Below are positions 1-37,948 of a stretch of 37,948 bases of DNA, one piece after another. Each line of letters starts with the position of its first letter. The stretch's first letter is position 1. Origin of the DNA: an uncultured Lachnospiraceae bacterium (lineage in GTDB: Bacteria; Bacillota; Clostridia; Lachnospirales; Lachnospiraceae); contig CACZBK010000042.1 of NCBI GenBank assembly GCA_902779395.1, positions 1 to 37,948 of the forward strand, given 5' to 3'. The position numbers were made by a program, and so were the translations under genes. Below the pieces are notes generated by a model. It was not told where the DNA came from, did no database searches, and saw only the letters and a list, made by a program, of their open reading frames with translations.

Positions 1-242
1 ATCTTGGAAGTGGCATGACGCAGAAAAGCATTGGGCATATCCTCAGCGCTTATCCCGCAGCCGTTATCCGTTACACGGATATAGTCTATCCCGCCGCCTT
101 TTATCTCTACGGTGATCGCATCCGCTCCGGAATCCATGGCATTTTCTACCAGTTCTTTTACTATGCTCGCCGGTCTCTCAACCACTTCACCCGCAGCTAT
201 CTGGTCGATTGTTTTATTGTCGAGTAAATGTATTATTCCCAT
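1..242 (-). CDS. mutL: DNA mismatch repair protein MutL, N-terminal part (cut by window edge)
   Basis: MutL is the GHKL-family ATPase that couples mismatch recognition by MutS to strand incision and removal. Only the first 80 codons are in the window. They translate to [20 protein letters not shown] and onward, containing [20 protein letters not shown] with the catalytic Glu and the Mg-binding Asn of motif I, then DNGCGI of motif II, and FLRHATSK, which leads into the ATP lid. The ATG at 242-240 shares its A with the mutS TGA stop (TGATG), so translation is probably coupled to mutS. A short AGG lies five bases before the start. The catalytic endonuclease domain lies outside the window, so intactness cannot be judged. 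Confidence 0.95.
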
Positions 243-2905
243 CAGTACCTGTTCTTTAATCTGCTCTGAAGATGATACAGTGTATTAAGCGCCTCCAGAG
301 GAGTGAGCGTTGTTATCTCAAGTTCCGAAAGCTCTTTTAATATATCTTCATCGGAATTGGTATCCAGAAAGCTCATCTGTCCGAGCTCTACATCATCATA
401 GGTCTTTACTTCTTTTTTGGAATTCCCCGAAGGAATGGCTATCTCCTGTATCTTCGAACTTATATCGTTATCCAGAAGCTGCATCACTATCTGGGCCGCC
501 CTGTCGCAGACGCTGTCGGGTACGCCCGCAAGTTTTGCCACCTGTATGCCATAGCTTTTATCTGCTCCGCCTTTGATGATCTTTCTTAAGAATACTATAT
601 CATCGCCTTTTTCTTTCACGGCTATGCAGTAATTATTCACATTATCCATCTTGCCCTCAAGCTCTGTAAGCTCGTGGTAATGTGTTGCAAACAGGGTTTT
701 TGCACCCAGAAGTTTTTTGTTGCTGATATGTTCTATCACTGCCCAGGCTATGGATAAGCCGTCAAAGGTGGAAGTTCCCCTGCCTATCTCATCAAGTATA
801 AGCAGCGATTGCGGCGTGGCATTTTTCAGTATGTTTGCCACCTCGTTCATTTCGATCATAAAAGTGGACTGACCGCTTGCCAGATCGTCAGATGCTCCCA
901 CACGGGTAAATATCCTGTCTACAACACACAGATCCGCTTCTTTTGCCGGTACAAAGCTGCCCGTCTGAAACATAAGGCTTATCAGCGCAACCTGTCTCAT
1001 ATACGTTGATTTACCTGCCATATTGGGGCCGGTTATAATGCTTATACTCTGTCTTTTATTATCCAGATATGTATCATTGTCAATGAACATATCTCCGGGG
1101 ATCATTTTCTCCACTACCGGATGACGCCCGGCCTTAATGGATATCACACCTTTTTTGTTGAGTTTCGGCCTTACATAATGATTCTGTTCGGCGACAAGAG
1201 CCAGTGATGCATATACATCAAGCCGTGCTATGACCCTTGCAGTATTCTGTATCCTTATCAGCTCTTTTTCTATCTTATCCCTTAAAGCGCAATATGCATC
1301 ATATTCAAGTGTTGTCAGCTTATCCACCGCATTAAGGATCATATCTTCAAGTTCTTTTAAACGGGGAGTGATATATCTTTCGGCATTGGCAAGAGTCTGC
1401 TTGCGCATATAATCATCCGGTACCATATCTTTATAGGAATTTGTTACTTCCAGATAATAACCGAATACCTTATTGTACCTTACCTTTAGATTTTTTATGC
1501 CACTTCGCTGTCTTTCTTCTTCTTCGAGATTCGCCAGCCAGCTTTTTCCTTCTGTCTTCGCTTGACGCAGTTTATCTATATCCGCATCAAAACCTTCCCG
1601 TATAAGCCCTCCTTCTCTGATCGTCAAAGGCGGTTCATCCACAAGGGTATCTTCTATCGCGACATACAGATCCTTAAGTTCGTCGAGCTCATCGCACAGC
1701 TCTTTTAATGCATCACATTCCATTCCCGATAATAAGGCTTTTATTGGAGGGAGCATCTTCAGTGAATCACGAAGGGCTATCATGTCCCTGGGGTTGATCG
1801 AATGGAAACTGACTCTCGACATAAGCCTCTCCAGGTCGTATATGGCATTCAGATACTCTCTCAGTTCATCACGGTCTACAGCCTTCTGATAGAGCTCATC
1901 AACCGCATCAAGGCGCTTTATGATGCCTTCTTCTTCAACCAGAGGCTGCTCGATATCATTTCTGAGCATTCTGGCACCCATGGCAGTTTTCGTCTTATCA
2001 AGCACCCAGAATAAGCTGCCTCTTTTCTGCTTTTCACGCATGGTCTCACACAGTTCCAGATTTCTTCTTGTGGAACTGTCTATAAGCATGTAACGCGATC
2101 CCGTATAGGGATGAAGGGCGGTTATGTGATGAAGGGGTATCTTCTGTGTCTCATAAAGGTACTGAAGCAGAGCGCCGGCAGCACACAGACCGGCCGAATA
2201 ATCCGTAAGCCCAAGCCCCGCAGCGGAAGATACCTTAAAATGCTTAAGCAGTACCTTTGTGCATTCTTCTTTATCAAAATACCAGCTGCCCAGTTCAAAA
2301 AGCGCTATGCCAAGCCTTTCCTTAAGATCCTTAAGATCCGGATCTGATATAAGAAGCGTCTCATTGCAGATTATCTCTGCCGGCGAAAGCTTCTGTATCT
2401 CATCCGAAAGATCCGCAGGATCATCCTCCGTAAGGAAGAACTCACCTGTTGAAATATCACAGAAAGCAATGCCCGCCTTATCCTGCATCGAGAAGATACA
2501 CATAAGGAAACGGTTTTTGCTCTCGTCCATGGAAGCAGTGTTCAGATTGGTACCGGGGGTGACCACTCTGGTAACTTCACGCGCCACAAGCCCCTTTGCC
2601 TGTTTCGGATCTTCTACCTGTTCACAGATAGCCACTTTGTAGCCTTTATCAACCAGCTGGTTAAGATATGTATCCACAGCATGAAAAGGGACACCGCACA
2701 TAGGTGCCCTCTCATCAAGCCCGCACATCTTACCGGTCAGCGTCAGCTCAAGTTCTTTCGATACCTTTATGGCATCATCAAAGAACATCTCATAAAAATC
2801 CCCCAGACGGTAAAAAAGAATACAGTCAGCATATTCTTCTTTGGTCTCAAGATATTTTGCCATCATGGGTGACAGCTTTTCTTTATCTATCTCACTGTAG
2901 TTCAA
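242..2905 (-). CDS. mutS: DNA mismatch repair protein MutS
   Basis: MutS is the mismatch-recognition ATPase of DNA repair. The 887 residues match the usual length for MutS1. The mismatch-wedge F-Y-E is visible at residues 37-39 ([13 protein letters not shown]). The ATPase domain has Walker [10 protein letters not shown] near residue 627, [12 protein letters not shown] near 705, and the ATHYHEL switch after it. A helical dimerisation tail follows. The start is TTG at 2905-2903: GGAGAG lies five bases upstream, and the next in-frame ATG pair (residues 14-15) has no ribosome site. The TTG overlaps the miaB stop (TTGA), and the stop overlaps the mutL start. The gene looks intact. It is a true MutS rather than MutS2, because domain I is present and there is no Smr domain. 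Confidence 0.97.
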
Positions 2906-4353
2906 AGCATCTCTCCGATGTAGTAAAAACCTTTATTTTCCAAAAGCTTAACATTAACATACTTACCTGTAAGGCTGCTGTCAGCCTTAAAATGGACCAG
3001 AAGATTATTGGAAAGCCTTCCGGTCACCATCGAATCATCATGATCGTTCACGCCTTCTATAAGAGCTTCGTATACACCGCCGTCATAACGTGCCACACGT
3101 TTTTTTGCTGTTTCCTGTACACATCTCAAAAGCCTGTCAAAGCCTTCTTTGATCTCCTCATCGCTCATGCTCCGCGGCATTTCGGCCGCAGGAGTCCCGC
3201 TTCGCGGAGAATAGATAAATGTAAAGGCATTATCGTACTCCACTTCTTTTACAAGACTGATGGTCTCGTCGATATCTTCAAAGGTTTCACCGGGAAAACC
3301 AACGATTATATCCGTAGTGAGTGCAAGATCCGGAACAGACTCCTTAAGACGTCTTACAAGGTCAAGATATCCTTCTCTGGTATATCCGCGGTTCATTGCT
3401 TTTAAGATACGGCTGCTTCCGCTCTGCACGGGAAGATGCAGATGCCTGCATATCTTTTCGGATACAGCCATAAGTTCTATAAGTTCATCCGAAAGATCCC
3501 TTGGATGCGAAGTCATAAAGCGGATACGCTTTATCTCGTTTATTTTTTCAACTTCTTTAAGAAGCCCGGGAAAAGTGATCTTATCAGGCAGGCCTTTGCC
3601 GTATGAATCAACATTCTGTCCAAGGAGCATGACCTCGCTTACTCCGTCTGCAGCGAGCTTTTCGATCTCCCTGATTATTTCTTTCGGTTCACGGCTTCTT
3701 TCACGGCCGCGGACATACGGTACTATACAGTAAGTACAGAATTTATCACAGCCGAACATGATGTTCACGCCTGATTTGAAAGAGAATTTACGCTCTATCG
3801 GAAGATCTTCCACTATGGCATCGGTCTTATCCCATACATCAACCACCATCTTATCGGATGAAAGCATCATAACGAGCAATTCGGGAAATTTATAGATATT
3901 ATGGGTACCGAAGATCAGATCAACAAACGAATATGATCTTTTGATCTTATCGATCACAGCAGCTTCCTGGACCATGCAGCCGCAAAGTGCGATCTTTTTA
4001 GACGGATCCTTATCCTTCATCGCATGGAGATGGCCAAGGCGGCCGTATACGCGCTGATTAGCATTATCACGCACACTGCAGGTATTATAGACGACCAGAT
4101 CCGCCTCTTCATCTTCCGTCAACATAAAACCTGTGCGGGATAATATACCGCACAGCTTTTCGGAATCTCTTGCATTCATCTGACATCCGAAAGTGACTAC
4201 ACAAGCCGAAGGAACATGTCCTTTCTTTTCAGCATATTCCCTGACCAGTATCTGCGCTTTCTGGATGAAATCTTCCTGCCTTACCGCCTCTTCTTCCGAC
4301 GAAAAACGTTCGGTAGATGTATAAGGCTTATAATCAACATCTTTCCACTTCAT
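2902..4353 (-). CDS. miaB: tRNA-2-methylthio-N6-dimethylallyladenosine synthase MiaB
   Basis: MiaB is a radical-SAM methylthiotransferase that converts i6A37 to ms2i6A37 in tRNAs reading UNN codons. The N-terminal UPF0004 domain shows the three auxiliary-cluster cysteines Cys57 (TFGCQMN), Cys92 (NTCSVRDNANQR) and Cys126 (CGCMVQE). The radical-SAM CX3CX2C motif is at Cys202/206/209 (GCDKFCTYCIVPYVRGRE). A TRAM-like RNA-binding domain fills the C-terminal 65 residues or so. The NTCSVR and GCDKFCTYC signatures favour MiaB over MtaB or RimO. The length of 483 residues is slightly long because of an N-terminal extension, as often seen in Clostridia. The ATG at 4353 shares one base with the proA TGA stop, so coupling is likely. 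Confidence 0.95.
   Translation of the reverse strand: MKWKDVDYKPYTSTERFSSEEEAVRQEDFIQKAQILVREYAEKKGHVPSACVVTFGCQMNARDSEKLCGILSRTGFMLTEDEEADLVVYNTCSVRDNANQRVYGRLGHLHAMKDKDPSKKIALCGCMVQEAAVIDKIKRSYSFVDLIFGTHNIYKFPELLVMMLSSDKMVVDVWDKTDAIVEDLPIERKFSFKSGVNIMFGCDKFCTYCIVPYVRGRERSREPKEIIREIEKLAADGVSEVMLLGQNVDSYGKGLPDKITFPGLLKEVEKINEIKRIRFMTSHPRDLSDELIELMAVSEKICRHLHLPVQSGSSRILKAMNRGYTREGYLDLVRRLKESVPDLALTTDIIVGFPGETFEDIDETISLVKEVEYDNAFTFIYSPRSGTPAAEMPRSMSDEEIKEGFDRLLRCVQETAKKRVARYDGGVYEALIEGVNDHDDSMVTGRLSNNLLVHFKADSSLTGKYVNVKLLENKGFYYIGEML
2911..2916 (-). promoter_or_regulatory. Ribosome binding site fixing the TTG start of mutS
   Basis: GGAGAG on the minus strand, five bases before the TTG at 2905. 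It lies inside the last codons of miaB. No ATG in the mutS frame is comparably placed. Confidence 0.6.
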
Positions 4354-5597
4354 CAGCCTCTCACCTGGCCGTTTCCGCGGATCTGATATTTATATGAAGT
4401 AAGTTCTTTGAGTCCCATAGGTCCTCTTGCATGAAGCATCTGGGTGCTGATACCGATCTCGGCTCCGAAGCCGAATTCAAATCCGTCCGTAAAGCGGGTC
4501 GATGCATTTACATATACACATGCGCTGTCTACTCCGTTCAAAAACTTTTCGGCAGCAGTCTCATCCTCCGTAACGATGCATTCAGAGTGATGCGTAGAGT
4601 ATTTATTGATATGTGCGACAGCTTCTTCCACGCTCTTTACGGTCTTTACCGATATAAGAAGATCAAGATACTCTTTATAATAATCATCCTCTGTAGCAGG
4701 GATAACATATTCCGAAGAAGCCATGGCTTCCTCATCGCCTCTTATCTCAACGGATTTATCATGCAGTGCGCGCGCTATCTCAGGGAATACAGTATCCTTT
4801 ATATCTTCATGTATCAGCAGGGACTCGGCTGTATTGCAGGTACCAAGACGCTGCGTCTTTGCATTTACGACTATCTTTTTTGCTTTGCTGATATCGGCAG
4901 CTGCATCTATGTATACATGACAGTTACCTGCGCCCGTTTCTATAACGGGTATCTTTGAATTCTCGACAACACTTCTTATCAATCCTGCGGAACCTCTGGG
5001 GATAAGTACATCCACATAATCCCGCATCTGCATGAACGCTACGGTGGTCTCCCTGTCGGTAGACTCGATGAGCGATATGGCATCCTCATTTATACCGCAG
5101 AGCTTTAAACCTTTTTTTATCACAGCAGTTATGGCTGTATTTGAATTGATGGCATCCGAACCGCCTTTTAAGATAACGGCATTACCTGATTTAAATGTAA
5201 GCGCAAAAGCATCTGCAGTAACGTTGGGCCTTGACTCATATATTATCCCTATAACGCCTAAAGGGACTCTGACCTTTTTTATGCTCAGACCGTTGGGACG
5301 TTCCCACTCTTCAAGAACATCCGTTAAAGGATCGGGCAGTTCCGCCACCTGCTTTAAGCCCTCGCTCATAGCCTTTATCCTGTCTTCGGTCAGTCTTAAA
5401 CGGTCTATGAGCGGAATGCTCATGCCCTTTGTGGTAGCTGCCGCTATATCTCTTGCATTGGCAAGGATTATCGTTTCCGATTCATTTACGAGAAGATCAG
5501 CAATCTTTATGAGCGCTTCATTCTTTTTATCGCTGTCTAAAGCTGCCGTTTCATATTTAGCCGCTTTTGCGGCTTTGCAAAGTGCTTCGAGTTCCAT
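4353..5597 (-). CDS. proA: Gamma-glutamyl phosphate reductase ProA
   Basis: ProA reduces gamma-glutamyl phosphate to glutamate semialdehyde with NADPH, the second step of proline synthesis. The protein is an aldehyde-dehydrogenase-fold enzyme of normal family length. Visible motifs are IYESRPNVTADAFALTFKSG, the glycine-rich ILKGGSDA, LIPRGSAGL, and the catalytic cysteine in TQRLGTCNTAE (Cys254 counted from the chosen start). Start choice: the open frame has an earlier ATG at 5606, but GGAGG sits one base in front of it, too close to use. The ATG at 5597 is ten bases from the same GGAGG and begins MELEALCKAAK, a typical ProA opening. The stop overlaps the miaB start. ProB is three genes upstream, with a DUF896 gene and a folate enzyme in between. 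Confidence 0.96.
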   Translation of the reverse strand: MELEALCKAAKAAKYETAALDSDKKNEALIKIADLLVNESETIILANARDIAAATTKGMSIPLIDRLRLTEDRIKAMSEGLKQVAELPDPLTDVLEEWERPNGLSIKKVRVPLGVIGIIYESRPNVTADAFALTFKSGNAVILKGGSDAINSNTAITAVIKKGLKLCGINEDAISLIESTDRETTVAFMQMRDYVDVLIPRGSAGLIRSVVENSKIPVIETGAGNCHVYIDAAADISKAKKIVVNAKTQRLGTCNTAESLLIHEDIKDTVFPEIARALHDKSVEIRGDEEAMASSEYVIPATEDDYYKEYLDLLISVKTVKSVEEAVAHINKYSTHHSECIVTEDETAAEKFLNGVDSACVYVNASTRFTDGFEFGFGAEIGISTQMLHARGPMGLKELTSYKYQIRGNGQVRG

Positions 5598-5607
5598 TAT
5601 CCGCATT

Positions 5608-5612
5608 CCTCC
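5608..5612 (-). promoter_or_regulatory. Ribosome binding site deciding the proA start
   Basis: Perfect GGAGG. The upstream ATG (5606) is one base away and the downstream ATG (5597) is ten bases away, which favours the shorter protein. Confidence 0.6.
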
Positions 5613-5622
5613 ATAAAAGAAA

Positions 5623-6207
5623 TCACTTACTGCTGTTTGACCAGAAAAGCTGTTCCGATTCGCTCACCAGTCCGTCAAGCCTTACATCATAATACTCATG
5701 AGGTATATGTTCAAGGATCTGAAGATCATATGCCAGTCCTATCTTAAATACCGAAGGATATCTTGCAAGGAAACGGTCATAAAAGCCCCTTCCGTATCCT
5801 ATCCGGTAACCATCGCGCGAAAAAACAGTGCCAGGCAGTACCGCAACAGCAGCAAAGATCCAGTCTCCCACAGTCTTTTTTAACATAAACGGCTCCTGTA
5901 TGCCCTTAAAGCCTACCTGAAGCTCTCCAAGATCTTCCACGCGGTAAAACTCCAGATCATTTCCGACCACCTTGGGATAAAAAACACGCTTATGCATACG
6001 CTTTGCGGTGTAGAATATCTGGTCCGTTTTTACTTCCGATCCGAAGTCGGAATAAAGCAGGATATCCTCAGCCTGTGCGACCATCTCAATATTAAACAGA
6101 CGCCTGGTGATGGCCTCGGACTTTTCTATCCTTTCCTTTTCGATCAGATGGTCTCTCTTTCTGATGGTATCGCGTCTAAGTTGTTGTTTGCTCAATTCTA
6201 TGGCCAT
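5623..6207 (-). CDS. 5-formyltetrahydrofolate cyclo-ligase
   Basis: This enzyme is predicted to convert 5-formyl-THF to 5,10-methenyl-THF with ATP, returning stored folate to the one-carbon pool. The 194 residues match the family. The N-terminus KQQLRRDTIRKRD is the usual basic substrate and phosphate-binding helix. The C-terminal signature PGTVFSRDGYRIGYGRGFYD (residues 125-144) is the ATP and folate-binding motif shared with MTHFS and YqgN. The ATG at 6207 lies inside the end of the DUF896 gene (overlap 32 bp), behind a G-rich GGGGGA site. It sits in the proB-proA chain. Further along this replicon segment fhs supplies 10-formyl-THF, but the two genes are not in one transcription unit by sequence. 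Confidence 0.93.
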   Translation of the reverse strand: MAIELSKQQLRRDTIRKRDHLIEKERIEKSEAITRRLFNIEMVAQAEDILLYSDFGSEVKTDQIFYTAKRMHKRVFYPKVVGNDLEFYRVEDLGELQVGFKGIQEPFMLKKTVGDWIFAAVAVLPGTVFSRDGYRIGYGRGFYDRFLARYPSVFKIGLAYDLQILEHIPHEYYDVRLDGLVSESEQLFWSNSSK

Positions 6208-6409
6208 ATTTTTCCCCCAGATTAGTTATGCTGCCGTCTTTTTCAACTATGTCTATATTATCAAGCTGTGCTTTAAGATTCCCTCTGATGGCATCAATAT
6301 ACTCTTTTCTTAATGACCTCTGTTCAAGCTTTTCTTCTGCGGTAAGCTCTCTTTCCTGTGAAAGATGGTAAAGTTCATTTATGCGTTTTATACGCCCGTC
6401 CATATCCAC
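6176..6409 (-). CDS. DUF896 family small protein (YnzC-like)
   Basis: A 77-residue protein with the DUF896 hallmark: RINELYHLSQERELTAEEK, then EQRSLRKEYIDAIRGNLKAQ and a short D-I-V-D/E tail. Members are small helical-hairpin cytoplasmic proteins; the B. subtilis relatives include YnzC and the SOS-regulated YneB-cluster protein. No biochemical function is established that I would assert. The start is probably GTG at 6409, ten bases after GGAGG. The ATG at 6403 (MDGRIKRIN) is 16 bases away, so it is less likely. The gene begins five bases after the proB stop and overlaps the folate cyclo-ligase start by 32 bp, so all three are surely co-transcribed. Confidence 0.85.
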   Translation of the reverse strand: MDMDGRIKRINELYHLSQERELTAEEKLEQRSLRKEYIDAIRGNLKAQLDNIDIVEKDGSITNLGEKYGHRIEQTTT

Positions 6410-6414
6410 GTTTA

Positions 6415-7260
6415 TCAGTCCTCCACAACATCCTTAAGATAAAAATTCTCATCTTTATGCGAAAGGAAAAGTGTCCCCACATCCCTTCCGTCCATTATAC
6501 GATGCAGTATGCGTACATCCCTGGAATTAGCGATTATCATATCCGCTCCGGCACTGGTGGCGATCTTCGCAGCATTAAGCTTCGAATTCATACCGCCTGT
6601 CCCGACATCGGAACCTGTCGTAGCCTTGCCCATAGCCATTATCTCTTCGGTCAGTTCCGGAACGATGGGCATATATCTTGCATCCGGATTCTTGCGGGGG
6701 TCATCGGTATAAAGCCCGTCTATATCCGAAAGCAGTATCAAAAGGTCGGCATCCACAAGTGCGGCCACGATAGCCGAGAGCGTATCATTATCACCAAACT
6801 CTATCTCATAAGTCGATATAGTGTCATTTTCATTTACGATGGGGATCACTCCCAGTTTCAACAGTTCGATAAAGGTGTTTCTTGCATTAAAGCGGTTAAG
6901 GTCGGCTGCGATCGTATTTTTTGTCATCAGTATCTGGGCGGCCACCTGCCCGTACTGCGAAAACAGTCTTTCGTATATCATCATAAGCCTTGCCTGCCCT
7001 ACAGCGGCACAGGCCTGCTTGACCTCCAGTTTATGCTCGTCTTCCTTAGGGATATGTACCGTCTTCTTCCCGGCTGCTATAGCACCGCTGGATACAAGTA
7101 TAACGTCTTTTCCCTGATTTCTGATGTTACACAGTTCCCTTACAAGCGTCTCAAGTTTAATATAATCAAAATCACCTGTTTCCTTATGTCTTAATGAAGA
7201 GGAGCCTATCTTTACCACTATCCTCTTTTTGTTCTTTATAAGTTCTCTGTAATGGTCCAT
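6415..7260 (-). CDS. proB: Glutamate 5-kinase ProB, short form without PUA domain
   Basis: ProB phosphorylates glutamate to gamma-glutamyl phosphate, the committed and usually proline-inhibited step of proline synthesis. The amino-acid-kinase fold is complete: IVVKIGSSSL near the N-terminus, VSSGAIAAGKK, NENDTIS, FGDNDTLSA, LLSDIDGLYTDDP and GTGGMNSKLNAAKIATSAGA. At 281 residues it lacks the C-terminal PUA domain found in the roughly 365-residue E. coli and B. subtilis enzymes. The coding frame ends cleanly with LKDVVED, and DUF896 follows after five bases, so this appears to be a native short form. Only a weak AAAGG about 15 bases upstream precedes the ATG. Confidence 0.95.
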   Translation of the reverse strand: MDHYRELIKNKKRIVVKIGSSSLRHKETGDFDYIKLETLVRELCNIRNQGKDVILVSSGAIAAGKKTVHIPKEDEHKLEVKQACAAVGQARLMMIYERLFSQYGQVAAQILMTKNTIAADLNRFNARNTFIELLKLGVIPIVNENDTISTYEIEFGDNDTLSAIVAALVDADLLILLSDIDGLYTDDPRKNPDARYMPIVPELTEEIMAMGKATTGSDVGTGGMNSKLNAAKIATSAGADMIIANSRDVRILHRIMDGRDVGTLFLSHKDENFYLKDVVED

Positions 7261-7280
7261 TGCTTTATCTGCTTGCCTTT

Positions 7281-8909
7281 CTATACTCTTTGCATATATT
7301 TTATCACTTTTTCGGCTGTACGTATACCGTCAGCCGCTGCGGAGGTGATACCGCCGGCATATCCCGCACCCTCCCCGCATGGGAAAACGGCTGCTATATT
7401 GCTCATTCCGGCTTCGTTTCTTATCATACGGATCGGGGCTGATGTCCGGCTTTCCACCCCGGCCAGAAGCGCCTGCAGGGAATCAAAACCGCTTATGGTA
7501 TGTCCGAAACTGCCAAACGCTTCTATTATATCATTTTCCATGGAAAGCGGAAGCAGGCCGTTCAAAGGAGCATAAGCCCATTTGCCTTTGATCTCGGCAT
7601 CTATTCCTCTGCTGTCGGCACGCTGCTTTTGTGCCATAAAATCTCCGAGTGTCTGCACCGGTATGCTTCCCTTGCAAAGTGCGTAGGCTTTTTCTTCAAG
7701 ACTTTTCTGGAATTCCATCCCGTCAAAAAGGCCGTTTCCAAACTCTTCGGGGCCTACGGTTACAACTATGGCGGAATTTGCGTTTTTCCCGCTCCTGCCA
7801 TGATAGCTCATCCCGTTAACCGCCAGTCTTCCGGGTTCTGAAGAAGCATTGACCACATATCCTCCCGGGCACATGCAGAAGGAGTATACCCCCCTTCCCG
7901 AAGCGGTTTTTGCGGTCAGTTTGTAGATCGCAGGCGGGAGTTTGAATTTCTCGTGATCAGGCCCGTACTGGCTTTCATTGATCATCTTCTGTTCATGCTG
8001 TACACGGAAGCCGACCGCAAAGCTCTTTGCTTCCATCTCCATACCGCATTCGTACATGTCCCTGTACAGATCGCGTGCGGAATGCCCGGTACATAGTATG
8101 ATACAGCCGCATTTTATCGCAGAGATCTTATTATCTTTAACTATCTCGGCACCTGTTGCTCTTTTTTTATCGTCAAAAAGAGGTTTTACAAAACGTGTTT
8201 CAAACATGAATTCCACGCCTTTTCTTTCAAGTGCGCAGCGCATGTTCACGATAACGTTCTTAAGCACATCCGTTCCGATATGAGGATGGGCATCACTGAG
8301 TATAGCAGGATCCGCACCATGCTCCACAAACACTTTAAGTATCAGATCATGTATCCCGCTCTTATCATTATTCCCGGTATAAAGCTTGCCGTCGGAGAAA
8401 GTACCTGCCCCGCCTTCACCGAACTGAATATTTGATTCCGGATTCAGTATACCTTTCTCCCAGAATGCTTCAACGCTTTTCTGGCGCTTGACTATACGCT
8501 CTCCCCGCTCTATCACCACAGGCCGGAGTCCCGCTCCGGAAAGTATGTATGCACAGAATAAACCTGCGGGCCCGCAGCCGACTATAAGCGGCCTGTCATC
8601 ATCGCTGTTTCGCTTGATTATCCCTTTTGGGAAAGCATAGCTGACCGGTTTATAAAGTGTAAGGCTCTGGCTTCTTTTAAGATGCCTGGCCGCAACCTCG
8701 ATACCTTTTCCTGTGTTCTTAAGATCAAAGGCTATACTGTATACGTATTTGATATCACCTTTTTTGCGGGCATCGATGGATTTTTTTAATATTGTCAGAT
8801 TGCTGATAAGGACATCGCTTATCCCAAGCGCTGCTCCTGCCTGCCTTGCAAGCTCTTCAGCTTCGTTTTTTACCGGCGGTTTAATATGTACATCGTCCAG
8901 TCTGAACAT
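7281..8909 (-). CDS. Uncharacterised FAD-dependent dehydrogenase (COG2509 type)
   Basis: A 542-residue flavoprotein. The first 100 residues form a small alpha/beta domain (DVLISNLTILKKSIDARKK). A Rossmann FAD site, PLIVGCGPAGLFCAYILSGA, follows at residues 107-126, and then the family-typical NIQFGEGGAGTFSDGKLYT. A second FAD-contact stretch, CMCPGGYVVNASSEPGRLAV, lies in the middle. The C-terminal FPCGEGAGYAGGITSAAADG is the classic last FAD-binding segment of this family. The substrate is unknown. COG2509 proteins are related to electron-transfer flavoprotein reductases, but I would not assign a reaction. The ATG at 8909 has GGGAG six bases upstream and begins one base after the stop of the next flavoprotein gene, which suggests a functional pair. 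Confidence 0.88.
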   Translation of the reverse strand: MFRLDDVHIKPPVKNEAEELARQAGAALGISDVLISNLTILKKSIDARKKGDIKYVYSIAFDLKNTGKGIEVAARHLKRSQSLTLYKPVSYAFPKGIIKRNSDDDRPLIVGCGPAGLFCAYILSGAGLRPVVIERGERIVKRQKSVEAFWEKGILNPESNIQFGEGGAGTFSDGKLYTGNNDKSGIHDLILKVFVEHGADPAILSDAHPHIGTDVLKNVIVNMRCALERKGVEFMFETRFVKPLFDDKKRATGAEIVKDNKISAIKCGCIILCTGHSARDLYRDMYECGMEMEAKSFAVGFRVQHEQKMINESQYGPDHEKFKLPPAIYKLTAKTASGRGVYSFCMCPGGYVVNASSEPGRLAVNGMSYHGRSGKNANSAIVVTVGPEEFGNGLFDGMEFQKSLEEKAYALCKGSIPVQTLGDFMAQKQRADSRGIDAEIKGKWAYAPLNGLLPLSMENDIIEAFGSFGHTISGFDSLQALLAGVESRTSAPIRMIRNEAGMSNIAAVFPCGEGAGYAGGITSAAADGIRTAEKVIKYMQRV

Positions 8910-8910
8910 A

Positions 8911-10113
8911 TCAGTCTCCCTTTTTGATCAGGCTCTTATATACGGTATAGGCACATGAAAGCGCAAAATGCAGATTGTATCCCCCGCACTCCCCCGAAAC
9001 ATCCAGGAGTTCTCCGATAAGGTATACATCTTCTGCTTTCTTTGACATGAGATCTTTATTTACTTCATTGAGCGGAACTCCGCCGCACATCAGCTGCGCA
9101 TCACGGTAGCCGCCCCTGTCTTTTATCTTAAAGCAATAAGCGGTTGCCAGCTTATACAGTCCGGACATATCGCAGTTTCTGACTTTCATATCAGGCTTAA
9201 GGCCGGCTTCCTTTATAAGATAAAGTGCAAGTTTTTTATTCAGCCAGCCGGCAAAGAACTCTTCGAGGTTTCTTTCGCCAAAAAAGCGGATCCTCTCCTC
9301 AAACTGCCTGCGCGGGTCTTTTAAAAAGCAGAGAAAATCAGCATATATCAAAGCTTTTGAAGGCTCTTTGACATATCTGCTCAGCTGAAAAACAGGTATA
9401 CCCGAAAGATTTTCTTTAGTAAACTGCACTTCACCGCTCTCCCGGTATTCTTTATCTATTACCACCAGTTTAAGCGATGCATCACATCTGACCCCTGCCA
9501 GTGCCCTGATATCTTCTTCGCACTTGAAAAATGTAAGTGCGGGATAGGTGGCATTAATGGAATGGCCTGCCTTTTTTACCAGTCCCAGACCGTTTTCCTT
9601 ATCCTCGGAATACACACCCGCCTTACCGCCGCAGGAAAGGATGATATGATCGTATCCGGGTTTTCTGCTGATACTGCCGTCCGAAAAAACAATACGTTTA
9701 TCGGCTCTTATCTCTTCCGCCTTTTTTTCCAGTATTATTTTAACACCAAGTTCCTCCAATGTAAATCGAAATACATCAAGAACTGATGATGCCTGCCGGC
9801 TGACGGGATATATGCCGCCCTTCATCACACAGGTCGATAAGCCAAGGCTGTGATAAAATCCGTCTCTCTCACTTACGCTCATGTTATCAAGTATCTTCTG
9901 AAGCATATTTTCATCGCTGCACAGATAATGCTTTGTGCTTATATCTTCGTTAGACAGATTGCACCTTCCGTTTCCTGTCAGCAGAAGTTTTTTCCCCACA
10001 CGCTCCTGGCGTTCATAAAGATCTACGCAAAAGCCTGCACGCGCCAAAAGCACGGCCACACTCATCCCGCCAAATCCCGCTCCGATGACCGCTGCATTTC
10101 CTTTTATACTCAT
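8911..10113 (-). CDS. HI0933/YhiN-family flavoprotein, putative NAD(P)/FAD oxidoreductase
   Basis: A 400-residue member of the HI0933-like (COG2081, YhiN/BaiN-type) flavoproteins. The N-terminal dinucleotide site AAVIGAGFGGMSVAVLLARAG is at residues 7-27. The diagnostic GKKLLLTGNGRCNLSN follows at 41-56. The C-terminal signature GELLDVSGECGGYNLHFAL closes the FAD site. One characterised relative, BaiN, takes part in bile-acid conversion in a Clostridium, but the family is broad and no substrate can be inferred here. The ATG start overlaps the stop of the upstream flippase-like gene by four bases (ATGA), with GGAGG seven bases before it. It directly abuts the COG2509 gene. Confidence 0.88.
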   Translation of the reverse strand: MSIKGNAAVIGAGFGGMSVAVLLARAGFCVDLYERQERVGKKLLLTGNGRCNLSNEDISTKHYLCSDENMLQKILDNMSVSERDGFYHSLGLSTCVMKGGIYPVSRQASSVLDVFRFTLEELGVKIILEKKAEEIRADKRIVFSDGSISRKPGYDHIILSCGGKAGVYSEDKENGLGLVKKAGHSINATYPALTFFKCEEDIRALAGVRCDASLKLVVIDKEYRESGEVQFTKENLSGIPVFQLSRYVKEPSKALIYADFLCFLKDPRRQFEERIRFFGERNLEEFFAGWLNKKLALYLIKEAGLKPDMKVRNCDMSGLYKLATAYCFKIKDRGGYRDAQLMCGGVPLNEVNKDLMSKKAEDVYLIGELLDVSGECGGYNLHFALSCAYTVYKSLIKKGD

Positions 10114-11771
10114 TCCTCTTCCTCCAGAAAACGCAGCTTAAGTGCGAGCTTCGCAAAATATCTTCCAAGAGGGATACGCTTAAGTGAATATATGCTTATG
10201 AGCCCCGCCTTGCATATCGCAAAGAAAAAGCAGAAGAAATATAAAACAAAGCCGATGATCACTATCAGGATGTGCGGCATAAAAAGCGAAAACAAAAGCG
10301 AAAGGATCAATACCGGTACCCCCGAAGCAATGGCACAAAGAGCAGGCAGGACTATCACCCGCATGGGATCAAAGCTGTAATGAAGCTCTCTTGAAAGGCG
10401 GATATAATTAAGCAGTGCACATATCAGATAAAAGACTCCGGATGCAAGAAGAAGGGAATATATCCCCATCCCTGCCACATTAATGCCGGGAATGAATATC
10501 ATTATCAAAAGCGCCGGTATCAGAGCTATCAGACAGTGTAAACCGAGCATTCCGAATTTTTTTATCAGTATAAGCTGCATGGATGTATTGATGGCTATAC
10601 AGCATAAGATCATAGGTATTATCCCGAACCATATCAGCCGCACGGCAAGTGCAGATTCAAGCTTAAATAATCCTCCGGTCAGAAACGGAGCCTCTACGGC
10701 ATAGAATACTGCGAAGAAAAAACATATAAGCATAGATTCCCCTGAAAGGTTCATGCAGCGGATACGGTATTCTCCGCGGTCTTCCCCTTTCATACCGTAT
10801 CCCAGCTTTCTTATCGAATTGTAAATGAGGAAAAAGATCATGACATAAGGCAGAAGGCATAAACTTCCAAGTACCCCCGAATACATCCCCCACACATATG
10901 ATTTCAGCCACGATATCGAATCCTTAAGAGTTTTTCCGTATACCAGGAGCGAAGCAAAATGGAAGCTCAAAAAGGACAGAAAAGCGAGTGAAAACGGAAA
11001 GGTCATTGAATAAAACATTCCTGTAGGGCTTTCGTGTTTTCTGTTGGTATCTCTGCCTCTTTTAAGGCTGCGTTCATAATGTCCGCCCATTACCGTAAGC
11101 GTATAAAGGATCAGCGTGGCAAAAGCTGCTATCATCAGTAACACCAGGACTCCGTTGGCATCATATATATATTCTACTACGTTGTTTCGTAACAGGGCCG
11201 ATACCGAAGAACCCGAAGCACTGTTGATCCCGGCGAATATAAGCACAAGCACAAAAGCTAAAAACTGTCTCAGAAGCATTATGTATCCGCTGTGTGTCCC
11301 GCCGTAATATCCGTCGGAATGGCCTCTGAATATAAGCGTAAACGCATCTGCCGCAAAAAGAGGCAGCATCGCCAGCAGGGTAGACAATCCTGCTTTCCCG
11401 AAAAGAAAGGTCTCCGAAAATCTCCTTGCACAGAAGATCCAAAGGATGATGACAAAGACCACATAAGCCAGGATATGAAGAAAAGCGGACAGGAATATCC
11501 TGCCGGCATTTTTCATATATCCTATCTTTTTTCTCTTATGTATCAGATCATGGACAGCTTCTGAGGCCCCGACAGGGATAAGCACCAGAAAAAATATCAA
11601 TATATCGACTGAACTGAATAAATAAGCTGCTCCCGAAGGAGAGATCCTCCTTACTATTATCAGCCTGGATAGAAAAGTCAACAGTATCGAGCAGAATATA
11701 CTCAGCCTGAGACGTTCTTCCGGGCCTATTTTTTTCAGCAATCTTCTACCTGCTTCCCTGGCGGCGCTCAT
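10110..11771 (-). CDS. Polytopic membrane protein, probable MOP-superfamily flippase (SpoVB/polysaccharide-flippase like)
   Basis: The protein has 553 residues with about 12-14 hydrophobic segments spread over its whole length. The layout resembles MurJ, SpoVB and Wzx-type lipid-linked glycan flippases: an early FLSRLIIVRRISPSGAAYLF segment, paired helices, and a C-terminal bundle ending in a basic tail (RIPLGRYFAKLALKLRF). I see no motif that fixes the substrate, and similarity to known flippases is by topology and length rather than clear signature, so another multi-spanning transporter is possible. The ATG at 11771 has AAGGAGG six bases upstream, a very strong site, and lies 26 bp inside ybeY. 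In this order (phoH, ybeY, then this gene) it stands where dgkA, cdd or era is common in Firmicutes. Confidence 0.5.
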   Translation of the reverse strand: MSAAREAGRRLLKKIGPEERLRLSIFCSILLTFLSRLIIVRRISPSGAAYLFSSVDILIFFLVLIPVGASEAVHDLIHKRKKIGYMKNAGRIFLSAFLHILAYVVFVIILWIFCARRFSETFLFGKAGLSTLLAMLPLFAADAFTLIFRGHSDGYYGGTHSGYIMLLRQFLAFVLVLIFAGINSASGSSVSALLRNNVVEYIYDANGVLVLLMIAAFATLILYTLTVMGGHYERSLKRGRDTNRKHESPTGMFYSMTFPFSLAFLSFLSFHFASLLVYGKTLKDSISWLKSYVWGMYSGVLGSLCLLPYVMIFFLIYNSIRKLGYGMKGEDRGEYRIRCMNLSGESMLICFFFAVFYAVEAPFLTGGLFKLESALAVRLIWFGIIPMILCCIAINTSMQLILIKKFGMLGLHCLIALIPALLIMIFIPGINVAGMGIYSLLLASGVFYLICALLNYIRLSRELHYSFDPMRVIVLPALCAIASGVPVLILSLLFSLFMPHILIVIIGFVLYFFCFFFAICKAGLISIYSLKRIPLGRYFAKLALKLRFLEEEE

Positions 11772-12264
11772 ATCCTGCCTCCTTAAGAATATCTTCCTGC
11801 ATCTCTTCCATCTTCAGGCGGTCTTCTTCCTCCTCATGATCATACCCGGCAAGATGCAGAAGCGAATGAGCGGTAAGAAATGCAAATTCCCTTTCGTTGC
11901 TGTGACCGTATTCTTCAGCCTGTTTATATACTCTGGCAGCACATATCATTATCTCGCCAAAGATAAGCTCTTCCGTCTCGGGGTCGAAAAGATCCGCATC
12001 ATTTTTACTGATCTTATCGAACTCCGCGATATGAAGAGGATCAAAAGGCAGATTAGGAAAAGACAGAACATCCGTCACTGCATCTTTCCCCCTGCATTCC
12101 CTGTTTGCGTTTTTGATCGTATCATCATCAACGACATATAAAGAAAGCTGTACATCATACGGACAGGGAAAACGTTTAAAGAACACGTCGCAAACATCCT
12201 GAGCTATCTTTGAATAGCCGGGAAGAAAGTCCGTATCGCATTCCGTAAATAAACTGAGATTCAT
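11746..12264 (-). CDS. ybeY: Endoribonuclease YbeY
   Basis: YbeY is a zinc-dependent endoribonuclease required for 16S rRNA 3'-end maturation and ribosome quality control. The metal-binding signature HSLLHLAGYDH is at residues 133-143, giving His133, His137 and His143. Upstream lie the conserved TDVLSFP (64-70) and FGEIMICAARV (102-112). The length of 172 residues is normal. The ATG at 12264 is seven bases after GAGGG. It follows phoH by 33 bp, the common phoH-ybeY pairing in Firmicutes, and overlaps the start of the flippase-like gene at its end. Confidence 0.95.
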   Translation of the reverse strand: MNLSLFTECDTDFLPGYSKIAQDVCDVFFKRFPCPYDVQLSLYVVDDDTIKNANRECRGKDAVTDVLSFPNLPFDPLHIAEFDKISKNDADLFDPETEELIFGEIMICAARVYKQAEEYGHSNEREFAFLTAHSLLHLAGYDHEEEEDRLKMEEMQEDILKEAGYERRQGSR

Positions 12265-12297
12265 AATAAAACCCTCTTTAATACCGATCCAATCAGG

Positions 12298-13272
12298 TCA
12301 TTTCTTTTTGCGGTTCTCATAATTCTCATATGCCTGAACTATCTTCATAACAAGCGGATGTCTTACAACATCCTTGCTGCTTAAGCTGCAAAAAGAAATT
12401 CCGTCTACTTTTTTCAATACCCTTACTGCTTCCTCAAGCCCTGAAAGACTGTGAGGCGAAAGATCTTTCTGGGTAAGATCCCCCGTGATAACAGCTTTAG
12501 AGCCAAAGCCTATACGTGTTAAGAACATCTTCATCTGGGCAGGAGTGGTATTCTGCGCTTCATCCAGTATGATAAAAGAATTATCAAGCGTACGTCCTCT
12601 CATATATGCCAGAGGCGCCACTTCGATAAGCCCTTTTTCCATGTTCTTCTGAAAACTCTCTCCGCCCATTATCTGATAAAGCGCATCATATAAAGGTCTT
12701 AAATACGGATCGACCTTGCTCTGCAGATCTCCGGGCAGAAACCCAAGCTTCTCTCCTGCTTCTATGGCGGGGCGGGTAAGGATTATCCTTCCCACCTCCT
12801 CATTTTTAAATGCCGTTATGGCCATAGCCATTGCAAGATAGGTTTTTCCGGTACCTGCCGGCCCCGTGCCGAATACTATCATATTATCCCTGATCGCATC
12901 CACATATTCCTTCTGACCGGTTGTTTTTGGCTTGACGGGCTTACCGTTAACGGTACGGCATATGGTATCAGCATCCAGCTTAAGAAGCTCTCCCTCCATA
13001 TCCTGCCTTGCCAGTTTCAGGCCATATTCGACTTTATGCGCTTCAAGTGAGCTTTCATTTTTTGCTATCTGTTCAAGATCTCTTAAAAGCCTTATCGCGC
13101 GGTTTACATTCTTTTCGCTTCCGATGATCTGCACCGCACCGTCGCGGTCCGTAACATCCACAGCCAGCTCTTCTTCAAGCTGTTTGATATACTTATCATT
13201 TGTTCCGAAGAGCACTCTTGTACTCTCGGGGCTGAGTTCTATACTTTTTTTGATCCTTAATGCTTCTTCCAA
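12298..13272 (-). CDS. phoH: PhoH-family ATPase
   Basis: A PhoH-like cytoplasmic ATPase or putative RNA helicase, a conserved partner of YbeY in RNA metabolism. There is an N-terminal KH-like region (VQIIGSEKNVNRAIRLLRDL). The PhoH core has Walker A FGTGPAGTGKTYLAMA (residues about 134-149) and a Walker B segment SFIILDEAQNTTPAQMKMFL, then GFGSKAVITGDLTQ. Start choice: the frame stays open upstream to a GTG at 13326 that overlaps the phosphorylase gene and has no ribosome site. The TTG at 13272 lies one base after that gene's TAA, with GAGGTG nine to ten bases before it, giving a protein of 324 residues. The stop is 33 bp before ybeY. Confidence 0.93.
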   Translation of the reverse strand: MEEALRIKKSIELSPESTRVLFGTNDKYIKQLEEELAVDVTDRDGAVQIIGSEKNVNRAIRLLRDLEQIAKNESSLEAHKVEYGLKLARQDMEGELLKLDADTICRTVNGKPVKPKTTGQKEYVDAIRDNMIVFGTGPAGTGKTYLAMAMAITAFKNEEVGRIILTRPAIEAGEKLGFLPGDLQSKVDPYLRPLYDALYQIMGGESFQKNMEKGLIEVAPLAYMRGRTLDNSFIILDEAQNTTPAQMKMFLTRIGFGSKAVITGDLTQKDLSPHSLSGLEEAVRVLKKVDGISFCSLSSKDVVRHPLVMKIVQAYENYENRKKK

Positions 13273-13273
13273 C

Positions 13274-14581
13274 TTATCGATCCACCTCACCGCATATAAG
13301 TTTCTTAGGGCTGATCCTCTCAGCACCTGTTATATAAGCTGCCATAAGTCTTTCATATGCAGCCTGTGCTTTGACTGCATCATTATGATAGATGACAGCC
13401 ATCGTCTCTCCTTTTTTTACAGGGTCCCCGACCTTCTTTTTCAGCAGGATCCCTACAGAAGGATCTATGATATCCGTTTTCTTTTCACGGCCGCCTCCAA
13501 GCATCAGAGAACACATACCCACTTCATCGCAGATTATACGCTGTACATACCCGTCTGACGGAGCTTTCAGTTCAAGGATCTGCTCTGCGACTTTAAGCTT
13601 CTGTGTATCGTCAGCCACTGATGCATCTCCTCCCTGCGCACTGATGAAACGTTTAAGCTGTTCTATTGCTCTTCCGTCGGCTATCGCTGCCTTAAGCTTA
13701 TCCTCGGCATCCTTAAGGTCAGCTGCCTTGCCGGCTAAAAGGACCATACGGCTCCCCAGCGCTAATACAAGAGCGGTAAAATCTTCCGGTCCCTTTCCTT
13801 TCAGCGTATCTATGGCTTCTCTTACTTCTATGGCATTTCCCACCGCTCTTCCCAGAGGTTCGTCCATATTCGTTATCACTGCCATGCACTTTTTGCCTGC
13901 ATGAGCGCCTATCTTAACCATCGCCCCGGCAAGCGCTTTTGCATCATCGCTTTCCTTCATAAATGCACCGCTTCCGCATTTGACATCAAGAACTATCGCA
14001 TCCGCGCCTGCAGCAAGTTTTTTGCTCATTATGGACGAAGCTATCAGAGAGAGCTGGTCAACTGTAGCGGTAACATCTCTCAACGCATACAGCTTCTTAT
14101 CAGCCGGAGCCAGATCTGCGGTCTGTCCCATTATGGCCATCCCGATATCATTTACCTGTGAAATGAAACTTTCCTCGTCCATCTCCGTTTTAAAGCCCGG
14201 TATGCTCTCAAGTTTATCGATGGTACCTCCGGTATGGCCGAGACCTCTTCCGCTCATTTTTGCCAGTTTTACGCCAAGACAAGATACCAGCGGCAGCAGG
14301 GCGATACTTGTTTTATCACCAACGCCTCCGGTTGAATGCTTATCCAGCTTTATTCCCTCAATGGCGCTCAGATCAAGCTTATCTCCGCTGTCACGCATTG
14401 ACAGAGTAAGATCGCCTGTTTCGCGTTCATTCATACCTACAAAACATATTGCCATAGTCATGGCGCTCATCTGATAATCCGGTATCTCTCCGCGGGTATA
14501 CCCCTGTATCATCCAGTCGATCTCTTCAGTGGTAAGTTCCCCGCCAAGCTTCTTTTTCCGTATCAGATCATACATTCTCAT
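13274..14581 (-). CDS. pdp: Pyrimidine-nucleoside phosphorylase
   Basis: Predicted to cleave uridine and (deoxy)thymidine with phosphate to the free base and (deoxy)ribose-1-phosphate in nucleoside salvage. The family motif KLDKHSTGGVGDKTS is at residues 78-92, followed by KMSGRGLGHTGGTIDKLESI. The C-terminal barrel-sandwich domain is visible in LKAPSDGYVQRI and GVGDPVKKGETMAVIYHND-like sequence. The 435-residue length fits Pdp or DeoA; the MRMYDLI opening is typical of Gram-positive Pdp. The start is ATG at 14581, eight bases after GGGAGG; the GTG further upstream overlaps that ribosome site. It is the first minus-strand gene left of a divergent intergenic region and so probably heads the pdp-phoH-ybeY-flippase-flavoprotein-proBA chain. 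Confidence 0.95.
   Translation of the reverse strand: MRMYDLIRKKKLGGELTTEEIDWMIQGYTRGEIPDYQMSAMTMAICFVGMNERETGDLTLSMRDSGDKLDLSAIEGIKLDKHSTGGVGDKTSIALLPLVSCLGVKLAKMSGRGLGHTGGTIDKLESIPGFKTEMDEESFISQVNDIGMAIMGQTADLAPADKKLYALRDVTATVDQLSLIASSIMSKKLAAGADAIVLDVKCGSGAFMKESDDAKALAGAMVKIGAHAGKKCMAVITNMDEPLGRAVGNAIEVREAIDTLKGKGPEDFTALVLALGSRMVLLAGKAADLKDAEDKLKAAIADGRAIEQLKRFISAQGGDASVADDTQKLKVAEQILELKAPSDGYVQRIICDEVGMCSLMLGGGREKKTDIIDPSVGILLKKKVGDPVKKGETMAVIYHNDAVKAQAAYERLMAAYITGAERISPKKLICGEVDR
13282..13288 (-). promoter_or_regulatory. Ribosome binding site supporting the TTG start of phoH
   Basis: GAGGTGG lies in the last codons of the phosphorylase gene, nine bases before TTG at 13272. No such site precedes the upstream GTG at 13326. 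Confidence 0.5.
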
Positions 14582-14589
14582 AAAAAACA

Positions 14590-14595
14590 CCTCCC
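14590..14595 (-). promoter_or_regulatory. Ribosome binding site of pdp
   Basis: GGGAGG, eight bases before the ATG at 14581. It excludes the in-frame GTG at 14590, which overlaps the site. Confidence 0.6.
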
Positions 14596-14624
14596 TTGCT
14601 TCGTAAGATAAAATCTGCTATCAT
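14596..14624 (+). promoter_or_regulatory. Predicted sigma-A promoter for the RsmF-family gene
   Basis: TTGCTT (14596-14601), a 17-base spacer, then TATCAT (14619-14624). Counting seven bases past the -10 box puts transcription start on the A of the ATG at 14631. A minus-strand TATGAT at 14620-14625 overlaps the same -10 box and could serve pdp, but its -35 is poor. Confidence 0.45.
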
Positions 14625-14630
14625 ATCCGC

Positions 14631-16001
14631 ATGAATCTTCCTGAAGCTTTTATTGAAAGAATGAATTCCATGCCGGATCTTGATGCCGGTGCTTTTTTTG
14701 CATCTTTTAACGATGCACCGGTAAAAGCTTTTCATTTAAATACCGCACGCTTAAGCCGCGAAGCTCTTGAAGAATGGCTTATGCGGCAGAATGAGCTTAA
14801 AGCCTCTCCTCTGCCCTGCGGGACCGGTTATATCTATTCTTTTGATTCGGACCGTTCTGTCGGAAGCCTGCCTCTGCATCACGCAGGCGCCATATATTCC
14901 CAGGATCCCTCAGCGATGCTTACCTTAAGCGGCCTTGATATACGTTCCGATATGCGCATACTTGATATGTGCGCCGCCCCCGGCGGAAAAACCTCGCAGC
15001 TGGCGATGGCTGTAGACGGCGGCAGCGGATTCGTACTGGCTAATGAACCTGTCTTGTCAAGAAACCGTATACTTGTATCGAATATCGAACGCATGGGATA
15101 TCGTAATGTGATCACTTCTAATCTTTATCCCGAAGATATCGCTGCAGCCTATCCGTCATATTTTGATATCGTCCTGGTCGATGCCCCCTGCTCCGGAGAG
15201 GGGATGTTTCGCAAATATCCCGAAAGCATTGAACAATGGAGCATCGATAATGTGGCTATGTGTTCTAAACGGCAGCGTGATATCCTGAAATGCGCCGTAT
15301 CGGTATTGCGCCCCGGCGGAAGGCTGATATATTCCACCTGCACCTATGCTCCTTCGGAAGATGAGGATCAGCTTTCTTTTATGACCGGTGAACTGGGGCT
15401 TATCCCCTGCCCGGCGCCAAAAGCAGTATCCGATAATGCATATAATACTTCAGAAGGCGCTTACCGCTCCTATCCGCATCTGTATCCCGGAGAGGGCCAG
15501 TTTATGGCTTATCTCATAAAACCCGGAGATGAAACTGCGGATAATGCTCCCTCAAGGCTCCCTTCAGTACTTGAGCAGCCCAAAAACGGGGAGCTTAAAA
15601 AGCTTAAGGAAGATACCGGAGATCTGTTTGAAGGCTATACACTCTGTAAATACCGTGACAGATTTATCATAGCTCCGGCCCTGCCTTCATATCTTCCCTC
15701 TAAAGGCATAACCAGCTTAGGTGTCATTGCCGCATATCATGATGAGAAAAAAAACAGATTCATCCCTCATCATCAGTTTTTTTCGGCCTACGGAAACAGG
15801 TGCAGCCGGCAGCTGGATCTTGATCCCGAAGATCCCCTTATAAAACATTATCTCTGCGGTATGGAAATATCCTGTGATAAAGAGTTTTCAAAGGGCTATG
15901 GAGCTGTATCATGTCTTGGCGTACCGGTAGGCGGCATGCGCTGCGCCGGCGGCCGTCTTAAGAATCTTTATCCCAAAGGCTTACGGGAAACTCACTTATG
16001 A
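14631..16001 (+). CDS. RsmF-family rRNA (cytosine-C5-)-methyltransferase
   Basis: A SAM-dependent RNA m5C methyltransferase, probably acting on 16S rRNA. The SAM site MRILDMCAAPGGKTSQLA is at residues 108-125. Motif IV VDAPCSGEGMFRK carries Cys187, and motif VI IYSTCTYAPSEDE carries Cys237; these are the two cysteines of the m5C mechanism. Residues from about 290 to the end form the RsmF/YebU-type C-terminal RNA-binding region. At 456 residues the length fits Firmicute RsmF-like proteins, and the MNLPEAFIERM opening is canonical for that group. It is the only plus-strand gene here. No Shine-Dalgarno sequence precedes the ATG, and the predicted promoter would start RNA at the ATG itself. Its last ten bases overlap the end of rlmH on the other strand. 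Confidence 0.92.
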   Translation: MNLPEAFIERMNSMPDLDAGAFFASFNDAPVKAFHLNTARLSREALEEWLMRQNELKASPLPCGTGYIYSFDSDRSVGSLPLHHAGAIYSQDPSAMLTLSGLDIRSDMRILDMCAAPGGKTSQLAMAVDGGSGFVLANEPVLSRNRILVSNIERMGYRNVITSNLYPEDIAAAYPSYFDIVLVDAPCSGEGMFRKYPESIEQWSIDNVAMCSKRQRDILKCAVSVLRPGGRLIYSTCTYAPSEDEDQLSFMTGELGLIPCPAPKAVSDNAYNTSEGAYRSYPHLYPGEGQFMAYLIKPGDETADNAPSRLPSVLEQPKNGELKKLKEDTGDLFEGYTLCKYRDRFIIAPALPSYLPSKGITSLGVIAAYHDEKKNRFIPHHQFFSAYGNRCSRQLDLDPEDPLIKHYLCGMEISCDKEFSKGYGAVSCLGVPVGGMRCAGGRLKNLYPKGLRETHL

Positions 16002-16471
16002 TAAGGCTCTTTCCTGAGTATCTTATGAGCTCTGTATATCTGCTCAAGAAGTACTACTCTCATAAGCTGATGCGGTAATGTCATTTTTGAAAATGACAGC
16101 AGAAACGCACCGTCTTTTATGCTTTTATGAAGTCCTAACGATCCACCTATGATAAACTGTATATGAGATATCCCGGCGTTCATCTTATCATTGAGCATAG
16201 CCGCAAAATCTTCCGAGGAATACTGTCTGCCCTCTATTGCGAGTACGATCTTTAAAGCTTTATCATCAAGATGTTCCCTGATCCGGCAGGCTTCCGTCAG
16301 CATTATCTCAGCACAGCCGTTTTCGTTTAAGCCATCCGGTGTTTTTTCGTCCTTAAGCTCTATTATATTCAGCCTGGTATATGACCTTAATCTTTTTTCA
16401 TATTCACTTACGGCATCAGACCAGTATTTTTCCTTAAGCCTGCCAACGCATATCACATCGGTTTTTATCAT
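15992..16471 (-). CDS. rlmH: 23S rRNA (pseudouridine1915-N3)-methyltransferase RlmH
   Basis: RlmH is a SPOUT methyltransferase that methylates pseudouridine 1915 in helix 69 of 23S rRNA on assembled ribosomes. The 159-residue length is exactly typical. The C-terminal signature is clear: FIIGGSLGLHKSI, LLSFSKMTLPHQLMRVVLLE, then QIYRAHKILRKEPYHK, ending in the conserved YHK. The N-terminal VICVGRLKEKYWSDAVSEYE is also standard. The ATG overlaps the upstream gene's stop by four bases (ATGA) and has no clear ribosome site of its own, so coupling is likely. The 3' end overlaps the RsmF-family gene tail to tail, leaving no room for a terminator between them. Confidence 0.96.
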   Translation of the reverse strand: MIKTDVICVGRLKEKYWSDAVSEYEKRLRSYTRLNIIELKDEKTPDGLNENGCAEIMLTEACRIREHLDDKALKIVLAIEGRQYSSEDFAAMLNDKMNAGISHIQFIIGGSLGLHKSIKDGAFLLSFSKMTLPHQLMRVVLLEQIYRAHKILRKEPYHK

Positions 16472-16992
16472 GCGACATTATCATCCGTTTCATCAGTTTC
16501 ATTTTCAAAAAGCATAAGATATATGCGTTCACTCATTTCATCTATGTAGGCAGGCTCGAGATTCATGAATTTCAGATCAAGAAGATAGGATATCCTCTGC
16601 ATCCGGAGAATGCATTTTTCCTCATCTTCAAAATCAGATCCTTCACTTATAATGCCGTCATCAAGCTCACCGGCAGAAAGATTCTCCTTAGCCCACTTCA
16701 TTATCTCTTCGGTCCGCTTATCTTCGGCTTTGGCTCCCTTTAACAGTGTCTTTGAGTTTTTCATTGAGAATGCGCTTCCTATAAGCATTATGATCGACAT
16801 GGCACCAAGAATGCCGCACATGATGAACCTTCTGCTCATCGACATATTGCCTGGCATGAGATTAAATGCCCACAGAAGTGTTAATACCAGAACAACAAGT
16901 CCTACTATCATTAGGGCAAATGCTGACCCTCTGGCCTCTGAAGCCTTCTGTCTCTTGCTCTGATATCCAGTAAGATTAGGACCTAACCCCAT
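16468..16992 (-). CDS. Hypothetical two-helix membrane protein
   Basis: I do not recognise this 174-residue protein. It has a short basic and polar N-terminus (GYQSKRQKASEARG). Two hydrophobic helices follow at about residues 23-46 and 56-76 (ALMIVGLVVLVLTLLWAFNL, then CGILGAMSIIMLIGSAF), joined by a short loop. The cytoplasmic tail of about 95 residues is rich in acidic residues and predicted helical (ILRMQRISYLLDLKFMNLEP). It ends with an acidic DETDDNVA. The ATG at 16992 has AAGG eight bases upstream. It is four-base overlapped with rlmH and 25 bp downstream of the zinc-ribbon protein, so the three are probably one unit. No function can be inferred. Confidence 0.75.
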   Translation of the reverse strand: MGLGPNLTGYQSKRQKASEARGSAFALMIVGLVVLVLTLLWAFNLMPGNMSMSRRFIMCGILGAMSIIMLIGSAFSMKNSKTLLKGAKAEDKRTEEIMKWAKENLSAGELDDGIISEGSDFEDEEKCILRMQRISYLLDLKFMNLEPAYIDEMSERIYLMLFENETDETDDNVA

Positions 16993-17017
16993 AACCCCTG
17001 CCTTTCCGGCACAAAGC

Positions 17018-18694
17018 CTATTCCTCTATTATAAACACCACAGGTTCAGGAACAGCGTACATTTCCGGCTCTATGTAATCCCCCAGCATAAAACTGCCGT
17101 CTTCTTCCGAACGAAGTCCTTTATACATATATCCGGTGTTGATATCACCCATAAAATACGCGCCGGTCCTCATGGAATTCTCATTAAGATCCGTAACGTA
17201 TTCCGTCACGATGTAATAGATAGAATCTTCAAATTTGATAGCGGCATTCACACTGTAGCTGTATCTGTTTATCGTTCCGGGAAGATGCCCTTCCAGGTCT
17301 ATTGTCTTTCCCTGGTTTATATCATATTGTTTTATTGCATCTATGAATATCTGTGCATCGATCTCGGATTCAAGAGTCAGCTCAAAATCACACTCGGAAA
17401 TATCTCCCGGAATACCTTCCTGTGAATAAGCGACAAACATCATATGTGACAGGCCTATAGGCATCGGAACGGGACTTAAATATTCCTGGCTTTCATTTGT
17501 AGGCTCGGTACCGTCGGTAGTATAATAGATCCTGCAATATTTCTGGGCTGTCACGGTAATGAGTTCAGGTTCGGTAAATTCTCCGCCTTCCGGCTGTATC
17601 ACGGGAGGATCGGGTTTACGTATATCGATCGTATACCTGCCGTCAGTCATATCAGAAACTATACCGTAATTATTTACAAATATCGCTTTGACATTATATA
17701 TACCCAGTTCAAGATATAAGGGAGTTGTATAAAGTTCACTGTCTGTAGTGGGATCGGTACCGTCCAGAGTATAATAGATATTTCCGGCGGTGGCTGCGGA
17801 AAGTTTCAGCCATAAAACATTTTCATAAACACCCGGCTCTTCGGAGAAAACCGGAGCCTGTGCGGTATACTCAATAAACTGACTTACTATGGCCTGATCA
17901 TCACAATCGGAAAGTATTGTCTCTATCATGGCATAATCGTCTCTTTCCGAATAATAATCTATTATCTTTCTGTAAGCCAGCTGTGCGTTGATATCCTTAG
18001 AGTATATTATCTCCCACAGCATCAGAAGCGCCTTATCATCTTCATCATTTGAGAAATAATAATCCACTAATGTGAATTTGAGAGAAGTATCGTCCGAATC
18101 GATAGACAGGGCCCGTTCCATATGTTCTATAGCAGTCGTGAAATCACCCTCGGCAGCCGCCTCTTTTGCAAGCTGCGTCTGATAAGACTGTGAGTTTTCC
18201 ATATAGTATCTTTTGCTTAATTTTGAAACACCCCATATGCCCAGTCCTATGAGCAAAAGGAAAGCAAGAAGGAACAGAAGACGGAAACGGCTTTCTTTGA
18301 TGGCAAGACCAAGCTGATGTAATGCATCTTCATCATAAAAATCATCATCATCGTCTATATAATCGCCGTCATATTCTTCGTCGAAGTCATCAAGCTCTTC
18401 TTCCTCCTCATAATCAGAACGCTCATCATGATAATATTCTTTTACATCATCTTCATATTCATCATCATAGTATTCATCATCATCATAATATTCATCTTCA
18501 TAAGCATCGTTATCGTCATCGAGCTTGTCCATATCAACAATATCCAGATCATCGAATTCAAGATCCGATAATCCGTCTGATATACTGCTTTCGATCGCAG
18601 GATCAAAATCGGGTATAAGTTTAAGTTCTGCTCCGCAGTTACTGCAGAGCAGCAGTCCTTCTTCGATCTCACTGCCGCATTCGGGACAGGTCAT
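17018..18694 (-). CDS. Zinc-ribbon, acidic-tract, single-TM, TPR and tandem chitobiase-C-terminal-like domain protein
   Basis: An uncharacterised 558-residue membrane protein with unusual domain order. Residues 3-20 are a zinc ribbon (Cys3, Cys6, Cys17, Cys20). Residues 44-128 are almost pure Asp/Glu/Tyr. One membrane helix lies at 137-158. A TPR-like helical part follows at about 168-275 (AAEGDFTTAIEHMERALSID). Two tandem Ig-like modules of the CHB_HEX_C/FN3 type then occur at about 281-355 and 363-438, each with the signature IYYTLDGTDPT or IYYTTDGTEPT. The last 120 residues look like a globular domain ending VVFIIEE. With zinc ribbon inside and TPR plus modules outside, it would bridge the membrane. 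The ATG at 18694 is seven bases after GGAGG. Function unknown; an envelope sensor or scaffold is a guess. Confidence 0.85.
   Translation of the reverse strand: MTCPECGSEIEEGLLLCSNCGAELKLIPDFDPAIESSISDGLSDLEFDDLDIVDMDKLDDDNDAYEDEYYDDDEYYDDEYEDDVKEYYHDERSDYEEEEELDDFDEEYDGDYIDDDDDFYDEDALHQLGLAIKESRFRLLFLLAFLLLIGLGIWGVSKLSKRYYMENSQSYQTQLAKEAAAEGDFTTAIEHMERALSIDSDDTSLKFTLVDYYFSNDEDDKALLMLWEIIYSKDINAQLAYRKIIDYYSERDDYAMIETILSDCDDQAIVSQFIEYTAQAPVFSEEPGVYENVLWLKLSAATAGNIYYTLDGTDPTTDSELYTTPLYLELGIYNVKAIFVNNYGIVSDMTDGRYTIDIRKPDPPVIQPEGGEFTEPELITVTAQKYCRIYYTTDGTEPTNESQEYLSPVPMPIGLSHMMFVAYSQEGIPGDISECDFELTLESEIDAQIFIDAIKQYDINQGKTIDLEGHLPGTINRYSYSVNAAIKFEDSIYYIVTEYVTDLNENSMRTGAYFMGDINTGYMYKGLRSEEDGSFMLGDYIEPEMYAVPEPVVFIIEE
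18325..18565 (-). repeat. Low-complexity GAT/GAA/TAT-rich coding tract
   Basis: On the plus strand this reads as runs of atc, atcat and ttc triplets. It encodes the Asp/Glu/Tyr-rich segment of the zinc-ribbon protein (residues about 44-123). It is codon-repeat driven, not a dispersed element. Confidence 0.7.
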
Positions 18695-18725
18695 AACCGT
18701 TCCTCCGAGTCAAAGATTTCAGGTA

Positions 18726-20393
18726 TCAGAATAATCCGATGATCTTTCCGTTGTCGTCAACGTCAATATTATACGCTGCAGGCTGTTTTGGAAGTCCCGG
18801 CATGCTCAATATGCTGCCGGACAGCACAACAACAAAGCCTGCGCCTGCACTTACATAAACATCTCTTATATGAACAGTAAAACCTTCGGGCGCACCCAGT
18901 ACCTTCGGGTCATCCGACAGCGAATACTGTGTCTTTGCCATGCATACAGGAAGGCCGGAAAAGCCCTGTTCTTCAAGTTTTTTAATGCTTTTATCCGCTG
19001 ATGTACTGTATTCGACAGCTGATGCCCCGTATACTTTTCTGCAGACCGCTTCGATCTTTTCTTTTATGCTCTGATCATCGCTGTAAGCAAACTCAAGCTT
19101 ACTTTCCTTATCGCAAAGCTCTTTTACTATGCCGGCAAGTTCCAGACCGCCTTCTCCGCCTTTTGCAAATACTTCCGATACCGCAAAAGGAACCTTAAGC
19201 TCTTCACACACGGAGCGCAGCTCTGCTATCTCGGCATCTGTATCCTGCTCAAAACGGTTAATGGTTACCGCTACGTTCATCCCGTAAGACAGCATATTGT
19301 TTACGTGCTTTTTAAGATTAGCGCTTCCGCGTTTTAATGCGTCTGTATTTTCTTCTTTAAGTGAAGCTACCGGGATACCCCCGTTATATTTTAAAGCCCT
19401 GATGGTAGATACTATCACTACCGCATCCGGTTTAAGCCCCGTCTTTCTGCACTTTATATCAAGGAATTTTTCAGCACCCAGATCAGCTCCGAACCCTGCC
19501 TCGGTAATGCAGTAATCGCCCAGCTTAAGTGCTGCCTTTGTAGCGATGACACTGTTGCAGCCGTGAGCGATATTCGCAAAAGGCCCGCCGTGTATCAGCA
19601 CGGGATTGTGCTCTAAGGTCTGGACCAGATTAGGCTTTAACGCATCCTTAAGAAGCGCAGCCATGGGCCCGACGGCCTTTATATCCTTAGCTGTCACAGC
19701 TTTACCGTCAAGATCATATGCAACGATTATGCGAGAAAGCTTTTCTTTCAGATCCTTCATATTTTCGGCAAGACAAAGTATAGCCATTATCTCACTTGCC
19801 ACGGTAATAACAAAATGGTCCTCGCGTACAAAGCCGTCATTTTTATCGCCAAGGCCCACCACGATATTTCTTAACGCCCTGTCATTCATATCCATGCAGC
19901 GCTTCCAGAGGATCTGTCTTGTATCTATGCGCAGGACGTTACCCTGCTGGACATGATTATCTATAAGTGCGGCAAGCAGATTGTTAGCGGCAGTTATCGC
20001 ATGAAAATCTCCGGTAAAATGAAGATTGATATCCTCCATGGGAATCACCTGGCTGTATCCGCCTCCGGCAGCTCCGCCCTTCACCCCGAAACACGGCCCG
20101 AGTGAAGGCTCTCTTAAAGCCAGCACTACTTTTTCGCCCATTTTGGCAAAAGCCTGCGAAAGTCCGACACTTATCGTAGTCTTACCTTCTCCTGCGGGAG
20201 TCGGATTGATCGCGGTCACCAGTATAAGCTTGCCGTTTTTGTTTTCGCTGATGCGCTCTAAGCACTCATCCGAAAGCTTGGCTTTATATTTTCCGTAAAG
20301 CTCAAGCTCATCTTCTTCGATCCCAAGGCCTGAAGCAACTTCCCTGATCGGCAGTATCTGCGCTTCCTGTGCAATTTCGATATCACTCTTCAT
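18726..20393 (-). CDS. fhs: Formate--tetrahydrofolate ligase
   Basis: This enzyme makes 10-formyl-THF from formate, THF and ATP, feeding purine synthesis and the methyl branch of acetogenic-type C1 metabolism. The P-loop TPAGEGKTT is at residues 65-73. [20 protein letters not shown], a stretch running from FTGDFHAI into NLLAALIDN, and [20 protein letters not shown] follow as in all family members. The start is ATG at 20393, nine bases after AAAGGA, giving [12 protein letters not shown] and 555 residues, the standard length. Two earlier in-frame ATGs (20411 and 20402) either lack a site or sit on top of it. The ribosome site overlaps the end of ftsK. Confidence 0.97.
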
Positions 20394-20402
20394 AGTCTGC
20401 AT

Positions 20403-20408
20403 TCCTTT
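20403..20408 (-). promoter_or_regulatory. Ribosome binding site deciding the fhs start
   Basis: AAAGGA, nine bases before ATG at 20393. The ATG at 20402 is directly against it, and the ATG at 20411 precedes it. Confidence 0.55.
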
Positions 20409-23333
20409 CATCTGGACTTTAAGAATTCTTCCAACTGCTCCATACTCATAAGCACCTTACGGGGCTTAGTCCCTTCCTCAGGGCCCACTATGTTGTTAGC
20501 TTCCATCTGGTCTATGATCCTTGCAGCACGGTTAAAACCTATCTTAAATACACGCTGGAGCATACCGCTCGAAGCTTTTTCCTTTTCGATAACAAAGCGG
20601 CAGGCTTTTTCAAAATATTCATCCAGACCATCCCCTGCATCACTGTCGGATGACTGGTCCGATGAATCAGAAGGCGCTTCAGTCATATTGCTCACCTCAT
20701 CCAGTACCTTCTGATCATACACTTCCTGCTGCTGTGTTCTCGACTTTAAGAACTCGGCGACCTGCTGTACTTCCGCATCAGACACAAATGCTCCCTGTAC
20801 GCGGAGCGGCTTGGTAAAGCCCTGGGGAGAGTAAAGCATATCTCCGTATCCAAGAAGCTTTTCGGCTCCGGTAGCATCCAGTATGGTACGGGAATCAACA
20901 CCGCTGCCGCATTTTAAGGCCACACGGCTTGGCATGTTAGCCTTGATAAGTCCGGTAATAACGTCTACGGAAGGACGCTGCGTAGCCAGGATCATCCACG
21001 ACTATGACTATCTTAGGCAGTTTCTTTGCAACACTTCCGTCATCTTCAAGCACTTTTCCCTGATCCACCTGCTCATTGTAGGCATCTATGCCTCTTACGT
21101 CATGATCGGCAAAAAGCTTATAACGCCTGCCCATCTCGGCAACAGCCCACGCCAGGGCGACATTTGCCTTCCTGGGTTCTGTCACTACAGGCATCAAAAG
21201 ATGCGGGATACCGTTATAGACGGAAAATTCAACTACTTTGGGATCGATAAGTATCAGCTTCACTTCATCGGGATCCGCATTAAAAAGTATGCTCTGTATG
21301 ATAGAATTTGTAAATACCGATTTACCGGAACCCGTAGTACCGGCAACCAGAAGATGGGGCATCTTGCCTATATCTCCTACTATAACATGCCCGCTTATAT
21401 CCTTGCCTACAACAAATGTAAGCTTTGACGAAGCCTTCTTAAATTCCGCCGATTCTATAAGTTCCTTTAAAGATACGGGGATCCTTTCCTTATTGGGGAT
21501 CTCTATACCAACCGCAGCTTTTCCGGGTATCGGTGCTTCTATCCTTATCTCTTCCGCTGCAAGGTTAAGCTTAAGATCATCCGCCAGATTGACGATCTTG
21601 TTAACCTTTATACCTTCTCCAAGCTGCAATTCGAATCTTGTGACCGAAGGCCCCTGGCTTATATCATTAACCGTTGCAACTACACCAAAAGACTTAAGGG
21701 TCTGCTGAAGCAAAAGTGCGGTTTCCTTAAGCTCTGCTTCAGTATCTTTCTTTGTTCCCTTCTTAGGATCTTTAAGCAGCGAGATGGGAGGTTTTTCATA
21801 AGGTATCTGCGGAGCCGCATTCTGAGCAGCTTTAGTCTCTTCTGCAGCGGCAGGTGTCTTTTTAACTTCCGCCGGAGCCGGAGCAGAAACCGCCCTGTCC
21901 TCTTTCTTTTCAGGCACAGTGTCTTCTTCATCAAAAAATGAAGGTTTGGGTTTAAGCGGAAGCTCTTCCTGAGGCTTTACATTTTCGCTGACAGTTTCCT
22001 TTACTTCAGTTTCTTCTTTCACTGCTTCAGGTTCTGCAGTGATCTCCTTAACCTCTTCATAAGGCCTGATCTTAATATTGTCTATATCATTCTTTATCCC
22101 GGCTGCATCATCGCTGATATTTTCTTTGACTGCCTCAGCTTTTGCAGTATCAGAGGGCAGTGTAACTTCTCTGATCTCGTCCTCGTAGATGCGTTTAGTA
22201 TCGGTGTTATCTGAAGCGCTTTCTCCGGAGATAAAACCGGCTTCACTGCCTCCGGGCATAGCTTCATTCGGAAGCAGGGTGATCTCATGGATATCGTCCA
22301 GCTTATGCCTTCCGGGGACACCCATCTCAAAAGCTGCCTGATTTAACCTTCTTCTGCCGGGATTCGATGTACTGAGGATCCGCTCGTCCTCCGCACGTTC
22401 TTCAGCTTCCTTGCGCCGTCTTTCATTTTCCTGTTTTCTGATCCTTTTTTCTTCTTTTACTCTTTCTCTTTCTTCCTGTGCGATACGCACTTCCTCTTCA
22501 TGATGTGCACGTTTTCTGGCTGCCTCTCTCTGCTGTTCTATATGCTTTCTGCGTCTTTCTTCACGGGCGGCACGCGCTTCCTCTTCAAGCCTTGCGGCTT
22601 CATCTTCATCTATCCATTCTTCCTCTTCCTGATATCTGTTTTTCCGGGATACGATCTCCCTCTGGCCGGATACTATCTCCATCATATTATCAAAGAAGCC
22701 TCTTCCTCCTATCAGAAGGAATGAAAAAATGATAAAAAGAATGATCACGAAAAGACCGCCGCCTTTTCCAAAAAGGCCATGAAAAATAAGTGCGGGAATC
22801 CCCAGCAGAACACCACCGCCGCCTGCTTCGGAATACAGCTGTTTATTTAAAAATCCCAGTTTATCAAAAAAAGTATCCTGATACTGAAGCTGGGCGGACA
22901 GCGCTTCAAGATCAGTACCAAGAAATGCAAGAAACATCCCCAAAAAGACAAGAATGAGTATAAATCCGGCCAGCTTATGCCCGGGTGTCCTGTACTCGGC
23001 AATAAATACCTGATAAAACATGGCTGCTATCAGGATTAGCGGAAGCACATAGGCCAGAAGGCCGAATAATCCAAGCATGAGTGATCTGACAAAAGGTCCG
23101 AAACTGCCTTTTATCACGCCAAACATGCATAAACACAAAATAACGAGCACGCAAAAAACAACAAATAAGAGCACTACCGGTAAAAAACTTTCTTCCGGCT
23201 GAGGGCTTCTTTTTTTGCTGCTGTTCTTTTTTGCGGCTGATGCTCCGGACCTTCCTGCCGCCGGAGAGCTTTTACCGCCTTTAGTTTTAGAAGAAGCAGA
23301 AGTACGCCTCCTGCTGTTTGGCGCAGTAGCCAA
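20408..23333 (-). pseudogene. ftsK: DNA translocase FtsK/SpoIIIE, split by an internal deletion and frameshift
   Basis: Two frames together make one FtsK. The first, 23333-20937, has a basic N-terminus, about four membrane helices (residues 50-240), a long Arg/Glu-rich then Pro/Glu/Lys-rich linker (about 240-490), the alpha/beta motor with Walker [16 protein letters not shown] (near 660), and LPKIVIVVD, after which it runs into 18 unrelated residues and stops. The second, 20995-20408, resumes at [20 protein letters not shown] and carries the rest of the motor plus the DNA-reading gamma winged helix (LQRVFKIGFNRAARIIDQME). About 31 residues normally between these points (ELADLMM to AGxHL) are missing, roughly 92 bases, which shifts the frame. 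The start is TTG with GGAGG seven bases upstream. As written it cannot make a working motor. Assembly error is the main alternative. Confidence 0.85.
20984..21000 (-). other. Deletion/frameshift junction inside the ftsK motor
   Basis: On the minus strand GTGGAT (end of the Walker B strand, VVD) runs straight into ATCCTGGCTACGCAG (ILATQ) with a single G between. The join lies at about 20993. The conserved stretch from Walker B to the arginine-finger region is absent. Confidence 0.8.
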
Positions 23334-23340
23334 GACTATT

Positions 23341-23345
23341 CCTCC
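23341..23345 (-). promoter_or_regulatory. Ribosome binding site supporting the TTG start of ftsK
   Basis: Perfect GGAGG, seven bases before TTG at 23333. There is no nearby ATG in frame. Confidence 0.6.
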
Positions 23346-23360
23346 GTACTAAATAAAAAT

Positions 23361-23978
23361 TCAGTTTATATCAAAGAAATCCATACCGCTCATATCCACC
23401 ACATCGAAATGCATATCCAGCAACGGTATATCATGATCAAAATCCATATCCTTAGCTTCATGCTTTTTGGGTATGGGAAGCGGATTTTTTATAGGCTGGG
23501 CAGGTTTGGGTTTGTTATTTTCTGCTTTTTCGGCAGTCTTTTCATCAGGCTTACCATAAGTTCCGGGAGCTAAGATCCCCTGTTTCTTAGCCTCATCAAC
23601 AGTCATCGCAAGGTGCAGGGCCGGCTTTGCTTCATTTTTGACATTTTCTTCAGTATTTTTGCTATTGCCGGCTGCTTTTTCTTCAGCAGGACTGACTGTT
23701 TTATGTTCTGCCATCTGCTCCAATACATGCTTAGGCGGAGCAAAACGGCTGGCACGCGCCCGGTCAAGCTCACTCATGCTGCTGACAACAGAATGATCCT
23801 TAAGAACGCCTTCAGCTTTGTTTTCATTGTTTTTATCTGTTCCGTGACTATCTTTGGCTTCGGATCTCTCTGCATTTACAGCTTCGGAGTTTTCCGGTTT
23901 TTTAACTTTCAGAAAATCCAGAGTAGCCTCAAGTTCCTTAACTTTTGCAGCCTCTTCAGCCGACTGAATATCTGCCAA
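23361..23978 (-). CDS. Hypothetical disordered charged protein
   Basis: I do not recognise this protein, about 205 residues from the chosen start. An N-terminal helical segment (ADIQSAEEAAKVKELEATLD) leads into a long low-complexity Lys/Glu/Asn/Ala region. Within that are two possible conserved pieces, SRFAPPKHVLEQMAEHK and HLAMTVDEAKKQGILAPGTY. A Pro-rich stretch (KPAQPIKNPLPIPKK) follows. The C-terminal tail DIPLLDMHFDVVDMSGMDFF is acidic and hydrophobic and could be a short binding motif. No membrane helix or signal peptide is visible. The TTG at 23978 has GGAGG eight bases upstream; the frame continues ten more codons to a TTG inside the glycosyltransferase gene, without support. It lies between the GT2 gene (1 bp gap) and ftsK (27 bp gap). 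Confidence 0.7.
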   Translation of the reverse strand: MADIQSAEEAAKVKELEATLDFLKVKKPENSEAVNAERSEAKDSHGTDKNNENKAEGVLKDHSVVSSMSELDRARASRFAPPKHVLEQMAEHKTVSPAEEKAAGNSKNTEENVKNEAKPALHLAMTVDEAKKQGILAPGTYGKPDEKTAEKAENNKPKPAQPIKNPLPIPKKHEAKDMDFDHDIPLLDMHFDVVDMSGMDFFDIN

Positions 23979-23979
23979 T

Positions 23980-24945
23980 TTAATTTCCTCCGACGTTCTG
24001 CTTATCAAGCAGTTCCTCTACATGATACAGCGGGCGATGCTTTACTTCGCTGTAGATCCTTCCCACGTATTCTCCTATTACACCTATCGCTATCAGCTGC
24101 ACTCCTCCAAGAAACCAGATAGAAAGAATAAGGGATGTCCAGCCCTTTTCCACATTACCGCTGATATAAGAAACAAATGCATAAACCGCAGCTGCCAGAC
24201 AGATAAAAAGCGCTATAACGCCTGTCTTCAATACCATCTTTATGGGTTCTGTCGAAAACGAAGTTATACCGTTTATGGCAAGAGCCAGCATCTTCTTTAA
24301 GGGATACTTGGATTCTCCGGCCTGTCTTATCCCGCGCTCATAAACCACTTCGCCGGTCTTAAGTCCAAGAAGAGGTATAAGTCCTCTCAGATAAAGGTTT
24401 GATTCCTGATATAATGCCAGTTCATCAAGAGCCTTTTTCGACATAAGACGGAAATCGGCATGATTATAGACGGTTTTCACTCCCATAGAGGAAAGCAGCT
24501 TATAATATCCCTGGGCTGTATTGCGTTTGAAGAAGGAATCTTTCTTACGACTTCCCCTGATACCGTATACTATCTCGCAGCCTTCATGATACTTATCCAC
24601 CATATCCTTTATGACTCCGATATCATCCTGAAGGTCGGCATCTATGGATATGCTTATATCGGCACGCTCTCTGGCCGTCATAAGTCCGGACAATAAAGCC
24701 GACTGATGTCCGCAGTTGCGTGAAAGCTTCTGGCCCCAGACATCAGACGAACTATCATGATTTTCTTTGATTATTTCCCATGTCCTGTCCCTGCTCCCGT
24801 CATCGACAAGAAGAATAAAACTGTCTTTACTTATACCACAGCTTTTTCTCAGATCCCCGAGGACAGAACGAAGCTTGGATATACTGTCAGGCAGTACCTC
24901 CTCTTCGTTATAACAGGGAACAACAATGGCAAGTACTTCATTCAT
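23980..24945 (-). CDS. Family 2 glycosyltransferase, polyprenyl-phosphate type (GtrB/CsbB/DPM1-like)
   Basis: A membrane-attached GT2 enzyme predicted to transfer a sugar from a nucleotide donor to a lipid-phosphate carrier on the cytoplasmic face. The catalytic domain has VVPCYNEEEVLP at the start, LVDDGSRDRTWEII, and the metal-binding SIDADLQDD near residue 103. HADFRLMSKKAL and RQAGESKYPLKKM are the usual acceptor and lipid-side motifs of the DPM1-like subfamily. Two membrane helices follow at about 240-262 and 272-296, a layout typical of GtrB, CsbB and YkcC. The ATG at 24945 lies six bases after the yebC stop with only a weak ribosome site, so it may depend on yebC translation. The acceptor product and sugar cannot be named. 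Confidence 0.88.
   Translation of the reverse strand: MNEVLAIVVPCYNEEEVLPDSISKLRSVLGDLRKSCGISKDSFILLVDDGSRDRTWEIIKENHDSSSDVWGQKLSRNCGHQSALLSGLMTARERADISISIDADLQDDIGVIKDMVDKYHEGCEIVYGIRGSRKKDSFFKRNTAQGYYKLLSSMGVKTVYNHADFRLMSKKALDELALYQESNLYLRGLIPLLGLKTGEVVYERGIRQAGESKYPLKKMLALAINGITSFSTEPIKMVLKTGVIALFICLAAAVYAFVSYISGNVEKGWTSLILSIWFLGGVQLIAIGVIGEYVGRIYSEVKHRPLYHVEELLDKQNVGGN
23987..23991 (-). promoter_or_regulatory. Ribosome binding site of the 205-residue hypothetical gene
   Basis: GGAGG within the last codons of the glycosyltransferase gene, eight bases before TTG at 23978. It decides for this start over the TTG at 24008. Confidence 0.6.
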
Positions 24946-24951
24946 TACTTA

Positions 24952-25680
24952 TCATTCATCCCAGTTTGTATAGACATTCTGAACATCATCATCTTCATCA
25001 AGAAGATCCAGAATACGGGTAAGCTTCTTTACAGCCTCCTCATCGGTCACTTCAACATAGTTCTGAGGAAGTCTGGTCACCTCGGCGCTGACCATGGCTA
25101 TCTTTTCGTCTTCCAGAGCCTTGCGTACGGTCTCAAGATCATCAGGACCGGTTATTATCTCAAATGAATCTTCCTCTTCCGAGAAATCCTCTGCTCCGGC
25201 ATCAAGCGCTTTTTCCATGAGCGTGTCGGCATCAAGATCACACTCTTCCTTATCGATGATTATCTGGCCTTTGGTATCAAACATAAATGATACACAGCCG
25301 GGAGTACCGATATTGCCGTCTCCTTTCGAAAATGCCGCACGAACATTCGCTGCGGTACGGTTTTTGTTATCTGTCAGAGTCTCTACGATTATCGCGGTTC
25401 CTCCGGGGCCGTATCCTTCATAGGTTATATGCTCATAATTGATATTACCGCCTTCACCGGAAGCTTTCTTGATACCGCGGTCGATAGTATCGTTAGGCAT
25501 ATTATTGGCCTTAGCTTTGGCGATAACCGTTGCCAGCTTGTAGTTGTTGGCAGGATCGGGACCGCCCTCCTTGACCGCAACTGCGATCTCACGACCGATT
25601 ATCGTAAAGATCTTGCCTTTAGCCGCATCATTTTTTTCTTTCTTATGCTTGATGTTAGCAAATTTTGAATGTCCTGACAT
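24952..25680 (-). CDS. yebC: YebC/PmpR-family (TACO1) protein
   Basis: A conserved cytoplasmic protein described as a transcriptional regulator and, more recently, as helping translation of difficult sequences such as proline runs. The 242 residues include the invariant N-terminus MSGHSKFANIKHKKEKNDA, then GREIAVAVKEGGPDPANNYK and LATVIAKAKANNMPNDTIDR. The middle has YEGYGPGGTAIIVETLTDNK and NRTAANVRAAFSKGDGNIG, all diagnostic. The C-terminal acidic domain ends LLDEDDDVQNVYTNWDE. The ATG at 25680 is six bases after GGAG. A good promoter sits in the 93-bp gap upstream, so yebC probably heads its own unit with the glycosyltransferase and possibly ftsK. Confidence 0.95.
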   Translation of the reverse strand: MSGHSKFANIKHKKEKNDAAKGKIFTIIGREIAVAVKEGGPDPANNYKLATVIAKAKANNMPNDTIDRGIKKASGEGGNINYEHITYEGYGPGGTAIIVETLTDNKNRTAANVRAAFSKGDGNIGTPGCVSFMFDTKGQIIIDKEECDLDADTLMEKALDAGAEDFSEEEDSFEIITGPDDLETVRKALEDEKIAMVSAEVTRLPQNYVEVTDEEAVKKLTRILDLLDEDDDVQNVYTNWDE

Positions 25681-25730
25681 AAAACTCTCCTTATTTTCAT
25701 AAATTTACATTATCTTGTACGATCCACGGT

Positions 25731-25759
25731 ATTTTACCACAAACTGTGATAAACTGCAA
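25731..25759 (-). promoter_or_regulatory. Predicted sigma-A promoter for yebC
   Basis: TTGCAG (25759-25754), a 17-base spacer, then TAAAAT (25736-25731) on the minus strand. This predicts transcription start near 25724 and a leader of about 43 bases. It lies in the largest intergenic gap of the window. Confidence 0.6.
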
Positions 25760-25773
25760 GTTATGTTACCTGT

Positions 25774-26628
25774 TTACGCCGATGGCTGGCTTTTATGTAC
25801 GCTTATGGATTTGATCATCTTGTCCTCAACTTCTTCGACCTTAAAATGATATCCTCCGATATCAGTCTCAAAATGATCGCCTTCTTCAGGTATATGCTCC
25901 ATCAGCGATATCAGATATCCGTTAATGGTCTCAAACTCGGTATCTCCGAAATCAATGCCCATACGTTCGGAAAGATCTTCGAGCCTGGTAAGTCCTTCGA
26001 TCAGATAATTACCATCCTTATCATCCGCAACAATACGGTCATCTTCCTTGTCATACTCATCCTGAATGTTACCGACGATCTCCTCAAGTATGTCTTCCAT
26101 AGCCACAAGCCCGCTTGTCTGACCGTATTCATCCACTACGATGACCATCTGGGTATTTGATGACTGCATCTGTTTAAACAGAGAATTTACTGTTTTGGTC
26201 TCGGGAACAAATACCGCTTCCCTTAAAGACGATCCTATCTCCTCCAGTGTAGGGTTCAACTTCGGGGTCTCTTCTTTTAATCTTACGGCATCCTTAAAAT
26301 GCAGGATACCGGTAATATGATCCAGGTCTTCATGATAAACGGGATAGCGCGAAAAAGTACTGTTAAGTATCTCTTTAAGCGCATCCTTAAGTTTTATCGT
26401 ATCTTCAAAAGCAACTATATGATTACGGTGAGTCATTATATCGCCGGCCTCTTTATCGGAAAGCTCAAAGATATTTGCGATCATCTCCGCCTCTTCCGGC
26501 TCTATCGTACCGTTTTCCTGTCCTTCATTTACGATAGCGATTATCTCACGCTCCGTACCGTCTTCAGTAAGCTCCCTTTTCTTTTTGAAAAACCGGTCAA
26601 ACCAATTTCCCTTACTGTCATCTTCCAT
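25774..26628 (-). CDS. CBS-pair and CorC/HlyC-domain protein, soluble form
   Basis: A 284-residue cytoplasmic protein with two CBS motifs (about residues 60-185; EAGDIMTHRNHIVAF and NTQMVIVVDEYGQTSGLVAM) and a C-terminal CorC/HlyC transporter-associated domain (about 200-280; GDTEFETINGYLISLMEHIP). The N-terminal DUF21 membrane domain of full-length CNNM/CorB/hemolysin-like proteins is absent. This matches the E. coli CorC layout (292 residues), linked to magnesium and cobalt efflux, but the ligand here is unknown. The ATG at 26628 has AAGGA eight bases upstream. It follows alr after 55 bp and is followed by the yebC promoter region. Confidence 0.9.
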   Translation of the reverse strand: MEDDSKGNWFDRFFKKKRELTEDGTEREIIAIVNEGQENGTIEPEEAEMIANIFELSDKEAGDIMTHRNHIVAFEDTIKLKDALKEILNSTFSRYPVYHEDLDHITGILHFKDAVRLKEETPKLNPTLEEIGSSLREAVFVPETKTVNSLFKQMQSSNTQMVIVVDEYGQTSGLVAMEDILEEIVGNIQDEYDKEDDRIVADDKDGNYLIEGLTRLEDLSERMGIDFGDTEFETINGYLISLMEHIPEEGDHFETDIGGYHFKVEEVEDKMIKSISVHKSQPSA

Positions 26629-26683
26629 ATCTCAGATCCTTTTATAAAGTATTTTACCGTTTCGGTATATCAGTCATGCTCTT

Positions 26684-27817
26684 TCAGTTTCTTATATATA
26701 CTCTGGGCACTCTCTTACCTATATCGCATACAGCCTCATAATTGATCCTTCCGGATTTTTCGGCAAATTCTTCCATGGTGATACACTCATCACCGTCACA
26801 TCCGACCAGTGTGGCAAGATCCCCGGGTTTAACAAGGTCATTGCCGGTAACATCAACCATCATCTGATCCATGCATACCCTGCCCACAACAGGATAACGC
26901 TTCCCGTATAAAAGTACACATCCCTTATCCGAAAGACACCTGGGATACCCGTCCGCATATCCGACCGATAATGTGGCTATACGGGAAGGATGCGATGTGA
27001 TAAAGGTCCCGCCGTAGCTGATGGGAGTCCCCGCAGGTACATCTTTCACATGGATGACACTGCTTTTTATCTCCATGGCCGGCTTCAGCTTTATCCTGCT
27101 TTCATCGACTTCATCCGAAGGAAGCAGTCCGTAAGTGATTATCCCGCTCCTTACAAGATCAAGATGGGTATAGGGAAGCTCCATGATAGAAGCACTGTTT
27201 GCACAGTGTTTAAGCGGAATATCTATCCCCTCTTCATGAAGGGTATCGATAAATGAAGTATAGCGTGAAAACTGTTCTTTTGAGGGTGTTTTATCGTACT
27301 CATCAGCTCTGGCAAAATGAGTAAATATACCTTCGATCTCTATCCCCGGCATATCATGAACACACTTTACAAAATCAAGCCCCTCTTTATCCGGCTGGAT
27401 TCCTATCCTGCCCATGCCGGTATCGAGTTTAATATGGACCAGCGCCTTTCTTTTGCTTCTTTGCGCAGTTTCGGACAAAAGACGTGCGCTCTCCATATCA
27501 AAAAGACTGATCCTTATTCCATATTCAACTGCCAGAGGGATCGTGGAAGGAAAAGTATATCCAAGGATAAGAACAGGTTTTCCTATACCCTGTTCGATTA
27601 TATCAAGCGCCTCATCTATCGTGGCTACAGCATATCCCCATACGGCATCTACCGTGGAAAGCTCCTGTGCGATACGCACAGCTCCGTGACCGTAACCGTC
27701 AGCCTTGATCACCGCCATTATCTTGGTTTTTTTGGGTATGGCTTCCCTTACATGACGGATATTGTAATGTATATTATCCAGATTTACTGTTGCAAAAACT
27801 CTTTCCTGATGTAACAT
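26684..27817 (-). CDS. alr: Alanine racemase
   Basis: Alr is a PLP enzyme interconverting L- and D-alanine for peptidoglycan. The PLP lysine lies in MAVIKADGYGHGA (Lys38 from the chosen start). The substrate-specificity stretch HIKLDTGMGRIG is present. The second catalytic base Tyr is in ATLSVGYADGYPR, followed by GRVCMDQMMVDVT. Start choice: the open frame extends to ATG 27856, overlapping the upstream gene without a ribosome site. ATG 27817 lies four bases after that gene's stop, with GGAG nine bases before it, giving 377 residues, close to the usual length. The C-terminus ends PRVYIRN. It is the only clear peptidoglycan-precursor gene in the window. Confidence 0.96.
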   Translation of the reverse strand: MLHQERVFATVNLDNIHYNIRHVREAIPKKTKIMAVIKADGYGHGAVRIAQELSTVDAVWGYAVATIDEALDIIEQGIGKPVLILGYTFPSTIPLAVEYGIRISLFDMESARLLSETAQRSKRKALVHIKLDTGMGRIGIQPDKEGLDFVKCVHDMPGIEIEGIFTHFARADEYDKTPSKEQFSRYTSFIDTLHEEGIDIPLKHCANSASIMELPYTHLDLVRSGIITYGLLPSDEVDESRIKLKPAMEIKSSVIHVKDVPAGTPISYGGTFITSHPSRIATLSVGYADGYPRCLSDKGCVLLYGKRYPVVGRVCMDQMMVDVTGNDLVKPGDLATLVGCDGDECITMEEFAEKSGRINYEAVCDIGKRVPRVYIRN

Positions 27818-27821
27818 TTTC

Positions 27822-28532
27822 TCAAACTCCGGAGTCAGCATTTCCGGATCCGGCATCAGCTTTCGCTTCCGCCTTATCCGAAGGCTCCTCTTTCTTTACG
27901 TTTCCTGTCTGAGCCGCAGTCCCTGCAGGTTTTATCACATGCTCCGTTTCGGGGTTATACTTCATGTCGAAAATATCGATGACCTCTGCCCCGAAGATAT
28001 CATGCATGTATGAATAGATCTGCTGGTTTTTCAGCTCGGCTTCCTGCTTGCGCACTACATTCTTTTTAAGTTCGATACGCATATCGGCTATCCATGATGC
28101 TATCTCATTGATATGCCTGGTATTCTCTGCAATCAGATCATAGCATACTTCCATAGTCTCGAGCATCAGTTCATAATTGACCTGATCGATCTCTTTGGGA
28201 AGATCCATAAGCTCATCCTGATATTCTTCAAGCTTCTGGTTCAGGGCATTGATCCTTGCAGAATAATCCGCCTGTTTTTCTTTTCCGCCCTGCTCATCCA
28301 TCACGCCTACGATCTCTTCCATCAGTTTAGCTTTTGCGGCGCGTATCTGTTTTGATTCGGTATTTATCTTACCCTGTCTTTTCAGCAGTTCTTTTAACTG
28401 ATTTTCAAGTTCCTGCATATGAGGGGTATGTACTATGCCCGCCATCAGCTTATACCACTTATTGTCAAGTGATATTACAGGGATCCTTTTCCCGAAAAGT
28501 GCAGGTTTAAAAACTTCGTCTTTTCTTGCCAT
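27822..28532 (-). CDS. Hypothetical coiled-coil protein
   Basis: I do not recognise this 236-residue protein. The N-terminus FKPALFGKRIPVISLDNKWY suggests a small folded anchor. Residues about 37-165 are heptad-rich helix, probably a long antiparallel coiled coil (MQELENQLKELLKRQGKINT, then ARINALNQKLEEYQDELMDL). The next part, YMHDIFGAEVIDIFDMKYNP, looks conserved and globular. The last 40 residues are disordered and Ala/Lys/Glu-rich. There is no signal peptide or membrane helix, so it is cytoplasmic. The ATG at 28532 shares a base with the icd TAA stop (TAATG), with GGAG four to five bases upstream. It is tightly placed between icd and alr, and its role is unknown. Confidence 0.8.
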   Translation of the reverse strand: MARKDEVFKPALFGKRIPVISLDNKWYKLMAGIVHTPHMQELENQLKELLKRQGKINTESKQIRAAKAKLMEEIVGVMDEQGGKEKQADYSARINALNQKLEEYQDELMDLPKEIDQVNYELMLETMEVCYDLIAENTRHINEIASWIADMRIELKKNVVRKQEAELKNQQIYSYMHDIFGAEVIDIFDMKYNPETEHVIKPAGTAAQTGNVKKEEPSDKAEAKADAGSGNADSGV

Positions 28533-29743
28533 TATTCTCCAAGCTCATCAAATGTTGCCCTGATCGCCCTGATAAAATCAAGGCTGTTAAGTATTACAGG
28601 CTCACTGCAGGTAGAAATAAGAGAAAGCGACTTAGTCATCTTTCCGTCTTCAACAGTCTTTATGCATGCTTTTTCAAGTCTGTCGGCAAATGCACAAAGC
28701 TCTTTGATGCCATCGATCTCACCACGTTTTCTGAGCGCACCGGTCCAGGCAAAAATAGTTGCGATCGAATTGGTCGAGGTTTCCTCGCCTTTTAAGTGCT
28801 TATAATAATGGCGCTGTACCGTACCGTGTGCGGCTTCGTATTCATACACACCCTTGGGCGATACAAGGACCGATGTCATCATCGACAGGTCTCCGTATGC
28901 AGTAGCAACCATATCACTCATCACATCACCGTCATAATTCTTGCAGGCCCATATAAAGCCGCCCTCTGAACGTATAACACGTGCTACGGCATCATCTATG
29001 AGTGTATAGAAATATTCTATGCCAAGCTCTTTAAACTTACCGGCATACTCATTATCATAGATCTCCTGGAATATATCCTTGAAAGTATGGTCATACTTCT
29101 TGGAAATGGTATCCTTGGTAGAGAACCACAGATCCTGCTTTGTATCTACGGCATATTTGAAACATGCCTGCGCAAAGGATCTGATGGAATCCTCTGTATT
29201 ATGGATACCCTGGATGATCCCGGGACCTTTAAACTGATGTATGGTCTCCCTGATCTCACTGCCGTCTTCAGCCGTATATACAAGTTCTGCCTTACCGGCA
29301 CCGGGAACCTTTATCTCTACATTCTTATAAACATCCCCGTATGCATGACGGGCTATGGTTATAGGTTTTTTCCAGTTTGCAACATAAGGTACTATACCCT
29401 TAACAAGGATCGGAGCACGGAAAACGGTTCCGTCAAGTATGGATCTGATGGTACCATTGGGGCTTTTCCACATTTCTTTCAGATCATATTCCTTTACTCT
29501 TGCCGCATTCGGTGTGATAGTTGCACATTTTACGGCAACACCGTATTTATTCGTTGCATTTGCAGAATCTATAGTAACCTGATCATCCGTCTCATTCCTG
29601 TGCTTAAGCCCAAGATCGTAATACTCAGTCTTTAAGTCCACATAAGGATTGATGAGCTCCTCTTTGATCATTCCCCAGAGTATACGGGTCATCTCATCCC
29701 CGTCCATCTCTACCAGGGGTGTGGTCATCTGAATCTTTGCCAT
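28532..29743 (-). CDS. icd: NADP-dependent isocitrate dehydrogenase, eukaryotic-like type
   Basis: Oxidatively decarboxylates isocitrate to 2-oxoglutarate with NADP, supplying 2-oxoglutarate for glutamate. The 403-residue sequence opens [20 protein letters not shown] and contains the isocitrate-binding [16 protein letters not shown], the metal-binding [20 protein letters not shown] and [16 protein letters not shown], and the cofactor loop [13 protein letters not shown]. These signatures are those of the dimeric eukaryotic-like (type II) IDH rather than the E. coli type. The ATG at 29743 has AAAGGAG ten bases upstream. It follows the secreted LRR gene by 21 bp and overlaps the next gene by one base. 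No separate promoter is obvious in the 21-bp gap. Confidence 0.95.
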
Positions 29744-29764
29744 TTCTTTAATACTCCTTTTTAT

Positions 29765-31312
29765 TTATTCCAGAACTCCGTCCGCAACGCTTTTAACGTA
29801 ATCGGGAAGGGTTTCCGGTTTTTCTCCTTTTATTCCGATAAGGACACCGTCGCCTACTACCAGCAGGTCTCCGTCCTTTGCATTATCCATCCAGTTATTA
29901 TACCACGGAGTGAAATTAAATGCATACTTTCCGATCTTCTCCACACTTTTGGGTATATATACATTACTGAGCATGTCACAGTGATAAAATGCTCCTTCAT
30001 CTATCACCTGAAGACTTTCGGGAAGCTTTATATCAGTAAGATGCGTACGTGCAAAAGCAAATGCTCCTATCTGTAAAAGTCCCTCTTCAAATTCATACTC
30101 CGTAAGAGTCTGGTCCAGATAATAAAGATGATCATCAAGATATTCCGCTACATGTACCTCCGGCACCTTACTGCCGTCAAATACCGTATATTCACCGGCT
30201 TTGATCTGTACATATGCCCTGTCGGAAACAACCGGAGAATTTCCAAGGATCACGCCCTCGGCAGTAACACGAAGTCCGTCATGCACATCCAAAGACTGCT
30301 GAGGAAGCAGGATATTTCCTGCTCCGTCAGCCGATGAAGCCTGCTCATCCGTATCTTCTGCCGAAGCAGTTGTATTCTGCGTATTTTCGGTATAAGGCAT
30401 TTCTTCGGTGTAAACATAATTTATATTTATCATCGGACGGTCGGATACCTGATAGAAATGTTCATCTGCATATCTGTATGCATAAGAATAAGGACTGCAG
30501 ATAACATACATATTATCCGGGCATCCGTCAAAGGCTGTTTCATGGATCTTCCCTACCGATTCGGGGATAAAAACCTGGGCCAGCCTGGTGCAGCCGGAAA
30601 ATGCCCTTATCCCTATCTCGTTTGTGGGTATCTGCATACTGACATTTTCAAGACTTTCGCAATTGGAGAAAGCATGATCCGGTATCTTTTTGATGCCGTT
30701 AACTGTAAGGCTTTTCAGATTATCGCAGCCCCAGAAAGCATAGCGTTCAATATCGCTGACATTCTCAGGGATACCGTAAGCCTGGTTTTCCGATCCTGCA
30801 GCATACTGATACAGTTTATTGCCGTTTTTACTTAAAACTATGCTCCCGTAACTGCTGAGATACGGATTTTCGGCAGAAATGCCTATTGTTTTAAGACTGT
30901 CGCAGTCAGAAAAAGCCCCGGCTCCGAAATTCTTAAGCCCGGCTCCTATCTTAACATCTTTAAGTAAGCTGCAGCCCCAGAATGCCGAATCACCCAAAGT
31001 CGCTACACTGTCCGGTATAACAACACGCTTAAGCGCTTTGCAGTCCTTAAATGCCGATTCATCGATCCTGGTAACACTGTCCGAAAAAGTAACTTCTTCA
31101 ACATAGGGATTTCCCATGAACGCTTCCCTTCCCACCGTAGAGACCGTAGAAGGGACAAGCACCTTCGGAGAGGTGCCGTTATATGTATGCAAAACACCGC
31201 CGGTGACATTAAAATCACCGTCGGTCGATGCATTTGCACGATATATCCCGCCGATAAGCAGAACAGACAATAACGCAAAGGCGGGTATGAGCAGCAATAA
31301 GCGTTTATTCAT
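29765..31312 (-). CDS. Secreted BspA-type leucine-rich-repeat protein
   Basis: A 515-residue exported protein with a signal peptide (residues 1-29, LLLLIPAFALLSVLLIGGIY then ANAS). Residues 40-285 are BspA-type LRRs with Phe of the AF motif spaced 23 residues apart (65, 88, 111, 134, then 193, 215, 238, 261). A Thr/Ser/Asp-rich linker at about 300-335 leads to a second LRR block (about 405-470). The C-terminus LPDYVKSVADGVLE looks like the opening of another repeat that is not completed. There is no sorting signal, membrane anchor or visible wall-binding domain, so it is either released or held by a partner. The ATG at 31312 is three bases after the giant LRR gene's stop, with GGAAG seven bases before it. 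Confidence 0.88.
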   Translation of the reverse strand: MNKRLLLLIPAFALLSVLLIGGIYRANASTDGDFNVTGGVLHTYNGTSPKVLVPSTVSTVGREAFMGNPYVEEVTFSDSVTRIDESAFKDCKALKRVVIPDSVATLGDSAFWGCSLLKDVKIGAGLKNFGAGAFSDCDSLKTIGISAENPYLSSYGSIVLSKNGNKLYQYAAGSENQAYGIPENVSDIERYAFWGCDNLKSLTVNGIKKIPDHAFSNCESLENVSMQIPTNEIGIRAFSGCTRLAQVFIPESVGKIHETAFDGCPDNMYVICSPYSYAYRYADEHFYQVSDRPMININYVYTEEMPYTENTQNTTASAEDTDEQASSADGAGNILLPQQSLDVHDGLRVTAEGVILGNSPVVSDRAYVQIKAGEYTVFDGSKVPEVHVAEYLDDHLYYLDQTLTEYEFEEGLLQIGAFAFARTHLTDIKLPESLQVIDEGAFYHCDMLSNVYIPKSVEKIGKYAFNFTPWYNNWMDNAKDGDLLVVGDGVLIGIKGEKPETLPDYVKSVADGVLE

Positions 31313-31315
31313 ACC

Positions 31316-31462
31316 TTATCTTCCCGAAGATTTCTTCTTTCTTCTCTTTTCCTCTGCAATGATAGGATTCTTTTCTTTCCAGAGGAAGAGTACCGCGGAC
31401 ATCGACAGCATGCCTCCCGATAAGAACCACTTGGGTTTAATACCGTCGCCTGTCTTGGGAGT
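31316..31462 (-). other. Coding region for the cell-wall sorting signal (TPKTG)
   Basis: Encodes TPKTG, then a hydrophobic stretch WFLSGGMLSMSAVLFLW and a basic tail RRKKKSSGR. The pentapeptide departs from LPXTG at position one only. Confidence 0.75.
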
Positions 31463-34400
31463 ATTATCAACTATGCCTCTTACGATGTGGCCGGTATCAA
31501 CATATATGGTATAAGGCGAGAAGTGGGTTGCAGTAAATCGCATGCAGGGCACACCGTCTATTGTTGTATAGGATGTTGCAAGTTCCTGAAGCTGTCCGTT
31601 AATGACCGCTCCTGCCTTATTGTTTCCGGCGTATGACAGTAATGCCTCGGGTAAGGGCATCGTGATCGTAACGGCCAGTGAATTTGCATTAGATACCAGG
31701 TATGTTCCGGTAGAATCATAAAGCGAGATATCAAATGCCGCATAGCGCAGATCGTTAAAGCGCTCACCGTAGGCATTTCGCAGCGCCGATTCAACCGCCG
31801 CCGTTGCAGCTGCAGAATCGGTTATCTTAACAATAAAGTTATCGGTCGAACCTGCTACGGATGCATTACCCAGATTCTTCTTGTTATTATCGATATTATC
31901 GGTCGTTATGATAACATCCGTTCCGTTGTTACGTACTACTGGCGTAGGTGTAGCTGTTACTCCCGGAGCCAGAGTAGGTGCAGGACCGGGTACAACAGTA
32001 GGATAATTACCGCTAACGGCTTTGCTCTTGTAGGTTGCGGTAACCTTTACATCATGGCTGGGCATGATAAAGGTAGTTGATACCGCAAGTATATTGCTGA
32101 TACCTATATCTGTATTCGAAGTGGTCCAGCGGTCAAAAGTCCTGCCCTCAGGTGCTGCATATGCCGTCACGGTCACAACGCTTCCTGCAGGATACTGTCC
32201 GGAACCGGAGCCGTTCTCTACGATAGCATAGTACATCTTGCCGGTATAATTCTGGCTGCTCGATCCGCCGGCAGTTGTGGGCGTAGGTGTACTTGTCGTA
32301 CCCGGGTTAGCCGCGCTTGTAGGCGTAGGCGTGCTTCCGGGTTTTGTCGTAGGAGTAGGCGTGCCGGGAGCCGTTGTAGGAGTAGGTGATGCATTGGGAT
32401 CCGGTGTGGGGGTAGGTGTATTAGGTACGCTTGAAAGCTTAAATGTAGCCATACATACCCAGTCTTCGGTGATATTTGCTGAATAAATGGCATCCATACC
32501 CACTTCTACTCCGCCTGCCTTACATCTCCAGCCGGCAAATTCATATTTATCTTCTTCTCCGGCTCTTTCGGCAAGAGTCGTTTTAAGATTACGTTCATTC
32601 GGAACACGCGCACGGTCACCGTCCGCAACGGTCTGAGGCGGCTCTACAAGATCCCAGTTATTGTCCTGATAAAACGAAACCGTATGTGTAATATCAAAAT
32701 ATGTTGCATATATATCGCGGTCTTCCGTGATATTTGTACCTACATCAGTTCCGTATAAGGTGGTCCCGTTTACCTTGCAGGCCCATTCTTTAAAGTTGGG
32801 AGTATTTGATGTATCGGGATAACCTATCGAAACGGGTGAAGTCTCGAAAGTCTGTACACAAAGCGCCGATGAATCGAATAACTCGTCATTTATGGCATCT
32901 TTATTTTTCCAGAACCTGACAGTGATATTGCTTAAAGGTATCCAGTGTATATGAGCCGGACCATAGCCCGATTCTTTGGTACGTTTGTAAGAGAAAGAAT
33001 CCTTCGGAGTCTGTATCCAGTATTCATTTTCTTTAAGCGCATCATAATCATCAAACGCATCCACATTTATTGTTGTGGTCATGCTGGGGATCTTTACCGT
33101 AAGCCCGGGCTGACATCCCTTAAATGCTCCGTCGCCGATATTTCCGACACTTTCAGGCAGCTTGACACTGTTAAGACGTTCGCAGTCCCTGAAGCAGTCT
33201 TCACCGATCTCTGTCAGGCCGGCCGCGCCCGAAAGATCTACACCTTTTATCTTTGTGCATCCGTCAAAAGCTCCGGGTTTGATGGATGTAACATTATTCA
33301 GATATGTTGAATCAGGATCGGGAGCGATATTTCCGTTCTCTCCCGCTGCTCCCCTTGAAGATAAGCACGCTACAAGTTCCTGATCCGCTGCATTCATGTC
33401 ATGCCTGTAAAGTATCATGTTCTCGATCGAGAGATAGGGATTGGGCATGGTATAATCGGCAGACAGCTGGGTCAGTCTGTCACAGCCATGGAAAACTCTT
33501 TCTCCGATAGTATCCGATGAAGCTCCCAGCTTTTCGCCGAGGTTAGCCAGCATCAGTCTCTCACAGCTGTCAAAGCAATAATCGGGAAGCTTTTCAACTC
33601 TGGGCAGATTAACGGTAAGCATCCAGTCATTACCCTTGCTGCTCGCCTCTGTAAAGCTTGAATCACCGCTGTTAAATTCAGGCATTTTATGGATCGCATC
33701 CTCATTATCCCTGACATCACCGGAGAAGAGACCGGGATGAGATACTTCAGGAGCCGCAAATAAGGATACCCTTGAAGAAGCGGTACTTAAGCTGCTTCCA
33801 CCGTAAAGCTGCCTCTTGGTAACTCCGTAAAGCGCAAGGCTTTCGGCAGAATCATCTATATATCGTACATCATTGCTGTTTGCATCGATAAATCTCTTTA
33901 CATCAACAGAATCAACAACAGGAGGGACATTTACAAAACGGGTTGAATTTACAAGCTCCTGTTCCGTTCCCGAGAGATTTGTAAAACGGCCGTTTGTTAT
34001 CTCATTCTTAAGGCTTTCCGGAAGCTCTTCATATCTGGGATAGTCTATAAGCATTACCTTATTGGCGCCATCCATGTTAAAGCCTACCATGCTCATTGTC
34101 TGGGTACGTTTCTTTCTCTCTGCATCTGTCATATGAGGCCAGTTTTCGGCTACAGACATATCTCCGGGGACCGGACTCATATAGCATATATGTACGGAAG
34201 ATCCGTTTATAGTATTGGAAGGATCCATAGCGTATTTAAACGGCGCATAATCGGCACTTTCCGCACTTCCGTGGAAATAAAGCTTTCCGGTATTGTTATC
34301 CGCTCCCGTCTTGAAGGCATTGGCACCGATCGATCTTGCAGCATTGAGCCATGAAGGATCGGCATTCAGAGGCTGTTCCCAGTAAACATCCTCCAGTTTG

Positions 34401-37024
34401 GCACATTTTGCAAAAGCATCACTTCCGACATTAATGATGCCGGGGCCGATACTTACTTTTTCAAGTTCAGGACACTCCTCGAAACATTTGTTTCCGACAG
34501 ATACCACAGAATCACCTATGGTAACTCCTTTAAGTATATCGCTCTTTGAAAAAACATCGTCTCCGAGAGAAGTAAGGCTGTTATCAGGTATCTCAAGATA
34601 AAGTATATTATCTTTTACCAGATCAAGGCTGCCCGGAAGCAGCTCAACAACCTGCTTATTGGCAACTATATCAGGCAGTGAAAAAGGCTCTTCTTCCGTT
34701 CCGAAAGTCTTTGCAGGAGTAAGATTGCCGAGATAAGTGCAGTTTGCCACTCCGGCACTTGCATCATCGATGAGCTTAAGATCATAGAGAAATGCATCGT
34801 CTCCCATTCTCTGTCCGACTTCATAATGCCCTTCGTAGGAATAAGGAACATATTCTGAAATAGCAGAATACGTAGCCCAGGTACACATTCTGGGCTTGGC
34901 ATAATCAGCCCGGTTGTTTGTGCTGGGATCTACCTTGCCGGTTTTTCCGAGTTCAACATTTTTAGGCCCGTACACACATATTCCGGTCGTTGCCACATCC
35001 CTGAATATATTGGCATCCAGGCCAAGCAGTCCTTCCCTGTAATTATCTTCTTTCCGGATATTGACATCAGTCAGATTCGCACAGCCCAGGAATGTATTCA
35101 TGGGCAGGCGGTCATCGGCACCAAGGCCCAGTACATCAAGGTTTACGGTCTTGAGCCCTCTTCTGTTGGCCAGAAGAAAATCGCCGATTATGGAATTATA
35201 CATACAGCTGTTTTTAAGACTTTCCATCTCGGATGCCGAATCAACATTGATCGTATCAGGGACAGCAGATCCGGTAGAAGCACCCTTTATCTGTCCGCTG
35301 CTCTCAAACAGATCCACATCCGCGCCATACAGCTTATAGGAATTTGTCTGGCTCATTCTTGAAGGGAAAGTAAAATTCTGAAGCGAGGCACCGCCTGAAC
35401 GTTCAAGTGCAAAGCATGCCTTCCCCAGAGAAACATCATTTGTAATATTTGAAAAGTCAACATTGCTGAGGTTCTGCGTATTGTAAAAAGCATAATCGCC
35501 TATGTCGCATACCACCTCGGAATTGAAAGTAACATTCGAAAGAGCGGAGCAGTTATAAAACGCGCCGAATCCAAGAGTGTTTACATGCGAAGGGATGGAT
35601 ATGGAGCCTAATGTCTGGCAGTTTGCAAAAGCCTCATTGCCTATAGTCTGAAGATTGGAATAAAGCTCTACTTCCTTAAACTGTCTGCAGTTATAGAAAA
35701 CTCTCTCTCCCAGGAAAGTTACTTCTTTCATATTGGCTTTGGTAAGAGCTATACAATCCTGGAAAGCCGCATCTCCGACATAAAGCACTCCCGAATCGAG
35801 AGTTACGCTTGAGATATAGTTATCACCGGCAAAGGCTTTTTTGCCGATACCCGTGATCCTGACAGGCTTTGAATAAAGCCGCCCTTTTTCATCCATAAGA
35901 GTAGACCAGTTTTCGGGTCTTGCACTCTCAGCCCTTTTATCTGTAACTATATATATACGTTCGCTTATGGGGCCGGCATCCGCGGGTGCATGCGGGAGAG
36001 CCAAAGTGGTGCCGCTGGCAACATTAGCCCAGCTGAGCCCCATATCGCTCTTGCCAAGACCGGCAGTGGTCGTAAGCGGATCATGCCAGCGGCAGAAAGC
36101 CTCTTCGGCCTTATCATTCTGAAGTGTAAAACTGTTATATCTCCACTGTTCTCCCTGTCCGGAAGCCATCAGTTCATCATATGTGGTAACAGGGGTATTG
36201 TCAGCTTTAAGGACGGTATTCTCACTCATCCAGTCATCAAAAGCCTTCTGCCAGTCAAGATATGCCGGGAAAAGTGCAGCCATCTCGTCGGCAGGGACTA
36301 TATGCCTGTTATCACGGTCCGTTGTGTTATCGCTGACAGCTCCGACATAATTATCGCTGTTTTTGGGTATTATATAGCAGTCCTTGTGCGGATCAAAAAC
36401 AACAAATTTGAAATCACGGTATTTTCTATTGAGGAAATCCTCATAATATGTATCAGAATAAAAATCATAATTCCCGCAAATGGAATTACCTACGAAAATA
36501 TCGGAATTACTGCTTCCCAGATCCCTGTTGTGATCGCAGATAACGCCAAGTTTCTGCGAAGGATTATTTGCAGCCGACGCTTCGTAATATTTGTACATGT
36601 TCTGTACATAGTTACTGTTATCGATGGTAAGCGACCAGCCCGTAGTTTCCGTGGAAGCCTCACCCGGAACGGCAAGATCGAGTTCGGGAGCGTTATTATC
36701 CCTCTGAACAGGATCTGCGTTGGCAAGTTCGGCGGTATAAGCAAGTCCGTAATTGGAATCGCTTAATAATGGAGCATCTTCATAAAATGTACCGTCAGCC
36801 TTCACACCGTTAAGCATGTTAATGGCTGCAAAAACATCTTTCTGCTCCTTTGTGATCGACGCCTGGGCAGTACCCGATTTATCGGAAGGCAGGGATGCCA
36901 CTATAAGAGCCGAGGCAAGAAGAACACCTGCTACAGACCTTCTCACAACCTTCCGTCCTTTAGCATTCAGTTTTCTCTTCTTTTTGACCGGGGTGTTTCT
37001 TTTGATATTCCTGTTCTCAGCCAT
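31316..37024 (-). CDS. Giant BspA-type LRR surface protein with TPKTG sorting signal
   Basis: A 1902-residue cell-surface protein. A long basic signal region (KKKRKLNAKGRKVVRRSVAG then LLASALIVASL) precedes about 350 residues without clear repeats. BspA LRR blocks with 23-residue AF spacing lie at about 385-525, 805-880 and 1140-1340. Two Listeria-Bacteroides (Flg_new/InlB B-type) repeats follow at about 1350-1530, then a Thr/Pro linker (1533-1584) and a further InlB-like repeat (KMYYAIVENGSGSGQYPAGS). A C-terminal domain ending ATHFSPYTIYVDTGH precedes TPKTG (1855-1859), a hydrophobic helix and a Lys/Arg tail, the layout of a sortase substrate. The ATG is seven bases after GGAGG. A class B sortase lies 51 bp upstream. 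Adhesion or host-glycan contact is the usual role of such proteins, not proven here. Confidence 0.92.
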   Translation of the reverse strand: MAENRNIKRNTPVKKKRKLNAKGRKVVRRSVAGVLLASALIVASLPSDKSGTAQASITKEQKDVFAAINMLNGVKADGTFYEDAPLLSDSNYGLAYTAELANADPVQRDNNAPELDLAVPGEASTETTGWSLTIDNSNYVQNMYKYYEASAANNPSQKLGVICDHNRDLGSSNSDIFVGNSICGNYDFYSDTYYEDFLNRKYRDFKFVVFDPHKDCYIIPKNSDNYVGAVSDNTTDRDNRHIVPADEMAALFPAYLDWQKAFDDWMSENTVLKADNTPVTTYDELMASGQGEQWRYNSFTLQNDKAEEAFCRWHDPLTTTAGLGKSDMGLSWANVASGTTLALPHAPADAGPISERIYIVTDKRAESARPENWSTLMDEKGRLYSKPVRITGIGKKAFAGDNYISSVTLDSGVLYVGDAAFQDCIALTKANMKEVTFLGERVFYNCRQFKEVELYSNLQTIGNEAFANCQTLGSISIPSHVNTLGFGAFYNCSALSNVTFNSEVVCDIGDYAFYNTQNLSNVDFSNITNDVSLGKACFALERSGGASLQNFTFPSRMSQTNSYKLYGADVDLFESSGQIKGASTGSAVPDTINVDSASEMESLKNSCMYNSIIGDFLLANRRGLKTVNLDVLGLGADDRLPMNTFLGCANLTDVNIRKEDNYREGLLGLDANIFRDVATTGICVYGPKNVELGKTGKVDPSTNNRADYAKPRMCTWATYSAISEYVPYSYEGHYEVGQRMGDDAFLYDLKLIDDASAGVANCTYLGNLTPAKTFGTEEEPFSLPDIVANKQVVELLPGSLDLVKDNILYLEIPDNSLTSLGDDVFSKSDILKGVTIGDSVVSVGNKCFEECPELEKVSIGPGIINVGSDAFAKCAKLEDVYWEQPLNADPSWLNAARSIGANAFKTGADNNTGKLYFHGSAESADYAPFKYAMDPSNTINGSSVHICYMSPVPGDMSVAENWPHMTDAERKKRTQTMSMVGFNMDGANKVMLIDYPRYEELPESLKNEITNGRFTNLSGTEQELVNSTRFVNVPPVVDSVDVKRFIDANSNDVRYIDDSAESLALYGVTKRQLYGGSSLSTASSRVSLFAAPEVSHPGLFSGDVRDNEDAIHKMPEFNSGDSSFTEASSKGNDWMLTVNLPRVEKLPDYCFDSCERLMLANLGEKLGASSDTIGERVFHGCDRLTQLSADYTMPNPYLSIENMILYRHDMNAADQELVACLSSRGAAGENGNIAPDPDSTYLNNVTSIKPGAFDGCTKIKGVDLSGAAGLTEIGEDCFRDCERLNSVKLPESVGNIGDGAFKGCQPGLTVKIPSMTTTINVDAFDDYDALKENEYWIQTPKDSFSYKRTKESGYGPAHIHWIPLSNITVRFWKNKDAINDELFDSSALCVQTFETSPVSIGYPDTSNTPNFKEWACKVNGTTLYGTDVGTNITEDRDIYATYFDITHTVSFYQDNNWDLVEPPQTVADGDRARVPNERNLKTTLAERAGEEDKYEFAGWRCKAGGVEVGMDAIYSANITEDWVCMATFKLSSVPNTPTPTPDPNASPTPTTAPGTPTPTTKPGSTPTPTSAANPGTTSTPTPTTAGGSSSQNYTGKMYYAIVENGSGSGQYPAGSVVTVTAYAAPEGRTFDRWTTSNTDIGISNILAVSTTFIMPSHDVKVTATYKSKAVSGNYPTVVPGPAPTLAPGVTATPTPVVRNNGTDVIITTDNIDNNKKNLGNASVAGSTDNFIVKITDSAAATAAVESALRNAYGERFNDLRYAAFDISLYDSTGTYLVSNANSLAVTITMPLPEALLSYAGNNKAGAVINGQLQELATSYTTIDGVPCMRFTATHFSPYTIYVDTGHIVRGIVDNTPKTGDGIKPKWFLSGGMLSMSAVLFLWKEKNPIIAEEKRRKKKSSGR
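32274..32427 (-). repeat. Degenerate minisatellite coding the Thr/Pro linker
   Basis: Imperfect repeats of gtaggngtaggngt on the plus strand encode TPTPTT units separated by short Gly/Ser/Asn spacers (about residues 1533-1584 of the giant LRR protein). Such tracts can change copy number. Confidence 0.65.
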
Positions 37025-37075
37025 ATTATGTTTCCTCCGTTTATAGCTGTAAAAGCTCTCTTATTTATCAAAAAA

Positions 37076-37948
37076 CTAGCGTATCTTCTTTGCCACGACC
37101 ACAAACCTGCCGTTTTCTTCGTTATAATCGCAGGTAGATAAGGTCAGAAGCCGGTCTCCGTAATGTGCTGTCACACCGGTATCGTAGTAGGAAAGCCTGC
37201 TCATCTCATTCATGTATGAGGCAAATTCCTCTTCCGAATGTGCATCGATGAACTGATAGTACTTAAATACCACCTGATCCGCATCATAAACACGCGAACG
37301 GAAGGCATACATCACCTGATATCTGCCTTCTTCATAAATAGTATCAAACTGTATGATCGGGTGATTTGCATAATACCTCTCCGACTCATACTCCGACAGC
37401 TTCGAAAACATCCTCCCGCTCTGCAGATGATGCCCGTATATGATAAAATTATCATTTCCGTTTACGATATCACAGCTGCAGTCCAGAAAGAGACATCCGG
37501 CCCTGTCATCCTTCTTGTCAAAGTCATGCGACAGATAATATTCGTTATCCTTTGCCTGCATGACGGGTCCATCAATATTTGTATCGTCAATTTTAACCCA
37601 TCCGATAAGGTCTTTATTCAAATAATATAAAGATTTATACTGCTCCAGCACTTCAAGGGTACGTTTATACCCGCTTTCATCCACTATCGTAGCGGTATAA
37701 AAGCCCTCATCCCCCTTATTCTGCGGTATATTGGCCAGAACATCATTTCCTACCAGATGGGAAAGCTCTCCCCCTCTGTCATCACCTTTTCCGGCATTCA
37801 TATAATACAGGCCATAACCGCCAAAACCGCATATCATCAACACAACAAAGGCCAGGATAAGAAGTTTCCTGTTCCGCTCCGCTCTTTTCATCTCTGCAAG
37901 GATACGTCTCTGCATTTCAGGATCGTAATCCTCTAAGCGTTTCGGTCT
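37076..37948 (-). CDS. Class B sortase, N-terminus probably beyond window edge
   Basis: A membrane-bound transpeptidase predicted to cleave a sorting signal and link the protein to the wall. Counting from the in-window ATG at 37915, the membrane helix is at about 18-38. The catalytic His is in NFIIYGHHLQSG (His162), the Cys in TLSTCDY (Cys262), and the Arg in NEENGRFVVV (Arg270). The TLSTCDYNEENGRF form and the EYYLSHDFDKKDDRAGCLFL stretch are typical of SrtB-type enzymes. The frame stays open to the window edge (RPKRLEDYDPE before the ATG), and that ATG has no ribosome site, so the true start may lie outside. Its neighbour downstream is the giant LRR protein bearing TPKTG, the likely substrate. 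Confidence 0.9.
   Translation of the reverse strand, partial: RPKRLEDYDPEMQRRILAEMKRAERNRKLLILAFVVLMICGFGGYGLYYMNAGKGDDRGGELSHLVGNDVLANIPQNKGDEGFYTATIVDESGYKRTLEVLEQYKSLYYLNKDLIGWVKIDDTNIDGPVMQAKDNEYYLSHDFDKKDDRAGCLFLDCSCDIVNGNDNFIIYGHHLQSGRMFSKLSEYESERYYANHPIIQFDTIYEEGRYQVMYAFRSRVYDADQVVFKYYQFIDAHSEEEFASYMNEMSRLSYYDTGVTAHYGDRLLTLSTCDYNEENGRFVVVAKKIR

What the first reader, a model, noticed from the sequence alone, without database searches (positions are those of the whole stretch)
20408..23333. FtsK motor split by an out-of-frame deletion just after Walker B
The first frame is a normal FtsK up to the Walker B strand (KIVIVVD), then derails and stops. The remainder, from ILATQRPS through the gamma domain, is intact in another frame. 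Relative to the family about 31 residues (roughly 92 bases) are missing, including the highly conserved ELADLMM stretch. Everything else in the gene is well kept, so the lesion is recent or an assembly fault. If real, the cell lacks this chromosome-terminus translocase or relies on a second SpoIIIE.
Basis: partly seen in the sequence, partly recalled or inferred. Interest (0 to 1): 0.7.

Follow-up and report, generated by a model that had tools for sequence, protein, structure and literature searches.

The report
Single FtsK gene broken by deletion
The only copy of the common cell-division DNA pump FtsK in this gut bacterium's draft genome lacks a 92-letter piece that related genomes keep, most likely an assembly fault or a very recent mutation rather than anything new.

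Summary
On the minus strand ftsK reads normally from 23333 to the Walker B strand (KIVIVVD), then loses frame and stops at 20937; the rest, ILATQRPS to the gamma domain, is intact in another frame to 20408. In 108 of 109 related loci read, exactly 31 residues (93 bases) stand here; the other locus is a contig end. One base remains, so the net loss is 92 bases. No relative read shares the short form. The missing piece and a second FtsK were not found in the 56-contig, 97%-complete assembly. Both halves are otherwise as conserved as in relatives, so the lesion is very recent or an assembly fault. I lean slightly to a fault (0.55 against 0.42); reads must decide. At least 3 of 149 other family genomes also show a broken ftsK, elsewhere in the gene. 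If real, the loss may be tolerable: SMC is intact and two spore markers are absent. Ordinary; low interest.

The parts
20994..23333 (-). ftsK, in-frame 5' part: N-terminal/linker region, alpha domain and beta motor through Walker A (GTTGSGKS) to the Walker B strand KIVIVVD
   Evidence: ORF list; Pfam PF17854 and PF01580 partial; tblastn to G017 and G032
20937..20993 (-). out-of-frame tail of the first frame after the lesion ([18 protein letters not shown], then stop); the same bases code ILATQRPS... in the other frame
   Evidence: junction read
20990..20998 (.). deletion junction (net 92 bases absent relative to relatives; exact breakpoint ambiguous by up to about 3 bases)
   Evidence: junction k-mers of 13, 15, 17 and 21 occur once in the window plus a 400-kb genome sample
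20408..20995 (-). ftsK, 3' part in another frame: end of beta motor plus gamma DNA-reading domain; its ATG spans the junction
   Evidence: PF09397; 84-88% identity to G012, G017 and G032

Best explanation
This is an ordinary, single-copy FtsK/SpoIIIE-type DNA translocase gene that, in this one assembly, lacks a net 92 bases right after the Walker B aspartate. That removes the catalytic-glutamate/ELADLMM stretch and shifts the frame. I think it slightly more likely that the gap was made in the assembly (a chimeric read, a gap-closing or scaffold join, or a minority variant put into the consensus) than that the cell is FtsK-minus. Shown: the lesion, its absence from the relatives read, the conserved flanks, no second copy found in the assembly. 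Inferred: that the missing piece exists in the organism.
For: The gamma domain was found in 150 of 150 family genomes at least 90% complete, the window's own genome included, so the gene is close to universal there. No sign of relaxed selection: at columns invariant in the relatives the window deviates at 2 of 166 (5' part) and 2 of 89 (3' part); the same leave-one-out count gives 1 and 5 (5' part) and 1 and 2 (3' part) for its two nearest full-length relatives L004 and L005. Three of the 149 other genomes show a break at other places in the gene, one of them beside N letters, so isolated breaks of this gene do occur in drafts. The missing segment was not found elsewhere in G000.
Against: No repeat was found that would explain a misjoin: junction k-mers of 13 to 21 occur once in the window plus a 400-kb sample. 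The assembly looks good otherwise (56 contigs, 97% complete, 0.32 contamination; a contig of 275 kb). In the sampled comparison with G017 no gene other than ftsK was split, and the other window genes that could be compared are not split. One review says such mutants are generally viable (PMC4255302, passages), so a real loss is quite possible. The conservation test cannot see decay much younger than the split from relatives 70-88% identical.
Confidence: 0.55

Rival explanations
1. A real, very recent out-of-frame deletion inactivated the only FtsK of the sequenced strain, perhaps in culture. The first frame would give a protein with a dead motor. Segregation would then rely on SMC and ordinary division timing.
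For: Clean junction without a repeated k-mer in what was held. Possible 3-base microhomology (TGA) if the lost last codon ended in TG, as CTG or TTG does in 81 of 108 relatives counted. Otherwise sound assembly in what was sampled. SMC present as a full-length match. No Spo0A_C or SpoIVA match in G000, with B. subtilis positive in the same searches, so a sporulation pump may not be needed. The review PMC4255302 (passages) says mutation of FtsK/SpoIIIE translocases does not generally lead to loss of viability, though it can be lethal or sick together with SMC impairment.
Against: Gamma domain present in 150 of 150 family genomes, own included. No other decay in the gene. PMC11898615 (passages) states that ftsK deletion is severe or lethal in most bacteria and that its authors failed to obtain an ftsK deletion in wild-type C. 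glutamicum.
Confidence: 0.42
2. The two pieces are a functional split or recoded FtsK: a programmed frameshift or hop, or two subunits made separately.
For: The junction creates an ATG for the second piece, and both pieces are conserved.
Against: The 31 residues, including the Walker B glutamate stretch, were not found in the assembly, so recoding could not supply them. No relative read shares the split (108 of 109 intact there, one cut by a contig end).
Confidence: 0.02
3. A second FtsK/SpoIIIE covers the loss and lies in the unassembled few percent of the genome.
For: Assembly is 97% complete, not closed. In one search, 8 of 150 family genomes have two or three gamma-domain matches.
Against: 142 of 150 family genomes have a single gamma match. 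No second copy in G000 by three searches.
Confidence: 0.01

Closest known systems
FtsK/SpoIIIE DNA translocase (Pfam PF17854 alpha, PF01580 beta, PF09397 gamma; solved homologues FtsK 2iut, 2ius)
   Same: Domain order, Walker A, alpha domain and gamma domain; 71-89% identity to close relatives outside the lesion. The unbroken relative P0001 (618 residues, cut at its start by a contig end) aligns to solved FtsK chains, which carry the segment that is missing here
   Different: 31 residues after Walker B are missing and the reading frame changes
Other draft genomes of the same family with interrupted ftsK (G107, G158, G113)
   Same: ftsK interrupted once; the rest still matches
   Different: Other places and kinds: a frame change later in the gene (G107), one in-frame stop near the start of the alpha domain (G158), a frame change before the alpha domain beside N letters (G113)

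Membership tests
FtsK/SpoIIIE DNA translocase | alpha domain (PF17854) | tested here: met
   112.1 bits, cut-off 22.9
FtsK/SpoIIIE DNA translocase | beta RecA-type motor with Walker A | tested here: met
   PF01580 163.4 bits, profile 2-177 of 221; GTTGSGKS read in the translation (motif name recalled)
FtsK/SpoIIIE DNA translocase | complete Walker B with catalytic glutamate and the ELADLMM stretch | tested here: not met
   absent here, present with fixed spacing in 108 of 109 relatives read; role of the glutamate recalled
FtsK/SpoIIIE DNA translocase | gamma DNA-reading domain in the same reading frame | tested here: not met
   PF09397 98.9 bits but in the other frame
FtsK/SpoIIIE DNA translocase | N-terminal membrane helices | not tested
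   hydrophobic stretches visible in the translation; no predictor run
FtsK/SpoIIIE DNA translocase | ATP-driven DNA translocation | not testable with these tools
   needs a bench assay

The most novel reading that the evidence does not exclude
A wild, growing Lachnospiraceae lineage has lost its only FtsK/SpoIIIE translocase by a recent deletion and completes chromosome segregation with SMC alone, in a family where the gene is otherwise close to universal.
Probability: 0.15. Interest if true: 0.35.

Novelty: already known. Interest (0 to 1): 0.08.

Why it matters
Mostly as annotation hygiene: an apparently broken FtsK in this species should not be read as biology until reads are checked. If the loss were real and fixed, it would be a natural FtsK-null with SMC present, useful for asking how far FtsK is dispensable in anaerobic Firmicutes.

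Tried and rejected
Second FtsK in the genome: none found; the weak PF01580 match on C19 (20.5 bits, under the cut-off) was not followed up. Missing segment relocated to another contig: no match to a degenerate pattern with 2 mismatches allowed (the reversed-pattern control also gave 0, and I ran no positive control on a genome that has the segment). The protein search found only the two pieces; its second match reports two TAG inside, which I take to be the alignment running past the junction into the other frame, since the ORF list shows no stop inside the piece. Repeat-induced misjoin: no repeated k-mer of 13 or more at the junction, in the window plus 400 kb only. Relaxed selection or an old pseudogene: no sign. 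General frame damage in the assembly: 20 stretches of G000 (400 kb) plus the window were compared with 40 stretches of G017 (513 kb, six short contigs of it wholly N) plus the 35-kb syntenic piece. Of 55 stop-to-stop frames of G017 with a hit of 60% or more, 2 were split: ftsK and an antisense frame of ftsK. In the reverse direction (the 20 G000 stretches, without the window) 0 of 31. These counts include antisense frames and the overlap is small. Lineage-wide short form: rejected. The first count of codons at the breakpoints had a wrong spacer and found 0 of 109; corrected. Papers, listings only: FtsK with pseudogene and Lachnospiraceae gave one unrelated paper; FtsK, SpoIIIE, 'not essential' and Clostridium gave three, none opened; assembly errors in MAGs gave four, none opened; SpoIIIE, FtsK and SftA gave nine, of which passages of two were read. 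No structure prediction, fold search or RNA tool was used.

Full report
What is there. The window is the whole of contig C42 of a 3.58-Mb, 56-contig assembly, 97% complete. The 80 loci kept from the genome collection are mostly from records labelled Lachnospiraceae, the closest from a goat omasum MAG (L033, 88% over the second piece). The gene lies on the minus strand between a gene with no Pfam match at 1e-5 (23361-24008) and formate-tetrahydrofolate ligase (18726-20411). Its first frame (23333 to 20937, 798 aa) has the FtsK alpha domain and the motor up to profile position 177 of 221; the second frame (20995 to 20408, 195 aa) has the gamma domain. The break falls directly after KIVIVVD.

How much is missing. 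Of 109 related loci read (29 from genus genomes, 80 from the genome collection, with some duplicates between the two sets), 108 have exactly 31 residues between VD or ID and the residue pair before ATQRPS. The exception, L105, begins inside the segment at its contig end. My first expression missed six loci because five have ID for VD and one is that contig end. The window has one base where relatives have 93, so 92 are absent and the frame shifts.

Is it shared, relocated or compensated? No relative read has the short form. The missing segment was not found elsewhere in G000 by protein or pattern (the pattern had no positive control). There is one PF01580 match over the cut-off and one gamma-domain match. 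Recoding could not help, because the catalytic stretch itself was not found in the assembly.

How old is it? At columns invariant in seven relatives the 5' part deviates at 2 of 166; the same leave-one-out count gives 1 and 5 for L004 and L005, 4 and 1 for L006 and L007, and 13, 22 and 41 for L008, L009 and L011. The 3' part deviates at 2 of 89 (eight relatives), against 0-2 for L004, L005, L006, L007 and L010 and 7-9 for L008, L009 and L011. No further stop or shift is present in either piece. The gene shows normal constraint; because the nearest relatives are only 71-89% identical, the test says the lesion is young but not how young. Of 28 window ORFs (the two ftsK pieces counted separately) compared with the fetched stretches of G012, G017 and G032, 27 gave hits (37076-37915 had none), and only ftsK is split. 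The first 600 residues of 31316-37024 were not covered by a full-length match, and 23361-24008 is only 38-41% alike.

Assembly fault or real? For a fault: near-universality (gamma domain in 150 of 150 family genomes at least 90% complete, the window's own included), no decay, and similar one-off breaks in other drafts. Among the 150 listed best matches, seven besides the window have an open frame under 700 residues. Four (G082, G114, G060, G149) are contig ends. Three are internal: G107 has a frame change late in the motor, G158 an in-frame stop near the start of the alpha domain, G113 a frame change before the alpha domain beside N letters. Breaks that leave a longer gamma-bearing frame would be missed, so 3 of 149 is a lower bound; whether those three are real was not tested. 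Against a fault: no repeated k-mer of 13 to 21 at the junction in what I held, and an otherwise sound sample. ftsK (and its antisense frame) was the only split case among 55 G017 frames compared with the window plus 400 kb of G000, and 0 of 31 were split in the other direction. I weigh this at 0.55 for a fault and 0.42 for a real recent deletion; the numbers are judgement.

If real. SMC is present as a full-length match (1109.7 bits). Neither Spo0A_C nor SpoIVA was found in G000, while B. subtilis rang in both searches. Spo0A_C was found in 4 of 25 genus genomes at least 90% complete, so a spore-specific pump is probably not needed. A review (PMC4255302, passages) says FtsK/SpoIIIE mutations do not generally cost viability but can be lethal or sick together with SMC impairment. 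Another paper (PMC11898615, passages) calls ftsK loss severe or lethal in most bacteria. So a real loss might be tolerable but costly, and most likely recent or selected in culture (inference).

Verdict. The thing is an ordinary FtsK gene with a private lesion of undecided origin; it carries no new biology unless reads prove it real and fixed.

Noticed in passing
L122 (G107:C41:1-4500), near 1419-1423: Another family genome has its ftsK split by a frame change, later in the gene than in the window.
   Followed up: partly
L124 (G158:C61:1-6500), 3151-3153: A single in-frame stop interrupts ftsK near the start of the alpha domain; a frame that reads like formate-tetrahydrofolate ligase follows downstream, as in the window (that gene recognised by its likeness to the window's, not searched).
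   Followed up: partly
L126 (G113:C38:8500-13500): ftsK frame change before the alpha domain next to N letters, most likely an assembly gap.
   Followed up: partly
window 23361-24008, minus strand: Gene next to ftsK is only 38-41% identical to its relatives in G017 and G032, while its neighbours are 68-86% identical there, and it has no Pfam match: fast-evolving, unknown.
   Followed up: no
window 29765-37915, minus strand: Two BspA-type leucine-rich-repeat proteins (515 and 1902 aa) beside a sortase-domain protein, near the contig end.
   Followed up: no
genus genomes: Spo0A C-terminal domain found in only 4 of 25 genus genomes at least 90% complete, so this sporulation regulator is patchy within the genus.
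   Followed up: no
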